A DNA stretch of 64,000 bases, taken from the NCBI GenBank assembly GCA_026005175.1, contig BPKO01000010.1, forward strand, positions 1 to 64,000, read 5' to 3'. How positions within the stretch are numbered: the stretch's first letter is position 1; every line of letters starts with the position of its first letter. The notes under the pieces are model-generated. The model did no database searches. It had not been told where the DNA came from and saw only the letters and a program-made list of their open reading frames with translations. Origin of the DNA: Candidatus Tectimicrobiota bacterium (GTDB lineage Bacteria > Tectomicrobia > Entotheonellia > Entotheonellales > Entotheonellaceae). The translations under genes and the position numbers were made by a program. Below, piece after piece: positions 1 through 64,000 of the stretch.

Positions 1-767
1 GACAAAGAGGTAGCTCGTCTGGCGTGCCGTAAAGCCAAAGCGTTCCTGCACCAGCAGCGGAAACATGGCTCAAACGCGGCAAAGCTCGCCGTCACCTGCC
101 AGAACACCAGGAGGTAAAGGAGCAAGCGGCGATCCGCCAGCACTGCCCAGCCCCGGCCCGCGAGTCTCTTGCCGTGCCAGAGACGTGCGCTGCTCGCGCG
201 GCAAGGTTTCGGGCAGCAGCGCCAGCGCCAGCAGCCAGTTGGCCAGTGCCAGCCCGGCGGTGGCCAGAAATGGGCGTGCGATCGCCGTAGGCACTCAGCC
301 ACCCGCCCAGCGCCGGGCCGCAGACAAGCCCAGCCCAAAGGCGGCGCCGATCAGCCCCATGCCGCGGGCCCGCTGTGGCGGCGGCGTTACATCGGCAATA
401 TACGCCTGCGCCGTGCCGATGTTGGCCCCGAAAAAGCCGCCTAGAAAGCGCGCCTGGATGAGCCCAGAACAGCGAACCGCCGGCAGCCAGCAGCAAATAC
501 GCCCCCACACTGCCCAGCAGGGTCTCCAGCATCACCGGCCGCCGCCCTACGCGGTCGGACAGGCGTCCCCAGAAAGGGGCAAAGAGAAACTGGGCCAGGG
601 AATACACGGCCTGCAGGAGGCCCACGGCAAACGAAGAGGCACCGTACGTCTGGGCGTAGTAAAGGAAGCAGCGGAATAACGAGGCCAAAGCCAACGAGGT
701 CGAGAAAGACGACGAGGAAGAGGACCGCGACGGGCGAGCGGCGCGGCATCGGCGACCCGTTCCCCAT
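1..767 (-). pseudogene. MFS transporter, 5' part, multiply frameshifted, runs off the window
   Basis: Major facilitator superfamily transporter (inner-membrane secondary carrier, probably TCR/Tet-like). The start region reads PVAVLFLVVFLDLVGFGLVIP (TM1). The next frame gives the conserved loop WGRLSDRVGRRPVMLE, then GGFFGANIGTAQAYIADVTP (TM4-5), then GPALGGWLSAYG. The last bases of the window still read PLLVQERFGFTARQTSYLFV. These pieces lie in different frames, with shifts near 660, 465, 328 and 270, so the gene as written cannot make one protein. Whether that is decay or base-calling error cannot be told here. It follows the DUF2203 gene directly, as if in one transcript. Substrate unknown. 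Confidence 0.75.
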
Positions 768-773
768 CACGGC

Positions 774-1117
774 TCAGTCAAGCAGCGCAATGGGGCGGCG
801 CCCGGCAAAGCCCGTCTCGTAGCGGTGAAAGTGCTCGATGTCCTCCTCCCCCAGCTGCCAGCAGTAGTAGTAGCCGTCACCGGAGTCAAAGTCGGCCACC
901 CACAGCCCTTTGGCTTCCACCCCCAGGGCGTGGAGCTCGGCGGGCCCCCACTTCTGGACTTCCTCGTGGATGCGCCGCTCGAGATGCCGGGCTTGGCGCG
1001 CATCCTCTGTTTCCTCAAGCTGCTCTTGCAGCTCCTCCACGAGGTGGTAATAGTGGCGGGTGATTTCCTTAACGCGCGGCAGCAGGGCGCGCGCTTCTTC
1101 CAGGTAAACATCGCCAT
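774..1117 (-). CDS. DUF2203 family protein, one-base frameshift near the start
   Basis: Small conserved protein of unknown function (DUF2203). The body LVEELQEQLEETEDARQ through KGLWVADFDSGDGYYYCWQLGE fits the family, whose members end in an aromatic 'CWxxGE' stretch. The family normally opens with a 'FTLEEARALLPRV' helix. Here ATG at 1117 gives MAMFT, and the remainder LEEARALLPRVKEI continues only after adding back one base at about 1,102 (cagg where caggg is expected). Written length after repair is about 114 aa, usual for the family. It sits between a HAD gene and an MFS gene on the same strand with gaps under 20 bp. Confidence 0.7.
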
Positions 1118-1136
1118 CCCTACCTACCCCTCCCCC

Positions 1137-1540
1137 TTACCAGAAACGCCGCCTGCGCGTCTCCGGCAGCAACGCGGCCACAATCTCCGGCCAGTTGCTC
1201 TTTTTGCGGTCGCCCACCAGGCGCAGACTGCGGTCGTCGATGTACGCCGTGGCGACGGGCTTGTCGTGGAGCCAGATCTCGTCGAAGGGAATCTGATGGC
1301 GCTGCAGGTAGGCACTGACCGCTTCCGGACTGTTCACTTCTGGATCGTACATACCAACCTGGCGGTAGTAAGACGAGGTACGCACGGTGTGAATGATGAT
1401 CCAGTAGCCCGCCGCTTTAAGGCGCTGCAGGGCTTCGCGGGCTCCGGCAATCGGCTCGCCAAAGGCCGGGGTAGCGGTGCTCGGCAGATGGTGCCGTCAA
1501 GATCCACCACGATGGTCCCGCGGCGGGGCTGTTCCTGCAT
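1137..1540 (-). CDS. HAD-like phosphatase (polysaccharide-biosynthesis phosphatase type), frameshifted
   Basis: Haloacid dehalogenase-fold hydrolase. The N-terminus shows motif I, VVDLDGTIC, with the nucleophile and acid/base aspartates. The second half reads GYWIIIHTVRTSS (motif II region), then FDEIWLHDKPVATAYIDDRS, where the K and DD are the usual motif III/IV residues. ATG at 1540 follows a weak ribosome site. The two halves are in different frames. One lost base at about 1,486 joins ICR to TPAFGEPIAGAREALQRLK, which restores a protein of about 134 aa. Similar short HAD proteins occur in capsule and sugar-nucleotide loci. The substrate cannot be read from sequence. Confidence 0.65.
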
Positions 1541-1606
1541 CCCTGGTTCCTTCCGCCTACTTCGACATCGACGTAGAGCCTGCGAAGGCTTCACTGTAGC
1601 GAAATC

Positions 1607-3073
1607 TCACCGGCATGTCAACGCCAGCCCCCCCCTGCCCCTCTGTCTCACGCCCCGCCGGCCACGCGGGCTTCCTGGGGCCCCGCTGCAATACCTGCTC
1701 GCAGGCCCGGCCAGCTGGGCACTTAGCTCCCGCCGCGTGGTGTAGAGGCGGTACTGCACCAGAGTGACCGGAATGGCCTCGAGGATCTGCTCGAGCAGCC
1801 CGGCTTGCACCTCGCCTGTGGCCGGATCGTAGATGTAAATGGGGCTATCCCCGATGGCCAGCGGATTGATGTTTCGCGGATCTTGGGTGGCCACGTCGAG
1901 CTGCAAAGCCACCGCCTGCAGGAGGACGGTAAGGCCTGCGAATGCGGGCCAGCAGCTGCGGGGGCGCCAGCGTGGCTCCGCCACGGCGCTCGAGCTGGCG
2001 CAGCAACAGCGTGGCGTCGTAGGCCATTTTCCACTTCACCTCACGGCGCAAAATGGCTGCCCATTCTTCCCCCAAGGCGCGCTTGGCCGGCAGCGGATTC
2101 GTCGACCCAGGTGCGCACCGTCTCCAGCAAAGACCAGTCGGTCAGGCGCAGGTAGTCCTGGAGGCGGTCCAAGGGATTGCCGGGAAAGACGTACTGCATG
2201 GTGGCCCGGAAAGATCTCGCGCAGGTGCAAGTCGATGGCCCGCGTCGTGCGGTGGAAGTAAACATGGGTGTAGAGGTAGAGGCGGGCGGTTAGAAACATG
2301 GTGAGCGCCCCCACCCCGGCGCGGTGCAGCGTCAGGCCTTGCTGGCTCAGGAAGCTGTAGTGCAGCAGGCGCTCAAGGTCTACCGGTCCCACGGCAATAC
2401 CGCACATGTAGGAGTCGCGCAGCACGTAGTCGAGGTTGTCAGCAGTGTAGATGCCGCTGAGCACCGGCTTGAGGTAGCGCAGCCAGCGCGGCACCTGCAC
2501 GCCGCCGGGATCCTTTTTCTGCATGAGGTAGGCCACGTACCGCGGCTCCAGCGCCTCACCCGCGGCGAGGGCGCCGTGCGGGCTGCGGCGCACGCCGCGG
2601 ATGAGCTCGCCAAAGTGCTCTAGAATGATGCGTTCGCCCACTTCCTCGTGGCCGATGCCATACTGCGCCAGGTGGTTCTCGTCAAAGAAGTGGCCAAACG
2701 GCCCGTGGCCCACGTCGTGCAGCAAGGCGCTGAGGCGCAGCAGCTCCTCCACATATGGCAGGGAAGGGCAGGCCGGCTCGAGCTCGCGCAAGGAAGGATA
2801 AAGCTGACGCGCAAAGCGCCCGGCCACGTGCATGGCGCCCAGGGAGTGCTGGAAGCGGCTGTGCTCGGCACCGGGAAACACCCAGCGGGCGCTTTGCAGC
2901 TGGTAAATGTAGCGCAGCCGTTGCACCCACGGGCTGTCGATAAAGTCTTTTTCGGCGACTTCCCGCGCCCCGCCCTCGCGCTCGCAGGGGACGGTAAAGG
3001 GGATGTACTCGTGAATGGGATCGGCAAACAGCGCGATCCCTTCGTAGCGCGCCTGCGCCCCTTGCGGCACCAT
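1607..3073 (-). pseudogene. HD-superfamily phosphohydrolase (COG1078/dGTPase-like), several frameshifts
   Basis: HD-domain metal-dependent phosphohydrolase resembling the COG1078 / SAMHD1-like group. The first ~285 residues are intact: HSRFQHSLG supplies the first His, LLHDVGHGPFGH the HD pair, and DNLDYVLRDSYMCG the distal Asp. The ATG at 3073 is preceded by GGGGGAGGTGAGGGGA, a better start than the GTG three codons upstream. After REIF at about 2,205 the frame changes to MQYVFPGNPLDRLQDYLRL, changes again near 2,088 to ALGEEWAAILRREV, and near 1,940 to LLQAVALQLDVATQDPRNI. All pieces belong to one homologous protein of roughly 450 aa. Either this is a decaying gene or the local consensus is poor. 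It is divergent from the helicase gene. Confidence 0.75.
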
Positions 3074-3240
3074 TCCCCTCACCTCCCCCCTTGCTTGCCC
3101 CGCCGCTCTGTGGACAAGCTGTGGAAAACTTGCTTATCCCGTGTGCCATACCACTTTGGCGCCCAGCCGCTGCTTTGGGTAGCCGGCCACCCCTGCCTAT
3201 CCACAGCGCGATCCGCCAGGGAGACCTTTCTCCCGTGTGG

Positions 3241-3270
3241 TTGCGCCTGTGACGGCCGCTTCTGCATAAT
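3241..3270 (+). promoter_or_regulatory. Promoter of the helicase gene, probably leaderless
   Basis: TTGCGC at 3241-3246 and CATAAT at 3265-3270 are 18 bp apart. Only seven bases (acggagc) separate the -10 box from the ATG at 3278, so the mRNA would start at or next to the start codon. The GGAG inside those seven bases is too close to the ATG to be a normal ribosome site. Confidence 0.45.
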
Positions 3271-3277
3271 ACGGAGC

Positions 3278-5701
3278 ATGAGCGTGCGTTTCGACCTGGC
3301 AGCCCGCACCCTGTGGTTGAGCGTTGGGGACTTGCTTGCCGAAGCCGCCGGCCCTGGCGGCCCGTCCCTCACCCCAGTGTTACGCAGCCGTGCCGCGCTT
3401 GGCAAGGCGGTGCACGCCGCGCACCAGGCGGCGCAGCTTGCCGCCGAGGCCACCTACCGTGCCGAAGTGACCCTGCACCACGAGTTCCAGGTCGACGGCT
3501 ACACCGTCCACCTGCAAGGGCGCCTCGACGGCCTTTACGATACCAAGAGCGGCTACCTGGTGGAAGAGGTCAAAAGCCTGCTTTTGCCGGCCGAGCAGTT
3601 TGCGCGCGTCACCCTCGATCACTATCCGCTCTATGCGCAGCAGCTGGCGCTCTACGTGTACTTGCTGCAGCGGCAAAGCGACCGGCCGGTGCGCGGGCAG
3701 CTGGTGCTGGTCAACCTGGCAGACCACCAGCGCCGGGTCCTGGAAATGGCGCCCGACCTGGCGGCCTGCGAGGCCTTTGTGCTGCAGCAGGTGCGCCGTC
3801 TCATCGCCCGCCATGAGGCCCGCGCCGCGCGGGCGGCGCAGCGCCAGCAGCAGGCAGCGGCGCTGCGCTTCCCTTTTCCTGCCTTGCGCCCTTACCAGGA
3901 GGCGATGATGGCCCAGGTGGAAGCCGCCCTGCGCCAGCAGCAGTGCCTGCTCCTGTCGGCCCCCACCGGCATCGGCAAGACGGCAGCTGCCCTCTACCCA
4001 GCTCTGGTCTACGCCTTGCGCCACGGCCTGCACCTTTTCTTTCTCACCGCCAAAACTACGCAGCAGGCCCTGGCAGTGGCCACCTTGCAGCAGCTGGCGC
4101 AGCAGGGCGTGCCCTTTACCGCTGTGCACCTGCGCGCCAAGGAAAAAAGCTGCCTCAACACGGTTTATTACTGTCACGAGAGCGCCTGCGAGTACGCCCG
4201 AGACGATGCCGCCAAGCTGGAAGGCAGCGGCATCGTCGAGGCCTTGCTGCAGCAGCCGCTGGTGACGCCGGAAGCCTGTGCCGAAGCCGGACGCCGCGTG
4301 CAGGTGTGCCCTTTCGAGCTTTCCCTGGAAGCGGCGCTGCACGCCGACGTCCTCGTGGGCGACTACAACTACGTCTTCGATCCTGTTTCGTCCTTGCGCC
4401 GCTTTTTCCAGGAGATCCCCGCCGAAGACTGCCTCCTCATCCTCGACGAGGCCCACAACCTCTACACGCGGGCCCGCGACTATTACTCCCCGGTGCTGCG
4501 CCAGCGCCAGGTGCGCCAGCTGCTCGCGGTGTGCCAAAGCGAAGCGGCGCCGCTGTTTCGGGAGTTTGGCGCCTTTTTCCAGGAACTCGACAGTCTCCTG
4601 GCGACCTTGCCCGCCGCAGGGCAGGCGGCAGGGGAAGATGCCATGCTGGTTGCCCCGCCGCTGGCGCCCCTGGCCGCCCTGCGCCAGCGCCTCGAGGCCC
4701 TGATGCTCGACTATGCCGTCTACCGCCGCCGCCATGGCGTGGCGCCCACCGGCGACGCGGTGCAGGAGTTTTATTACGCCTTCCAGCGCTTCTGCGACGT
4801 GCTGGCCCTGGGCGGCGAGGAGTTCGTCTACCTTTACCGCGCCCGGCCCGGCGACGCCGAGCTCAAGATCCTCTGCCGCGACGCGGCACGCTTCCTGCGC
4901 CAGCGCCTCGAGGCCTTCCACAGCGTCGTTGCCATGTCGGCCACCCTCACCCCGTTTGACTTTTATCGCGACGTGCTGGGCTTTCCCCCCGAGCGCACCT
5001 GCACCGCCGCCTTTCCTTCCCCTTTCCCGCGCGACAACCGCGCCGTGCTGGTGATTCCCGAAGTGAGCACCGCTTACCGCGACCGCTGGCGCGACGCAGC
5101 CAAAGTGGCCCGTATCATCGAAGACGTGGTGGCCCAGCAGCCGGGAAACTATCTCGTCTGCTTTCCCAGCTTTGCCTACTTGCGGCTGGTACGCCCCTGG
5201 CTGCAGCTGCCCCCTTCCCGTCTTGTCGAGCAGAGCGAGGCGATGAGCGAGGCCGACCGCGCCGAGCTGCTGCGGCGCCTGCGGGCTGCCGACGCCGCAC
5301 TGGTGGTGCTGGCGGTGCAAGGCGGCATTTTTACCGAGGGCGTGGATTACCCGGGCGGCATGCTGCGCGGGGTGATCCTTGTGGGGCCTGGGCTGCCCCG
5401 CGTCGATGCCGAACAGGAGCTCATCCGCGCTTACTACGAAGAAAAGTACGGCCGCGGCTTTGCTTACGCCTATCTCTACCCCGGCATGACCCGGGTCATC
5501 CAAGCCGCCGGGCGCGTCATCCGCTCGCCGAGCGACGTGGGGGTCATCGTCCTGCTCGGCAAGCGCTTTGCCCAGCCCCCCTATGCCACCCTCTTGCCGC
5601 CAGACTGGTACGACCTCTCGCCACGCGAGCTCATTACCCGGGATTACCGCCAGGCGCTGGCGCACTTCTGGAAAAAAATGGGGTCAGAGTACATTTTCTG
5701 A
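3278..5701 (+). CDS. XPD/DinG-like Fe-S helicase with N-terminal PD-(D/E)XK nuclease domain
   Basis: Superfamily 2 DNA helicase of the Rad3/XPD/DinG group, 807 aa, cytoplasmic, presumably in DNA repair. The N-terminal ~190 residues carry a nuclease-type core: GRLDGLY near residue 84, then LVEEVKS near 97 (D...ExK). Walker A is SAPTGIGKTAA near 230 and the DEAH box is LDEAHNL near 390. Between them are four Cys (KSCLN, YYCHE, SACEY, VCPFE) at about 291, 299, 304 and 343, the XPD-type 4Fe-4S site. Late motifs GVDYPGG and QAAGRVIRS are present. Start chosen at 3278 because the frame upstream has no family character. The last codons (MGSEYIF) are written by a GGGGTCAG repeat, so the native C-terminus may have been replaced. 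The 3' end overlaps the convergent neighbour by 18 bp. Confidence 0.88.
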   Translation: MSVRFDLAARTLWLSVGDLLAEAAGPGGPSLTPVLRSRAALGKAVHAAHQAAQLAAEATYRAEVTLHHEFQVDGYTVHLQGRLDGLYDTKSGYLVEEVKSLLLPAEQFARVTLDHYPLYAQQLALYVYLLQRQSDRPVRGQLVLVNLADHQRRVLEMAPDLAACEAFVLQQVRRLIARHEARAARAAQRQQQAAALRFPFPALRPYQEAMMAQVEAALRQQQCLLLSAPTGIGKTAAALYPALVYALRHGLHLFFLTAKTTQQALAVATLQQLAQQGVPFTAVHLRAKEKSCLNTVYYCHESACEYARDDAAKLEGSGIVEALLQQPLVTPEACAEAGRRVQVCPFELSLEAALHADVLVGDYNYVFDPVSSLRRFFQEIPAEDCLLILDEAHNLYTRARDYYSPVLRQRQVRQLLAVCQSEAAPLFREFGAFFQELDSLLATLPAAGQAAGEDAMLVAPPLAPLAALRQRLEALMLDYAVYRRRHGVAPTGDAVQEFYYAFQRFCDVLALGGEEFVYLYRARPGDAELKILCRDAARFLRQRLEAFHSVVAMSATLTPFDFYRDVLGFPPERTCTAAFPSPFPRDNRAVLVIPEVSTAYRDRWRDAAKVARIIEDVVAQQPGNYLVCFPSFAYLRLVRPWLQLPPSRLVEQSEAMSEADRAELLRRLRAADAALVVLAVQGGIFTEGVDYPGGMLRGVILVGPGLPRVDAEQELIRAYYEEKYGRGFAYAYLYPGMTRVIQAAGRVIRSPSDVGVIVLLGKRFAQPPYATLLPPDWYDLSPRELITRDYRQALAHFWKKMGSEYIF
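5678..5697 (+). repeat. 20-bp repeat ATGGGGTCAGAGTACATTTT, copy 1
   Basis: The sequence ATGGGGTCAGAGTACATTTT occurs here and, inverted and identical, at 33539-33558. It encodes the last residues of the helicase and lies in its overlap with the convergent gene. GGGGTCAG-initial sequences of this kind often bound small transposon-related elements in uncultured bacteria. Here it is a solitary end. Confidence 0.75.
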
Positions 5702-6250
5702 GGCCACACGGCGCGGTCCCAGAGGGCGATAGCGGCGCAGGCCAGGCAGCGCGGGCAAGGCGGCGGCGGTGGGCGCGTCGACAATAGCCACCCCGCGGTG
5801 TGGCACCGACGCGTCAAGGGCAACGGCGGCGCGGTAGGTGGTCACCGCGCCCCAATCGACACCCGCGAGCCAGGCAAAGCGGAGGCCCAGCGGCGGCGCG
5901 GCCTGTGGGTCACCATCGTACACCACCAGGCGTTCTTCAGCAGCCACGGCGGGCATGACGTCGAGGCCGGTAAACAGCCGGCGCCGCCAGTCGGTGATCA
6001 GCGCCGGATCCCAAGGGCCAAACCCGCCGCCGCCTCCGCGGCGATAGGCCGGGTGGGTGAAAACCGCGGCAGAGGCAATGCTGTGAATTGCCAGGTAAGG
6101 TGCCGGGGCATCATCGAGGGCGCGAAAGCGCTGCGAGGCGAGGAAGCCGGGCACGGCAAGCAGCTCGGCGAGCTTCGTCTCGCCGTACCAGGCGTTCCAC
6201 GCTGCCTCCTGAGCGGCATCGGCAAACCCGCACTCCACCATGTAGAGCAT
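5684..6250 (-). CDS. Dimeric alpha/beta-barrel (EthD/DUF4286-like) protein
   Basis: Hypothetical protein of 188 aa. MLYMVECGF followed by WNAWYGETKLAELLAVPGF and a second half-repeat (LRFAWLAGVDWGAVTTYRAAV) looks like a ferredoxin-like dimeric alpha/beta-barrel of the EthD/DUF4286 kind, found beside oxygenases and in catabolic loci. The function of these proteins is poorly known. Start at 6250 was chosen because the longer reading frame upstream has no fold signature. The C-terminus overlaps the repeat and the end of the convergent helicase. No metal or catalytic motif is visible. Confidence 0.55.
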   Translation of the reverse strand: MLYMVECGFADAAQEAAWNAWYGETKLAELLAVPGFLASQRFRALDDAPAPYLAIHSIASAAVFTHPAYRRGGGGGFGPWDPALITDWRRRLFTGLDVMPAVAAEERLVVYDGDPQAAPPLGLRFAWLAGVDWGAVTTYRAAVALDASVPHRGVAIVDAPTAAALPALPGLRRYRPLGPRRVASENVL

Positions 6251-6434
6251 CGCAAGCTCCCCTACCCTGATGACAGAACGCTTGCAGCATAGCCGAAAAT
6301 CGGCAGCAAGGCAAAACCTCCCTCGCGCACGCCACGTTCCGGGACGGTCACGGCGGACGTCAGGCCCGGCGGGGATACCCCGGGAGGGCGCTGTGGGTTG
6401 CACGTGGCTTGAGTACACGGCCCCCCCGACCTGA

Positions 6435-6620
6435 CGGCAGGAAATCGATGGGTATCAGCTCGACGCCCGCGGCCGCTACCGACGGGTGGAGCCCGATGCC
6501 GAAGAGTGGCACACCTCTGCTGTCCTGCCTGGGTTTCGCCTGCGGGCAGCATGGCTTTGGCAGGAGCCACTCTCCAGGCTCCTCGACGTGGTGCACGAAC
6601 GCAGGCTGCTCTCCCCCTGA
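6435..6620 (+). pseudogene. Uma2-family (DUF820) C-terminal remnant
   Basis: A 61-codon open stretch directly after a stop reads RQEIDGYQLDARGRYRRVEP and then SAVLPGFRLRAAWLWQEPL. This matches the C-terminal part of Uma2/DUF820 proteins, which end with 'S..LPGF.L....LW'. The nuclease core that should precede it is absent, and the upstream sequence (6251-6434) shows no gene. It is best read as a truncated relic. An intact member of the same family lies at 16078-16638. Confidence 0.55.
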
Positions 6621-6627
6621 GGGCAGC

Positions 6628-7320
6628 TCAGCGCTCAGACTCTACAGCGCGCGGGACAAACTCCAGGAAGTACTGGTAGGGAAGGAACCCGTGTGCCTGG
6701 TGCAGGCGATAGCCGGCCTGCTGCATTTCGGCCACCACCGTCTGCTGCGCCACTTTTACTTGCGGCGGCGGCCCCAGAGGCAGCGGCCGCTGGTAGAAGT
6801 CGATGATCACCACGCGGCCGCCGGGCTTGAGGGCTTGCCGCAGGGCGCGAAAGTACGCCACGCGCTTTTCAAGGTGGTGGTACGTGTTGCAGAGAAACAC
6901 CACGTCCACCGAGCCCGGGGCCAGGCCCGGATCGTGCGGCGCCACTTGCCGCGCTTCGTAGTTGGGCAGCCCGCGGCGGCGGGCGTCTTCTTGCATGTAA
7001 GCCACCAGGGCCGGTTCGATGTCCAGGGCCAGCACCTTCCCCTGCGGCCCCACGGCGGCCGCCAGGCGGCGGGCAAAATAGCCGGTGCCGGCGCCGATGT
7101 CGGCCACCACGTCTCCTGGACGCAAGCGCAGCGCCGCGATGACTTTCTCAGGCTGCTGCCAGGTCTCGCGCTGCGGGTCCTCAAACAGCCGCAGCGCCCG
7201 CTCCACGTCGCTAAAGCCAGGAGCGGCGCTGCCTTGGTGGTGTGCACCCCACGCCCCTGCGGCGTACAGGAAGAACCAGAGGCTCGCCAGGACCGCCCAG
7301 CACCGGCACCAACGGGCCAT
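6628..7320 (-). CDS. Exported class I SAM-dependent methyltransferase
   Basis: Methyltransferase of 230 aa with an N-terminal signal sequence (LASLWFFLYAAGAWGA, cleavage near AWG-A), so probably periplasmic or membrane-anchored. Motif I is VVADIGAGTGYFARRL, the acidic residue of motif II is in LALDIEPA, motif III is DVVFLCNTYHHL, and LKPGGRVVIIDF follows. The start at 7320 has AAGGAGG five bases upstream, better than the ORF start seven codons earlier. It is last in a six-gene minus-strand operon, 33 bp after the PEBP gene. A SAM-dependent enzyme outside the cytoplasm is odd, though proteins of this kind recur in proteobacteria. Methyl acceptor unknown. Confidence 0.75.
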   Translation of the reverse strand: MARWCRCWAVLASLWFFLYAAGAWGAHHQGSAAPGFSDVERALRLFEDPQRETWQQPEKVIAALRLRPGDVVADIGAGTGYFARRLAAAVGPQGKVLALDIEPALVAYMQEDARRRGLPNYEARQVAPHDPGLAPGSVDVVFLCNTYHHLEKRVAYFRALRQALKPGGRVVIIDFYQRPLPLGPPPQVKVAQQTVVAEMQQAGYRLHQAHGFLPYQYFLEFVPRAVESER

Positions 7321-7353
7321 GTCTGCCTCCTTGTCCTGCACTGAGCGCCGCCT

Positions 7354-7881
7354 TTAGCGCTGGTAGCGCCCCATCAGCTCGGCCTGCGCCAGCACGTGGC
7401 CGGCCATGGCCGCTTCTACTTGCTTTTTCGTGGCCCGCGGCGCCAGCTGCAGCGCGCTGTCCAGGGCGTAGAGCTTGAAGAAGTAGCGATGCGCCGGCCC
7501 GCGCGGCGGGCAGGGGCCGCCGTAGCCCACGCGGCGAAAGTCGTTGAGGCCTTGCTTGGCGCCACTGGCCAGGGTCTCGGTTTTGGGCACATCCTCGGGC
7601 AGCTCGCGCAGCGTCGGCGGCAAGTCGTACAGCACCCAGTGCACCCAGGTGCCCACCGGCGCGTCGGGATCGTCCATGATCAGGGCAAAGCTCTTCGTCC
7701 CTGCCGGCGGGTCGCTCCAGCGCAGCGGCGGCGAGACGTCCGGCCCGTCGCAGGTGTACTTTTTGGGAATCGTGGCGCCAGGGGCAAAGGCGCTGCTTTG
7801 CAGGGAAAAGGCCATCGCTGCTCCTCCACTTACCAGGATCAGCCACCCCACGCCCGCGGCCAGAAGGCTCCCCTTCCCCAT
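7354..7881 (-). CDS. YbhB/YbcL-type PEBP family protein, exported
   Basis: Phosphatidylethanolamine-binding-protein fold (Raf kinase inhibitor-like, YbhB/YbcL group), 175 aa. A signal peptide spans residues 1-24 (LILVSGGAAMA). The ligand-pocket signature is clear: YTCDGPDVSPPLRW, FALIMDDPDAP, HWVLYDLP and YGGPCPPRGPAHRYFFKLYAL. In bacteria the ligand and role are mostly unknown. The start is supported by the signal peptide and a GGAGG-type site upstream. The 12-bp gap to the acyl-CoA synthetase gene and 33-bp gap to the methyltransferase indicate one transcript. A second family member without a signal peptide lies at 39145. Confidence 0.9.
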   Translation of the reverse strand: MGKGSLLAAGVGWLILVSGGAAMAFSLQSSAFAPGATIPKKYTCDGPDVSPPLRWSDPPAGTKSFALIMDDPDAPVGTWVHWVLYDLPPTLRELPEDVPKTETLASGAKQGLNDFRRVGYGGPCPPRGPAHRYFFKLYALDSALQLAPRATKKQVEAAMAGHVLAQAELMGRYQR

Positions 7882-7893
7882 TGCCGCCTCCTC

Positions 7894-9573
7894 TTATATG
7901 CCCTCGGGACTGCCCCTTGATGCCTCGATCTCTCCCAGCTTGCGGCGACGCTCCAGCTCGCGCAGGTCGCGGCGCCGCACTTTGCCAGTGGTGGTCATGG
8001 GCAGGGCATCGACGAACTCGATTTCGCGCGGGTACTCGTGGGCCGAGAGGCGCGTGCGCACGTACTCGGCCAGCTCCCGCGCCAGTGCCGGGCTGGGCGA
8101 CACGCCCGGGCGCAGCTGCACGAACGCCTTCACCACCTCCCCGCGCACCGGGTCGGGGCTACCCACCACCGCCGCCATGGCCACCGCCGAGTGGCCGGCG
8201 AGGCAGTCCTCGATTTCGCCCGGGCCGATGCGATAGCCGCCGCTGGAGATGATGTCGTCCTTGCGGCCCACGAACCAGAAGTAGCCCTCGGCGTCCTTGC
8301 GCGCCAAGTCGCCGGTCAGGGCCCAGTCGCCGCAGAACTTCTCCGCCGTGGCCTGTGGCTGGTGCCAGTAGCCCAGGAACATCACCGGATCGGGCCGGCG
8401 CACTGCTACCTCGCCCAGCTCGCCCGCCGCCACCGGCTGTCCTTTCTCGTCGAGCACCTCCACCACGTGGCCGGGCACCGGGCGGCCCATGGAACCGGGT
8501 TTGACCGGCAGCAGCAGCGAGCAATTGCCCAGCACCAGGTTCACCTCTGTCTGGCCGTAGCCCTCGTGCGGCGTCACCCCCAGCTCTTCCTGAGCCCAGC
8601 GGATCACCTCCTCCCCCACCGGCTCGCCGCCGGTAAAAAGGGTGCGCAGCTTTACGCCGTAGCGGCGCGGGTTGGCCACCTGGCGCAGCATTTTGAGTGC
8701 CGTGGGCACCAAAAAGGCGTTGCGCACCCGGTGGCGGGCCATGAGCGCCAGGGCCTGCTCCGGGTCGAACTTGCGCATGCGGTGCGCCACCACCGCCACC
8801 CCATAGTACCAGCTGGGGAAGAGCACGTCGTAAAGGCCGCCGATCCAGGCCCAGTCGGCCGGTGTCCAGAAGCGGTCGCCGGGCTGGGGAAAGTATTCGT
8901 GGTAAAACTCGATGGCCGGCAGGTGGCCGATAAGCATGCGGTGGGCGTGCAGGGCCCCTTTGGGCGGTCCGGTGGTCCCCGAGGTGTAGATGAGCAGCGC
9001 CGGCTCTTCGGCCGCCGTAGCCACCGGGTCGAAAGCGTCGGGCTCGGCGGCGAGCAGGCGCCGGTAATCGAGCACGCCCTCGGCCTCGGCGGCGTCGACC
9101 CCGATCACGTGCTGCAGCGCCGGCAGCTCCGGGCGCACCCCCAGGACGCGGTCGAGGCTCTCGGCGTCGGTGATCACCACCCTGGCCTCGGCGTCGCGCA
9201 GCCGGTAAGCCAGCGCCTCGGGGCCAAACAGCGTCGACAGCGGCAGTGCGATAGCGCCCAGCTTGTACGCCGCCAGGTGGGCCACCGCCGTTTCGGGGCG
9301 CTGCGACAGCACCACACCGACGCGGTCGCCGCGCGCCACGCCCAGGCGCGCCAGGGCGCGCGCCAGCTGGTTAGAGCGGGCGCGAAACTCGGCAAAGGAG
9401 TGCTCGCTGACGCGCCCTGCCTCGTCCTCGTAAATCATTGCCAGCCGCGTCGGGTCGCCCGCGTGGCGGTCGCACACCGCCACGGCGATGTTGAAGCACT
9501 CGGGCACCTGCCAGCGGAAGCGGGCATACACCTCCTCGTAGGTCTTGCCGCGCGGCAGCAACGTCTCGACCAC
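7894..9573 (-). CDS. AMP-forming acyl-CoA synthetase (medium-chain/ACSM-like)
   Basis: Acyl-adenylate-forming enzyme of 559 aa that activates a carboxylic acid with ATP and CoA. P-loop LIYTSGTTGPPKG near residue 190, GYGQTE motif near 335, hinge region WALTGDLARKDAEGYFWFVGRKDD, and the C-terminal catalytic lysine in TTTGKVRRRDL. Whole-length similarity is to the acetyl/medium-chain ACSM-type group rather than long-chain FadD. The substrate cannot be fixed from sequence. Located 16 bp after an SDR gene and 12 bp before the PEBP gene in the same operon, so it may act with the SDR on an acid/alcohol pair. Confidence 0.9.
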   Translation of the reverse strand: MVETLLPRGKTYEEVYARFRWQVPECFNIAVAVCDRHAGDPTRLAMIYEDEAGRVSEHSFAEFRARSNQLARALARLGVARGDRVGVVLSQRPETAVAHLAAYKLGAIALPLSTLFGPEALAYRLRDAEARVVITDAESLDRVLGVRPELPALQHVIGVDAAEAEGVLDYRRLLAAEPDAFDPVATAAEEPALLIYTSGTTGPPKGALHAHRMLIGHLPAIEFYHEYFPQPGDRFWTPADWAWIGGLYDVLFPSWYYGVAVVAHRMRKFDPEQALALMARHRVRNAFLVPTALKMLRQVANPRRYGVKLRTLFTGGEPVGEEVIRWAQEELGVTPHEGYGQTEVNLVLGNCSLLLPVKPGSMGRPVPGHVVEVLDEKGQPVAAGELGEVAVRRPDPVMFLGYWHQPQATAEKFCGDWALTGDLARKDAEGYFWFVGRKDDIISSGGYRIGPGEIEDCLAGHSAVAMAAVVGSPDPVRGEVVKAFVQLRPGVSPSPALARELAEYVRTRLSAHEYPREIEFVDALPMTTTGKVRRRDLRELERRRKLGEIEASRGSPEGI

Positions 9574-9589
9574 GGCCTTTCTCCCCGTC

Positions 9590-10360
9590 CTAAATGTTAG
9601 AGCGCGACTGGCAGCCGTCGACGTTGATGCACGCCCCGCTCACCAGCGAGGCCCGCTCGGAAGCCAGGAAGACCACCACCGCCGACACCTCCTCCGGGCG
9701 CCCAAAGCGGCCCAGGGGCATTTCCTGGCGCACGAACTGCTCGATGAACTGCGGGTTTTCCCGCTGGCGGCGCTCCCAGGAGCCGCCGGGAAAGAGGATC
9801 GAGCCCGGCGCCACGGTATTGACCAGGATGCCATCCTTGGCCAGCTGGCGCGCCAGCGCCTTCGACCAGCTGATCATGCTTGCTTTGACGGCGTTGTACG
9901 TCATCGGGCCGCCCGCCTCGCGCCCGTATATCGACGAGATGTTGATGATGCGGCCGCCGCCGCGGCGCCGCATGAGCGGGATGACCAGGCGCGTCGTGCG
10001 CACGGCGGCAAAGAGGTTGAGGTAAAAAACTTCTGCCCACTCTTCGTCGCTCGCCTCCCAGGTGGCCCCGCCGCGCGAGCCCCCCACGTTGTTGACCAGG
10101 ATATCGACGCCGCCAAAGCGGGCCACCGTGTCGTTGACCAGCCGCTCGATGTCTTCCAGCCGCGTCATGTCTGCCTGTACCGGCAGCACCTCGGCACCCA
10201 GCGCCGCCGCCTCTTGGGCCGTGGCGGCCAGCGCCTCTTCCCCGCGCGCCGAGAAGGCCACCTTGCAGCCCTCGCGCGCCAGATCGAGCACGATCGCCTT
10301 GCCGATGCCACGGCTGCCGCCGGTGACGATGGCCACTTTGTCACGCAGTCCCAGCTCCAT
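9590..10360 (-). CDS. Short-chain dehydrogenase/reductase (SDR)
   Basis: Classical SDR, 256 aa, NAD(P)(H)-dependent oxidoreductase. Cofactor motif TGGSRGIG near residue 14, NNVGG near 90, and the catalytic Ser-Tyr-Lys in INISSIYGREAGGPMTYNAVK, the Tyr near 159. The C-terminus VSGACINVDGCQ is the usual SDR end. The Arg of TGGSRG suggests NADP(H) preference, an inference only. ATG at 10360 follows GAGGAGGAG. It lies 10 bp after the glycerate-kinase gene and 16 bp before the acyl-CoA synthetase gene. Confidence 0.9.
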   Translation of the reverse strand: MELGLRDKVAIVTGGSRGIGKAIVLDLAREGCKVAFSARGEEALAATAQEAAALGAEVLPVQADMTRLEDIERLVNDTVARFGGVDILVNNVGGSRGGATWEASDEEWAEVFYLNLFAAVRTTRLVIPLMRRRGGGRIINISSIYGREAGGPMTYNAVKASMISWSKALARQLAKDGILVNTVAPGSILFPGGSWERRQRENPQFIEQFVRQEMPLGRFGRPEEVSAVVVFLASERASLVSGACINVDGCQSRSNI

Positions 10361-10370
10361 GTGCTCCTCC

Positions 10371-11702
10371 TCAGCCTACCAGCACCAGGTGCAGATCCAT
10401 GACGTTGGTCCCCGTCGGCCCGGTGTGCAGGAGGTCGCCCAGGGCCGCAAAGAAAGGGTAAGCGTCGTGGCGCTGCAGGCACCGCGCGGCATCCAGCCCC
10501 AGCGCCTGCGCCCGCGCCACCGTGTGGCCATCGGCCAGGGCCCCGGCGGCGTCGGTGGGACCGTCGGTGCCGTCGGTGCCGCCGCTGAGCACCACCACCC
10601 CGGGCAGCCCGGCAAGGTCGAGCGCCGCGGCCAAGGCAAACTCCTGGTTGCGGCCGCCCTTGCCACCTCCGTTGAGGGTCACCGTGGTCTCGCCGCCGGA
10701 AAGGAGGCAGGCGGGAGGCCACAGCGGCAGGCCGCTGCTGCGGATCTCGCGCGCCATGGCGGCGTGCATTCGCGCCACGTCGCGCGTCTCTCCCTGCACC
10801 GTAGAAGAAAGCACCAGCGTCGCATAGCCGCGGGCCTGCGCTTCGGCCTGCGCCGCCAGCAAGGCCATACGGTTGTTGCCCACAATCACCGTCTGCGTGC
10901 GGGCAAAGAAAGCCTCGCCCGGCTTGGGCGTCTCGGGGATCTCCCCGCGCTGCCCGGCTTCAAGGTGGCGCCGCACGCTGGCCGGCACCCGCGCAAGCAG
11001 GTCGTAGCGCGCCAGCACCGCCAGGGCCTCGGCAAAAGTCGTGGGATCGGGCACCGTGGGTCCGGAAGCAATCACGTCGAGGCGATCGCCCACCACGTCG
11101 GACAGCACCAGGGTGACAAGGGTGGCCGGCGCCACCAGGCGGGCCAGCTGGCCGCCTTTGAGCTGCGAGAGGTGCTTGCGCACGGCGTTGATTTCGTCGA
11201 TGCGGGCGCCGCAGGCCAAGAGCAAGTCGGTCACTTGCTGCTTCTCTTCGAGGGTAATCCCCGGGCTGGGGGCCGGCAGCAGCGCCGAGCCGCCGCCAGA
11301 AAGCAGGCACAGCACCAAGTCGTCGGCCTGCGCCTGCCGCGCCACCGCCATCACCGCCTCGGCGCCGCGCACGCCGGCGGCGTCGGGAAGCGGATGGCCG
11401 GCCTCGTAGAGGGTGACGCGGCGTACCGGCAAGGCGTGGCCGTACTTCACCACCACTGCCCCGCCGTGCACGCGCTCCCCGAGCACCGCTTCCACCCCCT
11501 GCACCATGGTGGCGCCTGCCTTGCCGGCGCCAATCACGTAGAGGTGAGCAAAGCGGCGCAAGTCGTAAACCTTTCCCGCCACCTGCAGCTGCTCCCCCTG
11601 GCGGCGCAAGACGCGGCGCACCGCGGCGGCCGGGTCGACGGCCGCCACGCCGGCGGCAAAGATCTGGCGACTGTCTTCGCGCAGCTGCGCTTCCGTGCGC
11701 AT
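10371..11702 (-). CDS. Glycerate 2-kinase (MOFRL/DUF4147 family)
   Basis: Glycerate kinase of the GckA/TtuD class II family, 443 aa. It phosphorylates D-glycerate to 2-phosphoglycerate, feeding glycolysis. N-terminal DUF4147 domain with VIGAGKAGATM and LCLLSGGGSALLPAPSPGITL. Conserved NAVRKHLSQLKGG and LSDVVGDRLDVIASGPT follow. The C-terminal MOFRL domain has LLSGGETTVTLNGGGKGGRNQEF and SGGTDGTDGPTDAAGA. Length is typical. The start codon directly abuts the stop of the upstream sugar phosphomutase gene (TAAATG), so the two are translationally coupled. Confidence 0.93.
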   Translation of the reverse strand: MRTEAQLREDSRQIFAAGVAAVDPAAAVRRVLRRQGEQLQVAGKVYDLRRFAHLYVIGAGKAGATMVQGVEAVLGERVHGGAVVVKYGHALPVRRVTLYEAGHPLPDAAGVRGAEAVMAVARQAQADDLVLCLLSGGGSALLPAPSPGITLEEKQQVTDLLLACGARIDEINAVRKHLSQLKGGQLARLVAPATLVTLVLSDVVGDRLDVIASGPTVPDPTTFAEALAVLARYDLLARVPASVRRHLEAGQRGEIPETPKPGEAFFARTQTVIVGNNRMALLAAQAEAQARGYATLVLSSTVQGETRDVARMHAAMAREIRSSGLPLWPPACLLSGGETTVTLNGGGKGGRNQEFALAAALDLAGLPGVVVLSGGTDGTDGPTDAAGALADGHTVARAQALGLDAARCLQRHDAYPFFAALGDLLHTGPTGTNVMDLHLVLVG

Positions 11703-13928
11703 TTACGCTGGCCTTCCGCCCTCAAAGAAGAGCTCGTGCATGGCTTCCAGAAGACGGCGGCGGCGCTGGGCGGCCGCGGGCGCCAGCTGTGCCAGGCGCT
11801 GCCGCTCGCCCTCCAGGTAAGCCTGCATCGCCTCGCGCACCAGGCCACGGGCGTCCTTGCCGTAAGCCGCCAAGGCGGTGTCGATCCACTGCGACACCGC
11901 CTCCCGGCCGATTTCGCCCTGGCAGAGCCGCTCCACCCGCGCCTCCAGCTCGGGGAGGAAGCGCTCCACGAAGTCGAGGCGCTTGTCGAGCGGCACCAGG
12001 TCCGAGAGGCGCAGGGCGTAATCGGGCAAGTGCACGCCGATGAGGGCCAGCATCTGGTGCGTGAAGTCGTCGGCCAGGCGCCGCGCCACGGCGCGGGCTT
12101 CGGCTTTTTGCTGCGCCAGAGCGGCAGCGCTGGCCTGCGGTCCCAGCGGCGGCGTGGGCACCTCGATATACACTTTGTTCTTGGGCTCGGTGCCCGAGGG
12201 GCGGATGATAATGCGCGCCCCGTTTTCCAGGGTGAAGACCAAGACGTTGCGCGAGGCGCGGTCGGTTTCCGAGAGAATCGGCCCGTAGATGCCCCGCTCG
12301 TCCCAGTGGTCCACCACGCGCGTCACTGCCCACTGCGCCACTTTTTCCGGTGGTCGCTGGCGCAGGGCGTCCTGGATCTTCTGGATGTGGCTCAGTCCCT
12401 CTGCCCCGGTCATCACCATCGAGGCAAGCAGCGTGGCGTAGTAGCCAAAGCGCCGGTAGATATCGTCGAGGTAGTCAAGGAGGGTAGCCCCTTGCTGGCG
12501 CTGCAGCGCTGCCAGCTCGGCCAGCAGCAAGGCGGCGCCGGCGGCATCCTTGTCGCGGATGGCCGGGGTCACCAGCACCCCGTGGCTTTCTTCCACGCCC
12601 ACGACGAAATCTTCGAGGCGGGCTTCCACGTCGCGGAAGCGCCCGCGGCGCTCCAGGCAGTCAAGGACGTGGGCGTGGTACTTGAAGCCAACGAGCAAGT
12701 CGCCGATGAGAACGCCGCCGAAGTGCTCGGTGATGGGGCGCAGCAGCTCGGTGGTCACCTCGGTCTTGATGACCAGCGGCCGCCGTGGCAGGCGGCCGCG
12801 TCGCTGCAGCTGCTCGAGCTTGAAGTACGTTACCAGCACGGCAATCTCGTTGCCGGTAAGAAACGGGTACGTGCCGTCGGCAGCGCGGGCGCAGACGCCG
12901 ATGCGGTCGGCGTCGGGGTCGCAAGCCAGCACGGCATCGGCGTCCAGGCGCTGGGCCAGCGCCACCCCTAACTGCATCGATTCAGGCACTTCCGGGTTGG
13001 GCGCCCGATACGGCACGGCGGGAAAGGCGCCGTCGTGGGTGGCCTGCTCTGCCACCAGGTGCACCTCGAAGCCGGCGCGGGCAAGCACCGCGCCCACCGT
13101 GCGGTCGCCGGTGCCGTGCAGAGGCGTGAAGACCAGGCGGGCGCGGCGGGCCTCGGGGCACACCGACTGCGCCAGGTTGAGGGCAAGATAGGCCTCGTGC
13201 ACTTCTGGGGGAATCCAGGAAACGAGGCCGGTGGCTTTGGCCGCCTCGAAGTCAAGCTGCTGCACCTCCTGGCTGCGCTCCACGTGGCGAGCCATCTCCT
13301 CGTCATGCGGCGGCACTTCTTGGGCACCGCGATCGTTGTAAAATTTGCCCCCGTTGTCATCAGGGTGGTTGTGGGAAGCCGAGATATTCAGGCCGGCGGT
13401 GGCCTTGAGGTGGCGAATGGCAAACGATAGCTCGGGGGTAGACAGGTAGGCATCGGGCAGCATGTAGACGCGCACCCCGTTGGCGGCGTAGACGCCGGCC
13501 GCCACGCGGGCAAAGTCGCGCGAGGAGATGCCCCGCAGCGGGTTAGGCAAGTCGGGGTTATAGAGGCCGCGCAGGTCATGAAAGACGCGCACGTCGTAAG
13601 CGATGACCACCGAGAGGTCTTGGCCCGGGTAGCGCTCGCGCAGGTAGGCCACGTGGCCCTGCACGGACAGCGCCAGGGTCCAGGGATTGAAGCGGTTGGT
13701 GCCGATGCCCACCGGGCCGCGGCGGCCGCCGGTGCCAAAAGGCAGCATGCGGTAGAAGCTGTCGAGCAGCAGCGACCAGCGCTCTTGGGCGATGAGCCAC
13801 TCGAGCTGGGGCCGGTAAGGGGCAAAGCGAGCCTCGGTGAGCCAGCGGGCAATCTGCGCCTGGGCCGCCTGTTTGTATGCCTCGGCCACGGGAAGAGGGG
13901 CAAACCCTTGCTCGAGCCTCTGCAACAC
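11703..13928 (-). CDS. Alpha-D-phosphohexomutase (phosphoglucomutase/phosphomannomutase superfamily), long form
   Basis: Sugar-phosphate mutase, 741 aa. Domain 1 has the phosphoserine loop in NISASHNHPDDNGGKFY near residue 190, domain 2 the metal loop LACDPDADRIGV, domain 3 GVEESHGVLVTP, and domain 4 the phosphate site IIRPSGTEPKNKVYIE. Ordinary members are 450-580 aa. The extra length here is a ~150-residue helical C-terminal tail. No ATG precedes conserved sequence. GTG at 13928 has GGGAGGAAG six bases upstream and was chosen. It is first gene of a six-gene operon with a TTGACA promoter about 60 bp upstream. Exact sugar substrate is undetermined. Confidence 0.87.
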   Translation of the reverse strand: MLQRLEQGFAPLPVAEAYKQAAQAQIARWLTEARFAPYRPQLEWLIAQERWSLLLDSFYRMLPFGTGGRRGPVGIGTNRFNPWTLALSVQGHVAYLRERYPGQDLSVVIAYDVRVFHDLRGLYNPDLPNPLRGISSRDFARVAAGVYAANGVRVYMLPDAYLSTPELSFAIRHLKATAGLNISASHNHPDDNGGKFYNDRGAQEVPPHDEEMARHVERSQEVQQLDFEAAKATGLVSWIPPEVHEAYLALNLAQSVCPEARRARLVFTPLHGTGDRTVGAVLARAGFEVHLVAEQATHDGAFPAVPYRAPNPEVPESMQLGVALAQRLDADAVLACDPDADRIGVCARAADGTYPFLTGNEIAVLVTYFKLEQLQRRGRLPRRPLVIKTEVTTELLRPITEHFGGVLIGDLLVGFKYHAHVLDCLERRGRFRDVEARLEDFVVGVEESHGVLVTPAIRDKDAAGAALLLAELAALQRQQGATLLDYLDDIYRRFGYYATLLASMVMTGAEGLSHIQKIQDALRQRPPEKVAQWAVTRVVDHWDERGIYGPILSETDRASRNVLVFTLENGARIIIRPSGTEPKNKVYIEVPTPPLGPQASAAALAQQKAEARAVARRLADDFTHQMLALIGVHLPDYALRLSDLVPLDKRLDFVERFLPELEARVERLCQGEIGREAVSQWIDTALAAYGKDARGLVREAMQAYLEGERQRLAQLAPAAAQRRRRLLEAMHELFFEGGRPA

Positions 13929-13983
13929 CGCAAACTTCCTCCCTTTGGGTCTGAGGCCGTCGGCAACGCAGGAAGTCTGGCTG

Positions 13984-14012
13984 ATTGTGGCAAAGAGGGG
14001 TCGTTTTGTCAA
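13984..14012 (-). promoter_or_regulatory. Promoter of the phosphomutase operon
   Basis: Read on the minus strand, TTGACA (14012-14007) and CACAAT (13989-13984) are 17 bp apart, giving a start site about 50 bases ahead of the GTG at 13928. It sits in the 321-bp divergent gap 13929-14249, which otherwise holds no gene. Confidence 0.55.
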
Positions 14013-14036
14013 TTTGACCGCAAGGGAAGGCAGCCC

Positions 14037-14065
14037 TCGACGGGGCTGGCGACTTTTGCTATTAT
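14037..14065 (+). promoter_or_regulatory. Candidate promoter of the DHH phosphoesterase gene
   Basis: TCGACG (14037-14042), a 17-bp spacer and TATTAT (14060-14065). It would give a leader of about 175 bases before the ATG at 14250. I see no riboswitch or attenuator in that leader. Confidence 0.4.
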
Positions 14066-14249
14066 CTGCGCCGATCCGGCCACGGGCGGCTGCCATTGCA
14101 GCGCCCGGGCCGCTGACTTTTCCGCATGTTCTTTGCCCACAGCGACCGGCGGTACTTCCTGGTGGCACAAGGCTGGCCAGCCCTGTGTGGGGCAGGGGTC
14201 TGTGGAGTACACTTACGGTACGGAGTTACACGGGAGGTCAGAAACCGCA

Positions 14250-15680
14250 ATGGAGTCTGCAGTGGACACGGAAGACCCAGGGAAAGGGGCCATGCGGCAC
14301 ATCATTATCTGTCAGGAGCAGGCCCTGGCCGTATGGGGGCGCCTTCAGCTGAGCGACGACGGGCCGGTGCTCTTTCTTGTCGATGCGCGCTCGCTCCAGC
14401 GTAAGCTGTCGCGGGCAGGCTACCATGCCCTCAGCGGCGACTTGTGGGACGAACGCATTTACCAGCGGGCGCACATCAGTGCCAACGACGACGTGCTCAT
14501 TCAAGTCCACGACCCCCAGCTGGCCGAGCACATCGTGCGTCTGCTGTGGCGGCAGCCGCGCCATCCGGCCATTGCCGTAATCACCGAGAATGGCTTTCAT
14601 CCCACCTTCCCGCCGCCTGTCAAGCACATCTCGGTGCGCCAGCTGGTGTCCAAAGCGGCGCAGGTAGAGCTGCGGCGCGCCCACAACCACCTGCGGGTGC
14701 AGCAGTTGCAGGCGACGTTGGCCGACATCGAGAAGTTGCTCATCCTGGTGCAGCACGACCCGGATCCCGACGCCATTGCCAGCGCCCTGGCCCTGCGCAC
14801 CATTTTGGGGCGCAACAAGACCACCGCCCCCATTGGCTCCTTCGGGCAGGTGACCCGCCCCGAAAACGTGGCGATGATCACCCTGCTGGAAATCGATATC
14901 GAGCACCTCACTCGCGACAAGCTCGACCAGTACGACGGCATCGCCCTGGTCGACGTACAGCCCCCTTACTTCAAGGACATCGCGCTGCCGCGCGTGGATG
15001 CGGTCATCGATCACCACCCGCAGGTGGCCTCTTATCCGGCCCGCTACCGGGACATTCGCACCAGCTTCGGGGCCACTTCCACCATCTTCGTGCAGTACTT
15101 GCAGGCCATCGGCGCCAAGATCACCCAGCGGCTGGCCACGGCGCTTTACTACGGCATCAAAACCGACACCCTCTTTTTGGGCCGCGAAACCACCGAGGCT
15201 GACGTCGAGGCGTTTACTTACCTCTACCCGCTGGCCAACCACAGCCTCATCCGGCGCATGGAGCGGCCCAAGCTGCCTCTGCGCGACCTCGACGCCTTTG
15301 GCTACGCCCTGCGCGCTCGCACCATCATCGACGCCATTTTCTTCACCCACCTGGGGCTGGTAGAGCGTGAGGACGTCCTGCCGCAGTTTGCCGAGTTCTG
15401 CCTGCAAGTTGAAAACATCGAGTGGTCGGTGGTCTCGGGTATTTTTGGCGGCAACCTCATTGTCTCGGTGCGCAACAGCGGTCACGTAAAGAGCGCCGGG
15501 GAGATGGTGCGCCACGCCTTTGGCCACCTGGGCAGCGCCGGCGGCCACCGCTCCATGGCCAAGGCGGTGATCCCTCTGGCGGTCCTGGAGCAGCAGTTTG
15601 GCCGCCTGAGCGATGCCCAGCTCGGGCAGTTCATCCAGGAGCAGGTCATGCAATCCCTGGGTGTCCCGACGGCCGTCTAA
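14250..15680 (+). CDS. DHH/DHHA1 phosphoesterase with N-terminal regulatory domain
   Basis: DHH-superfamily metal-dependent phosphoesterase, 476 aa, of the NrnA/oligoribonuclease-like or pAp-phosphatase type. The first ~140 residues form a separate Rossmann-like domain (ISANDDVLIQVHDPQLAEHIV), resembling TrkA-N-like modules. The catalytic part has HDPDPDAIASALAL, the DHH motif AVIDHHPQVA, and the C-terminal DHHA1 motif GHLGSAGGHRSMAKA. Start at 14250 is preceded by GGGAGGT; ATG at 14292 is a possible alternative. Convergent with the zinc-ribbon gene. Substrates could be short RNAs or cyclic dinucleotide products (inference). Confidence 0.85.
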   Translation: MESAVDTEDPGKGAMRHIIICQEQALAVWGRLQLSDDGPVLFLVDARSLQRKLSRAGYHALSGDLWDERIYQRAHISANDDVLIQVHDPQLAEHIVRLLWRQPRHPAIAVITENGFHPTFPPPVKHISVRQLVSKAAQVELRRAHNHLRVQQLQATLADIEKLLILVQHDPDPDAIASALALRTILGRNKTTAPIGSFGQVTRPENVAMITLLEIDIEHLTRDKLDQYDGIALVDVQPPYFKDIALPRVDAVIDHHPQVASYPARYRDIRTSFGATSTIFVQYLQAIGAKITQRLATALYYGIKTDTLFLGRETTEADVEAFTYLYPLANHSLIRRMERPKLPLRDLDAFGYALRARTIIDAIFFTHLGLVEREDVLPQFAEFCLQVENIEWSVVSGIFGGNLIVSVRNSGHVKSAGEMVRHAFGHLGSAGGHRSMAKAVIPLAVLEQQFGRLSDAQLGQFIQEQVMQSLGVPTAV

Positions 15681-15704
15681 CGCCGGTAGCTGGCTAAAGA
15701 GCGC

Positions 15705-15917
15705 TTACGTGCCCGGCAGGAGCAGGGAAAAATCGCGGGTATCGGAATCGAGCTTCGAGCCCACCGAAGTGGCACACACGGCACAGCGGTAGTCGTACTT
15801 GTTGCCCGTGGGCAAAATGAGGAGGAGGTGCTTGCGCACGGGTCTGGCCTGCTTGCACCGCGGGCAGTAGAGCTCGGCGGCTTCAAAGGTCTCGTAGTGG
15901 GGCTGTTCGGCGCGCAT
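15705..15917 (-). CDS. Small zinc-ribbon protein
   Basis: A 70-aa cytoplasmic protein with two CxxC knuckles, YCPRCKQARPV and RCAVCATSVGS, about 26 residues apart, forming one zinc ribbon. The spacer is basic and aromatic (KHLLLILPTGNKYDY). GGAGGTCCG directly precedes the ATG at 15917. Such minimal ribbons commonly bind nucleic acid or serve as adaptors; the role here is unknown. It is monocistronic between the convergent DHH gene and the Uma2 gene. Confidence 0.65.
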   Translation of the reverse strand: MRAEQPHYETFEAAELYCPRCKQARPVRKHLLLILPTGNKYDYRCAVCATSVGSKLDSDTRDFSLLLPGT

Positions 15918-16077
15918 CGGACCTCCTTCTCGACCACGCAGGGGTGTCTTCCTGGCTTCTCACGTTAAGAGTGCCTGCAAACCTTCCTTTGGTGGCAGGA
16001 AGATTGTATCTAATGAACCGGAGGCCGTCAGCCCCGCCGCGTGAGACGACGCGCGCTGGAAACGCTGCCGTGAGCGG

Positions 16078-16638
16078 TCAGGCCAGCACGTCGTCAACGA
16101 CCAGGGCGAGGTCTGGAAAAGCGAGCGGTGCCAGACAATCGCCGCGGCCAAAACGCCGTGTCTCTTGATACCCCGCGGGCGCCGGCTGGCGGTACACCTC
16201 GAGGCAGGCTTCGGGAAGGTTGACCAGCCAGACTTCTGGCAGGCCAAAGCGGCTGTAGAGCGGTAACTTGACTTCGCGGTCACTTGCCACCGACGTCTCG
16301 GCGACTTCGACAAGCAGCAGCACGTCCTGGGGCCCGGGATGGCCTGCGGCATAGAAGTCCTCACGGGGTTTGAGCAGGCACAAGTCAGGCTGCGGTTCGG
16401 AAAGCGCGCCCAGTCGGAGGGGATTCTGTACCCATACAATGGCGCGGGAGCCCAGTTGGTGAGAAAGCAGGTGGGTCAAGCGGGCGACACAGGCGGCGTG
16501 GCGGCTGCCGATCGGCGTCATCTCGACGATCTCTCCTGCGATGAGTTCCACGCGGTCGTCCTCACCGAGGATGCCGGCCCGGCCCATCTGCTCATATTCG
16601 TCGACCGTAAAGCGGCGTCGCGTCCGCTGCGTCGCCAT
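16078..16638 (-). CDS. Uma2-family (DUF820) putative endonuclease
   Basis: Uma2/DUF820 protein, 186 aa, a PD-(D/E)XK-fold family often amplified in cyanobacteria and Chloroflexi. Visible elements: the TVDEYEQM opening, RVELIAGEIVEM, the acidic PQPDLCLLKP, and VLLLVEVAETSVASDREVK, which supplies the E-x-(A) to K catalytic edge. It ends LAFPDLALVVDDVLA, the usual hydrophobic tail. Start ATG at 16638. Function is unproven; association with mobile DNA is usual. The flanking gaps (15918-16077 and 16639-16808) contain nothing recognisable. A relic of the same family is at 6435-6620. Confidence 0.85.
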   Translation of the reverse strand: MATQRTRRRFTVDEYEQMGRAGILGEDDRVELIAGEIVEMTPIGSRHAACVARLTHLLSHQLGSRAIVWVQNPLRLGALSEPQPDLCLLKPREDFYAAGHPGPQDVLLLVEVAETSVASDREVKLPLYSRFGLPEVWLVNLPEACLEVYRQPAPAGYQETRRFGRGDCLAPLAFPDLALVVDDVLA

Positions 16639-16808
16639 GGGGTTCTCCCTTGAAACTTCCGGTGCATCTTATCCCATCCTGAGGGACCTGTCCAGACCGC
16701 GTCTTGCTGGATCTCCAGCGGTTTGACTTTCACTGCCGCTTGTCCTATATCCACAGCAGGGACTGGCCCACGCCTGTTGCCCTGCTGCCCGCCGCAAAGG
16801 AGACCACG

Positions 16809-18398
16809 ATGACCTTTGACTTGCTCATCCGCCACGGCACGATTGTCGATGGCACCGGCGCCCCGGGCTTCCGTGCCGACCTCGGGGTGCGCGGCGACCG
16901 CATTGCCGCCATCGCGCCCACGCTCGACGCCCCGGCGCGGCGCACCCTGGACGCCGGCGGCCTGGTGGTGGCGCCGGGCTTTATTGACGCCCATACCCAC
17001 TCCGACTTTACCCTGCTCAGCGTCCCGGGCGCCGACAGCAAGGTACGCCAGGGCATCACCACCGAGGTGGTGGGCAACTGCGGCTTTTCCCCGGCCCCGG
17101 TGGCGCCGCAAACCCTCGCGCTGCTCAAAGAATACGTGGGCTTTCTCAACCCTGACCTGCCCTGGAACTGGCAGCGCCTGGGCGAATTTTACGCCCAGGT
17201 GGAAGCGCGTGGCTGCGCCATCAACGTCGTGCCCCTGGTGGGCCACGGCGCAGTGCGCATCGCCGTCATGGGTTTTGCCAACCGCCCGCCTGACGCTGAC
17301 GAGCTGCGGCGCATGCAGCAGCTGGTGGCTGAAGCCATGGCAGACGGCGCCTTTGGCCTCTCCTCGGGGCTCATCTACACCCCTGGGTGCTACGCCGACA
17401 CCGCCGAGCTCATTGCCCTGGCGCAGGTGGTACGCGGTGGCGGCCTCTACGCCACGCACATGCGCGGCGAAGGGGGCACCCTGCTGGAGGCCCTTGCCGA
17501 GGCCCTGCGCATTGGCGAAGAAGCCGGCGTGCCGGTACAAGTCTCGCACCTTAAGGCGGCGGGGCGCGAAAACTGGGGAAAAATGGCACCGGCCCTGCGC
17601 ATGCTGGAAGAGGCCAGCGCCCGCGGCCTTGCCGTCACCGCCGACATTTACCCCTACACCGCCGGCAGCACCACGATGACCAGCCTCTTTCCCGCCTGGA
17701 GCCTGGAAGGAGGGCTGGCGCGCTTTCTGGCGCGCCTGCGCGACGCGGCCACGCGGCGCCGCATCGTCGAAGAAATGCAGGGCGGCGAAGGGGGCTGGAC
17801 GCGGGCCAACGGCTCGCTGCGCTGGGAAGACATCGTCATTGCCTCCTGCCGGCATCAGAAGGCCTTTGAAGGCCAGAGCGTGGCGCAGCTTGCCGCTGCC
17901 CTGGGCCAGGAGCCGGCCGAGGCGATGATGGATTTCTTGCTTGCCGAAGAGGGCAAGGTGTCGGTGGTGCTCTTTATGATGTCCGAAGACAACGTGGCCC
18001 GCGGCCTCGTCCACCCGCTGCTGATGATCGGCTCAGACTCCCTGGCCCTGACCGCCGGGCGCGGCGGCAAGCCCCACCCGCGCACTTACGGCACCTTTCC
18101 GCGCGTGCTGGGCAAGTACGTGCGCCAGGAGCGCCTGCTTTCCCTGGAAGCGGCGGTACACAAGATGACCGCCATGGCGGCAGCCAAGTTCGGCCTGGCC
18201 GACCGCGGCGTGCTGGCAGAGGGCAAAGCGGCCGACATCACCGTCTTCGATGCCGCCACCGTCGGGGACCAGGCCACTTACGCCCAGCCGCACCAGTACC
18301 CCACCGGCATTGCTTACGTCATCGTCAACGGCGAGCTCGTCGTCGAGCAGGGCACCCAGCACCCGGTGCTGCCCGGGCGGGTGCTGCGCAAGGCGTAG
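16809..18398 (+). CDS. N-acyl-D-amino-acid deacylase (D-aminoacylase), amidohydrolase family
   Basis: Metal-dependent amidohydrolase of 529 aa, cytoplasmic. It is expected to hydrolyse N-acyl-D-amino acids or related amides. PGFIDAHTHSDFTLL near residue 65 gives the metal histidines, VGNCGFSPAP the Cys ligand, QVSHLKAAG a further metal His, TADIYPYTAG the beta-strand 6-7 region, and IGSDSLALT the Asp. Typical D-aminoacylases have GSDG at the last position; SDS is a small deviation. ATG at 16809 follows AAAGGAG at good spacing; the longer frame upstream is not conserved. It is followed closely by an LLM oxidoreductase, which suggests co-transcription. Confidence 0.9.
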   Translation: MTFDLLIRHGTIVDGTGAPGFRADLGVRGDRIAAIAPTLDAPARRTLDAGGLVVAPGFIDAHTHSDFTLLSVPGADSKVRQGITTEVVGNCGFSPAPVAPQTLALLKEYVGFLNPDLPWNWQRLGEFYAQVEARGCAINVVPLVGHGAVRIAVMGFANRPPDADELRRMQQLVAEAMADGAFGLSSGLIYTPGCYADTAELIALAQVVRGGGLYATHMRGEGGTLLEALAEALRIGEEAGVPVQVSHLKAAGRENWGKMAPALRMLEEASARGLAVTADIYPYTAGSTTMTSLFPAWSLEGGLARFLARLRDAATRRRIVEEMQGGEGGWTRANGSLRWEDIVIASCRHQKAFEGQSVAQLAAALGQEPAEAMMDFLLAEEGKVSVVLFMMSEDNVARGLVHPLLMIGSDSLALTAGRGGKPHPRTYGTFPRVLGKYVRQERLLSLEAAVHKMTAMAAAKFGLADRGVLAEGKAADITVFDAATVGDQATYAQPHQYPTGIAYVIVNGELVVEQGTQHPVLPGRVLRKA

Positions 18399-18424
18399 CC
18401 GTGACAGCGAAAGGAGCTTCCGCC

Positions 18425-19348
18425 GTGGTGCGTGGCACGATTCCGTGCGGCATTGCCATCCCGCAGGTCTTTCTCGACACCCCGGTTAATCCCGAGCACC
18501 TCCGGCGCTTTGTGCAGCGCGCCGAAGCCCTTGGCTACGACAGCCTGTGGGTGCAGGAGCAAATTCTTGGGGACTTTCCCATTCTCGAGCCGCTGAGCCT
18601 GCTAAACTACGCCGCAGCCCTCACCTCCCGCGTGCGCCTGGGCACCTCGGTGATGCTGCTCACCCTGCGCAACCCGGTGCAGCTGGCCAAAAGCCTCTCC
18701 AGCCTCGACCAGCTGAGCCAGGGGCGGCTCATCGTGGGCGTGGGCATCGGCGGCCACGTGCCCGAAACCCTCTTTGGCTATTCGCAGGCGCACCGCGTGC
18801 GCCGCTTTGTCGAGAGCCTCGAGGTGCTCAAGGCGCTGTGGACGCAGCCGCGCGCCACGGTTTCCGGCACCTTCTGGAACTTTCAGGAGGTGGCCATGGA
18901 ACCCAAGCCGGTGCAGCAGCCGCACCCGCCGCTGTGGTTTGGCGCCCGGCGCGAGCCGGCTCTGCGGCGTGCGGTGCGCTACGGTGACGGCTGGATGGGG
19001 GCCGGCTCCTCCTCCAGCGAGGACTTTGCGCGCCAGTACGGGCTGCTGTGGCGTTTTCTGGAAGAAGCGGGGCGCGACCCGGCCACCTTTGCCGTCTCCA
19101 AGCGCGTCTACCTCGCCGTCGACCGTGACCGCGAGCGCGCCTTGCAGCGCCTGCGCGCCTGGTTCGCCGTGCGGTACCAAAACGCCGAGCTGGCGGCGCG
19201 GGTCTGTGTGTGGGGCAGCCGCGACGAGTGCCTGGAGAAGCTCGCCGCGCTGGTGCGCGCCGGCGCCCGCCACCTGCTGCTCAACCCGGTCTTCAACGAG
19301 CCGGAGCACCTGGAGTTGCTGGCCGAGGAAATCGTGCCGCAGCTGTAG
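18425..19348 (+). CDS. LLM-class flavin/F420-dependent oxidoreductase
   Basis: Luciferase-like TIM-barrel oxidoreductase, 307 aa, binding FMN or F420. Typical features are GYDSLWVQEQILGDF, VRLGTSVMLLTLRNPVQLAK, LDQLSQGRLIVGVGIGG, PPLWFGARREPALRRAVRYGDGW and the C-terminal VWGSRDECLEKLAALVRAGA. Start chosen at GTG 18425 because AAAGGAG lies eight bases before it. The open frame extends back to GTG 18401 without a ribosome site. The gene lies 26 bp after the D-aminoacylase stop, same strand. Substrate unknown. Confidence 0.85.
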   Translation: MVRGTIPCGIAIPQVFLDTPVNPEHLRRFVQRAEALGYDSLWVQEQILGDFPILEPLSLLNYAAALTSRVRLGTSVMLLTLRNPVQLAKSLSSLDQLSQGRLIVGVGIGGHVPETLFGYSQAHRVRRFVESLEVLKALWTQPRATVSGTFWNFQEVAMEPKPVQQPHPPLWFGARREPALRRAVRYGDGWMGAGSSSSEDFARQYGLLWRFLEEAGRDPATFAVSKRVYLAVDRDRERALQRLRAWFAVRYQNAELAARVCVWGSRDECLEKLAALVRAGARHLLLNPVFNEPEHLELLAEEIVPQL

Positions 19349-19353
19349 GGATG

Positions 19354-20073
19354 CTACCGTCCCTCCTCGGGCGGGGTGTCGTCCTGGCGCCCGTAGAGGG
19401 CGTACCAGTAAACGCCGTTCATGTGCTGCCAGCGCTTTTTCGACGCTGCCGCCACTGCCGCCACCGCTGCCTGCTGCAGGGCTGGCGTGTCGCAGTACTG
19501 CGCGGCGATTTGAAAGCCGCGGGCGCTGTGCACGGTGTCGGCAGCAATGTGGCCGGCAAAGAAGCGCACCGCCGGATCGTCAGGCGCCCAGCCGTAGTAC
19601 TTGGGAAAGCTCTCCACCAGGGGCGGGAAGATGTCGGGTGGCTGTGACTCGAGGCCGATGGTGAGGCCGGTGAGCGCCACCGGCCAGGGCTGCTGGTAAA
19701 CCAGGCGCCAGCCCCAGTCGGTGAGGGCTTCGGTCCAGGGCAGCAGCGGCGCCGTGCGCACTTCTTCTTCGCTGTAGCCGCAGGCGCGGCAGAAGTCGAG
19801 AATCATGTCCATGTGACGGTCCTGGGGGTCTTCTTCCTCGGCCAGGTTGCGCAGCAGGTCCTGCTTCACCGCGTCCACCGGGCAGTGGGCCCAGAGGTAG
19901 GCCAGCCAGTTGAGGTACTGGGTGACGAAGTGGTAGTGCATGACCATGTAAAAGCCCATCTGCCGCTTGGTGAGCTCGCCGCGCGCCCACTTGCGGAAAA
20001 AGGGGTGGTGCTTGCTGTGGGTGGCGTCGCGCGCTTGGCGCAGTTGCTCGAGAAACGTTTCCGTGGCCAGCAT
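19354..20073 (-). CDS. Haem-oxygenase-like (TenA/PqqC-fold) iron-containing oxidase
   Basis: All-helical TenA/PqqC/CADD-fold protein of 239 aa. Conserved positions HPFFRKWARGEL, MHYHFVTQYLNWL, NLAEEEDPQDRHMDM and FFAGHIAADTVHS place Glu, His and Asp residues where non-haem di-iron oxidases of this fold (HDOs) hold metal. Members cut or oxidise amino acids, fatty acids or cofactors. No thiaminase context exists here. It is divergent from nothing and follows the HpaB-type hydroxylase on the same strand, 93 bp downstream, but with its own promoter. The 3' end is six bases from the convergent LLM gene. Confidence 0.78.
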   Translation of the reverse strand: MLATETFLEQLRQARDATHSKHHPFFRKWARGELTKRQMGFYMVMHYHFVTQYLNWLAYLWAHCPVDAVKQDLLRNLAEEEDPQDRHMDMILDFCRACGYSEEEVRTAPLLPWTEALTDWGWRLVYQQPWPVALTGLTIGLESQPPDIFPPLVESFPKYYGWAPDDPAVRFFAGHIAADTVHSARGFQIAAQYCDTPALQQAAVAAVAAASKKRWQHMNGVYWYALYGRQDDTPPEEGR

Positions 20074-20129
20074 CGCGTTTTCCTCCTTGCCTTACCGCGG
20101 CCGCCGGGCGTCCGGCGGCGTCTCGCCCT

Positions 20130-20158
20130 CCCATAGCACAGCCGGCGGCGTGGCGCAA
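20130..20158 (-). promoter_or_regulatory. Promoter of the haem-oxygenase-like gene
   Basis: On the minus strand TTGCGC (20158-20153), a 17-bp spacer and TATGGG (20135-20130) lie in the 93-bp gap before the ATG at 20073. Confidence 0.4.
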
Positions 20159-20166
20159 GCCGGCTG

Positions 20167-21615
20167 TCAGTCCGCCTCTGCCATGGCCAGCAGGCGGTCG
20201 ACGTGCGCCACGCAGGCCGAGAGGTCGTACATGCGGTAGCGCGCTGCCAGGTTGCGCACCGGATCGCCACCAAAGAAGCGCTCGTAGAGGACTTGGCGCG
20301 AGCCGATGGCCTCGCCCACCAAGTCCCAGGCGAGGCGAAAGAGCTGGATGCGCTCCCGTGCCGGGCGCCCGGCGCCCTGGTAGTAGCGGGCGATGATGTC
20401 CTTGAGCGGCCCCTTTACGGCAGCCGCGCTGGGCGTCAGCATGAAGCCCCCTGCCCCCAGCAGCTGCAGGATCTCGATCATGCGCGGGTACCACTTGGGA
20501 AAGAGGTTGCGCGAGCAGTGCAGGGGGTCCATGGCGGGGTAAAGCACGCCGCCGGGGCCGGGCTGGGCCTGCGCCTCGGCGGCGTAGACGCAGGCTTTGA
20601 TGGTCTCCAGGTAGGTGATGAGCTCGCCCATCTTTTCCTGCACGTGCAAAAAGCCACCGATGCCGATGGTCTCCACGATGCGCTGCGCCACGCCGACGAC
20701 GAACTCGCACTTGGCGATGTTTTTGACGGCGATCTGGTGGCCGGTGTGGGCCATGGTGCCAATAGAGGGCATGAGGGCGTTGTAGAGCTTGGCGTTGGCG
20801 TTGACAAAGACGCGCTCCCAGGGCACCAGCACGTCGTCAAAGACCACCATGCAGTCCATCTCTTCAAAGCGCGAAGCCAGGGGGTGGTCAAAGGGAGAGT
20901 CACCGCGGTCGAAGCTGTCACGGCAGATAAAGCGCAGGCCCGGGGTAGCCACGGGGATGGCAAACACCAAGGCGTAATCGTCCTCGTCGGGCTGCAAGGG
21001 GGTGTAGGGGTACACGGCCAGCTCGTCGCTGTAAGGCGCCAGGGTAGCCAGCATGCGGGCGCCGCGCACGAGGATGCCCTCGGCGGTTTCCCCTACCTTG
21101 CGCAGCGCTAGGTCGGGCTCGGCCTGCTGTGAGGCCGGCTTGGAGCGGTCGATCTGGGGGTTGATGAGGGTGTGGGTGAGGCACAGGTCGTGGTCGCGCA
21201 CGTACTCGTAGTAGCGCACGATGTTGTCGCCGTAACGCTCGCCGCCCTGGGCAAAGAAATCGCGGCGCATGGCGAAAATCATCATCGTCACGTTGAGAAA
21301 GTCGGGGGTGCGGCCCATCATGCCGCAGGTGGCGTCGGCCCACACTTTCATCATGCGCCGCCGCGCCACCAGGTCCTCGCGCGTATAGGGAGGCTGAAAC
21401 GACCGCCCCACCGGCTCGCCGGTCTTAGGCGAGGGATAGGTCATGAGTTCGTGCAGCTCGGGGTCGTACTGGAGGTCGTAGAGCCGTGCCAGGGTCTGTG
21501 CGCCGCGGCGCAGCGCCGGGTGGGTGGTGACGTCGGCCACGCGCTCGCCGCCCAGCCACACTTCGCGCCCGTCGCGTAACCCCTGCAAGTACTCCTTGCC
21601 ACTGCGTGCTGCCAT
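20167..21615 (-). CDS. 4-hydroxyphenylacetate 3-monooxygenase large-subunit family (HpaB-type) flavoprotein
   Basis: Member of the HpaB / 4-hydroxybutyryl-CoA dehydratase flavoprotein family, 482 aa, close in length to HpaB monooxygenases. Recognisable segments are YTREDLVARRRMMKVWADAT, GRTPDFLNVTMMIFAM, THTLINPQIDRSKP, FVVGVAQRIVETIGI and the substrate/FAD region SRFEEMDCMVVFDDVLVPWERVF. The cysteines and His of the dehydratase Fe-S cluster are not evident, so a reduced-flavin-dependent hydroxylase is more likely. No flavin reductase gene (HpaC) lies next to it. ATG 21615 follows a GGAGGAGGAAAGG site and a TTGACG promoter. Confidence 0.87.
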   Translation of the reverse strand: MAARSGKEYLQGLRDGREVWLGGERVADVTTHPALRRGAQTLARLYDLQYDPELHELMTYPSPKTGEPVGRSFQPPYTREDLVARRRMMKVWADATCGMMGRTPDFLNVTMMIFAMRRDFFAQGGERYGDNIVRYYEYVRDHDLCLTHTLINPQIDRSKPASQQAEPDLALRKVGETAEGILVRGARMLATLAPYSDELAVYPYTPLQPDEDDYALVFAIPVATPGLRFICRDSFDRGDSPFDHPLASRFEEMDCMVVFDDVLVPWERVFVNANAKLYNALMPSIGTMAHTGHQIAVKNIAKCEFVVGVAQRIVETIGIGGFLHVQEKMGELITYLETIKACVYAAEAQAQPGPGGVLYPAMDPLHCSRNLFPKWYPRMIEILQLLGAGGFMLTPSAAAVKGPLKDIIARYYQGAGRPARERIQLFRLAWDLVGEAIGSRQVLYERFFGGDPVRNLAARYRMYDLSACVAHVDRLLAMAEAD

Positions 21616-21648
21616 GGCGCCTTTCCTCCTCCCAGAACGGGTGGTGCC

Positions 21649-21677
21649 ACCGTATCTCAGCCACGCTCTGCCGTCAA
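21649..21677 (-). promoter_or_regulatory. Promoter of the HpaB-type gene
   Basis: Minus strand TTGACG (21677-21672), 17-bp spacer, TACGGT (21654-21649); start site about 30 bases before the ATG at 21615. Confidence 0.5.
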
Positions 21678-21790
21678 GGCCCTGGCGGGCGTGAGCCGCC
21701 GCACACCGCCCTGGTGATCTTCCTCACCGACTAATCCCCGCCGGCAACGTATCTTTGCCCTTAGACAACGCGCAGAGAAGGAGACAGGCC

Positions 21791-21880
21791 ATGCAACACC
21801 GTATCGATTCCGGCTTCCTCGCCGACTACGCCTTTATGGCAGGCCTTCTGGCCCTTCTCGTTTACTTGTGGCTGCACTAG
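21791..21880 (+). CDS. 29-residue single-span membrane peptide
   Basis: A short open frame, ATG 21791 to TAG 21880, preceded by AGAAGGAGA seven bases upstream. After a polar start (MQHRIDSGF) it reads LADYAFMAGLLALLVYLWLH, one hydrophobic helix with an aromatic cap, so an inner-membrane micropeptide. The stop is two bases from the ATG of the next gene, implying a shared transcript. I know no family for it. Its good ribosome site and clean membrane helix argue that it is real rather than chance. Confidence 0.5.
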   Translation: MQHRIDSGFLADYAFMAGLLALLVYLWLH

Positions 21881-21882
21881 CC

Positions 21883-22263
21883 ATGCGCCGCCTCTTCGTC
21901 AGCGCCTTGCTGCTGGCCGCCCTGGGGCACGGCGTCCCGGCCGCGGCCTTTACCCTGCGCCTGGCGCCACTGCCCGCCAGCGCGCCGGCCGCAGCCGAAC
22001 TGCCTACTCCCCAGCTGCTGCGCCTGGTGTGGGACCGCCATGGCCTCACCCTGGCCCTGTGGCAGCCGCCAGCACCGCCTGCGCCTCCCGTCGACTTGCG
22101 CCCTTTGCTGCCGCAGGCGGTGGTCGAGGTGCCGGCGCCCCCGCCAGGCCCACCCCGGCGCCTGCAAGGCGCCGAGCTGCTCCTGCTACGCCACGCCCAC
22201 CCCGTGGCCGCTACCAACCCCGCGGCCGCGCCGTCCTCCCGGCAGGAGCGGGGTGCCCCTTAG
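21883..22263 (+). CDS. Exported proline/alanine-rich hypothetical protein
   Basis: Hypothetical protein, 126 aa. The N-terminus MRRLFVSALLLAALGHGVPAA is a signal peptide with cleavage probably after AAA. The mature part is low in complexity: short beta-like stretch FTLRLAPLPA, then repeated Pro-Ala (WQPPAPPAPPVDL, VEVPAPPPGPP), no Cys. It begins two bases after the 29-residue membrane peptide stop, so the pair probably work together at the envelope. I do not recognise a family. The composition could tempt one to call it noise, but signal peptide and spacing support it. Confidence 0.5.
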   Translation: MRRLFVSALLLAALGHGVPAAAFTLRLAPLPASAPAAAELPTPQLLRLVWDRHGLTLALWQPPAPPAPPVDLRPLLPQAVVEVPAPPPGPPRRLQGAELLLLRHAHPVAATNPAAAPSSRQERGAP

Positions 22264-22300
22264 GACGAAAAATCTTATGGATTTTATGAAATGAATAAAA

Positions 22301-22329
22301 TTTACTTTTCGAAAAAACGCTGCTATATT
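22301..22329 (+). promoter_or_regulatory. Strong promoter for the 64-aa protein gene
   Basis: TTTACT (22301-22306), exactly 17 bp, TATATT (22324-22329). It lies in a local A+T-rich island (22264-22330) unlike the surrounding GC-rich DNA. The start site near 22336 leaves a ~27-base leader with GAAGGAGGG before the ATG. Confidence 0.65.
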
Positions 22330-22362
22330 CGGAGTAGAGCCTGCACCCGAAGGAGGGAACCC

Positions 22363-22557
22363 ATGCCAACGCTGCTTGAGGCGCCCGACGTCCTGGCAGG
22401 GCGCGAGGAGGCAGTGGTACACACCACGCTATTTGATCTCCTGGCGGCCCTGCAAGAAGCGGGCGAAGCCGACGACGACTTCATCGTCGCGGCGGTGGCC
22501 TACTTGCTCTGCCGTGGCTACATTCGCTTTGACCGCGCGCCGCAGCTTGCGAACTGA
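22363..22557 (+). CDS. Small acidic conserved-looking protein (64 aa)
   Basis: Hypothetical cytoplasmic protein, 64 aa, ATG at 22363 after GAAGGAGGGAACCC. The sequence is helical and acidic: EEAVVHTTLFDLLAALQEAG, then ADDDFIVAAVAYLLCRGYIRF, ending in a basic-aromatic turn. No signal peptide, no metal motif, single Cys. It has its own near-consensus promoter, which suggests steady expression. I do not recognise the family. It may be a small adaptor or regulatory protein, but nothing in the sequence proves this. Confidence 0.6.
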   Translation: MPTLLEAPDVLAGREEAVVHTTLFDLLAALQEAGEADDDFIVAAVAYLLCRGYIRFDRAPQLAN

Positions 22558-22576
22558 GGCCGCCGGCGGTGCGCCT

Positions 22577-22972
22577 TTAGGGGCCGGCGCCGAGGCGGGC
22601 CACTGCCTCGATTTCCACTTTGCCGTCCCCGGGAAGACGCCGCACTTCCACGGTAGCCCGTGCTGGCGGGCAATCGCCGGCGAAGAAGCGGGCGTAGACC
22701 TCGTTGAAAGCCGAAAACTCTTCCAAGTCGGCCAAGTAAACGGTGGTTTTGACCACGTCTTCAAGGCGGGCGCCGGCAGCGGCAAGCACGGCTTGCAGGT
22801 TGCGCAGGGCGCGCTCGGCCTGCGCCCGGATGTCCCCCTTGACCCACTGCCCCGTCGCGGGATCGAGGGGCACCTGGCCGGACACGAAGACCCAGCCGTC
22901 CACCACCACCGCCTGCGCGTATGGGCCTACCGGAGCCGGGGCGTGCTCGGTGACCACCCGGTGCTTGGGCAT
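22577..22972 (-). CDS. RidA/YjgF/YER057c family enamine-imine deaminase
   Basis: RidA-type protein, 131 aa, trimeric and cytoplasmic; family members hydrolyse reactive enamine/imine intermediates. VGPYAQAVVVDGWVFVSGQVPLD is the N-terminal signature, NLQAVLAAAGARLEDVVKTTVYLADL the central one, and PPARATVEVRRLPGDGKVEIEAVA holds the catalytic Arg and Glu. It is third in a minus-strand operon with two acyl-CoA dehydrogenases, 10 bp after the second. Housekeeping RidA or a pathway-specific paralogue are both possible. Confidence 0.92.
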   Translation of the reverse strand: MPKHRVVTEHAPAPVGPYAQAVVVDGWVFVSGQVPLDPATGQWVKGDIRAQAERALRNLQAVLAAAGARLEDVVKTTVYLADLEEFSAFNEVYARFFAGDCPPARATVEVRRLPGDGKVEIEAVARLGAGP

Positions 22973-22982
22973 CCTTCCCTCC

Positions 22983-24087
22983 TCATGGTGCTGCGGGGGC
23001 GAGCCAGCCCTGGGCTGTGGCGGCGCGGCGCCGCAGCCAGGCCGGATTCCCCAGGAGCTGGCGGTTCACCGTGATGCGCTTAAAGAGCAGCTGCAGCGGA
23101 TACTCGTCGGTAAAGCCGATGCCACCGTGCACTTCGGTGGCCGCCTTGGCGATCATCGTCCCCACCTCGCTCAGATGGGCTTTGACGAGCGGAGCCAGGT
23201 ACGCCATCTCGGCCGGCGCGGCGTCAAAAGCGTAAGCGGCGTACCAGAGAAGCGAACGCGCCGGCTCCAGCGCCGCCACCATCTCGGCGCACAGAGTGCT
23301 TGACCGCCTGGAAAGACCCGATGGGGCGCCCGAATTGCCGCCGCTCTTTGGCATAAGCCACCGCCATGTCGAGGGCGCGCTCGCTGGCGCCCAGGATCTC
23401 GGCGGCCAGCACCAGCCAGGCGGCGGCAAGCAGGCGGGCAATGACCGCTTCTCCCTCGCCCCGGCTGCCCAGGCAGTCGGCAGGTGCCGCCTCACAGACC
23501 AGCTCGCCCAGGCGCCGCGTTTCGTCCACGGTGGGCAGCAGGGTCAGGCGCAGCCCGGGGGCCTCGCGCGGCACCAGCACCAAGTCGCCCTCCCGGGTCG
23601 CTACCAGAAAGGCATCGGCAGCAGCGGCATCAAGGACAAAGAGGGCTTTGCCAAAGAGCCGGCCGTCGCGCAGCACCATTCCGGCGCCCTCGCGACCCCC
23701 GACTTGCTCTGCCAGCGCCACGCCGATGCAAGCGCGGCCGCTGGCCAGCTGTGGCAGCCATGCCTGCTGTGGCGCCGGCGTGCCGGCCGCCAGCAGCGCC
23801 AGCGGCGCCAGCACGGCGCTGCCCAGGAAAGGCACCGGCAGCGCCCCCTGCGCCAGGGTTTCGGCAATGAGGACGGCGTCGAGCAGGGCCAGGCCGCTGC
23901 CGCCGTAAGCCGCGGGGACCAGCACCCCCGGCACCCCCAGGGCCGCCAGGCCCTGCCACAGCAGCGGGTCGTGGGCAGTGTCGCGGCGCATGATGTCCCG
24001 CACCCGCCCCCAGGGCGCCTCTTCTTCGAGGTAGCGGCGCAGGGTGTCAACGAGCAGCCGTTGCTCGGGCGAGAGGCCAAAGTCCAT
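22983..24087 (-). CDS. Acyl-CoA dehydrogenase (second of a pair), one-base frameshift
   Basis: FAD-dependent acyl-CoA dehydrogenase-like protein, about 367 aa after repair. The first frame runs MDFGLSPEQRLLVDTLRRYL to FGRPIGSFQAVKH; the second resumes LCAEMVAALEPARSLLWYAA to VHGGIGFTDEYPLQLLFKR. Removing one base at about 23,295 joins them as FQAVKH-LCAEM, exactly as in homologues. The normal catalytic Glu is not obvious, as in the shorter partner of heterodimeric steroid/side-chain dehydrogenases. Its start overlaps the stop of the preceding dehydrogenase (TGATG), consistent with a two-subunit enzyme. Known alpha2-beta2 ACADs of actinobacterial sterol catabolism are the closest functional analogy (inference). 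Confidence 0.8.
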
Positions 24088-25293
24088 CAGCGCTTCTCCT
24101 CTCCCCGCGGCTCGCGCGGCAAGCCCAGGCCACGCTCGCCGATGATGTTTTTCTGGATCTGCGCCGTGCCGCCGCCGATGATCAGCCCCAGGGAAAACAA
24201 GTACTGGTACATCCAGGCGCCCCGGGCGCGCTCGTACTTGGCGCGGTGGTACAGCACCCCGAGCTCCCCCATGGCCTCAAGTGCCAGGGCACACAGGTCG
24301 TGGTTGAGCTGGCAGCCGTTGAGCTTCACGATGAGGCCCGCCACCCCGGCCGGCTCCCCCTTGAGGGCGCAGGTGAGCAGGCGCAGGGCGTGGTACTTCA
24401 TGGCCAGCACCTGCCCTTGCAGCTGCACGAGGCGGTCGCAGAGGACGGGGTCGTCAAGGGCCCCGGCGGCCGTCAACGGTTTCCTGCTGCATGAGGGCCA
24501 GCAGGTGGCGCCACAGGCGCTCGCTGTAACTGGCGCTGCCCAGCAGGTTGCGCTCGTGCCGCAGGGTGGTGTTGCCCACTTTCCACCCCTCGCCGCGCCG
24601 CCCCACCACGTTGCGCTTGGGCACGCGCACGTTGGTGAAGAAGACCTCGTTGAATTCTGCCAGGCCGGTCATGGTGCGCAGGGGGCGCACCTCGATGCCG
24701 GGGGTGCGCATGGGGATGAGCAAGTAGCTGAGGCCGGCGTGCTTGGGCGCCTGGGGCTCGGTGCGCACCAGGGCAAACATCATGTCGGCGTACTGCGCGG
24801 TGCTCGTCCAGATCTTCTGGCCGTTGATGACAAAGTCGTCGCCGTCGTCCACCGCCGTGGTCTGCACGCTGGCCAAGTCGCTGCCGGCACCGGGCTCGGA
24901 GTAGCCCTGGCACCAGATCACCTCGCCGCGAAGCGTAGGCGGGATCCAGGTACGCTTTTGCTCTTCGCTACCGTGCTCGAGCAGGGTGGGCACCAGCATG
25001 CTGATGCCCTGCGAAGCGGCCAGGCCGCGCGACACGCCGGCACGCTCGAACTCTTCCTCGATGATGATCGTCTCCAGCGGATCGGGGCGGGCGCCGTAAC
25101 CCCCGTACTCGCGGGGAATGGTGCGGCCGACGTAGCCGTGCTCCACGAGCAGCTGCTGCCAGCGCCGCAGGCGCGGGTCGCGGAGCTCGCCCAGCCCGAG
25201 GCCAGCCGGCGGCGCCTCGTGGCGGTGCTCTTCCAAGAAGCGGCGCACTTGCTGGCGAAACGCCTCGTACGCCTCGCCGTAGCTCAGGTCCAT
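24087..25293 (-). CDS. Acyl-CoA dehydrogenase (first of a pair), one frameshift
   Basis: Acyl-CoA dehydrogenase, about 401 aa. N-terminal HRHEAPPAGLG, then VGRTIPREYGG, WCQGYSEPGAGSDLASVQT (the FAD/substrate signature), DDFVINGQKIWTSTAQYAD and FFTNVRVPKRNVVG. The frame breaks at about 24,476 after LLALMQQETV. TAAGALDDPVLCDRLVQLQGQ continues in another frame to QKNIIGERGLGLPRE, the expected C-terminus. AGGGAGAAG precedes the ATG at 25293. Overlaps the next dehydrogenase by one base, then RidA: a three-gene operon, likely beta-oxidation of a bulky or branched acyl chain. Confidence 0.83.
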
Positions 25294-25375
25294 GGTCTAC
25301 TTCTCCCTAGGCGGGGATTTCTGGCCCTACCCTAGACGAGGGGCGTAGGCACGTCAAGGGGCGCCTGTGGGGCCC

Positions 25376-25406
25376 TTGACAAATGCCGCGCCGCAGGCAA
25401 GATAAT
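25376..25406 (+). promoter_or_regulatory. Promoter of the AhpD-like selenoprotein gene
   Basis: A perfect TTGACA (25376-25381) and GATAAT (25401-25406) separated by 19 bp. The leader is about 60 bases and ends in GAGGAGAAG before the ATG at 25473. Confidence 0.6.
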
Positions 25407-25472
25407 ACCCCTGCCTCGCCTGAGGACAAGCGGCCGGTCGCCAGGCGACCGCCGACAAGAGGAGAAGCACCG

Positions 25473-25775
25473 ATGGAAATCAAAGAATTTGCTGGCCTTT
25501 ACTACGCCGAAGGGGCGATGGACGAAAAGACGCGGCAGCTCGTGGCCCTGGCGGCCATGGTGGCTGCCGGCTGCCACACCTGAGCGCCGGCGCGCTTCGC
25601 GGCCGCGAAGCAAGCCGGGGCGAGCCGGGAAGAGCTCTCTGAAGCCCTGTATCTGGCCATGCGCGCCGCCGCCCGTGCCGTGTGGTCGACGGTAAAGACG
25701 AGCATTGCCGGCGTGGAGGAAGAGCTCAAACCGCTGCGGGAGATGGCAGAAGCGGTGGGCAGCCGCGCCTCCTAA
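25473..25775 (+). CDS. AhpD-like (carboxymuconolactone decarboxylase fold) protein, probable selenoprotein with in-frame TGA
   Basis: A 100-aa alkylhydroperoxidase-D-like protein if the TGA at 25581-25583 is read through. Residues 1-36 give DEKTRQLVALAAMVAAGCHT. The TGA is codon 37. The same frame then continues APARFAAAKQAGASREELSE and ALYLAMRAAARAVWS to a TAA. In this family a redox CxxC sits exactly here, so the TGA occupies the second Cys position (C34-H-T-U37). Ten bases after the TGA a hairpin with a GGCC loop begins, resembling a bacterial SECIS. CxxU forms of AhpD-like proteins are known in other bacteria. It would act as a thiol/selenol peroxidase or disulfide reductase. The His usually four residues after the second Cys is Arg here. 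A TGC-to-TGA base error is the main alternative. Confidence 0.72.
25594..25611 (+). promoter_or_regulatory. Candidate bacterial SECIS hairpin
   Basis: GCTTCGC-GGCC-GCGAAGC: seven perfect pairs closed by a GGCC tetraloop. The loop begins 17 nt after the TGA and its first base is G, as in known bacterial SECIS elements (E. coli fdhF has its small hairpin about 11 nt after the UGA with a GGUC loop). A lower CCGG/CCGG stem (25587-25590 with 25615-25618) can extend it across a small internal loop. GC-rich DNA forms hairpins easily, so position and loop matter more than stability. Confidence 0.6.
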
Positions 25776-25783
25776 GCGCCAAG

Positions 25784-25807
25784 GCCCCGGGCTCCGGAGC
25801 CCGGGGC
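25784..25807. terminator. Bidirectional terminator hairpin between convergent genes
   Basis: A perfect 24-bp palindrome (GCCCCGGGCTCC and its complement) lies between the stop of the AhpD-like gene (25775) and the stop of the convergent gene (25810). It has no T-run, so termination would rest on the stem alone. Confidence 0.6.
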
Positions 25808-25809
25808 GG

Positions 25810-26439
25810 CTAGCGATCACCCAGGACGACGCGCATGATCTTGCGCTCTAGCTCGCGTCCCAGGCGCTGCACTAGAGTAGTGCGCTCGTGGTTGCCCAGG
25901 GTGGCCACGTAGGCCACGCCCAGCAGGCGGCCGAGGCGGAAATCGACGATGGTCGACGACACCAGCCCCAGAGGGCTGGTCTGCAGCACGCGCAGGCCGG
26001 CAGCCAGGTCAGCAAAGCCGCGAAAAGCAAGGCGCCGCACTACCAGCAGGCGCTGGCCGGGCTGCACTTCGCGGTCGACGTGGGCCTCGAAGGCGGCAAG
26101 AAAGACGTCCTCGATCCAGCGCGCTACGCCCTGGGGGTCGTCAAAGAGGTGCACCACGGTGGCGGCCACCAAGTCAGTGCCAGGGGAAAGCGGCGTTCCG
26201 GGCTCAGGAGCGGGAGCGGCAAATTCTCGCAAGTAGCCGGTGAGGCGGCCTACGGCGCGAAAGCGGGCGGCGCTGCTTCCCGGCAGGCCCTGGCGGGCCA
26301 GGGTTTCGTTGTCGAGTTCGCCTTCGCGCCACAGCACGAAGTTGTGCAGCGCCGGGGGCAGTTCGTGCCGCGCCAGCACCATGTGCGGCAAATCGGCGGC
26401 GGTGACCACGGCGGTGGCCCGCAGGAGCGCTTCGGACAT
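25810..26439 (-). CDS. Hypothetical protein, 209 aa
   Basis: Unrecognised protein without signal peptide, starting at ATG 26439 behind CAGGAGACGG. It seems alpha/beta: [21 protein letters not shown], a central acidic [25 protein letters not shown], and a strand-rich C-terminus ([22 protein letters not shown]) ending [17 protein letters not shown]. No Cys and no catalytic motif. Similar layouts occur in single-domain relatives of secreted sensor-like proteins, but I cannot assign a family. It is divergent from msrB (78 bp) and convergent with the AhpD-like gene. Confidence 0.6.
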
Positions 26440-26516
26440 GGCCGTCTCCTGAGCACGAGGCGCTTCATCATAGCGAGGCAAGAGACGCCAGGCAAGGAGC
26501 AGGGGAGCAACGCGGG

Positions 26517-26924
26517 ATGGCAGAGAAAGTGGTCAAGAGCGAGGAGGAATGGCGGCAGATCCTGACGCCAGAGCAGTTTTACGTCTGCCGGCAAAAAGGT
26601 ACCGAGCGCGCCTTTAGCGGCGCGTACTACGACTGCAAAGAAGAAGGCACTTACCACTGCGTGTGCTGCGGCGCCGCGCTCTTTAGCTCGGCCACCAAGT
26701 ACGACTCGGGCACCGGCTGGCCGAGCTTCTGGGCGCCGCTGCACGAGGATGCCGTGCGCTACGCCGAAGACCGCAGCTGGTTCATGCGCCGCACCGAGGT
26801 GCTCTGCAGCCGCTGCGACGCCCACCTGGGACACGTCTTCAACGACGGCCCCCCGCCCACCGGGCTGCGCTACTGCATCAACTCGGTGGCCCTCAAGCTG
26901 GTGAAAAAGACGCCGGACGCTTGA
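26517..26924 (+). CDS. msrB: Peptide-methionine (R)-S-oxide reductase
   Basis: MsrB, 135 aa, single domain. It reduces methionine-R-sulfoxide in proteins using thioredoxin. Zinc knuckles are [10 protein letters not shown] and [13 protein letters not shown]. Conserved [14 protein letters not shown] and the catalytic Cys in [11 protein letters not shown] near the end are present; this is the Cys form, not the Sec form known in some organisms. ATG 26517. It forms a redox-repair island with the AhpD-like gene upstream and the MarR/DoxX genes downstream. The -35 box of the marR promoter overlaps its stop codon. Confidence 0.96.
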
Positions 26925-26952
26925 CAGGCCGCCTTCTTGTTAATATATTAAC
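26921..26952 (+). promoter_or_regulatory. marR promoter with palindromic operator over the -10 box
   Basis: TTGACA (26921-26926) overlaps the msrB stop. After 17 bp comes TATATT (26944-26949), inside the perfect palindrome GTTAATATATTAAC (26939-26952). A dimeric MarR bound there would block RNA polymerase, so autorepression is likely. Confidence 0.72.
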
Positions 26953-26970
26953 GAAGCGGAGGCGAGGGCG

Positions 26971-27417
26971 GTGAAGGGTGAGCGGCCAAGGCGACGCCTG
27001 CTGCATGACGAGGGCGAGCTGGTGCTGGTGCAGCTGATGCGGGTGAGCGAGCAGGTGCTCAAAGCCTTCAACGACTTTTTCCGCGCCCACGGCCTTACGG
27101 CTGCCCAGTACAACGTGCTGCGCATCCTGGAAGGGGCGGAAGGCCCCTTGCCGCAGCAGGAAATTGCGCGTCGCCTGCTGGTGTCGCGCGCCAACGTCAC
27201 CGGCCTCATCGACCGCCTCGAGGCGCGGGGCCTGGTGGAGCGCCGCGCCTGTGCCGACCGCCGGGTGCGCATGGTCCACCTGACGGCGCAGGGGCTGCGC
27301 TTTGTGGAGGAGACCTTCGAGGCGGTGACTGCGCTGTGCGCCGTGCTGCTCAAGCGCCTCAGCCTGGAGGAGCTGCAGGCCCTGCGGGGCTTGCTCCTCA
27401 AGCTGGAAGGCGCGTGA
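26971..27417 (+). CDS. MarR-family transcriptional regulator
   Basis: MarR-type winged-helix regulator, 148 aa. Start at GTG 26971, with GGAGG eight bases upstream and a leader of only ~15 bases. The DNA-binding region is GLTAAQYNVLRILEGAEG, PQQEIARRLLVSRANVTGLI (recognition helix) and the wing RLEARGLVERRACADRRVR. Flanking helices form the dimer and ligand pocket. The single Cys in RRACADR and another in VTALCAVL could sense oxidants, given msrB upstream and doxX downstream (inference). Likely represses itself and perhaps doxX. Confidence 0.92.
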   Translation: MKGERPRRRLLHDEGELVLVQLMRVSEQVLKAFNDFFRAHGLTAAQYNVLRILEGAEGPLPQQEIARRLLVSRANVTGLIDRLEARGLVERRACADRRVRMVHLTAQGLRFVEETFEAVTALCAVLLKRLSLEELQALRGLLLKLEGA

Positions 27418-27440
27418 GGCAGCGGTTTTTTTGTACCCAG

Positions 27441-27453
27441 ATTGTCAAGCAAT
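27441..27453 (+). promoter_or_regulatory. Possible second operator ahead of doxX
   Basis: ATTG-N5-CAAT (ATTGTCAAGCAAT) sits 37 bases before the doxX ATG in an A+T-rich patch. It resembles only loosely the marR palindrome, so control by MarR is a guess. Confidence 0.25.
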
Positions 27454-27489
27454 TTACAGCATTGTGCCTAACAAAAGAGGAGGCAAGCC

Positions 27490-27933
27490 ATGTGGCCGTT
27501 TCCCCTGCGTCCCCTGGCCGGCTGGGGGCTTACGGTGCTGCGGGTGATCGTGGGGGTGGTCTTTTTCCTCCACGGCTGGCAAAAGCTCTTCAGCTGGGGG
27601 CTGGGAAGCGTGGCCGGCTTCATGAGCCAGAGCGGCATTCCCCTGCCCGGGCTGGCCGCGGTGGTGGTAACCGCCGCCGAGCTCCTGGGCGGCCTGGCCC
27701 TGATCCTGGGGCTGCTGACCCGCTGGGCGGCCCTGGTGCTGGCGGTGAACATGCTGGTGGCCATCCTGGTGGTGCACCTGCGGCACGGCTTCTTCCTGCC
27801 CAACGGCTTCGAGTTCGCCCTCAGCCTGCTGGCGGCCAATGTGGCGCTGCTGCTCGAAGGCGGCGGCAAGCTGGAACTGGAAGCGCAGCTGCGGCCGCGC
27901 CAGGCGCCACAAGCCGCGCCGGCCCAAGTCTGA
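27490..27933 (+). CDS. DoxX-family inner-membrane protein
   Basis: DoxX/DoxD-like membrane protein of 147 aa with four hydrophobic helices: LTVLRVIVGVVFFLHGWQKL, LAAVVVTAAELLGGLALILG, WAALVLAVNMLVAILVVHL and FEFALSLLAANVALLLEGGG. The HGWQKL and P-x-P-GLA motifs are family hallmarks. DoxX proteins associate with thiol/oxidative-stress systems in several bacteria. GAGGAGG lies ahead of ATG 27490. The pairing with a MarR regulator is common and suggests inducible expression. Confidence 0.93.
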   Translation: MWPFPLRPLAGWGLTVLRVIVGVVFFLHGWQKLFSWGLGSVAGFMSQSGIPLPGLAAVVVTAAELLGGLALILGLLTRWAALVLAVNMLVAILVVHLRHGFFLPNGFEFALSLLAANVALLLEGGGKLELEAQLRPRQAPQAAPAQV

Positions 27934-27938
27934 GGCCC

Positions 27939-27967
27939 GCGGGCCACGGCGCGGCGCCGTGGCCCGC
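27939..27967. terminator. Terminator hairpin after doxX
   Basis: A 14-bp perfect inverted repeat (GCGGGCCACGGCGC, one-base centre, complement), followed on the plus strand by ATTTTAA. It lies between convergent doxX and the phosphotransferase gene, so it may serve both. Confidence 0.7.
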
Positions 27968-27972
27968 GCATT

Positions 27973-29067
27973 TTAACCAAACTCCCGCTGCACCAGCTCC
28001 CAGGCCGTCTCGGCCAGCTGACGGCACTGTTCCTTGCGGGTGATGGCCTCGGGCGAGCTGGCAATGCCGTCCAGGCCGCGCTTGTATACCCCCTGCACGA
28101 TGGCCGCCAGGCGAAAGAGCGAAAACACCAGGTAAAACTTCCAGTGTGGCAGCGCCTGGCGCCCCGTCTGGGCACAGTAGCGCGCCACGTACGCCTCGGG
28201 CGAGGGAATACCGTACGTCGCAAAGTCGATGCCGGTAAGATCGCCGCGGCGGTCGTCGTGGATGTAGTAAGGCAGGCAGTTGTATGCCAGGTCGGCCAGT
28301 GGCGCCCCCAGGGTGCTCAGCTCCCAGTCGACCACCGCCAGCACGCGCGGCTCGGTGGGATGGAAGATGAGGTTTTCCAGGCGGTAGTCGCCGTGCACCA
28401 GGGTGGTTTCGTCTTCTTCTGGCAAGTGCGCCGGCAGCCAGGCCATGAGGCGCTCCATGGCCGGGATCTCCTCGGTCTTGCTGGCCTCGTACTGCTGCGA
28501 CCAGCGCCGGATCTGCCGCGCCATGTAGCCACCCACGCGGCCAAAGTCGGCCAGCCCCACGGCGCGAAAGTCGACTTGGTGCAGGCGGGCCAGCACGTCG
28601 ACCATCGCCTCGTAGAGGGCCTGCCGCTCCGCCGGCGTCTGCAGGGGCAGATCGTAGCGGCGAAAGACCCGCCCTTCGACAAAGTCCATGAGATAAAAGT
28701 CGGTGCCGATGACTGTGGCATCTTGACAAAGCAACAGCGGCCGCGCCACCGGCACCTCGGTGGGCCACAGCGCTGAGATGACGCGAAACTCGCGGTCGAC
28801 GGCGTGCGCCGAGGGCAGCAGCTTCCCCGGCGGCTTCTTGCGCAGCACGTAGCGCTTGCCGGCGCCGTCGGTAAGAATGAACGTCGGGTTGGACATTCCT
28901 CCCCGCACCTGTCCCACCTGAAGAGGCGGCGTGAAGCCGGCAAGATGGGTGCACAGGTAGCGCTCGAGCGCCGCCTCGTCAAAGCGGTGCTGCGCCAGCA
29001 CCGGCGCCGTCTCCGCCGTGGAGGTCACCGCGGGGGGCGGCGTCAAGTCGGCTGAGGCGGTGGTCAT
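27973..29067 (-). CDS. APH-type phosphotransferase (ACAD10/11-like N-terminal family)
   Basis: Aminoglycoside phosphotransferase/choline kinase-fold protein, 364 aa, of the group related to the kinase domain of acyl-CoA dehydrogenase 10/11. YVLRKKPPGKLLPSAHAVDREF holds the ATP-binding Lys, LVHGDYRLENLIFHP the catalytic loop, and AVVDWELSTLGAPLADLA the metal Asp. In eukaryotic ACAD10/11 this kinase phosphorylates 4-hydroxyacyl-CoAs during 4-hydroxy-acid catabolism; a similar role is plausible amid so many acyl-CoA enzymes. Antibiotic resistance is unlikely for this subgroup. ATG 29067. Confidence 0.87.
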   Translation of the reverse strand: MTTASADLTPPPAVTSTAETAPVLAQHRFDEAALERYLCTHLAGFTPPLQVGQVRGGMSNPTFILTDGAGKRYVLRKKPPGKLLPSAHAVDREFRVISALWPTEVPVARPLLLCQDATVIGTDFYLMDFVEGRVFRRYDLPLQTPAERQALYEAMVDVLARLHQVDFRAVGLADFGRVGGYMARQIRRWSQQYEASKTEEIPAMERLMAWLPAHLPEEDETTLVHGDYRLENLIFHPTEPRVLAVVDWELSTLGAPLADLAYNCLPYYIHDDRRGDLTGIDFATYGIPSPEAYVARYCAQTGRQALPHWKFYLVFSLFRLAAIVQGVYKRGLDGIASSPEAITRKEQCRQLAETAWELVQREFG

Positions 29068-29142
29068 GGCATGTCTCCCTTACCAGAGCAAGCCGCAACG
29101 CCTACTGCATCTCGCCCCTAGTGTACCACAGCACCGCGGCGC

Positions 29143-29171
29143 TTGACGCCACGGTCACAAGCGGCTAGGCT
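29143..29171 (+). promoter_or_regulatory. Promoter of the LLM gene at 29239
   Basis: TTGACG (29143-29148), 17 bp, TAGGCT (29166-29171); leader of about 60 bases with CAAGGAGAG before the ATG. Confidence 0.5.
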
Positions 29172-29238
29172 TCGCCAGAGCGAGCCGTTACCCACCGCTG
29201 CCCGCTGCGGCGGGCCAAAGCCAAGGAGAGCCACCACC

Positions 29239-30261
29239 ATGCACCTCGACACCCTGCTGCGCCACCTGCCCCTGGAGGCCGTGGCTGCCGAAGCCCAGCG
29301 CCTCGAAAGCCTGGGCTTCGACGGCCTGTGGACGGTCGAGTCGGCCCACGACCCCTTCTTGCCCCTGGCGCTGGCGGCCCCCGCCACCTCCCGCCTGCAG
29401 CTGGGCACCAACATCGCCGTGGCCTTTGCCCGCAGCCCCTTTGCCACCGCCCTGGTGGCCTGGGACCTGCAGAAGGCCAGCCAGGGACGCTTCCACCTCG
29501 GCCTGGGCACCCAGGTGCGGGCTCATGTCGAGCGCCGCTTTTCCATGCCCTTTGAGCACCCGGCAGCGCGGGTTACCGACTACATCCGCTGCCTGCGCGC
29601 CATCTGGGACACCTTTCAGAACGGCACGCCGCCGCGCTACGAGGGGCCGTTTTACCGCTTCACCCTCATCAATCCCTTTTTCAACCCCGGACCCATCCCT
29701 CACCCCCATATCCCCGTTTACCTTGCCGGCGTCAACCCGCGCATGTGTCGCGCCGCCGGCGAAGTGGCCGACGGCTTCCACGTCCACCCCATGCACTCGG
29801 TTGGCTACCTGCGTGAGGTGGTCTTGCCGGCCCTTGCCGAAGGCGCCCGGCGCAGCGGCCGCCGTGTCGAGGACCTGGTGCTCTATGCCCCAGTGTTTAC
29901 GGTAAGCGGCGAGACGCAGGCGGAAATGGATGCCATGGCGCAGGAAGTGCGGCGGCAGATTGCCTTTTACGCCTCCACCCCTAGCTACCGCGTGCTTCTT
30001 GACTACCACGGCTACGGCGCGCTGGGCCGGGAGCTGAGCGCGCGCATGCGCCAGGGTGACTTTGCCTCGATGCCGGGGCTGATCCCCGACGCCCTGCTCG
30101 AGGAGGTGGCCGTGGTGGCCTCGCCGGCCGAGCTGCCGCGCAAGCTGCGCCAGCGCTACGAGGGGCTGCTGCACCGTGTGGCGCTCTACTTCCCCGTTTC
30201 CCCGCACGACCCCGAGGAGAAGTGGCGGCAGTTCATCGCCGCTTTCCGCGCCGCGGCTTGA
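29239..30261 (+). CDS. LLM-class F420-dependent oxidoreductase (TIGR03617-like)
   Basis: Luciferase-like monooxygenase-fold oxidoreductase, 340 aa. Markers are RLESLGFDGLWTVESAHDPF, LQLGTNIAVAFARSPFATAL, LQKASQGRFHLGLGTQVRAH and IPVYLAGVNPRMCRAAGEVADG. The pattern VRAHVERRF near residue 98 is typical of the F420-dependent subfamily annotated TIGR03617. ATG 29239 follows CAAGGAGAG. Monocistronic between the divergent phosphotransferase and the convergent CitE-like gene. Substrate unknown; it supports the presence of F420 in this organism (inference). Confidence 0.88.
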   Translation: MHLDTLLRHLPLEAVAAEAQRLESLGFDGLWTVESAHDPFLPLALAAPATSRLQLGTNIAVAFARSPFATALVAWDLQKASQGRFHLGLGTQVRAHVERRFSMPFEHPAARVTDYIRCLRAIWDTFQNGTPPRYEGPFYRFTLINPFFNPGPIPHPHIPVYLAGVNPRMCRAAGEVADGFHVHPMHSVGYLREVVLPALAEGARRSGRRVEDLVLYAPVFTVSGETQAEMDAMAQEVRRQIAFYASTPSYRVLLDYHGYGALGRELSARMRQGDFASMPGLIPDALLEEVAVVASPAELPRKLRQRYEGLLHRVALYFPVSPHDPEEKWRQFIAAFRAAA

Positions 30262-30271
30262 GCGCTCGCGC

Positions 30272-31153
30272 CTACGGGGTCTGGGATTGCTCGAGGCGGG
30301 CGGCGATTTCCAGCAGCGCCTGCGCGCGGCGCGCCACCGGCACGTCGATCACCTTGCCGTCGAGCGACGTCGCGCCGCGGCCGGCGCGGCGGGCTTCCTC
30401 AAAGGCCGCCACCACACGGCGGGCGTAGGCGATTTCTTCCGGCGAGGGGGAAAAGACCTCGTTGAGGATGTCGATTTGTGCCGGGTGAATGGCAAACTTG
30501 CCCTTGAAGCCGATTTTCTTGGCGGCCAGGGCATTTTGCCGCAGCCCCTCCGGGTCGCGGAAGCGAAAGTAAGGGGTATCGAGGGCCAGCACACCGGCCG
30601 CGCACGCCGCCACGCACACCAGGCCGCGCGGCACCGCCACTTCCGAGTCGTCCTCGCAGCGGGCGATGCCCAAGTCGTGCGTGAGGTCCTCGGCGCCAAA
30701 AGCGGCGCCCACGATGCGCGGCGAGGCGGTGAGAATTTGGTAGCAGTGGACGATGGCCAGGGCGGTCTCGATCCAGGGCAGGAGCTTGACTTGCCCCAGG
30801 GGAAGGCCGGCGCGCGCTTCCAGGCGCGCCAGCAGGGCATCGAGGTGGGCGATGTCCTGCGGCGTGCGGATCTTGCCCACCGAGACGCCGTAAATGTGCG
30901 GGCCGACCACCGCCGCCAGGTCGTCTTCGAGCAGCCCGGTGTCGAGGGCGTTGACACGCGGGATGAGCAGCGGCCCGGCAGCGGCCAGGCGTGGCAAGTA
31001 CGAGGCCACCACGGCGCGGGCCTGCGCTTTTTCTTCCCAGGGCACGGAATCTTCCATGTCGGGCACCAGGGCGTCGGGTCGTACGCCGAGCGCTTTTTCT
31101 AGCATGCGCGGCTGGTTGCCGGGAACGAACAGCAAGCTGCGCAGCACGGGCAT
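30272..31153 (-). CDS. HpcH/CitE-family C-C lyase (citE/malyl-CoA lyase-like)
   Basis: CitE/HpcH superfamily TIM-barrel enzyme, 293 aa, cleaving or forming a C-C bond on a CoA-thioester such as citramalyl-, malyl- or beta-hydroxyacyl-CoA. N-terminal MPVLRSLLFVPGNQPRMLEKAL, acid pair DMEDSV near residue 34, metal Glu in FGAEDLTHDLG, and FKGKFAIHPAQIDILNE at the C-terminus, a strong signature. Last gene of a P450-ferredoxin-CitE operon (28 bp after the ferredoxin), so it may process a product of P450 oxidation. Confidence 0.9.
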   Translation of the reverse strand: MPVLRSLLFVPGNQPRMLEKALGVRPDALVPDMEDSVPWEEKAQARAVVASYLPRLAAAGPLLIPRVNALDTGLLEDDLAAVVGPHIYGVSVGKIRTPQDIAHLDALLARLEARAGLPLGQVKLLPWIETALAIVHCYQILTASPRIVGAAFGAEDLTHDLGIARCEDDSEVAVPRGLVCVAACAAGVLALDTPYFRFRDPEGLRQNALAAKKIGFKGKFAIHPAQIDILNEVFSPSPEEIAYARRVVAAFEEARRAGRGATSLDGKVIDVPVARRAQALLEIAARLEQSQTP

Positions 31154-31180
31154 TGGTGCGCTCTCCTCTGCGGGCTCCCT

Positions 31181-31405
31181 TCAAGTGGGAAACAGGCGCT
31201 CGCCGGTTTCGGCATCCTCCAGCACGATGGCCCCCGTGGGGCAGATCTGCGCCGCTTCCCAGAGCTTTTCTTCGGGGACGGCAGCGGCGTCGACCACTTC
31301 GGAGCGCTGGTCAGCCCCCAGGGCAAAGGCCCCTGGCGCCGTCTGGATGCAGCCCTGGGTGGCCAGGCAGCGCGTTTTGTCCACCCACACGCGCAGGCGT
31401 CCCAT
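31181..31405 (-). CDS. [3Fe-4S]-type ferredoxin, P450 partner
   Basis: Small ferredoxin of 74 aa. Cluster ligands are Cys in KTRCLATQGC (C-x5-C) and ICPTGAI near residue 55. The usual middle Cys of a 4Fe-4S site is missing, as in the 3Fe-4S ferredoxins that feed electrons to bacterial P450s. The next gene upstream, six bases away, encodes a P450, so this is most likely its redox partner. No ferredoxin reductase is nearby. Confidence 0.9.
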   Translation of the reverse strand: MGRLRVWVDKTRCLATQGCIQTAPGAFALGADQRSEVVDAAAVPEEKLWEAAQICPTGAIVLEDAETGERLFPT

Positions 31406-31410
31406 CGCCG

Positions 31411-32650
31411 TTACTCCATCACCACCGGCAGGCTCTGCAGGGCACGGGCGATCACCATCGGCTTGTAAGCCGGTTTGTCCACCGCCAGGGTAAAGGTCCG
31501 GAAGCGGCGAAAGAGGGTGCCAAAGGCCACCTCCCCTTCTTGCCGCGCCAGCGGCGCCCCCAGGCAGTAGTGCAGGCCCACGGCAAAAGCGGTGTGCTGC
31601 TGCGGCGTCACCCGGCGCCGGATGTCAAAGCGGTCGGGCTCGGCAAACTGCTGCGGATCGCGGTTGGCCGCGGCCAGCACCAGCAGCAGCTTGTCGCCGG
31701 CACGGATCGGCCGCCCTTCCAGCTCCAGGTCCTGCCTGGCCCAGCGCACCGTGGCCGTCACCGGCGGATCGTAGCGCAGGCACTCTTCCACTGCCGGGCC
31801 GAGCAGGCTCGGGTCCTGGCGCAGCCACTTCGATTTGCTCCGGGTGGCGGATGAAGGCCAGCAGGCCGTTGGCCAGCAGGTTGCTGGTGGTTTCGTGGCC
31901 GGCGATCATGAGCAGCACGGTATTGGCCACCACCTCGTCCTCGTTGAGGAAGTCGCCGCGGTGCTCGGCCTGCACCATGGCGGTGAGCAAGTCGTCGCGG
32001 GGCTGCTTCTTGCGCGCGCGGATAAGATCGCGGGCATAGGCCCCAAACTCCTTGGCAGCGCGCTCGGCCCGCGCCCATTTTTCCCGCGACTCGACGCCCA
32101 GGGCCAGAAAGAAGGGCAGCGCCACGTCGGTGGTCCACTGCCGCACTTGCTCGCGGTCTTCGGCAGGAAAGCCGAGGATCTCGCTTACTACCAGTACCGG
32201 CAGCGGAAACGCAAAGGCCTGCACAAAGTCGACGACCTTGCCGGGCTCGATGCGCTCGAGCAGCTCGTCGACGATGCTCTGCACGCGTGGCCGCCAGGCG
32301 GCAAGCTGCTTGGGGGTGAAGGAGGCCCGCTGCAGCAGCAGGCGCAGGCGGGTGTGGTCAGGGGGATCGATGAAGACCAGCCAGCGCGACAGCATGGCAA
32401 AGTACGCTTCCAGTGCCCGGCGCTTTTCCGCCGAGGCGTGGGCGTCAAGGTAGGCCATGCGGTCCGAGGAAAAGCGGGTGGCGTCGAGCAGCACCGCCAC
32501 CACGTCTTTGTAACGGGTGACGATCCACCCCTGCCACAGGGGATTCCAGTGTACGGGGTCGAGTTCGCGCAGCCGGCCAAAGTACGTATAGGGATCGTCG
32601 ATGGCCTCGGGGCAAAGCAAGTCTTCGTTAATGGAGATGGCCTGCGCCAT
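31411..32650 (-). CDS. Cytochrome P450, one-base frameshift
   Basis: Soluble bacterial cytochrome P450, about 412 aa, hydroxylating an unknown substrate. The I-helix oxygen motif is LMIAGHETTSNLL, ExxR is in EECLRYDPP, and the haem-binding loop is FAVGLHYCLGAPLAR with the Cys ligand. The frame is broken at 31,828: removal of one base joins HPEQIE to WLRQDPSLLGPAVEECLRY. ATG 32650 has GGGAGGAAA upstream; the longer frame start is not needed. First gene of the P450-ferredoxin-CitE operon, with its own TTGACG promoter. Confidence 0.88.
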
Positions 32651-32721
32651 GCGCTTTTCCTCCCTCAGGGGGTCAACAGCGGCGTCCCCTGCCGGGGTTG
32701 CCGTTTCCAGGCGCACCCCCC

Positions 32722-32750
32722 AGTGTAAATGGCCCCCGCTGCGGCGTCAA
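32722..32750 (-). promoter_or_regulatory. Promoter of the P450 operon
   Basis: On the minus strand TTGACG (32750-32745), 17 bp, TACACT (32727-32722), lying between the P450 start (32650) and the stop of the upstream SDR gene (32762). Confidence 0.5.
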
Positions 32751-32761
32751 CCGGCTGCGGC

Positions 32762-33526
32762 TTACTGCGCCAGCAGGCCGCCGTCGACCGCCAAGGCATG
32801 GCCGGTGACAAACGAAGCGGCGTCGGAGCAGAGCCAGACCACCGCCGCGGCGACTTCTTCGGGCTCGGCCAGCCGCCCCAGCGGGTGGCGGGCGCGGGTG
32901 GCCGCCTCGAAGCGGGGATCGGCCTGCACGATCTGCGCGAGCATGGAGGTGCGGGTGGTTCCCGGACAGACGGCGTTGATGCGCACCCCAGCGCCGGCAA
33001 ACTGCAGCGCCGCCGAGCGGGTAAGGCCGATGACGCCGTGCTTGCTGGCTGCATAGAGGGGAAAGGCGGCCGAGCCCACCAGGCCGGCGGTGGAGGCGGT
33101 GTTGACGATGGCCCCGCCCCCCTGCCGCACCATCTGCGGGATCTCGTACTTCAGGCACAGCCACACCCCTTTGAGGTTGACGGCCATGAGGCGCTCCCAC
33201 GCCTCTTCGCTGCAGTCGGTCAGTGGCTGAAACGGCTGGCCGAGAATGCCGGCGTTGTTGTGCGCGCAGTCGAGGCGGCCGTAACGCTGCACCGCCTGCG
33301 CCACCATGGCGGCCACCTGCTCGGCACGGGTGACGTCGACACGCACAAACGCGGCTTCTCCGCCCTCCTCGCGGATGCGCGCCACCGTCGCTTCGCCGGC
33401 CGCCGCCTCGGCATCGGCCACCACCACCCGCGCCCCCTCGCGGGCAAAGGCGAGCGCTGTGGCACGGCCGATGCCCGAGCCGGCGCCGGTCACCAAAGCC
33501 ACTTTGCCTTGCAGCCGTCCTGCCAT
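32762..33526 (-). CDS. SDR-family oxidoreductase
   Basis: Classical SDR, 254 aa. TGAGSGIGRATALAFA cofactor motif, VVVADAEAA where the Asp after strand 2 favours NAD, CAHNNAGI, and the catalytic Ser-Tyr-Lys in NTASTAGLVGSAAFPLYAASK. C-terminal FVTGHALAVDGGLLAQ. It is strikingly similar along its length to the SDR at 56949-57713 (same YGRLDCAHNNAGI, NLKGVWLC.KYEI and WLCSDAASFVTGHAL strings), so the two are paralogues. ATG 33526 lies behind GGGGAGGCC; the 20-bp GGGGTCAG repeat lies just upstream of that site. Confidence 0.9.
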   Translation of the reverse strand: MAGRLQGKVALVTGAGSGIGRATALAFAREGARVVVADAEAAAGEATVARIREEGGEAAFVRVDVTRAEQVAAMVAQAVQRYGRLDCAHNNAGILGQPFQPLTDCSEEAWERLMAVNLKGVWLCLKYEIPQMVRQGGGAIVNTASTAGLVGSAAFPLYAASKHGVIGLTRSAALQFAGAGVRINAVCPGTTRTSMLAQIVQADPRFEAATRARHPLGRLAEPEEVAAAVVWLCSDAASFVTGHALAVDGGLLAQ

Positions 33527-33538
33527 ACGGCCTCCCCT

Positions 33539-33558
33539 AAAATGTACTCTGACCCCAT
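33539..33558 (-). repeat. 20-bp repeat ATGGGGTCAGAGTACATTTT, copy 2 (inverted)
   Basis: Identical to 5678-5697 but on the opposite strand. It starts directly after the TAA of the pentahaem cytochrome gene and ends just before the SDR ribosome site. Both copies are therefore placed exactly at a gene's 3' end. Confidence 0.75.
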
Positions 33559-34125
33559 TTATTGTTCGAGCTGGGCGTGGCAGGCGTCGCACAGGGGCCG
33601 CACCGCCTCGCGCCGCAAGTAGCCGGTTTCGGCCGGTGCCTGGGGGTGCACGGCATGACAGCGGTAGCAAAGCAGGGGCATGTTGTCATGGTAAGGAGGA
33701 TTATGAAAGGCCCCCTTGTCCTCCGGGTTTTTCCCTCCCGTGGGATGGCACTTGAGGCAGGTGCGGTTGCCCAGCTCGTAACGCAGGTGGTCGGGCTCCT
33801 TGTATGCCCCCAGAAAAAAGGCTACCGTGTCGCGCGCCGCCAGCGCCTTGATGGCCACTTTGTCAACCAGCGTGGCGCCAATGTGGCAGTCGATGCACTT
33901 GACGTGCCGCTCGCCTTCGAGGTTGTGCGCCGCCGCCAGGGTGAGGCGCTCGCCTTGCACCGGATGGTACTCGCGGTACTTCTGCTGGTGCAGGTGGCAG
34001 GAAATGCAGAAGCGGTTGTTCTGCTCGAGGCGGTCGGTGACCACCACCCCACCCCCAAAGGCCGTCAGGCCCAGCAGCGGCCCTCCCACGAGAAACGAGA
34101 GCCAGTAGCGCCGGCGGCGCGCCAT
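33559..34125 (-). CDS. Membrane-anchored pentahaem cytochrome c (NapC/NirT-like)
   Basis: Multihaem c-type cytochrome, 188 aa, with an uncleaved N-terminal anchor (YWLSFLVGGPLLGLTAFGGG) and a periplasmic domain. CxxCH motifs: CISCH, CIDCH, CLKCH, CYRCH and CDACH, five in all. Tetrahaem NapC/NirT quinol dehydrogenases share the anchor and first motifs; five in under 190 residues is a small variant. It may pass electrons from quinol to a periplasmic acceptor. It follows the monohaem protein gene in a two-gene operon. Confidence 0.85.
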   Translation of the reverse strand: MARRRRYWLSFLVGGPLLGLTAFGGGVVVTDRLEQNNRFCISCHLHQQKYREYHPVQGERLTLAAAHNLEGERHVKCIDCHIGATLVDKVAIKALAARDTVAFFLGAYKEPDHLRYELGNRTCLKCHPTGGKNPEDKGAFHNPPYHDNMPLLCYRCHAVHPQAPAETGYLRREAVRPLCDACHAQLEQ

Positions 34126-34142
34126 GGAGTCGCTCCACGCCG

Positions 34143-34946
34143 CTACTGCACGCGGATGCGCGCCACGTCGGCAAACTGGACGCGCCCCGAGGGCGCCGTG
34201 GTGCCGCCGGGCGGGTTGACGTACTCGCCCGTCTTGAGCTCGTCAGGGTCGGCCGTGCCGTAGAGAAAGGCCGCCGTCATCGTGTATTCCCCGGGGTCCT
34301 GCGGCGCCCGCAGCCGGTAAGTGACTTTTACCGTGGGGTAGCGGTCGCGCTCGGGCTCGGCTTTCACGCCATAGACGAGCACGAAGTTGAGGTTGGTAGA
34401 GCGCGGGTCGTAGCGGCGCGCCAGCCAGGTGGTCTGCGCCTGGCCGTCAGGACCGATGACCTGCGGCGCCTCGACGATGTACCAGCCGGTGGCTTGAATG
34501 GGCCGCGCCTGGTAGCGCAGCGGCGCATCGACGAGCATGAGGCCCACCTGCGGGCCGATGCCCCCGCGCGCGGTGACAGTGACCGTGATCACTTCCCCCG
34601 GGGCTGCCGAACTCGGGGCCTCCAGAGTAACGCTGGCGTGCTGGTCGATTTTTTTGGCCAGCGCCAGCAGCTGCTCGCGCTCCTGGGCACTGAGCAGCCG
34701 GTACGCCCCGTCGCCTTTTTCGAGCGCCGCATAGTGCTTGCTTGTGTAGACTTGCGCCTGCGACGCTGCCGCCGGCAGCTCAGGATGGTAAGCGGCATCG
34801 GTCGAGGCGTGGCAGCCAGCACAGAAAGGCGCCGCGTCGCTGACGTACGGCAGGCGCGCAAAGGCCGGATAGCTCCACGCCCCCTGCGGCAGCACAACGC
34901 CCAGCGCCAAGCACATCGCTCCTGCGTAGCGCAGCAGAGTCCGCAT
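34143..34946 (-). CDS. Exported monohaem protein with immunoglobulin-like domain
   Basis: Secreted protein of 267 aa. Signal peptide MRTLLRYAGAMCLALGVVLP with cleavage near AWS. One haem site, FCAGCHAS, at about residue 42, then a helical linker, and from ~110 a beta-rich domain (EVITVTVTARGGIGPQVGLML; GEYTMTAAFLYGT) like an Ig or DOMON-type fold. Possibly a haem-carrying partner of the pentahaem cytochrome encoded 17 bp downstream. I know the layout from other multihaem loci but not a function. ATG 34946 follows AAGGAGG. Confidence 0.7.
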   Translation of the reverse strand: MRTLLRYAGAMCLALGVVLPQGAWSYPAFARLPYVSDAAPFCAGCHASTDAAYHPELPAAASQAQVYTSKHYAALEKGDGAYRLLSAQEREQLLALAKKIDQHASVTLEAPSSAAPGEVITVTVTARGGIGPQVGLMLVDAPLRYQARPIQATGWYIVEAPQVIGPDGQAQTTWLARRYDPRSTNLNFVLVYGVKAEPERDRYPTVKVTYRLRAPQDPGEYTMTAAFLYGTADPDELKTGEYVNPPGGTTAPSGRVQFADVARIRVQ

Positions 34947-35042
34947 CGCTTCGCCTCCTTCTTCGGGTTTCCTCAGCCGGCGGTCTGCCCACCGCGTACC
35001 CCTGGGAGACCCACCGTCTTCTAGCCTAAAACGGCGTGCTCT

Positions 35043-35072
35043 ATACTACCCGAAGTCGCAGTTTCAGGGCAA
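35043..35072 (-). promoter_or_regulatory. Promoter of the cytochrome operon
   Basis: Minus strand TTGCCC (35072-35067), 18 bp, TAGTAT (35048-35043), in the short gap after the stop of the helicase fusion gene at 35078. Confidence 0.4.
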
Positions 35073-35077
35073 GTCAC

Positions 35078-38151
<3,074 letters not shown>

Positions 38152-38166
38152 GCGCCCTCCGGGAAG

Positions 38167-39033
38167 CTATGCCAGCACGGCGCGGAAGGCACGGATGGCG
38201 TCGATGTGGGCCTGGGGGGAGGTCAGGCCGGCGCGCATGGTGTCCACGGCCACGTGCGTGGCGCCCAGGGCGCGCCAGGCCTCGACGCGCTGGCGCCACG
38301 CGTCGGGAGCGAGGCCGGCGATGCTGATCCAGGGATCGATGCCAAAGTGGGCGGGATCGCGGCCGGCCTCGCGCAGGTAGCCGCGCAGGCGCTCGAGGCG
38401 CGCCTGCATGCGCGCGTCGGGCGGCCGCCCGGCAGGCAGCCAGCCGTCGCCCAGGCGGGCCATGCGCCGAAGCACCGGCTCGGCCACGCCGCCAAACCAG
38501 ATGGGGATGGGGCGCTGGATGGGCAGCGGGTTGAGGCCGGCGTTGTCGATGACGTGGTACGGCCCGCGGTAGGTCACCAGCGGCTGCGTCCACAGCTGGC
38601 GCAGCAGCGCGATTTGCTCCTCGACGCGGCGGCCGCGGGTGTGGAAGTCCATGCCCAGGGCCTGGTACTCGACGTGGTTCCAGCCAATGCCGATGCCCAG
38701 CCGCAGGCGGCCGCCGCTCAGAATGTCCACCTCGGCGGCCTGTTTGGCCACCAGGGCCGTCTGGCGCTGCGGCAAGATGAGGATGCCGGTGACCAGCTCC
38801 AGGCGCCGCGTCACCGCGGCGAGAAAGCCAAAGAGCACCATGGGCTCGTGGAAGGGGTGCTCGTAAGTGTAAGGGCCGCTGAGGGGCGGCTGGCGGTCGG
38901 GATGGGCGCCGAGCACGTGGTCGTAAACGAGCAGGTAGTCGTAGCCCAGCTCCTCGGCGGCCTGGGCGTAGTCTTTGATGGCCTGCGGGTCGTTGCCGAA
39001 CTCGATTTGCGGAAACACCACGCCGTAGCGCAT
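38167..39033 (-). CDS. LLM-class F420-dependent oxidoreductase (TIGR03619-like)
   Basis: Luciferase-like oxidoreductase, 288 aa, of the Rv2161c/TIGR03619-like F420 group. YGVVFPQIEFGNDPQAIKDY, ELGYDYLLVYDHVLG, LELVTGILILPQRQTALVAK, GGRLRLGIGIGWNHVEYQAL and PIPIWFGGVAEPVLRRMARLG are the landmarks. ATG 39033 has GGAGAGG upstream. It starts 14 bp after nothing on its own strand except the fusion helicase, which follows it by 15 bp, so the two may be co-transcribed by chance of direction. Substrate unknown. Confidence 0.88.
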   Translation of the reverse strand: MRYGVVFPQIEFGNDPQAIKDYAQAAEELGYDYLLVYDHVLGAHPDRQPPLSGPYTYEHPFHEPMVLFGFLAAVTRRLELVTGILILPQRQTALVAKQAAEVDILSGGRLRLGIGIGWNHVEYQALGMDFHTRGRRVEEQIALLRQLWTQPLVTYRGPYHVIDNAGLNPLPIQRPIPIWFGGVAEPVLRRMARLGDGWLPAGRPPDARMQARLERLRGYLREAGRDPAHFGIDPWISIAGLAPDAWRQRVEAWRALGATHVAVDTMRAGLTSPQAHIDAIRAFRAVLA

Positions 39034-39072
39034 CGCGCCTCTCCTTTGCCTCAGGGCCCCTGCCCGGGGCGG

Positions 39073-39103
39073 TTGCTCGCCGCCCCGCGACACACTATAT
39101 AAT
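39073..39103 (+). promoter_or_regulatory. Promoter of the cytosolic PEBP gene
   Basis: A perfect TATAAT (39098-39103) preceded at 19 bp by TTGCTC (39073-39078). Leader of about 35 bases with GAGGAGAAGGAG. Confidence 0.5.
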
Positions 39104-39144
39104 GGGCGACGGCGAACGTCCACCCGAGGAGAAGGAGCCAGACG

Positions 39145-39645
39145 ATGGCGATGGTGCTCACCAGCGAAAACTTCAGCGACGGCGACTACCTGAGCGAGGA
39201 GCACGTGCTGTCGGCGGACTACGGCTTTGGCTGTGCCGGCGGCAACCAGTCGCCGCAGCTCTCCTGGAGCGGCGCCCCGGAAGGCACCAAGAGCTTTGCC
39301 ATCACCTGCTTTGACCCCGACGCCCCGACCGGCAGCGGCTTTTGGCACTGGGTGGTGGTCAACATCCCGCCCCACGTCACCTCGCTAGAAAAAGGGGCAG
39401 GGAACCCCGGGGGCAAGCTGCCCGCCGGTGCCTTGCAGACGCGCACCGACTTTGGCAAGCCGGGCTACGGCGGCCCCTGCCCGCCGCAGGGCGACCACCC
39501 GCACCGCTATATTTTCACCGTGTACGCGGTGAGCCAGGAAAAGCTGCCGGTTGACGCCGACACCTCGCCGGCGGTGGTGGGCTTTTACCTGCACTTCAAC
39601 ACCCTGGCCAAGGCCAGCCTCATGGGGCTTTACAAGCGCAGGTAG
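39145..39645 (+). CDS. YbhB/YbcL-type PEBP family protein, cytoplasmic
   Basis: PEBP-fold protein, 166 aa, without a signal peptide. CAGGNQSPQLSW, FAITCFDPDAPTGSGFWHWV, TDFGKPGYGGPCPPQG and HPHRYIFTVYAVSQEKL build the anion pocket. It differs from the exported paralogue at 7354 by its cytoplasmic start and by the FWHWVVVNIP variant. The YbhB clade is widespread and unassigned in function. ATG 39145 follows GAGGAGAAGGAG. Confidence 0.93.
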   Translation: MAMVLTSENFSDGDYLSEEHVLSADYGFGCAGGNQSPQLSWSGAPEGTKSFAITCFDPDAPTGSGFWHWVVVNIPPHVTSLEKGAGNPGGKLPAGALQTRTDFGKPGYGGPCPPQGDHPHRYIFTVYAVSQEKLPVDADTSPAVVGFYLHFNTLAKASLMGLYKRR

Positions 39646-39658
39646 GGTCTGGGGGGGC

Positions 39659-40126
39659 TTACTCCAAGAGGCGGATCTGGTCCGGCGTCTCCAGCGCCAT
39701 CTCCAGCCCGTAGCGGGGATGGTCGCGGAGGCGGCCGCGCACTTCTACCGTTTTGCCCTCGTAAGTGCGCGGATCGATGCCGGCGGCGGTAAAGGCGGGC
39801 ACGGCGGAAGCAAAAATGACCGCGGTGAAGTCCTCGCGCGCGGGGCCAAAGTTGAGGAAGTAGGTGTTGCTGCGGGCCGAATAGCCCACGCGAAAGATGC
39901 GGCCGCGCACGCGCGCCTCGGTGCCCGCCAGCTCCCGCAGCCGCACCACGTCCTCGGCCGCCACCAGCGGCAACTCTTGCGGCGGGGCGGGGGCATAGGT
40001 GACCGGGTAGCGGCCAGCGGGGCGCTGTCGCCACTGCTCGTAGGCGTAGTGAGCCAGGACGCCCAAGACAAAGGCCACGCCCCCTACCAGCCCCACCACC
40101 CTCAGGCTCACTCGCCTTTGCGCCAT
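39659..40126 (-). CDS. Membrane-anchored OB-fold protein
   Basis: Protein of 155 aa with one N-terminal membrane helix (VVGLVGGVAFVLGVLAHYAY) and an extracytoplasmic OB-like domain: EARVRGRIFRVGYSARSNTY, FLNFGPAREDFTAVIF, YEGKTVEVRGRLRDHPRYGLE. Similar OB domains occur beside thermonuclease and PLD-type nucleases in bacterial envelopes. The start overlaps the end of the upstream PLD gene by 19 bp, so the two are translationally coupled. Function unknown; binding of nucleic acid or sugar is possible. Confidence 0.65.
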   Translation of the reverse strand: MAQRRVSLRVVGLVGGVAFVLGVLAHYAYEQWRQRPAGRYPVTYAPAPPQELPLVAAEDVVRLRELAGTEARVRGRIFRVGYSARSNTYFLNFGPAREDFTAVIFASAVPAFTAAGIDPRTYEGKTVEVRGRLRDHPRYGLEMALETPDQIRLLE

Positions 40127-40572
40127 AGGCGGAAAAACTCCCGTCGGTATTCTGCGGCCAGCGGGCCGGCGTCGCGAAAAATCAGCAGGTTTTCGTCGTT
40201 GAGGCGCTCGGCCGCCAGCGTCCAGTTGTACGAGCCAGTAAGCACCACCTGGCGGTCGAGGACGGCAAACTTCTGGTGCATGCGCCCCTGACTGCCGGCG
40301 CTGCGGGGCGAAGGCAGGCCGGCGACGCGCCGCACCGCCACCCCGTGTCGTTGCAGAAAGTTTCCTTGGGAGGCAGGCTGCTCGCGGTCAACGTCGCGGT
40401 CCAGCACCACGCGCACCTGCACCCCGCGCCGTGCTGCCTTGACCAGGACCCAGGCCAGCTCCTCGCTGGTGAGGGCGTAGACCGCGACCAGGATCTCGCT
40501 GCGGGCCCGGGCAATTTCGCGCAGGATGCGGCTGGCACAGGGCGCCTGCGGCGTGAAGCACACCTCCACCGC
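40108..40572 (-). CDS. PLD-like nuclease/phosphodiesterase (single HKD motif)
   Basis: Phospholipase D-fold protein, 154 aa from ATG 40572, related to Nuc/EndA endonucleases that work as dimers. ILREIARARSEILVAVYALTSEEL and VKAARRGVQVRVVLDRDVDREQ precede the HKD motif in MHQKFAVLDRQVVLTGSYNW. It ends NDENLLIFRDAGPLAAEYRR. Nuc relatives carry a signal peptide; none is clear here. The open frame runs further upstream to 40752 across the end of a mobile-type element, so the native N-terminus may have been cut off by that insertion. Confidence 0.75.
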   Translation of the reverse strand, partial: AVEVCFTPQAPCASRILREIARARSEILVAVYALTSEELAWVLVKAARRGVQVRVVLDRDVDREQPASQGNFLQRHGVAVRRVAGLPSPRSAGSQGRMHQKFAVLDRQVVLTGSYNWTLAAERLNDENLLIFRDAGPLAAEYRREFFRLWRKGE

Positions 40573-40652
40573 CATTTGCGCCAGCACCTCGCCAGGCGCA
40601 GGAGATTGCCCGCACGGCGCAGAGTGTAGCACAGCCACCCCGCCGGCAACAG

Positions 40653-41131
40653 TGGGGTCAGGTCTTGAAATATAAGTGTTAGGGTCACGGTTGCTGTCAG
40701 TTGCGGTCACGGCTCGGCGACGCCGGCTCCCTGCCGCCCTTCTTCCACGCAACCTTCAACACCCAATTTTAGAGATGACTGCACCCGGCTTGTCTTTTTC
40801 CTGCGGCTGGAGACCCCAGCGCTTCACCCGGCGCCATGGCCGGGGGGCACCGCTTTCGGGGCCGCCTTCAGGCAATCCGCACTGAGGGTTCTGAATCCGT
40901 ACGGAAGGGCACAGCGAGCGGGGAGTATTGCAGGAGCCGCGCTCGGAAAGAGCTCAGGCGGTACAGCTGGAGCCGTTTCGGTGGCGGTATGGCCATTTGT
41001 CAGGAGGGGCGGGCCGCTTCGGGGGGCTGCCGCGGCGGAGTCATCCTGAGAGGCGATCTTGGCCGAATGCGGTCACAGCAAAGCGACCCCTTGGGAACGA
41101 CCCTGAACTGATAATTCAAGACCTGACCCCA
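40653..41131. mobile_element. 479-bp element with GGGGTCAG terminal inverted repeats (MITE-like)
   Basis: Bounded by TGGGGTCAGGTCTTGAA at the left and its complement TTCAAGACCTGACCCCA at the right. With a few differences the inverted match extends to ~34 bp. The interior has no convincing gene. It lies between the PLD gene and the PEP-CTERM gene and probably truncates the former. Such ends accompany IS200-like/REP-associated transposases in other genomes; here the element is non-autonomous. Confidence 0.7.
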
Positions 41132-41173
41132 TTCGGGAGGGGGCGCGGCGGGTTGCCCGCCGCGCGCGCCGGC

Positions 41174-41758
41174 TTACGAGCGACGCCGGCGATAGAGGGC
41201 CATGCCACCTAGCCCAAGGCCCAGCAGGCTCAGCGTTGCCGGCTCGGGAGCTGCAACGCCCGTGATCGTGAGCGTTGTCTGGAAGCTGGCCGGAAAGACG
41301 ATCCAGTTGTCGTTGGGGTCACTGTCGATGATCGTGCCCACCAGCAGGCCATCGGCGTGTAGCGCCGCCAGAATGGCCGCCGCATTGGCAGGCGTGCCCG
41401 TGATGGTCAGGGTATCGGTCTTGTTGTTGCGAAAGCCATTGAGAACGATGCCGGTGTCGATGCCGTCGAGCCCTAGCGTCAGATGGTTAAAGTCGAAGTT
41501 TCCCGATGCCGTGTCCCCGTCGTTCATGGTCAACGTGATTTCAATGCTATCAATCGTAATCAACGCGAGGTAGCTCTGAGACGTAAAGTCATAAGGTGAA
41601 TCGGTGAGTGGAAACGGTGCGGAACTGAAGCCACTAAAGCCACTTTGGTCGACGGTGCTGGTCAGCGTGAGAGCCGCCGCCTTGCTGGCGACCAATGCCA
41701 GGGCCAGCACAATGCCAAAGAACATACGACCACGACTTACCCGTTGCCACGTCCCCAT
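41174..41758 (-). CDS. PEP-CTERM sorting-domain protein
   Basis: Secreted protein, 194 aa. Signal peptide at the N-terminus (IVLALALVASKAAA), a beta-rich, Thr/Asp-rich body (IEITLTMNDGDTASGNFDF), and at the C-terminus the exosortase signal APEPATLSLLGLGLGGMALY followed by RRRRS. This triad (PEP, helix, Arg tail) is diagnostic. It means the organism should encode exosortase EpsH/XrtA, and it points to extracellular polysaccharide. GGAGGGAACG precedes ATG 41758. The gene is noticeably less GC-rich than its neighbours and adjoins a mobile element, hinting at transfer. Confidence 0.92.
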   Translation of the reverse strand: MGTWQRVSRGRMFFGIVLALALVASKAAALTLTSTVDQSGFSGFSSAPFPLTDSPYDFTSQSYLALITIDSIEITLTMNDGDTASGNFDFNHLTLGLDGIDTGIVLNGFRNNKTDTLTITGTPANAAAILAALHADGLLVGTIIDSDPNDNWIVFPASFQTTLTITGVAAPEPATLSLLGLGLGGMALYRRRRS

Positions 41759-41970
41759 TTAGCGTTCCTCCCTGGGTGCATTTGGAAACTGGCCTCTACG
41801 CTCCCCTGTCTTTGGTGGAAAGTGCAAGCCACGTGCCAGGCTCACCTTCCCGGGTCTGGCAGTGCCACACCAACGCCGCCGCAGCCTCTGGCCGCTGCCC
41901 GCAGGCTGCCGCTCGTCTCAACGGCCGCCCCGCTGTCCCATCCCTGAGACCCGGGCAGCCTCAAAGCCCG

Positions 41971-41999
41971 TTGACAGGCAGGCGGCGGTGCGCTACAAC
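41971..41999 (+). promoter_or_regulatory. Promoter of the enolase-superfamily gene
   Basis: TTGACA (41971-41976), 17 bp, TACAAC (41994-41999). The rest of the 276-bp gap 41759-42034 shows no gene. Confidence 0.55.
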
Positions 42000-42034
42000 C
42001 GCCCTGGCTACGACTCATGCCGCGAGGAACCGCC

Positions 42035-43150
42035 ATGCACATCACGCAGCTGCGCACCATCACCGTGCGCGTACCGCTGGAGCGGCCGACGGCCATCGCC
42101 ACCCGCCAGCTCGGCGCGCGCGAGTACGTCCTGGTCTGGGTCGATACCGACCGCGGCCACACCGGCCTTGGCTACACCTACGCCGGCACCGTGGGCGGCC
42201 GGGCCGTGCAGAGCCTCATTGCGGAAGCCTTCGCCCCCCTGCTGCAAGGTGCCGACCCAACGCACATCGAGGGCCACTGGGCGGCCATGTACCAGGAAGT
42301 GCTGCTGGCCGGGCGGCGCGGGGCAGCGCTGCGGGCGCTTTCTGCCGTCGACATCGCCCTCTGGGACCTGCTGGGCAAGCTCGCCAACTTGCCCCTCTAC
42401 CGCCTGCTGGGGGGCTGGACGGACACGGTGCCGGCTTACGCCTCAGGGGGCTACTACCGGCCAGGGGACCCGCTGGACACCCTGCGGGAAGAGCTGCAGG
42501 CCTACCAGCGCATGGGGTTTACCGACTTCAAGATCAAAGTCGGGGGGGCACCCTTCGCGGTAGACGTGGCACGCGTGCGTACCGCACGCGAGGTCATCGG
42601 TCCCCAAGCGCGCCTGGCCCTCGACGCCAACAACGCCTGGCGCTGGCCTTACGAGGCGATTCGCTTTGCGCGGGCCGTCGAGGACTGCGACATCTGGTGG
42701 CTGGAAGAACCCCTGGCGCCCGACGACATCGCAGGCCACGCCGAGATCGCCCGCAGTCTCGACATGCCGGTGGCCACCGGGGAAATTCACGCCACGCGCT
42801 GGGACTTCCGCGACCTGATCGTGCAGGGGGCAGCCGACGTCCTGCAGCCCGACGCGGGAGTGGCCGGAGGGATCAGCGAGTGGCTCAAAATCGCGCACAC
42901 GGCCGCGTCGTTCAACTTGCCGGTGGCGCCGCACTGGCACGCCAACCTGCACGTGCACCTGGCAGCGGCGGTGCGCAACTGCCTCACCGTGGAGTTCTTC
43001 GTCCTGGAGCAGGATATTTACAACTTCGAGCGCCTGCTGACCCCGGAAACGCGGCTGCGCCCGCACCAGGGGCAGCTGCAGCTGCCCAGCGCCCCCGGGC
43101 TGGGCCTCGTGCTCGACGAAGCGGCGGTGGCCCGCTGGCGCGTCGCGTGA
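42035..43150 (+). CDS. Mandelate racemase/muconate lactonizing enzyme family protein
   Basis: Enolase-superfamily enzyme, 371 aa, abstracting a proton alpha to a carboxylate. FTDFKIKVGG holds the Lys-x-Lys acid/base pair. Metal ligands are Asp in ALDANNAW, Glu in WWLEEPLAPDD and Glu in VATGEIHATRWDF. VAPHWHANLHVHLAA carries the opposing catalytic His near 310. The presence of both Lys and His bases fits the mandelate-racemase subgroup, so dehydration or racemisation of a sugar acid is likely. ATG 42035 follows GAGGAA. Confidence 0.9.
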   Translation: MHITQLRTITVRVPLERPTAIATRQLGAREYVLVWVDTDRGHTGLGYTYAGTVGGRAVQSLIAEAFAPLLQGADPTHIEGHWAAMYQEVLLAGRRGAALRALSAVDIALWDLLGKLANLPLYRLLGGWTDTVPAYASGGYYRPGDPLDTLREELQAYQRMGFTDFKIKVGGAPFAVDVARVRTAREVIGPQARLALDANNAWRWPYEAIRFARAVEDCDIWWLEEPLAPDDIAGHAEIARSLDMPVATGEIHATRWDFRDLIVQGAADVLQPDAGVAGGISEWLKIAHTAASFNLPVAPHWHANLHVHLAAAVRNCLTVEFFVLEQDIYNFERLLTPETRLRPHQGQLQLPSAPGLGLVLDEAAVARWRVA

Positions 43151-43195
43151 GGCCTGCGGTGGCGCCCGCTGCTGGGCGCCTAAGACGGCAGGGGC

Positions 43196-43224
43196 TTTCC
43201 CCACCCGCCTCCCTGTGGTATGCT
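43196..43224 (+). promoter_or_regulatory. Candidate promoter of the flavin monooxygenase-like gene
   Basis: TTTCCC (43196-43201), 17 bp, TATGCT (43219-43224); the ATG is at 43278 with GGAGGAGC ahead of it. Confidence 0.4.
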
Positions 43225-43277
43225 GGCGGCAGAAAAGGCCCTGCGGACCTTTTGCCCGCGCCGCGGAGGAGCTGCCG

Positions 43278-44450
43278 ATGACTCGCGTCCAGACCCTGCG
43301 CCGCTCTCCCCTGGAAACGGCCCACGCCCTGGCCCCGCGCATTCACGCCCGCGCCGCCGAAATCGAAGCCCAGCGCGAGCTTCCTCCCGACCTGGTGGCC
43401 GAGCTCATCGACGCCGGGTTCTTTCGCCTGCTGGTGCCGCGCTCGCTGGGCGGGGCCGAGCTAGACTTGCCCACCTACGTCGAAGTCATCGAAGTGCTGG
43501 CCCACGCCGACGGCAGCACCGCCTGGTGCGTCAACCAGGGTGCGGTGTTTGCCACCAACGCCGCCTACGTGCGCGAGGAGGTGGCCCGTCGCATCTGGGG
43601 CGACCCGCGCACCGTGGTGGCCAACGGTCCGGCCCCTAGCGCCACCGCCACCGTGGTGCCGGGCGGCTACCGCGTCAGCGGCCGCTGGACCTTCAGCAGC
43701 GGCTGCTGCCATGCCAACTGGCTGGCCGGCTTTGCCGTCATCTTGGACGGCGACACGCCGCGCCGCCGCCCCGACGGCACCCCAGAGGCGCGCTACATGC
43801 TCTTTCCCAAAGAAGCGGCAGAGATCATCGACACCTGGCAGGTGCGCGGCTTGCGCGGCACCGGCAGCCACCACTTCGCGGTGCGCGACCTCTTCGTGCC
43901 CAGTGCCTGCACGGTGTGGAGCTACAGCGACCCGCCGCGCGAGCCCGGCCCGCTCTACGTCTACCCCATGGTGCTGCTCTTTGCCTCGGGCTTTGCCGCC
44001 GTCGCCCTGGGGGTGGCCCGCTGCGCCCTCGATGCCTTTGTCGCCCTGGCCAACGAGAAAAAGCCGCGCGGCGACGAGCAGCCCCTGCGCGAGCAACCCC
44101 TGGTGCAGGCCCAGATGGGACAGGCCGAGGCCACCTGGCGCGCGGCGCGCGCTTTCCTCTACGAGACGGTGCGCGACGTCTGGGAGGCGGTCTGCCGCAC
44201 CCGCACCATCACCCTGGAGCAGCGCGTGCGGCTGCGCCTGGCCACCACGCACGCCATCCGCCAGGCAGCGCAGGCCGTCGACTTGGTCTACCACGCCAGC
44301 GGCGCCACCGCCATTTACATCAGCCATCCCATCCAGCGCTGCTTTCAAGACATCCACGTCATCACCCAGCACGTGCAGGCCCGCCTTGCCCACTACGAGG
44401 CGGTGGGGCGCTTTTTCCTTGGCCTGGAACCACCCCAGCAGTGGCTGTGA
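43278..44450 (+). CDS. Acyl-CoA dehydrogenase-fold flavin monooxygenase (HsaA/group D-like)
   Basis: Acyl-CoA dehydrogenase-like flavoprotein, 390 aa. The sequence lacks the ACAD catalytic Glu region but has the features of reduced-flavin monooxygenases: LVAELIDAGFFRLLVPRSLG, HADGSTAWCVNQGA, YRVSGRWTFSSGCCHANW, GLRGTGSHHFAVRDLFVP and the C-terminal VYHASGATAIYISHPIQRCF with DIHVITQHVQ. That pattern matches HsaA and similar two-component hydroxylases. A flavin reductase partner is not adjacent. It lies 12 bp before the EgtB-like gene, so the two share a transcript. Confidence 0.82.
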   Translation: MTRVQTLRRSPLETAHALAPRIHARAAEIEAQRELPPDLVAELIDAGFFRLLVPRSLGGAELDLPTYVEVIEVLAHADGSTAWCVNQGAVFATNAAYVREEVARRIWGDPRTVVANGPAPSATATVVPGGYRVSGRWTFSSGCCHANWLAGFAVILDGDTPRRRPDGTPEARYMLFPKEAAEIIDTWQVRGLRGTGSHHFAVRDLFVPSACTVWSYSDPPREPGPLYVYPMVLLFASGFAAVALGVARCALDAFVALANEKKPRGDEQPLREQPLVQAQMGQAEATWRAARAFLYETVRDVWEAVCRTRTITLEQRVRLRLATTHAIRQAAQAVDLVYHASGATAIYISHPIQRCFQDIHVITQHVQARLAHYEAVGRFFLGLEPPQQWL

Positions 44451-44462
44451 AGGAGATCTTCT

Positions 44463-45783
44463 GTGCATCCAGCCCTGAGGGACAAGCACTTCACCCTACC
44501 GGCTGCCGAGCTCATCGGCCTGCTGCACGACGCCCGCCAGCACACCCTGGCTCTGGTGGCCGACCTGGACGATGCCCAGCTCGAGGTGCCTTACTTGCCC
44601 ACCGTCAACCCGCTGCGCTGGGAGCTGGGGCACGTGGCCTTTTTCTACGAAGCCTTCGTGCTGCGTCCCCTGGGCCACACCACCCCCCTGCTGGCCGGCG
44701 CCGACGAGCTTTACGACTCCTTCCAGGTGGAGCACGCCGACCGCTGGAGCCTGCCTCTGCCCTCGCGCCGCGACACCCTGGCCTACATGCAACGCGTGCT
44801 GGACGCTGCGGCAGAGCGCCTCGACGGGCGCACCCCCGACGCCGCCGAGACGTATCTCTACCTGCTGGCCATCCTGCACGAGGACATGCACGGCGAAGCG
44901 TTGGTCTACATGCGGCAGACGCTGGGCTATCCCGCCCCTGCCCTTCCTGCCTCCCCGCTGCCGCCCGGCGGCGGGCCCCTGCCCGGTGACGTGGAGATCC
45001 CCGGCGGCACGTTTTACCTGGGCGCCACGCCCGACCAGCCCTTTGTCTTTGACAACGAGAAGTGGGCGCACCCGGTGCGCGTGGCGCCGTTTCGCATCGC
45101 CCGCGCTCCGGTGACCAACGCCGAGTTTGCCGCCTTTGTCGAGGACGGCGGCTACCAGCAGCGCCGCTGGTGGAGCTACGCAGGCTGGGTGTGGAAGACC
45201 AAGGCCGGGGCGCAGCACCCCCTCTACTGGCGCCGCGACGGCCAGGGCTGGTGGCGGCGCCACTTCGACACCTGGGTGCCGCTAGAGGCGCACGCGCCGG
45301 TGGTGCACGTCACCTGGTACGAGGCCGAGGCCTACTGCAACTGGGCCGGGCGCCGCCTGCCCACGGAAGCAGAGTGGGAGCTGGCGGCAGCCACCGCCCC
45401 CAGCCAAGGGCTGGACGGACGCAAGCGCCGCTATCCCTGGGGCGACGCCCTGCCCTACCCCCGCGCAGGCCAACCTCGACGCCCGCAGCGGCGGCTGCCT
45501 CGACGTCGGCGCCTTGCCCGCAGGCGACAGCGGCTGGGGCTGCCGCCAGATGGCCGGCAACGTCTGGGAGTGGACCGCCGACGCCTTTTACCCCTTCCCG
45601 GGATACGTGGTGGATTACCCCTACCGCGAGTACTCGGCGCCCTGGTTCGGCTACCGCAAGGTGCTCAAAGGCGGCTCCTGGGCCACGCGCAGCCGCCTGG
45701 CCTACACCACGTACCGCAACTTCTTTCCCCCGGCGCGCTACGACGTCCCCGCCGGCTTTCGCACCTGCGCGCGCCAGCCTTGA
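44463..45783 (+). CDS. EgtB/SenA-like sulfoxide- or selenoxide-forming non-haem iron enzyme, one-base frameshift
   Basis: Two-domain iron enzyme of about 439 aa: N-terminal DinB_2 four-helix domain and C-terminal FGE-sulfatase domain, the layout of EgtB (ergothioneine) and SenA (selenoneine) enzymes. Iron histidines are GHVAFFYE near residue 60 and the HEDMH pair near 139-143. The C-terminal part has [40 protein letters not shown] and [30 protein letters not shown] resembles what I recall of SenA more than mycobacterial EgtB, but I cannot separate the two with certainty. One extra C at ~45,454 breaks the frame (repair: [14 protein letters not shown]). GTG start behind AAGGAGA. Confidence 0.75.
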
Positions 45784-45836
45784 CACGCCTGGACGCCGCG
45801 CAAACCGCTGCAACCCCCCGCAGAAAGGAGCCTCCC

Positions 45837-46589
45837 ATGCGACTGGCAGGCAAAGTGGCCTTGATCACCGGCGCTGCCCACGGAATGGGCGAAGTGGAAG
45901 CCACCCTCTTTGCCCGCGAAGGCGCCAAGGTGGTGGTGGCCGACCTTCTTGACGACGACGGCCAGCGCGTTGCCCAGTCCATCGCCGCAGCCGGCGGCGA
46001 AGCCCTCTTCGTGCACCTCGACGTCACCGACGAGGCCAACTGGCAGCAGGCCATTGCCGCCACCCTGGCCCGCTTTGGCCGCCTCGACATCTTGGTCAAC
46101 AACGCCGGCCTCAGCGGCACCCACGACCCCGACTTGCTGAGCAGCGCCGCCTGGCACCGGCTGATGGCCGTCAACGCCACCGGCGTCTTTCTGGGCATGA
46201 AGTACGCAATTCCGGCGATGCGGCAAACAGGCGGCGGCGCCATCGTCAACATCTCCTCCATCTCGGGCTTCGTGGGGCAGGAAGCGATCCACATGGGCTA
46301 CAACGCCTCCAAGGGGGCGGTGCGCCTGATGACCAAGTCCGCTGCGGTGCAGTTTGCCAAAGACGGCATCCGCGTCAACTCCGTACACCCCGGGCTCATG
46401 CCGCCGATGCGGACCTCGGTGGCCACCGCCGACCCGGCGGTGCGCCAGCAGCTGCTGGCGCAGGTGCCCATGGGCCGCGAGGGGCGCCGCGAAGAAGTGG
46501 CCTACGCAGTGCTTTTCCTGGCTTCGGATGAGGCCTCCTACATCACCGGCACCGAGCTGGTGGTCGACGGCGGTTTCCTGGCCCGCTAA
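45837..46589 (+). CDS. SDR-family oxidoreductase
   Basis: Classical SDR, 250 aa. [16 protein letters not shown] motif, [10 protein letters not shown] with the NAD-type Asp, LVNNAGLS, Ser-Tyr-Lys as [20 protein letters not shown] followed by SK, and the end [15 protein letters not shown]. The [12 protein letters not shown] loop shows the usual PG turn. ATG 45837 follows AAAGGAG. It begins 54 bp after the EgtB-like stop and could be part of that transcript. Substrate unknown. Confidence 0.9.
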
Positions 46590-46592
46590 GGC

Positions 46593-46621
46593 TTGACACG
46601 CCGGCGCCGCTGCCGTAGGGT
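46593..46621 (+). promoter_or_regulatory. Promoter of the ThDP enzyme/alcohol dehydrogenase operon
   Basis: TTGACA (46593-46598), 17 bp, TAGGGT (46616-46621). The remaining bases to the ATG at 46748 contain no gene. Confidence 0.5.
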
Positions 46622-46747
46622 AAGCCTGCGCCGGCACCGGATGGCTGCGCGCGGAAGTAAAACGGCCTTTCACAACGCGGCGGCGTACTGCGCTCGGTGG
46701 CGGTGCCGTAGAAGGCGCGCCGAGCGCCGTCGCGGAGGAGTTCCTCT

Positions 46748-48482
46748 ATGCGCCAGACGGTCACCGGAACCGGCGGCACCCTGGTGCTGGCCACCCTGAA
46801 AGCCGCCGGGGTGAAATACCTCTTCAGCAATCCCGGCTCGGCCGAAACCGGCCTCTTTGCCGCCCTGGCCGACGACGATACCCTGCGCCTGGTGGTGGGC
46901 ATGCACGAGGGCCTGGTGGCGGCAATGGCCGACGGCTACCACCGCGCCAGCGGCCAGGTAGGGAGTGATCATCGCCCACGTCATGGGCGGCTCTTATCAG
47001 CTGGCCGGCCAGCTCTACAACGCCCAGATGGCCGGCTCGGCGCTGCTCGTCATCGCCGGCGACTGGACTTCGGAAGCCCAGGACTACCGCGTGCTGGCCC
47101 CTTTCCCCGGCCTCAGCCAGGCGGAAGCCATGCGGCCGCTGACCAAGGAGGCGCGCTGCGCTTACCAGGTGGACAGCGACCCGGCGGCGATTCCCTGGGC
47201 GGTGGCGCGCGGCCTGCGCGAGGCCACCACGCCCCCCACCGGCCCGGTCTACGTGTCGATTCACGCCGAGCTGCTCAACCGCGACGGCCTGCAAGCGCAG
47301 GTGGGCGAGGCGGCCGGCTACCGGGTCGAACCCCTGCCGCCGGCGCGGCCGCAGACGGTGGAGGCGGTGGCACGCCGCCTGGGCGCCGCCCGCTGTCCGG
47401 TGCTGGTTTTTGGCGACGACGTCTGGCGCGAAGGCGCCCAGGCAGAAGCGGTGCGGCTGGCCGAGCTGCTCGCGGCGCCGGTCTTTAGTACCTGGCAGGT
47501 CTTTGCCAACTTCCCCACCCGCCACCCGCTTTACTGCGGCCGCTACCCGGTGCCAGACGAGTTCACCTCCCTTACCGGCCTCGCGCCCGACGTGCTCTGC
47601 CTCATCGGCGGCCCCACCCTGCACGGGCCCGTCGCGCAGCCCGAAGTGCTGCACCTGGGCCCCAACCCGACGCTGGTGGGCCGCCACTATCCCCTCGACC
47701 TGGCCGCCACCTGCGGCCTCAAGGAGACGCTGCCGGCGCTGTGCGAGGCGCTGGTGCGCCTGCACGACGCCGAAACGGTGGCCGCCTGGCCGCGGCAGCG
47801 CGAAGGGGTGCGGCGCTACGCGCAGCAGCTCATCGCGCGCGAAGAGGCGCTGGTGCGCGAGCACGAGCGCGACACCACCGTCCACCCGGCGCTGCTCGAA
47901 GCGGCCATGGCCGAACTGCTGCCCCGCCACGCCCTGATGGTGGTGGAAAACCCCACCGGCCGCACCACGCTTTTGCCCTTTGGCCACGAAGGCATGGGCT
48001 ACCTGCGCGGTGGCGGCGGCTCGCTCGGCTGGGGGGTGGGCGGCGCCATTGGCGCCAAAATCGGCGCGGGCCCCGAGCGGCCGGTGGTGCTCAACATCGG
48101 CGACGGCTCGCTCATGTACAGCGCCGCCGGCTTCTGGACCATGGCCCGCTACAACGTCGCGGTGCTCACCATTGTCTCGAACAACGGCAGCTACCAGGTG
48201 GTGCGGCACAACTGGGCGCGCCAGATGCCCACGAGCCGCATGGTGCGCGAGGCGCGTTACCCGGGGCTCTACCTCGGGGATCCCACCGTCGACTTCGTGG
48301 CCCTGGCCCGCGCGCAAGGCGTGGAAGGCGAGCGGGTGACGGCGCCGGCGCAGCTAGAAGCGGCGCTGCGTCGCGGTGTCGAGCGCATCACGCGCGACAA
48401 CCGGCCTTACCTCATCGACGTGGTGGTGGCCCGCGAAGGCCCGGGCGCCGCGTCGACGTGGCACCAGAACTGGCGGCTGTAA
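46748..48482 (+). CDS. Thiamine diphosphate-dependent enzyme (acetolactate synthase/benzoylformate decarboxylase-like), one-base frameshift
   Basis: ThDP enzyme, about 577 aa. N-terminal Pyr domain with YLFSNPGSAETGLFAAL and the activating Glu in VVGMHEGLVAAMADGYHRA. The central domain has CPVLVFGDDVWREGAQAEA, and the C-terminal PP domain the binding motif NIGDGSLMYSAAGFWTMA with later NNGSY. One surplus base at ~46,963 breaks the frame after ASGQVG; VIIAHVMGGSYQLAGQLYNA follows. Cofactor sites suggest 2-oxoacid decarboxylase or carboligase. It precedes a zinc-type alcohol dehydrogenase, consistent with 2-oxoacid to aldehyde to alcohol conversion. GCGGAGGAG precedes ATG 46748. Confidence 0.83.
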
Positions 48483-48499
48483 GCAAGAGGAGCAAGCCC

Positions 48500-49544
48500 A
48501 TGCGCGGTGTGGTGTTTCTGGGCGAGCGACGCCTGGAGTTGCGAGAGTTTCCCGACCCCACCCCAGGGACCGGGCGAAGTGGTGCTGGCCATCAAGGCCT
48601 CGGGCATGTGCGGCAGCGACCTCAAGTTCTACCGCGCCCGCGGCGGTGCCGCGGCGCTGGGCCTGCGCGGCGGCGAAGGACCGGTGATCGCCGGCCACGA
48701 GCCCTGCGGCGTGGTGGTGGCTGTGGGGCCAGGGGTGAGCGAGGCGCAGGCGCGGCCCGGGCAGCGAGTGATGGTGCACCACTACCAGGGCTGCGGCGTG
48801 TGCAACCACTGCCGCAGCGGCTGGACGCAGCTGTGCCGCGAGGGGGCAGTGGTCTATGGCGCCACCGGCCACGGCGCCCATGCCCCCTACATGAAGGTGC
48901 CGGCGAGCACCCTGGTGCCGCTGCCCGACGCGCTGTCCTTTGCCGCCGGCGCCGCCATCTCCTGCGGCACGGGCACCGCCTACGGCGCCCTGCGGCGCCT
49001 GCGCCTCTCGGGCCACGACACCCTGGCCATTTTCGGCCAGGGGCCGGTCGGCCTGAGCGCCACCTTGCTCGCCAAAGCCATGGGAGCGCGGGTGATCGCC
49101 GTGGACATCAGCGACGAGCGCCTGGGCCTGGCGGCTTCGTTTGGCGCCGACGTCACCCTCAACCCGCAGCAGGTAGACCCGGTGGCGGCCATCAAGGACC
49201 TCACGCACGGCGAGGGAGCCGATCTGAGCCTTGACTGCAGCGGCACCGCCGAGGGGCGGCTGGCGGCCGTGCGCAGCACACGCACCTGGGGCACGGTGGG
49301 GCTGGTGGGCGAGGGGGGCACGGTGACCCTCGACGTGAGCCAGGACCTCATTCGCAAGCAACTCACCCTCGTGGCCTCCTGGACCTTCAGCATCGTCGGG
49401 CAAAGCGAGTGCGCGCGCTTTATCGCCGAGCGCCAGGTGCCGGTGGACCGGCTGTTCACCCACCACTTCCGGCTCGAGCAGGCCGAGGAAGCCTACCGGC
49501 TGTTCGACACCCAGACCACCGGCAAGGGGGTGTTTCTGTTCTGA
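48500..49544 (+). CDS. Zinc-dependent medium-chain alcohol dehydrogenase, one-base frameshift
   Basis: MDR-superfamily alcohol/sorbitol dehydrogenase, about 347 aa. Catalytic zinc site SGMCGSDLKFY and GHEPCGVVVAVG; structural zinc lobe GCGVCNHCRSGWTQLC; Rossmann motif IFGQGPVGLSATLLAKAMGA. VAVDIS-type Asp (IAVDISDERL) favours NAD. The frame is broken at 48,569 by one extra base (DPTPG / PGEVVLAIK). The gene starts 17 bp after the ThDP enzyme stop. The pair suggests reduction of the aldehyde made upstream or a shared polyol pathway. Confidence 0.88.
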
Positions 49545-49557
49545 ACGCTGCGGCGCC

Positions 49558-50058
49558 TCACACCGGCTCGTAGGCCAGGCGGCGCACCCGGTCCATGTTC
49601 TGGCCCTCGAGGCGCAGCAAGCGCACCGGCCCGTAGCGGCGCGGCGAGTGCAGCTCGCCTTCGTGGTAAACGTGGGCCATGCCCGGTTTCAGGGTGTAGG
49701 TGCGCCGCAGGCGCACCTTGCCCGGGCGCTCCGGGCTGGCCGGCGCCACCAGCTCCCATTCGTTCATCTCGGTTTCGCCTTCGGCCTGCCCGTAAATGGC
49801 CCAGGTGGGGCCGTGGTCGTGCGGCGGGCTCTCGCGGGCGTCGCGGTAGACGTGGCCCAGGATGCAGAAGCCCAGCTCCGGGTCTTCATAGAGCACCCGG
49901 CGCTCTCCCACCTCGTCGCCCAGGTAAGTGGCCACGAAGTCGGGGTCGCGCAGCACCTCCTGCACCAGGGCGCAGACTTTTTCGCGCCCCGCCGGGCCCG
50001 GTTCGGCTTTGAGGATCTGACGACAAGCGGCGGCAAATTCCTCTAGCGTGCGCTTCAT
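49558..50058 (-). CDS. Cysteine-dioxygenase-like cupin protein
   Basis: Cupin of the cysteine dioxygenase/thiol dioxygenase-like group, 166 aa. Metal ligands PPHDHGPTWAIYGQAEGET (His-x-His) and, in the second cupin motif, GMAHVYHEGELHSPRR. FCILGHVYRDARESPP leads into the core. Substrates of this subfamily are small thiols or organic acids; none is indicated. ATG 50058 follows AAGGAGG. It converges on the alcohol dehydrogenase (13 bp) and follows a strong terminator hairpin. Confidence 0.75.
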   Translation of the reverse strand: MKRTLEEFAAACRQILKAEPGPAGREKVCALVQEVLRDPDFVATYLGDEVGERRVLYEDPELGFCILGHVYRDARESPPHDHGPTWAIYGQAEGETEMNEWELVAPASPERPGKVRLRRTYTLKPGMAHVYHEGELHSPRRYGPVRLLRLEGQNMDRVRRLAYEPV

Positions 50059-50084
50059 CCCGCATCCTCCTTGCAGCGTTAGGG

Positions 50085-50119
50085 GAGAGGCGCCGCGCGC
50101 CCGGCGCGCGGCGCCTCTC
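50085..50119. terminator. Strong hairpin terminator after the DUF5666 gene
   Basis: A 17-bp perfect inverted repeat (50085-50101 with 50103-50119, one-base centre) beginning GAGAGGCGCC. It lies between the lipoprotein stop (50159) and the next start (50058) on the same strand. It has no T-run. Confidence 0.6.
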
Positions 50120-50158
50120 TACTCTAGCCCTTGGCGGCCGCTGTGGCAAGACGAGGCC

Positions 50159-51607
50159 TCAGTCCTCAAGCTTCATCTTGTCCAGGGTGCCGTCGGGCGG
50201 CCCCTCGTCGACCACTTCCACCACCACGCCGGGCTGCAGGAGGGCCAAAAAGTCCTCGCGCGGCAGCTCGTCTTCCTCGTCGGCCTCAAACTTCACAATC
50301 TGCGAGGTGTCGATGTCCACCCCGGCCACGGTGACCAGCGGTGGATTTACGGCTTCCACCGGGCCGCGCAGCTTGGCGTCCTTGTCGGCGTCGTCGACGC
50401 CCTCGCGCTCGAGCCGCACTGCGATCAGCCCGGCTTGCGGGTCGCGTACGGCGCGGATCTTGACCCGCTCGCCGGGCTGGATGTCGGCCAGCTGCAAGGC
50501 GTCGTCGCCGTCGCGCTTGTCGCGCAGCGCCGTGGTGGCGGTCACCTGCACGGGGATGAGGTGCGGCCCTACTTCCACTTCCAGGCTGGTTGCCGAAAGC
50601 ACGCGCACCACGTTGGCCTCGAGGCGCACGGTGCTCTCGCGCTCGACTTTCACTTCGCGGGCGATGAGCACGCCGCTCGCGTCGAGGGTGCCTTCGACTT
50701 CTACCAAGACGCCGTTGGCCACCGTGCCCTCCACCTCGGCGCCAGAGGCATCCACCAGCACGCCGCTGACGGTGAAGGGGGCTTGCAGGCTGGTAAAGTC
50801 GCCGACCACCCCTTTGACTTCGGCCTCGGCTTCGGCAGGGGCTTCGGCCAGCGGGTTGGGCGCCAGCGCTTCCACTTTGGTGGCCATAAGCTGCGTGAAG
50901 CTGGCGTCGAGGGTACCCTTCACCTCCACCAGCACGCCGTCGCGCAGGCCGCCCGGGACTTCCACTTCGGTGGTGGCGGTGAGGCGCACCGTCAGGGCCC
51001 CGAGGGCGAACTGCTCGGCGCTGACGGCACTGGCAAGACCGGTAATCTCCACTTCCGTCACTCCGGGCACGAAGGCCCCTGCTTTGCGCTCGATGCGGGT
51101 GGCCCACACCTCACCGCTCGTTGGGTCAAGAAAGCCGTACACCTCGACCAGGTCGCCCAGGGCCAGGTCTTCCAGAGAGGCAAAGCCTTCAAAAACCGTG
51201 GGCCGCGTTGCGTCGACGCGCACCGTCTGCCCCAGCACCCCGAGCACGCCCTCGGCAACGCGGCTGGTGTCGGTGACCGGTCCTTCCAGGGTGTCGCGGC
51301 AGGCGACGCTCTCGGCCGTGCCGCTGGCGGTGGCGGGGTCGATGCGTCCCTGCACCAGGCAGACCTGGCCGACGGCGAGTGCCTCGGCAGACACGGTGGC
51401 GCCGTCCAGGGTGACGGTGGCGCTGGCCACGTCAAACTCGATGTCGTTGACCACGATGCTGCCCAAGGCGGTAATCTCGCCAAAGACCACCCCCGTGCCG
51501 CCGATGCCGCCGCTGTCGATCGGCTGTGGCCCGCCGCCCCCGCCGCCTCCGGAGCAGGCGCCCAACGCCCCCAAAAGCAGCACGAGGATACAACGCCAGG
51601 CTTTCAT
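50159..51607 (-). CDS. DUF5666-repeat lipoprotein
   Basis: Lipoprotein, 482 aa. Signal peptide with lipobox LLLGALGAC at Cys 18, then poly-Gly. The rest is a series of about five beta-strand repeats of the DUF5666 type with a recurring core: LVEVYGFLDPTSGEV, LVEVKGTLDASFTQL, LVEVEGTLDASGVLI, RVKIRAVRDPQAGLI, each followed by 'A..VE'. Probably an outer- or inner-membrane periplasmic OB-like repeat protein. Start ATG 51607 overlaps the DUF6502 stop by four bases (ATGA), so the pair is translationally coupled and co-regulated. Function unknown. Confidence 0.82.
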   Translation of the reverse strand: MKAWRCILVLLLGALGACSGGGGGGGPQPIDSGGIGGTGVVFGEITALGSIVVNDIEFDVASATVTLDGATVSAEALAVGQVCLVQGRIDPATASGTAESVACRDTLEGPVTDTSRVAEGVLGVLGQTVRVDATRPTVFEGFASLEDLALGDLVEVYGFLDPTSGEVWATRIERKAGAFVPGVTEVEITGLASAVSAEQFALGALTVRLTATTEVEVPGGLRDGVLVEVKGTLDASFTQLMATKVEALAPNPLAEAPAEAEAEVKGVVGDFTSLQAPFTVSGVLVDASGAEVEGTVANGVLVEVEGTLDASGVLIAREVKVERESTVRLEANVVRVLSATSLEVEVGPHLIPVQVTATTALRDKRDGDDALQLADIQPGERVKIRAVRDPQAGLIAVRLEREGVDDADKDAKLRGPVEAVNPPLVTVAGVDIDTSQIVKFEADEEDELPREDFLALLQPGVVVEVVDEGPPDGTLDKMKLED

Positions 51608-52434
51608 GGTGCTTCCTCCTCGGTAAGCCGTTCCTCGAAGTAGTAGATGCCGATGCTGGCACGGGCACGGCCCTGGCCGCCGGCCGCCGGGCTGGTGTCG
51701 CGGTCGCGGGCAGCGAGCCAGCGGTCGAGCTCTTCCAGCAGCGCCTGGCCCTGCGCCGCCGCCAGGCGGCGCAGGGCCGGCAGGACGTCGACGGGCAGGT
51801 TGTCGTAGGCCACCTTGCGCTGCAGCCAGGCCTCGCCGGGCGCGCAGGTGAGGTTGTGCTCGAGCGTGCTCAGGAGCTCCTGCGCGTCGGTGCCCAGGAT
51901 GCCGATTTTCTCCACGTCGCCGCGCTGCGGCACGTAAGCGCGGGCCAGGAGGTGGAGGCGGCCCTGGGCGTCGCGGCGCACGGCGCCCACGCGCAGCAGC
52001 TCGTCGAGAATGGCACGCGGCGGCACGTCGCCGCTGAACTGCCGCACCAGGCGGGCAAAGCTCGGCCCCTCCCCTTCCAGCGGCAGCGGCAGGGGGTTGC
52101 CCGCGGCGTCCACGTAGTCGCGCTCCCGCGCCCAGGCGGTGAGCACCCGTGCCGCCCGGTTGTACTGGGCGATGGCCTGGGCGTCGTCGGGCAAGGGCAA
52201 GCGCAGCACGCGCTGCACTTCCTTGCGCGACAGCCCGGTGAGGATGGCCACGCGCGAGATGGAGGGCTTGCGCCCCGGGATGGCGTAGTCCTTTAGCGCC
52301 ACCTCGACAAAGACGCGCTTGGCCAAGTCGGCAAAGGCGCCATAAGGCATGCCGTGGCGCAGCAGCAAGCGCACCAGGGGGCGCAACAGCCGCAGCACCG
52401 CCGCCGAAAGGGCACGTGTGGTCGACTCGCTCAT
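51604..52434 (-). CDS. DUF6502 family protein with helix-turn-helix region
   Basis: DUF6502 protein, 276 aa. The N-terminal half contains a HTH-like segment: PYGAFADLAKRVFVEVALKD, then SISRVAILTGLSRKEVQRVL, typical of DNA binding. The C-terminal half ends GIYYFEERLTEEEAP. Partner of the DUF5666 lipoprotein; the pair co-occurs in proteobacteria as far as I recall. ATG 52434 lies two bases from a perfect palindrome and seven from the -10 box, with no ribosome site, so translation is probably leaderless and the protein may repress itself. Confidence 0.8.
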   Translation of the reverse strand: MSESTTRALSAAVLRLLRPLVRLLLRHGMPYGAFADLAKRVFVEVALKDYAIPGRKPSISRVAILTGLSRKEVQRVLRLPLPDDAQAIAQYNRAARVLTAWARERDYVDAAGNPLPLPLEGEGPSFARLVRQFSGDVPPRAILDELLRVGAVRRDAQGRLHLLARAYVPQRGDVEKIGILGTDAQELLSTLEHNLTCAPGEAWLQRKVAYDNLPVDVLPALRRLAAAQGQALLEELDRWLAARDRDTSPAAGGQGRARASIGIYYFEERLTEEEAP

Positions 52435-52435
52435 G

Positions 52436-52470
52436 TTTGGGAATATATTCCCAAATTTTGCCCCTGTCAA
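52436..52470 (-). promoter_or_regulatory. Palindromic operator-promoter of the DUF6502 operon
   Basis: On the minus strand TTGACA (52470-52465), 17 bp, TATATT (52447-52442). The -10 box lies in the perfect 20-bp palindrome TTTGGGAATATATTCCCAAA (52436-52455), which ends one base from the start codon at 52434. Binding there would occlude the promoter. Confidence 0.78.
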
Positions 52471-52495
52471 GGGATTTTTTCGGTGGTGGCGGCGC

Positions 52496-52524
52496 ATGAC
52501 CCGCCGCGCCACCTGTGGTATGCT
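52496..52524 (+). promoter_or_regulatory. Candidate promoter of the LeuD/LeuC/aldolase operon
   Basis: ATGACC (52496-52501), 17 bp, TATGCT (52519-52524), divergent from the DUF6502 promoter; ATG at 52569 with GAGGGAAG upstream. Confidence 0.45.
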
Positions 52525-52568
52525 TATTGCCCGTAACCCCATCGGTCCGCACGCAAGCGAGGGAAGCC

Positions 52569-53093
52569 ATGATCACCGGCACCGTGACGTCGATCTTTGG
52601 CGACGACATCAACACCGACGACATCATCCCGGCGTCGTACTTGCAGCAGAGCACCGACCGCCGCTTCTTCAAAGACTACGCCTTCGAAAAGTACGACCCC
52701 GCCTTTCGCCAGCGCTGCCAGCAGGCCGAAGCCAACATCATCGTGGCCGGCGCCAACTTTGGCTGCGGCTCGAGCCGCGAGCAGGCGGTCTACGCCATCA
52801 AAGAAAACCGCGTCGTCTGCGTCATCGCCCGCTCTTACCCCGACATCTTTTACCGCAACGCTCTCAACAACGGCCTGGTGCTCATCACCCTGCCCGACAC
52901 TTCGTCTTTTCGCCTTGGCGACGAGCTCGCCATCGACCTCGACGCCGGCACTGTGGAAAACCGCTCGCAGGGAACGCGCTTCACCTTTGCCATGCCCCCG
53001 GAAGAGCGCGAAACCTTCAAGCAAGGGGGCATGATCGGGCGGGTGCGCGCCCACCTCGAAGAGATCCTGGCGGCGCGCCAGGCCAGGCGCTAA
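52569..53093 (+). CDS. Aconitase-superfamily small subunit (LeuD/DmdB-like)
   Basis: Swivel-domain subunit of a heterodimeric hydro-lyase, 174 aa, of the isopropylmalate isomerase/homoaconitase small-subunit family. GDDINTDDIIPASYL opens it, and ANFGCGSSREQAVYAIKENR is the conserved substrate loop; RSYPDIFYRNALNNGL and FKQGGMIGRVR follow. It pairs with the large subunit 34 bp downstream. With an aldolase third, it could act on substituted malates rather than leucine precursors. ATG 52569; no leu genes follow. Confidence 0.9.
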   Translation: MITGTVTSIFGDDINTDDIIPASYLQQSTDRRFFKDYAFEKYDPAFRQRCQQAEANIIVAGANFGCGSSREQAVYAIKENRVVCVIARSYPDIFYRNALNNGLVLITLPDTSSFRLGDELAIDLDAGTVENRSQGTRFTFAMPPEERETFKQGGMIGRVRAHLEEILAARQARR

Positions 53094-53127
53094 GCAGGCC
53101 TGCGGCCAACGCAGAGGAGACGTGGCA

Positions 53128-54471
53128 ATGGGCCAGACCATGGTGGAAAAAATCGTCTCGCGGCACGTGGGCCGCCCCGTCTACGCCGGGGAGAAGATCT
53201 CCCGCTTGCCGATTACCAAGCTTTTCTTCAACGACGTCATCGGGCCGCCGGCCATCAAGGGCTTCCTGGAAAACTTCAGCGACCTCTTTGCCAAGTACGG
53301 CCTCACGCCGCAGGTCTTTGACCCGCAGCGCGTCTTTTTTATCCCCGACCACTCGGTGCCCGCCTTTGCCATCGCCATTGCCGAGGGCATCAAGCTCATG
53401 CAGGCTTTTGCCAAAGAGCGCGGCATCGCCATGTACAAAGAAGGCGACGGCATCGAGCACGTGGTGCTCATCGAAGACGGCCACATCGTGCCCTGGGACA
53501 TCGTGCTGGGCACCGACTCCCACACCGACACCAACGGCGCCTTGGGGGCCCTGGCCTTTGGCGTGGGCACCACGGAAGCCATGTACGCCATGGCCACCGG
53601 CCACCTCTACGACTTCGTGGTGCCCGAGTCGATTCGCTTCGAGCTAAGCGGCGCCTTGCCCACGGGCGTCTACGCCAAAGACCTCATCTTGTACCTCATC
53701 GGCACCATGGGCGCCGGGGGCTGCTCCAAGCGGGTGGCGGAGTTTACCGGCGAGGGGGTGCGCAGCCTGAGCATGGACGCCCGCACCACCATCTGCAACA
53801 TGGCGGTGGAGATGAGCGCGCGTACCGGCATCATGGCTTACGACGAGGTGCTGGCCGATTACCTCAAAGACCGCGCCCGCTGGCCGGTCGAGCCCATCGC
53901 CAGCGACCCCGACGCCACGTACGCGCGCACCGTGCACGTGGACTTGTCGGCGCTCGAGCCCATGGTGGCCTTCCCCCACAAGCCGGCCAACGTCACCCCC
54001 ATCTCGCAGGTGCAGGAGATGATTGCCCGCAGCCAGCGCGAGCCCACCCCCGACTTTTGCCCGGTGGAGGACGACACCATCACCGATGCCTTTCTCGGCT
54101 CTTGCACCAACGCCCGCTACGAAGACCTGGTGATCGGGGCCCAGGTGCTGCGCGGCCACAAGGTGCACCCCGACGTCAACCTCATCGTCATTCCGGCCAG
54201 CCGCAAGGTGTACGAGCGGGCCATGGACGAGGGCATCCTGCAGGTCTTTATCAAGGCTGGGGCCAACGTCGAATCTTCCAACTGCGGCCCCTGTTTTGGC
54301 AGCCACATGGGGGTGCTGTCGAGCAAGTCCAAAATGATCAGCACCAGCAACCGCAACTACAAAGGCCGCATGGGCTCCCCCGAAGCGCGCATTTTCCTGG
54401 CCAGCCCGGCCACGGTGGTGGCCAGTGCCATCGAGGGGCGCCTCGCCGACCCGAGAAAGTACCTGACGTGA
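53128..54471 (+). CDS. Aconitase-superfamily large subunit (LeuC/DmdA-like)
   Basis: Fe-S hydro-lyase large subunit, 447 aa, binding a 4Fe-4S cluster for dehydration/rehydration of a hydroxyacid. GTDSHTDTNGALGALAFGVG (active-site His/Asp), LGSCTNARYEDL and SNCGPCFGSHMGV supply the three cluster Cys. ATG 53128 has GAGGAGAC eight bases upstream; GTG two codons earlier is possible. The order small-large subunit is reversed from usual leuCD. The neighbour aldolase suggests a catabolic hydratase, as in nicotinate breakdown where dimethylmaleate hydratase (DmdAB) belongs to this family (inference). Confidence 0.92.
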   Translation: MGQTMVEKIVSRHVGRPVYAGEKISRLPITKLFFNDVIGPPAIKGFLENFSDLFAKYGLTPQVFDPQRVFFIPDHSVPAFAIAIAEGIKLMQAFAKERGIAMYKEGDGIEHVVLIEDGHIVPWDIVLGTDSHTDTNGALGALAFGVGTTEAMYAMATGHLYDFVVPESIRFELSGALPTGVYAKDLILYLIGTMGAGGCSKRVAEFTGEGVRSLSMDARTTICNMAVEMSARTGIMAYDEVLADYLKDRARWPVEPIASDPDATYARTVHVDLSALEPMVAFPHKPANVTPISQVQEMIARSQREPTPDFCPVEDDTITDAFLGSCTNARYEDLVIGAQVLRGHKVHPDVNLIVIPASRKVYERAMDEGILQVFIKAGANVESSNCGPCFGSHMGVLSSKSKMISTSNRNYKGRMGSPEARIFLASPATVVASAIEGRLADPRKYLT

Positions 54472-54512
54472 GGCAGGCAGCGGCATTGGACAGGGCGCTT
54501 GAGGAGGCAACG

Positions 54513-55286
54513 GTGAAAAAGAACCGCGTCAAGGAACTGTGGCGGCAAGGCAAGCCGGCGGTGCAGGGGTGGTGCTCGAGCGGCAACCCCTACATCGCCG
54601 AACTCATGGCCCACGCCGGTTTTGATGCCGTGGTCATCGACTGGCAGCACGGCGTGGGCGTCAGCCAGGACAGCGTGGTGGCCTGCCTGCAGGCGATGAG
54701 CGGCAGCGATGCGGTGCCCCTCGTGCGCGTGCCCTGGAATGCCCCCGAATACATCTGGTACGCGCTTGACGCCGGCGCCTACGGGGTCATCGTGCCCATG
54801 GTCAACTCCTACGCCGAGGCCGAAGCGGCAGGGCGGGCCTGTCGCTACGCGCCGCGTGGCTGCCGCAGCGTCGCCGGCAACCGGCCGTCGCTGAGCGAGC
54901 CGCTGCCCGCTTACGTGCAGCGGGCCAACGACGAGATCCTCTGCCTGGTGATGATCGAGACGGTCAAGGCGCTGGAGAACGTCGAAGAGATCGCCCGCGC
55001 CCCGGAAATCGATGGCCTCTATATCGGGCCCAGCGACTTGTCGCTGGACATGGGGCTGGACTTGAGCAACTGGGCCGACGACCCGCGGCACCTGGCCGCC
55101 GTGGAGCGCGTGTTTGCTGCCGCGCGCGCCAACGGCATCGCCCCTTGCCACCACGGCGGCAGCCCCGAAGTGTCGGCCAAGTTCGTCAAAATGGGCTCGA
55201 TGCTCTGCCAGGTAGGCAACGACATGCGCCTGCTGGCCGCCGCCACCGCAAGCGCCCTCACGGCGTTTCGTGCCGCGCTGGGGTAA
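54513..55286 (+). CDS. HpcH/HpaI-family aldolase
   Basis: Class II pyruvate aldolase of the HpaI group, 257 aa. KELWRQGKPAVQGWCSSGNP, FDAVVIDWQHGVGVSQDSV (active-site His), VPLVRVPWNAPEYIWYALDA with the pyruvate-binding Arg, PMVNSYAEAEAAGRAC, and GLYIGPSDLSLDMG with the metal Asp/Glu region are landmarks. GTG start 54513 behind GAGGAGG. Third gene in the LeuD/LeuC operon, 41 bp after LeuC, implying a hydratase-then-aldol-cleavage sequence giving pyruvate plus an aldehyde or oxoacid. Ends overlapping a convergent gene by 29 bp. Confidence 0.9.
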   Translation: MKKNRVKELWRQGKPAVQGWCSSGNPYIAELMAHAGFDAVVIDWQHGVGVSQDSVVACLQAMSGSDAVPLVRVPWNAPEYIWYALDAGAYGVIVPMVNSYAEAEAAGRACRYAPRGCRSVAGNRPSLSEPLPAYVQRANDEILCLVMIETVKALENVEEIARAPEIDGLYIGPSDLSLDMGLDLSNWADDPRHLAAVERVFAAARANGIAPCHHGGSPEVSAKFVKMGSMLCQVGNDMRLLAAATASALTAFRAALG

Positions 55287-56487
55287 GCGGCGCCGCGAGC
55301 GGGCCGAACTCGGCCACCACGTCGTAGCGGTAGATCCAGTCCATCTCCCGCTGGCGGAAATCCGGATCCTGGGCAAAGCGGGCGTTGCGCTCGGCGATGG
55401 CCGCCGGGTCGGCCAGGTGCAGCCGCTGGCCGCGGGCCCGCGCCCCGAGCTGCACCTGGCTCACGCGCGGCTTGCGGGCCGCCTCGTAGGCCTGCAGCGC
55501 CGCTTCCACTCCAGCGTGGGTTTGCAGGCAGCGTGCCAGCACGTAGGCGTCCTCGATGGCCATGCACGCCCCCTGCGCCAAAAACGGCAGCATGGGGTGG
55601 CAGGCGTCGCCCAGCAGGGTGACGCGGCCGCACGTCCAGCGCGGCATCGGCTCGCGGTCGTACAACGCCCACTTGAAGCAGCGGTCCATGGCGGCAATGA
55701 GCGCCTGGATGGTGGGGTGCCAGCCGGTAAACTCGGCACGCAGCTCGCGCAGGTCGCCTTCGGTGGACCACGACTCTAGGCGCCAGTGGTCTTGCTCGCA
55801 GACGCCGACGCAGTTGACCAGGGTGCCGCGCCGCAGCAAGTAGTGCACGAAGTGGTGGTGCGGCCCCATCCAGTTGTAGCCTTTACGCTCGATGAGCCCC
55901 GCCGGCAGGCGGGCTAAGGGCACCGTGGCGCGAAAGGCCACCATGCCGGTAAAGCGCGGCGCTTCGGGGCCAAAGAGGCTGTGGCGCACCACCGAGTGAA
56001 TGCCGTCGGCGCCGACGACCACGTCGCCTTCGGCCGCCGTGCCGTTGGCAAAGCGCACCCGCACCCGCTCTCCTGCCGCCTCTACCCCCACGCAGCGGGC
56101 GCCCAGGCAAATGGCGTCGGGCGCCAGGCGCTGTACCGCGGCCACCAGCAGGGCATGCAAGTCGGCGCGGTGCACGTGGTAGTAGGGCGCCCCGTAGGTG
56201 CGCACAAAGGCGTCACCCAGCTCGATGCGGTTGAGCACTTGGCCGCTTTGCCAGTCACGGCCTTCCAGGGCCAGCGGCCGCACCGCCACGGCGTCTAGCG
56301 CCGCAGCTACCCCGATTTGCCGCAGCACTTTCACCGCATTGGGGCTGATCTGGATGCCGGCCCCCACCTCGCCCAGCACCGGGGCCTGCTCGTAGACGCG
56401 CACGGCAAAGCCGGCACGGCGCAAGCAGGCGGCTGCGGTGAGGCCCCCCAGGCCAGCGCCGATAATGAGCACCTGCAGCGGTCGCAT
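55258..56487 (-). CDS. FAD-dependent monooxygenase (salicylate hydroxylase-like)
   Basis: Class A flavoprotein aromatic hydroxylase, 409 aa, using FAD and NAD(P)H. VLIIGAGLGGLTAAACLRRA dinucleotide fold, VGAGIQISPNAVKVLRQIG (salicylate hydroxylase signature), VVVGADGIHSVVR (DG motif) and CGRVTLLGDACHPMLPFLAQ (GD motif). The product is likely a hydroxylated phenol; the substrate is not indicated. Convergent with the aldolase gene. It follows a PPOX gene 11 bp upstream on the same strand, probably one transcript. Confidence 0.9.
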   Translation of the reverse strand: MRPLQVLIIGAGLGGLTAAACLRRAGFAVRVYEQAPVLGEVGAGIQISPNAVKVLRQIGVAAALDAVAVRPLALEGRDWQSGQVLNRIELGDAFVRTYGAPYYHVHRADLHALLVAAVQRLAPDAICLGARCVGVEAAGERVRVRFANGTAAEGDVVVGADGIHSVVRHSLFGPEAPRFTGMVAFRATVPLARLPAGLIERKGYNWMGPHHHFVHYLLRRGTLVNCVGVCEQDHWRLESWSTEGDLRELRAEFTGWHPTIQALIAAMDRCFKWALYDREPMPRWTCGRVTLLGDACHPMLPFLAQGACMAIEDAYVLARCLQTHAGVEAALQAYEAARKPRVSQVQLGARARGQRLHLADPAAIAERNARFAQDPDFRQREMDWIYRYDVVAEFGPLAAPLTPARHETP

Positions 56488-56498
56488 TTCTCCCTTCC

Positions 56499-56933
56499 TC
56501 AGGCGCTCCCTGCGCGCAGCAGACCGTAGACGCGCTGCGGGCGCACCAGCACCACCACCGCCCGCTGCTGGCGCATGACGCGGTCGTACTCTTCCCAGTC
56601 CGGGTGCTCCTTGTCGCCACAGGCGCGGTAGACGTCGCGCAGCATGAGCCGCACCGTCTCGGCGTCGGTGTTGTCGTAGTCAAAGAGCTGCGCCTCTCCC
56701 TCCACCGCCACCCAGCTCAGCCAGTCGGCGCTCACCGCCAGCACGGTGCAGCGCGGGTCGCGGCGCAGGTTGCGCGCTTTGACCGAGGTGCCGCGCACGA
56801 TGACAAAGGCGGCGTGGTCGCGATAGACGCCGCAGAGCACGATGCTGGCGTGCATGGCGCCGTCGGGCTGATAGGTGGTCACCACGCCGCGGTGGTGCCG
56901 CTGCATGAATCCTTTGGCTTCTTCAAAGCGCAC
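56499..56933 (-). CDS. PPOX-class F420/FMN-binding protein
   Basis: Split-barrel flavin/deazaflavin-binding protein, 144 aa, of the pyridoxamine-phosphate-oxidase-like (TIGR03618-type) F420 family. HHRGVVTTYQPDGAMHASIV, VRGTSVKARNLRRDPRCTVL, and SWVAVEGEAQLFDYD with a C-terminal conserved VLVRPQRVYG. These often reduce double bonds with F420H2, consistent with the three LLM enzymes in the window. ATG 56933. It lies between an SDR (15 bp upstream) and the FAD monooxygenase, in one operon. Confidence 0.82.
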   Translation of the reverse strand: MRFEEAKGFMQRHHRGVVTTYQPDGAMHASIVLCGVYRDHAAFVIVRGTSVKARNLRRDPRCTVLAVSADWLSWVAVEGEAQLFDYDNTDAETVRLMLRDVYRACGDKEHPDWEEYDRVMRQQRAVVVLVRPQRVYGLLRAGSA

Positions 56934-56948
56934 GCGTCTCCCCTCCCC

Positions 56949-57713
56949 TTACTGCGCTGCCAGCCCGCCATCGACGCTCAGGGCATGGCCGGTGACAAAA
57001 GAAGCGGCGTCGCTGCACAGCCAGACGACCGCTTCGGCCACTTCCTCCGGCGTGCCCAGACGCCCCATGGGCTCGCTGGCTGCCAGGCGCTCTTCGGCCT
57101 GCGGGTTGCGCTCCAGAAACATCCGCTGCACCATGGCGGTGCGAATGATCCCCGGGCAGACGGCATTGACGCGAATGCCGGCTTTGGCGTACTCGAGCGC
57201 CGCCGCGCGGGTGAGTCCCACCACCCCGTGCTTGCTGGCCACGTAAGCCGCCAGGCGCCTGGCCCCGACGAGGCCGGCCAGCGACGCGGTGTTGACGATG
57301 GCCCCGCCGCCCTGCCGCAGCATCTGGGCGATCTCGTACTTCATGCACAGCCACACGCCTTTGAGGTTGACCGCCAGCACGCGGTCCCACGCCTCTTCGG
57401 GATACTCCGCCGTGGGAGCCAGGGGCCCCTCGATGCCGGCGTTGTTGTGGGCGCAGTCAAGGCGGCCGTATGCGGCCACCGCTTCAGCCACCAGCGCTTC
57501 TACTTCGGCAGCGCGCGTGACGTCGGCGCGCACAAAGCGCGCTTCGCCCCCGGCTTGCCGGATGCGCGCCACCGTTTCCTCGCCGCCGGCAGCGGCGGTA
57601 TCGGCCACCACCACCCGCGCCCCTTCGCGCGCACAGGCCAAGGCGGTGGCGCGGCCGATGCCCGAGGCCGCGCCGGTGACCAACACCACTTTGCCCGCCA
57701 GACACCCTGCCAT
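56949..57713 (-). CDS. SDR-family oxidoreductase, paralogue of the 32762 gene
   Basis: Classical SDR, 254 aa. TGAASGIGRATALACA, VVVADTAAAGG, CAHNNAGIEG, and Ser-Tyr-Lys as NTASLAGLVGARRLAAYVASK, ending VTGHALSVDGGLAAQ. Very close along the whole length to the SDR at 32762-33526 (shared NLKGVWLCMKYEI-type, LCSDAASFVTGHA strings), so a gene duplication or a common pathway type. First of the SDR-PPOX-FAD monooxygenase group. ATG 57713 follows AGGAGGAAC. Confidence 0.9.
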   Translation of the reverse strand: MAGCLAGKVVLVTGAASGIGRATALACAREGARVVVADTAAAGGEETVARIRQAGGEARFVRADVTRAAEVEALVAEAVAAYGRLDCAHNNAGIEGPLAPTAEYPEEAWDRVLAVNLKGVWLCMKYEIAQMLRQGGGAIVNTASLAGLVGARRLAAYVASKHGVVGLTRAAALEYAKAGIRVNAVCPGIIRTAMVQRMFLERNPQAEERLAASEPMGRLGTPEEVAEAVVWLCSDAASFVTGHALSVDGGLAAQ

Positions 57714-57744
57714 GGGCGTTCCTCCTGTCTTGTCGTTCCTCGCC

Positions 57745-58908
57745 TCAGACTTCGGGGAATTGCAGGTAAGGGTCAAGCTGCACGCACAGGCTGTTGAGCA
57801 CCGTGGCCACCAGGCGGTACTGGCCGACGGTGAAGACGACGTCCATGAGCTGTGGCGTGGTGTACTGCGCCGCCAGGGCTGCCCAGGTGGCGTCGTCGAG
57901 GGTGCTCTGGCGGTGCAGCTGTTCGGCAGCGCGCACCAGTGCCTGCTCGTGCGCCACCGGCCACGCCGCGGCCGCCTCGGCTGCCGCCAGGGTGCGGATT
58001 TCGGCTTCCGAGAGCCCGGCGCGCCGGGCAAAGGGGAGGTGCTGGGCCCATTCGTAAGCGGCACCGCACAGGCGGCCCGTGCGCAGGATGAGGATCTCGC
58101 GGTGGCGCGGCGGCAGGGTGGACTTGTGCAGCATGTGGGTAAAAAAGGGCAGCCAGCGGCGCAGCAAGTCGGGGTGGCGCACCAGAGTGTCGAGTACGTT
58201 TACGGTGGGCAGCGGCCCGTGGGCTTTGGCCAGCAGCTCGCGCTGCGCTGGCGTCCATGCCGCCTCCGGCAGCGGCGCCAGCCGCGGCACGGGACGCGGG
58301 ACCTGCAAAGGCGGCAAGTGGGGCGAGGGGTGTCGCCGGTTGCGCGGCAGCCCGGGGTCAAAGCCGGTGTAGCCTGCGTCAAGCGGGACCCCGAAGCTGT
58401 TGAGGGCCATGGCCAGCAGCAGGTAGTTGCCGGCGGTAAAGAGGACGTCGAGCAGCTGGCGCTCGTCGTAGTGCGCCGCCAGCGCTGCCCAGGTGGCGTC
58501 GTCAACGAACGCCTCGAGGTAGAGGCCATCAGCAGCGCGCAGCAGCGCCGCTTCCAGGGGCGACCAGCGGGCATCCGGAGCCTCTGCCGCCACGGCGGCA
58601 ATCTCTTCTGCACTCAGGCCGGCTTCGGTGGCCAGCCGCCGGTGCTGGGCCCATTCGTAGGCGCAGTCGGCAAGCCAGGCCGTGCGCAGGATGAGCAGCT
58701 CGCGGTGGCGCGGCGGCAAGGTGCTTTTGAAGAGCACGTGGTTGGCCAGCACCACCCAGCGCCGCAGCAGCGCCGGATGGTTGGCCAGCACCTGCATGAC
58801 GTTGAAGATCTGGCCCAGGCCGCCGGGGCGCTCAAAGCGAGCGCGCAGCTCGGCATCCCAGGCGTCTGGCGGCAAAGGCGCAATGCGGGGCGTCACGGGC
58901 TGAGTCAT
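57745..58908 (-). CDS. Tandem-duplicated carboxymuconolactone decarboxylase-like protein
   Basis: A 387-aa protein made of two AhpD/CMD-fold repeats of ~180 aa. Repeat 1: HVLFKSTLPPRHRELLILRT, CAYEWAQHRRLA, DDATWAALAAHYDERQLLD. Repeat 2: HMLHKSTLPPRHREILILRT, CGAAYEWAQHLPFA, DDATWAALAAQYTTPQLMD. Single CMD domains work as oligomers; this one fuses two. YEWAQH replaces the CxxC redox motif, so it is a decarboxylase-like or hydratase relative rather than a peroxidase. ATG 58908. Function and substrate unknown. Lies just upstream of the SDR of the same strand (31 bp). Confidence 0.88.
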   Translation of the reverse strand: MTQPVTPRIAPLPPDAWDAELRARFERPGGLGQIFNVMQVLANHPALLRRWVVLANHVLFKSTLPPRHRELLILRTAWLADCAYEWAQHRRLATEAGLSAEEIAAVAAEAPDARWSPLEAALLRAADGLYLEAFVDDATWAALAAHYDERQLLDVLFTAGNYLLLAMALNSFGVPLDAGYTGFDPGLPRNRRHPSPHLPPLQVPRPVPRLAPLPEAAWTPAQRELLAKAHGPLPTVNVLDTLVRHPDLLRRWLPFFTHMLHKSTLPPRHREILILRTGRLCGAAYEWAQHLPFARRAGLSEAEIRTLAAAEAAAAWPVAHEQALVRAAEQLHRQSTLDDATWAALAAQYTTPQLMDVVFTVGQYRLVATVLNSLCVQLDPYLQFPEV

Positions 58909-58938
58909 GGCGGTGTCCTCGTGTGCGGGCTAGGGGTG

Positions 58939-59328
58939 TCAGCGCCGCCGGCGCCAGCGCCGTTTCGTCTCACGCCACCGCGGGCTGCCGTCTCCTGCCT
59001 CGGCGTGCCGCAGCGTCTTGAGAAAGCGGTGCGGCGCTTCGAGTTGGGCCAGCGCCCGGGCACAGGCCCGTCCGGCAGCGGTGAGGGCGACGCTGCGCGC
59101 CCAGCCCTGGCGCGGCAAGGTCACCAGGCCGGCGCGCAAGAGCTGTTGTAACCCGGTGCGCACTTGCGCGGGCGCGGCAGCCACCCCCTGCACCACCTGC
59201 CAGTACGGAATGGCGGCGCTCTCCTGCATGGGGTGGCGGCGCTGCAGCTCGGCATCGAGCCAGCGCAGCAGGGTCCGCTGCAGCGGCGAGAGCTGGCGCA
59301 GAGCCGGATGAGACGAGAAGCGGGCCAT
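58939..59328 (-). CDS. Hypothetical winged-helix-like protein
   Basis: Unrecognised protein, 129 aa, start ATG 59328 after GGGAGACC. It has a helix-turn-helix character: PIPYW-type VVQGVAAAPAQVRTGLQQLL, then RAGLVTLPRQGWARSVALTAA resembling recognition helix and wing of a MarR/winged-helix domain, followed by a strongly basic tail (KRRWRRRR). Possibly a DNA-binding regulator of the neighbouring CMD gene. The tail could also bind membrane or RNA. Not assignable to a known family with certainty. Confidence 0.5.
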   Translation of the reverse strand: MARFSSHPALRQLSPLQRTLLRWLDAELQRRHPMQESAAIPYWQVVQGVAAAPAQVRTGLQQLLRAGLVTLPRQGWARSVALTAAGRACARALAQLEAPHRFLKTLRHAEAGDGSPRWRETKRRWRRRR

Positions 59329-59502
59329 GAGAGGTCTCCCTTGCGGCGCAGCGGCCGCAACTTGGCGCTTGCTGGCTGATAGCGGCGGCTGCGGACGAAA
59401 CCAGCATACGGCGATTGCGCGGGAAAGGCAAGCGCCGGCGTGGTATGCTCTAGGGGTACCCTGCCACCGGCGGCCGGGTATGGCCCTAGAGGAGAACCCG
59501 CC

Positions 59503-62500
59503 GTGGGGTGCCGGCACTGCGGCTTCACCAACCCTCCCGGAATGAACTTCTGCGGCCGCTGCGGCGCCTCCCTCACAGCGCCGCTGGCCACCGAGCCGTC
59601 CCTGTCTGGCTACGGTCAGCCCGAAGGCGAGCGCCGGCATGTGACCGTGCTTTTTGCCGACATGCAAGGCTACACGCCCCTGGCCGAAACCCTGGGGGAA
59701 GAGGCTGTTTACCGCCTCATGGAGCAGGTGTACAAGCGCCTGATCACCGCCGTACATGCGGAAGAAGGCACGGTGCAGGAGCTTACCGGCGACGGCGTGC
59801 TGGCCCTTTTCGGAGCGCCGGTAGCCCTCGAGGACGCCCCCTTGCGCGCCTGTCGCGCCGCCCTGGCCATGCAGCAGCAATTAGAGGCCATCGGCGTAGA
59901 GACCGAAGCCACCTATGGGGTGCGGCCACAGCTGCGCGTCGGCATCCACACCGGTCCGGTGGTGGTGGGCCGCGTGGGCACCGACCTGCGAATGGAATTC
60001 AAGGCCATCGGCGACACGGTAAACCTGGCGGCACGCCTGCAAGCGCTGGCCGAGCCGGGCACGGTGCTGCTGTCTGCGGCCACCTATGCGCTGGTCGCGC
60101 CGTATGTCGAGGCGCTCGATCTGGGGTGGCAGGCCATCAAGGGCAAAGCGGTGCCGCAGCGGGTCTATCGCCTCGGCAGCGTCAAAGCCGGCGCGTACGG
60201 CTTTGAGGCCGCCCTGCGCCGCGGCCTTTCGCCTCTGATCGGGCGGGAAGCCGAGCTGGCCTGCCTTGAAGAGGCCTGCGCCGCTTCCCGTCAGGGGACG
60301 CTGCGCGTGGTGCACCTGGTGGGAGAAGCGGGGGTAGGCAAGTCGCGGCTGCTGTACGAGCTGCAGCGGCGCCTCGCGGGCAGCGACAGCGTTTGCCTGG
60401 TGGGGCACTGTACGGCTCATGGCCGCAGCACCTCGTTTCTCCCTTTTATTGAAGTCGTGCGCGCCCTGTTTGGCCTTGCAGCGGGTGCAGACGCCGCGGC
60501 GGTGCGGGCCAAGCTGACGCAAGGCCTGGAGCGCCTCGGCCTGTCGCCCTCCATGGCCCTCCCCTTCTTGCTCGTGCTGCTAGGCGTCGAGGAGAGTGAG
60601 GCGGCGCTGCGCGGCCTTGACGGCGAAATCATCGGCGCCCGCACGCGCGAGCTCCTGCTGGCGCTGGTGCAGTGCCACGCCCGGCTCGCCCCTACGGTGC
60701 TCATTCTCGAAGACCTGCACTGGAGCGACGGCGCCTCGCAAGAGCTGCTCGAGAAGCTGGTTGCCCAGGACAGCGGCCTCAGGCTGGCCGTGTTGTGCTC
60801 CTCGCGCCCCACCTACGTTCCCCCCTGGCCGCCGCAGCCGCACGTGACCACCCTGCCCCTGGCGCCGCTGTCCCCGGAATCGACGCGACACCTGGTGCAA
60901 GCGCAGCTGGGCGAGGGCCTCCTGCCAGCCGAAACGCTCTGCCGCCTCGTCGACAAAGCCGAGGGCAACCCCCTGTTTGCCGAGGAGCTGGCCCGCTACC
61001 TCCGCGAGGCCGGTGACGGGAACCGCGCCGCCTTGCCAGAGGAAATCCCCATTCCCGAGAGCCTGCAGGACCTCTTGCAGGCACGCCTCGACCGGTTGTC
61101 GCCTCCGGCGCGCCGCCTCCTGCAGGTGGCCGCGGTGATCGGCCGCCGCTTTCCCCTTGCGCTGGCAAGCCAGGTGGTGGTCGAAGAGGGCGATTTTGCC
61201 GCTACCTTGCAGGAACTCGAGGCGCACGCGCTCGTTTACCCCGAAGGCGACGGCCAGACGTACCGCTTCAAGCATGCCCTGGTACAGGACGCCGTTTACG
61301 CCACGCTGCTCTCTGCCCGCCGCGCCGAGCTCCACCAGCAAGTCGCCATGGCAATCGAAACGGTGTACGCCGGGCGCCTGGGCGAGTGGACGGAATCCCT
61401 GGCCCACCACTGGAGCCAGACCGCCCGCCGAGACAAGACGGTTCATTACTTGCTACGCAGCGGTGAGAAAAGCCTGCGCGTTTACGCCCTGGAGGCGGCC
61501 GCCAGCGCCTTTCGCCAGGTGCTGGCGCACGCAGACGCCACCCCGGAAGGGGTCGCAGAGACGGCGTGGGCAGACGCCCTTCTGGGCCTGGTGCGTGTCC
61601 ACTACTACGAAAGCGACTTCAAGGGCATGATTGCCCTCCTGGAGCGCTACGCGGACCGCGTGGCCGCCCTTGCCGACTTGCGCCGCGGCGCCCTCCTGCG
61701 TTTCTGGCTAGGGTATGCCTACGCGTTTGCGGCGCGGCGCGATCTGGCGCAGCCGCTGCTCGAGCAGGCCTTGGCTCTGGGAGAGCGGCTGCAGGACGAG
61801 GAGTGCATCGGCTACGCCTGCCTTGGGCTTCTGTACCTCCACGCGTTCTGGACGCCGCTCGACACCGCCACCTCTGGCATGGTGCATCGGCTTGGGGCGC
61901 GCATTTTGGCTCTTGCCGAGCGCCGCGACGACGTCTACCTGGCCTCCAAGTGTCTCGTCGGGTTGGCCTTGCACGCCACCTTTCGCGGCCACTTCGCGCA
62001 GGCGCTGGCGTACGGCGAGCAGACCCTGGATCTGGGGCGCCGGGCGGGCGATCCGCGCACCCGGGCCATGGGGTTATGGGCTCAGGCCTGGGCCCTGGTC
62101 TTCGAGGAGCGTTTTGCCGAGGCTCTGGCCAAAGCAGAAGAAGCGGCACGCCTCTCTCCGCACCCGGTGGATCGGCTGGCGGCGCGCGGAGCGCAGGGTG
62201 CCGCCCTGGCCCTCATGGGGCAAAGCCAGGAAGGTCTCGCCCTGCTGGCCGAGGTGCGCCGGCAGCTGGCGGCAGGCGAGCAGATGTTCCTGGCCACCGG
62301 CGTCGATGTGCCGTACGGCGCGGCGCAGGTGCTGGCCGGTCACTGGCGGGCCGGGGTGCGCTGGATCCACGAGGCGATGCAGCGCAGCGCCGCCTGGGGC
62401 AACACCACGCAGGCGATGCTGGGACACCTCATTCTGGGGGAGATCTACTTGCGCATGGCGCTGAGGCAGGAGCGCCCCCCGCTGGCGGTGCTGTGGCGCA

Positions 62501-62772
62501 ACCTGGGCTTTGCGCTGCGCACCCTGCCGGTGGCGGCGCGCCTGGCACGCCACCACCTTGAGGAAGCGGTGCGCCAGGGCCGCACCCTTGATATGCCAGG
62601 GCATCTGGCACGCGCCCTCTTCGACCTCGGGATGCTCTTTCAGGCCCGCCGGCAGCCGCAGGCAGCCGCGGCTTACCTGCACGAAGCCATGGCCCTGGCC
62701 GAGGCTCTGCCCCTCCCCCACCTCAAAGAAAAAGGGGACAGGCTCCTTTTTGCGCACGCCCCAAAAAAGTAG
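59503..62772 (+). CDS. Adenylate/guanylate cyclase-AAA ATPase-TPR regulatory protein with N-terminal zinc ribbon
   Basis: Large cytoplasmic signalling protein, 1,089 aa. N-terminal double-Cys ribbon CRHCGFTNPPGMNFCGRCG (DZANK type), class III cyclase domain (VLFADMQGYTPLAETLGEE and ELTGDGVLALFGAP with metal Asp pair; GIHTGPVVVGRVG), then an STAND-type ATPase (VGEAGVGKSRLLYEL; ILEDLHWSDGASQ), then TPR-like helical repeats from ~650. GTG 59503 with GAGGAGAAC upstream; the frame start at 59440 lacks a ribosome site. Such proteins are abundant in soil uncultured phyla. The last residues (KEKGDRLLFAHAPKK) lie inside a GGGGACAG repeat, so the native end is probably lost. Confidence 0.88.
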   Translation: MGCRHCGFTNPPGMNFCGRCGASLTAPLATEPSLSGYGQPEGERRHVTVLFADMQGYTPLAETLGEEAVYRLMEQVYKRLITAVHAEEGTVQELTGDGVLALFGAPVALEDAPLRACRAALAMQQQLEAIGVETEATYGVRPQLRVGIHTGPVVVGRVGTDLRMEFKAIGDTVNLAARLQALAEPGTVLLSAATYALVAPYVEALDLGWQAIKGKAVPQRVYRLGSVKAGAYGFEAALRRGLSPLIGREAELACLEEACAASRQGTLRVVHLVGEAGVGKSRLLYELQRRLAGSDSVCLVGHCTAHGRSTSFLPFIEVVRALFGLAAGADAAAVRAKLTQGLERLGLSPSMALPFLLVLLGVEESEAALRGLDGEIIGARTRELLLALVQCHARLAPTVLILEDLHWSDGASQELLEKLVAQDSGLRLAVLCSSRPTYVPPWPPQPHVTTLPLAPLSPESTRHLVQAQLGEGLLPAETLCRLVDKAEGNPLFAEELARYLREAGDGNRAALPEEIPIPESLQDLLQARLDRLSPPARRLLQVAAVIGRRFPLALASQVVVEEGDFAATLQELEAHALVYPEGDGQTYRFKHALVQDAVYATLLSARRAELHQQVAMAIETVYAGRLGEWTESLAHHWSQTARRDKTVHYLLRSGEKSLRVYALEAAASAFRQVLAHADATPEGVAETAWADALLGLVRVHYYESDFKGMIALLERYADRVAALADLRRGALLRFWLGYAYAFAARRDLAQPLLEQALALGERLQDEECIGYACLGLLYLHAFWTPLDTATSGMVHRLGARILALAERRDDVYLASKCLVGLALHATFRGHFAQALAYGEQTLDLGRRAGDPRTRAMGLWAQAWALVFEERFAEALAKAEEAARLSPHPVDRLAARGAQGAALALMGQSQEGLALLAEVRRQLAAGEQMFLATGVDVPYGAAQVLAGHWRAGVRWIHEAMQRSAAWGNTTQAMLGHLILGEIYLRMALRQERPPLAVLWRNLGFALRTLPVAARLARHHLEEAVRQGRTLDMPGHLARALFDLGMLFQARRQPQAAAAYLHEAMALAEALPLPHLKEKGDRLLFAHAPKK

Positions 62773-62786
62773 CCTGTCCCCTTTTT
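62729..62786. repeat. GGGGACAG hairpin repeat
   Basis: AAAAAGGGGACAGGCT (62729-62744) and its complement AGCCTGTCCCCTTTTT (62771-62786), 26 bp apart. It covers the end of the cyclase gene and the end of the convergent ThDP gene. It can fold as a 16-bp stem ending in T5 and thus also terminate transcription. Confidence 0.7.
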
Positions 62787-63357
62787 ATCCAAGGAGGGCT
62801 TGGCGGAAGCGGTACTTGGCCCAGGCGGCGTCGAGGGAGCGCCGAAAAGGCGGCGGGTCGCCCGCCGAGACTTTGAGCAGCACGAACACCGGCCCGGGTG
62901 CCTGCCGCAGGAGCGCTGACGCGGCGGCAAGCTCGGCTTCCTGCCACACGGTGCGCACCGTTGGGATGCCGGCCCCGGCGGCCATGGCCGCCAAGTCGAC
63001 ACCCAGCGCGGTGTGGCTCTTCTGGTAGCCGGTCTCGCCGTAGTGGCCGTTGTCGACGCAGAGAATGGCCAAGTTCGAGGGCCGCATCACCGCCACCGTG
63101 GCCAGCGAACCGACGTTCATCAGCAGCTCGCCGTCCCCCGTCACCACCAGCACGCGACGCCGGGGCTGGGCCAGCGCCAGCCCTAGCCCCATCATCGTCG
63201 CACCGCCCATGGCGCCGGCCAGAGCGAAGTAGTTGGCCCGCGGCTCGCAGAGATGGGCCACGTCGCGCGCCGTACCCGCCAGCCCGGCAATGATGAGGAA
63301 GTCGTCGGGGTTGCCAATGAGCTGCGGCACCGCCACCCGGCGGTCAAGCGTGCCCAC
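62785..63357 (-). CDS. ThDP-binding decarboxylase, beta (PP-domain) subunit
   Basis: C-terminal-type ThDP subunit, 190 aa, similar to the beta subunit of sulfopyruvate or phosphonopyruvate decarboxylase. MGGATMMGLGLALAQPRRRV, the binding motif VVTGDGELLMNVGSLATVAV and ILCVDNGHYGETGYQKSHTA. It pairs with the alpha-type subunit 42 bp upstream. The start is uncertain: an ATG with a much better ribosome site (GGGAGGAAGG, near 63,390) lies in a frame one base off and would join at about 63,360. I list the in-frame GTG. Confidence 0.8.
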   Translation of the reverse strand: MGTLDRRVAVPQLIGNPDDFLIIAGLAGTARDVAHLCEPRANYFALAGAMGGATMMGLGLALAQPRRRVLVVTGDGELLMNVGSLATVAVMRPSNLAILCVDNGHYGETGYQKSHTALGVDLAAMAAGAGIPTVRTVWQEAELAAASALLRQAPGPVFVLLKVSAGDPPPFRRSLDAAWAKYRFRQALLG

Positions 63358-63399
63358 GGCCGCCCTTTGCTTGTTCCTGCCCCATCGCCCCTTCCTCCC

Positions 63400-63915
63400 T
63401 CAGAAGGGCTTGGCGCCGATGAGGCGCTGGGTGAGCAGCACGGCCACCGCTTGTCCGGTCTTGTACACCATGGTGCAGGCCGCCTGCAGCGTCGCGGGGA
63501 CGTCTTCGGGCCGCTCCACGCGCAGGCAGACAAAGCCACAGGCTTCCAGAATGGGCTGCGCTGCCTGTCCCATGGGCATCTGCCAGGGGTTGCCTTCCCC
63601 AAAGTCACCGCGCATGCTGACCAGCACCAGCATGGGAAACTGCCCGCTCTTGACCAGGGAGAACATGTTGGCGCAGTTGCCCACGCCGCTTGACTGCATG
63701 AGTACCACGCCCCGCGCCCCGCCCAGGTGCGCCCCGGCCAGCAGGGCCACGCCCTCTTCTTCGGTGGTAAGCGGCACGGCGTGGACGTCGGGATCGGCCA
63801 AGGCGCGCGCGATGAGCACCTTGTGCCCGGCGTCGGGAACGTACGCAAACTGCGTCACGTCCCACTCGCGCAAGATGCGGTAAATCTCCTCAGGCCACTT
63901 CGGCTCCTCAGGCAT
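63400..63915 (-). CDS. ThDP-binding decarboxylase, alpha (Pyr-domain) subunit
   Basis: N-terminal-type ThDP enzyme subunit, 171 aa, like ComD/sulfopyruvate decarboxylase alpha. PDAGHKVLIARALADP, the activating Glu in VPLTTEEEGVALLAGAHLG, ARGVVLMQSSGVGNCANMFS, and MLVLVSMRGDFGEGNPWQMP. Split alpha and beta genes are normal for sulfopyruvate and phosphonopyruvate decarboxylases. ATG 63915. It follows another ThDP-enzyme tail at 63932, so the operon holds at least three ThDP-type modules. Confidence 0.83.
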   Translation of the reverse strand: MPEEPKWPEEIYRILREWDVTQFAYVPDAGHKVLIARALADPDVHAVPLTTEEEGVALLAGAHLGGARGVVLMQSSGVGNCANMFSLVKSGQFPMLVLVSMRGDFGEGNPWQMPMGQAAQPILEACGFVCLRVERPEDVPATLQAACTMVYKTGQAVAVLLTQRLIGAKPF

Positions 63916-63931
63916 GGCGTTCTCCTCTAAC

Positions 63932-64000
63932 TCACAGCACCGCTTCGATGAGGTAGGGCCCTGGCGCCGCCAGGCCGCGGCGCAGCTGCGCCAGGAGCGT
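63932..64000 (-). CDS. C-terminal fragment of a ThDP-type enzyme (partial, runs off the window)
   Basis: Only the last 22 codons are present: LLAQLRRGLAAPGPYLIEAV followed by L and TGA at 63934. GPxLIEA(V) is the standard end of acetolactate-synthase-like ThDP enzymes, so this is probably the 3' end of a paralogue. It lies 17 bp before the alpha subunit gene. Too little remains to name it. Confidence 0.5.
   Translation of the reverse strand, partial: TLLAQLRRGLAAPGPYLIEAVL

Follow-up and report, generated by a model that had tools for sequence, protein, structure and literature searches.

An in-frame UGA very probably specifies selenocysteine in a small AhpD-like redox protein of a Candidatus Tectimicrobiota bacterium

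A gene at 25473..25775 on the + strand of the analysed window, a stretch of 64,000 nucleotides from a Candidatus Tectimicrobiota genome, very probably encodes a small AhpD-like redox protein in whose active site selenocysteine (Sec) is inserted via UGA. The best explanation of the sequence evidence, to which we give a probability of about 0.96, is a 100-residue member of the AhpD/CMD family with the active site Cys34-His-Thr-Sec37 and a UGA decoded as Sec; this assignment draws on the reading frame, a Pfam match, homologues, an AlphaFold2 model and fold matches. The standard code gives only a fragment of 36 residues, so that automatic annotation is likely to miss the gene in this genome as in dozens of others.

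The frame opens with an ATG at 25473, 8 nt downstream of a Shine-Dalgarno-like AGGAG (25460..25464, +), and GGAGG-type sites occur at about the same place in relatives. It runs for 36 codons ending in Gly-Cys-His-Thr, encounters the TGA at 25581..25583 (+), and stays in frame beyond it as far as a TAA at 25773-25775, exactly as described in an earlier, sequence-only reading of this DNA. That reading had also placed the TGA, codon 37, at the second Cys of the AhpD CxxC motif. This holds: the readthrough protein matches the Pfam CMD domain (PF02627) over residues 8-67 with the TGA inside the match (E 1.8e-13; 50.7 bits against a cut-off of 23), and distant homologues have Cys at the site. The first residue of the resulting CxxU motif, Cys34, is encoded by TGC at 25572..25574 (+) and is Cys in 46 of 46 distinct close sequences. 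The AlphaFold2 model, built from homologues with a mean pLDDT of 94.1, is mainly helical, and the motif opens its second helix; among solved structures it matches CMD/AhpD proteins best, with a probability of 1.00 but an E-value of only 0.03 and TM scores of 0.5-0.6. On this model, the protein is predicted to have the AhpD fold.

Scanning a single genome for each species, we recovered 22 close loci, 63-74% identical in protein sequence over the whole length, from Rokubacteria, Methylomirabilota, one Nitrospinota MAG and the Olavius Delta 1 symbiont; in all 22 the motif opens with TGC and ends in TGA. The gene is also present in G004, one of four further genomes available from the phylum to which the window's genome belongs. 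In the phylum of Rokubacterium G068, a search of 95 available genomes turned up 46 close matches, each with one internal TGA, distributed over 45 of them. A search of a plasmid collection returned zero matches, with either the DNA or the protein as query. We assembled a set of 46 distinct CxxU sequences, mostly from Rokubacteria and Methylomirabilota, which includes the window copy and leaves out the distant locus L017. The Sec codon is TGA in every member of this set and Cys in none, whereas TGC or TGT stands there in almost all distant CMD proteins, which range from Burkholderiales to Desulfovibrio. The expectation that homologues would divide between TGA and Cys at this site was thus borne out, with close relatives always TGA and distant ones nearly always Cys. 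No homologue ends at the TGA; all run on past it in frame.

These comparisons bear on two of the alternatives. In the first, a Cys codon, TGC or TGT, of an ordinary CxxC protein would have been miscalled as TGA through a sequencing or assembly error. The assembly is indeed imperfect: at 22983-25293 on the - strand, neighbouring acyl-CoA dehydrogenase genes look split into ORFs of 279 + 129 aa and 287 + 170 aa that overlap in different frames, which suggests indel errors. These apparent frameshifts make doubts about single bases fair, and the relatives answer them, because TGA occupies the same codon in 45 further distinct sequences, drawn from many assemblies, and a private assembly error is thereby excluded; furthermore, the genome possesses the Sec machinery, and we give the miscall practically no credence. 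Equally improbable is a pseudogene or a true stop with a product of 36 residues only, as the standard code would have it, for the downstream half is kept in the same frame in all relatives, at the whole-protein identities given above and with frozen stem codons (see below). To judge from these alignments, sequencing error and gene decay are ruled out across the family and barely conceivable in the window copy.

Downstream of the UGA lies a putative SECIS apical hairpin (25594..25611, +), in which a 7-bp stem, GCUUCGC/GCGAAGC, is formed by arms at 25594-25600 and 25605-25611 and closed by a GGCC loop. The stem starts 10 nt and the loop 17 nt past the TGA, in agreement with the sequence-only reading. 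The minimum free energy structure sets the hairpin within a longer predicted fold with a lower stem (25584..25621, +), the form of which differs among relatives. The published model of bacterial SECIS elements specifies a loop of 3-9 nt, an upper stem of 4-16 bp, a G in the first two loop positions, a UGA-to-loop distance of 16-37 nt and a minimum free energy of at most -7.5 (PMC13188914). With its 4-nt loop, 7 bp, 17-nt spacing and an energy of -10.5 kcal/mol when folded alone, the window hairpin lies within these limits. A search of 24000-27000 against Rfam gave no match; to our knowledge Rfam holds no general bacterial SECIS family, and the empty result is hence uninformative.

The use of this hairpin as evidence in the sequence-only reading survives only in part. 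Taken alone it is weak, since comparable structures are frequent by chance in GC-rich DNA: when all 1034 TGAs of the window are counted, on both strands and in every frame, 101 of them (about 10%) precede a stem of no fewer than 7 bp with the published spacing and loop-G limits, and seven precede one that agrees with a tight version of the SECIS description. The folding energy of the 60 nt after the TGA was likewise rejected as stand-alone proof, its z-score being only -1.97. Support comes instead from evolutionary constraint. Counted from the TGA, codons +4, +5, +6 and +8 are CGC, TTC, GCG and GCG in 46/46 sequences, and codon +9 is AAG in all 45 that have Lys there. The loop codon +7, an Ala amid the stem codons, is GCT in 25, GCC in 20 and GCA in 1 of the 46, and conserved Ala codons outside the stem show mixed usage in the same sequences. 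Codon homozygosity is accordingly 1.0 in the five stem columns versus 0.44-0.72 at the other Ala columns (Mann-Whitney p 3e-4, a figure uncorrected for relatedness and to be read as a guide only). Distant paralogues alter both sides of the stem, with one pair changing from UA to CG and another from CG to GC or UA. Pairing is seen in 92.9% of cells against 81.6% in shuffles, none of the 500 shuffles reaching as high, and the covariation score is 0.265 against a maximum of 0.121 when the partner is slid; the second loop position is an invariant G in the paralogue alignment. As far as aligned sequences can tell, the hairpin is under stem-specific synonymous constraint and has undergone compensatory change, and the conservation of the TGA in 46/46 together with the frozen synonymous stem codons is far beyond chance. 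With its stem codons frozen and its loop free, the subfamily has an unusually clear SECIS signature and makes a good set on which to test models of bacterial SECIS elements.

The genome itself is equipped for Sec insertion. Profile searches for selA, selB, selC and selD, a check that the sequence-only reading had called for, found all four above curated cut-offs: selA (637.8 bits; cut-off 268) adjoins selB (391.5 bits; cut-off 242), the tRNA-Sec gene selC, with anticodon tca (UCA), lies at most 10 kb from them (76.5 bits; gathering threshold 47), and selD scores 378.9 bits (cut-off 125). The SelD of this genome (L037, G000:C9:120631-121554) has an in-frame TGA of its own, ACAG-U-ASKM, and is likely a selenoprotein itself. 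Among the genomes that supplied the 22 close loci, SelB is above the cut-off in 20, and the remaining two, with partial or elongation-factor-level matches only, are read as incomplete MAGs. Read-through alone is silent on which residue enters, and the UGA could in principle be decoded as another amino acid through Trp or Gly recoding or through suppression. This has a minimal chance of being right, given that distant homologues have Cys in the aligned position, that tRNA-Sec and SelA/B/D are present in the genome, and that a covarying hairpin stands at SECIS spacing after the UGA. The sequence-only reading is upheld both in its observations and in its interpretation as a probable selenoprotein, and a case built on sequences could hardly be stronger.

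Further candidates for Sec-containing members of the family were encountered in the same genome and elsewhere. The window's genome has two more CMD/AhpD-family genes whose motif contains an in-frame TGA at the corresponding position, and both are likely CxxU selenoproteins: a two-domain peroxidase-related protein with CDYU on contig 4 (L194, G000:C4:312300-313300) and a YciW-like/peroxidase-related protein with CHFU on contig 1 (L195, G000:C1:944300-945300). Formate dehydrogenase was considered as a second Sec family, and the matched stretches of the molybdopterin-family PF00384 hits contained no in-frame TGA. Rokubacteria and Methylomirabilota harbour a second AhpD/CMD-like selenoprotein group of 13 distinct sequences (L173 and L175-L186, for example L176:225-521; in G068, G142, G137, G148 and others) with the motif NTHU, or TTHU in one case. 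In this NxxU group Asn replaces the first Cys and leaves Sec without a partner Cys; the hairpin after the UGA has a sequence of its own, CCUGGC-(A/G)GG(U/C)-GCCAGG, and the group attains only 43.5 bits against the 110 set for the GSU3128 model. Another paralogue, L172 (G072:C330:6879-7112), has two in-frame TGAs that give UxxU (G-U-L-P-U), and its stem, CGCUUCGC/GCGAAGC, is that of the window gene. Finally, L189 (G087:C205, about 720-895) retains the hairpin-bearing C-terminal half and lacks the N-terminal half with CxxU in frame, and is either a relic or a misassembly.

In bacteria, SelB with its Sec-tRNA binds a hairpin and delivers Sec at the UGA (PMC13188914). By extension of this established biology, SelB carrying Sec-tRNA would bind the hairpin just behind the UGA of the window gene, Sec would be inserted, and translation would proceed to the TAA. 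Cys34 and Sec37 may then act as a selenenyl-sulfide redox couple on the AhpD fold that reduces a peroxide or a disulfide partner; as suggested by the family, Sec37 would be the attacking and Cys34 the resolving residue. The surroundings of this couple differ from those of AhpD, in which a proton relay that includes Glu118 and His137 assists the Cys pair (PMC3141380). In the alignment, the position of the Glu, 12 residues before the first Cys, is occupied by Gln22 (25536..25538, +), and that of the His, four residues past the second Cys, by Arg41 (25593..25595, +), which is Arg in 46/46 and the codon of which shares two bases with the SECIS stem. The Glu-Cys-Cys-His relay of the canonical AhpD peroxidase is hence lacking; judged by these residues the protein would be AhpD-like at most, not a canonical AhpD, and the loss of the Glu/His pair argues against the ordinary AhpD peroxidase cycle.

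Selenols are ionised even at neutral pH, and because of this Sec may make the relay, here replaced by Gln and Arg, dispensable. A bolder proposal is that the gene represents an obligately Sec-dependent AhpD-like subfamily (no Cys form was found here) in which Sec has taken over from the Glu/His relay, and that together with the NxxU paralogues it records a stepwise loss, first of the relay and then of the partner Cys. We hold this to be possible, if on balance doubtful; were it true, Sec would have let the AhpD active site shed the one and then the other. The presence of Gln and Arg at the relay positions renders it testable whether Sec replaces the need for the AhpD relay.

The alternative that fares best accepts a selenoprotein and disputes its function: rather than a peroxidase or disulfide reductase, the protein might serve in the handling of arsenic, selenium or metals, in the manner of the AhpD domains found joined to the ArsM and MduS methyltransferases. 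Among NCBIfam profiles the best matches are indeed to ArsM_AhpD_UU (53.1 bits) and MduS (51.5 bits), in each case to the AhpD-like part at the C-terminus, and the loss of the relay Glu and His fits as well. Both matches, however, are far under their cut-offs and reflect the shared domain, and the immediate neighbours examined included no recognisable methyltransferase or ars gene, whereas msrB is near by in the window. On this evidence we judge such a role unlikely, though it deserves to be kept in mind beside the reductase reading.

The gene neighbourhood of the window comprises the acyl-CoA dehydrogenases, msrB, MarR and DoxX. The last three, namely msrB (SelR domain, E 1.7e-53), a MarR regulator and a DoxX protein, stand in a row downstream at 26517-27933, within about 2 kb, and are a possible oxidative-stress group. 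In Rokubacteria a MocR-like regulator, named by eye from its sequence, lies upstream. No conserved operon was found between the window and Rokubacteria, as their neighbours differ (a noisy comparison, with overlapping ORFs in GC-rich DNA), and the neighbourhood therefore gives no pointer to the substrate.

AhpD/CMD-like selenoproteins with CxxU were already known from the Sargasso Sea survey (PMC1088965), and a 2026 review lists several such families, among them a CMD-like one with MBW1767730.1 and the GSU3128 family (PMC13188914). The window protein shares with the CMD-like selenoprotein the PF02627 domain, above the cut-off, and the CxxU motif, a comparison made by description only. The GSU3128 family (NF041047), distant homologues of AhpD, consists likewise of small single-domain CMD/AhpD proteins with CxxU; the window protein scores 47.5 bits (E 1.5e-12) against a cut-off of 110 and is a non-member by the NCBI rule, the intermediate L017, at 77.0 bits, being closer. 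Because this cut-off is missed, the gene is, on profile scores, best described as belonging to a subfamily without an NCBIfam model name, within the known CxxU AhpD/CMD selenoproteins. ArsM_AhpD_UU (NF041537) and MduS (NF045649), the best-scoring NCBIfam profiles over the AhpD part, are long methyltransferase-domain fusions, unlike the window protein with its single domain of 100 residues. M. tuberculosis AhpD and PA0269 have the same helix-hairpin fold bearing CxxC or CxxU that the model predicts for the window protein, but they combine CxxC with the Glu/His relay (PMC3141380) where the window protein has CxxU with Gln and Arg. The largest bacterial selenoproteome predicted so far is that of a Methylomirabilota MAG (PMC13188914), and a new subfamily of this kind is consistent with it.
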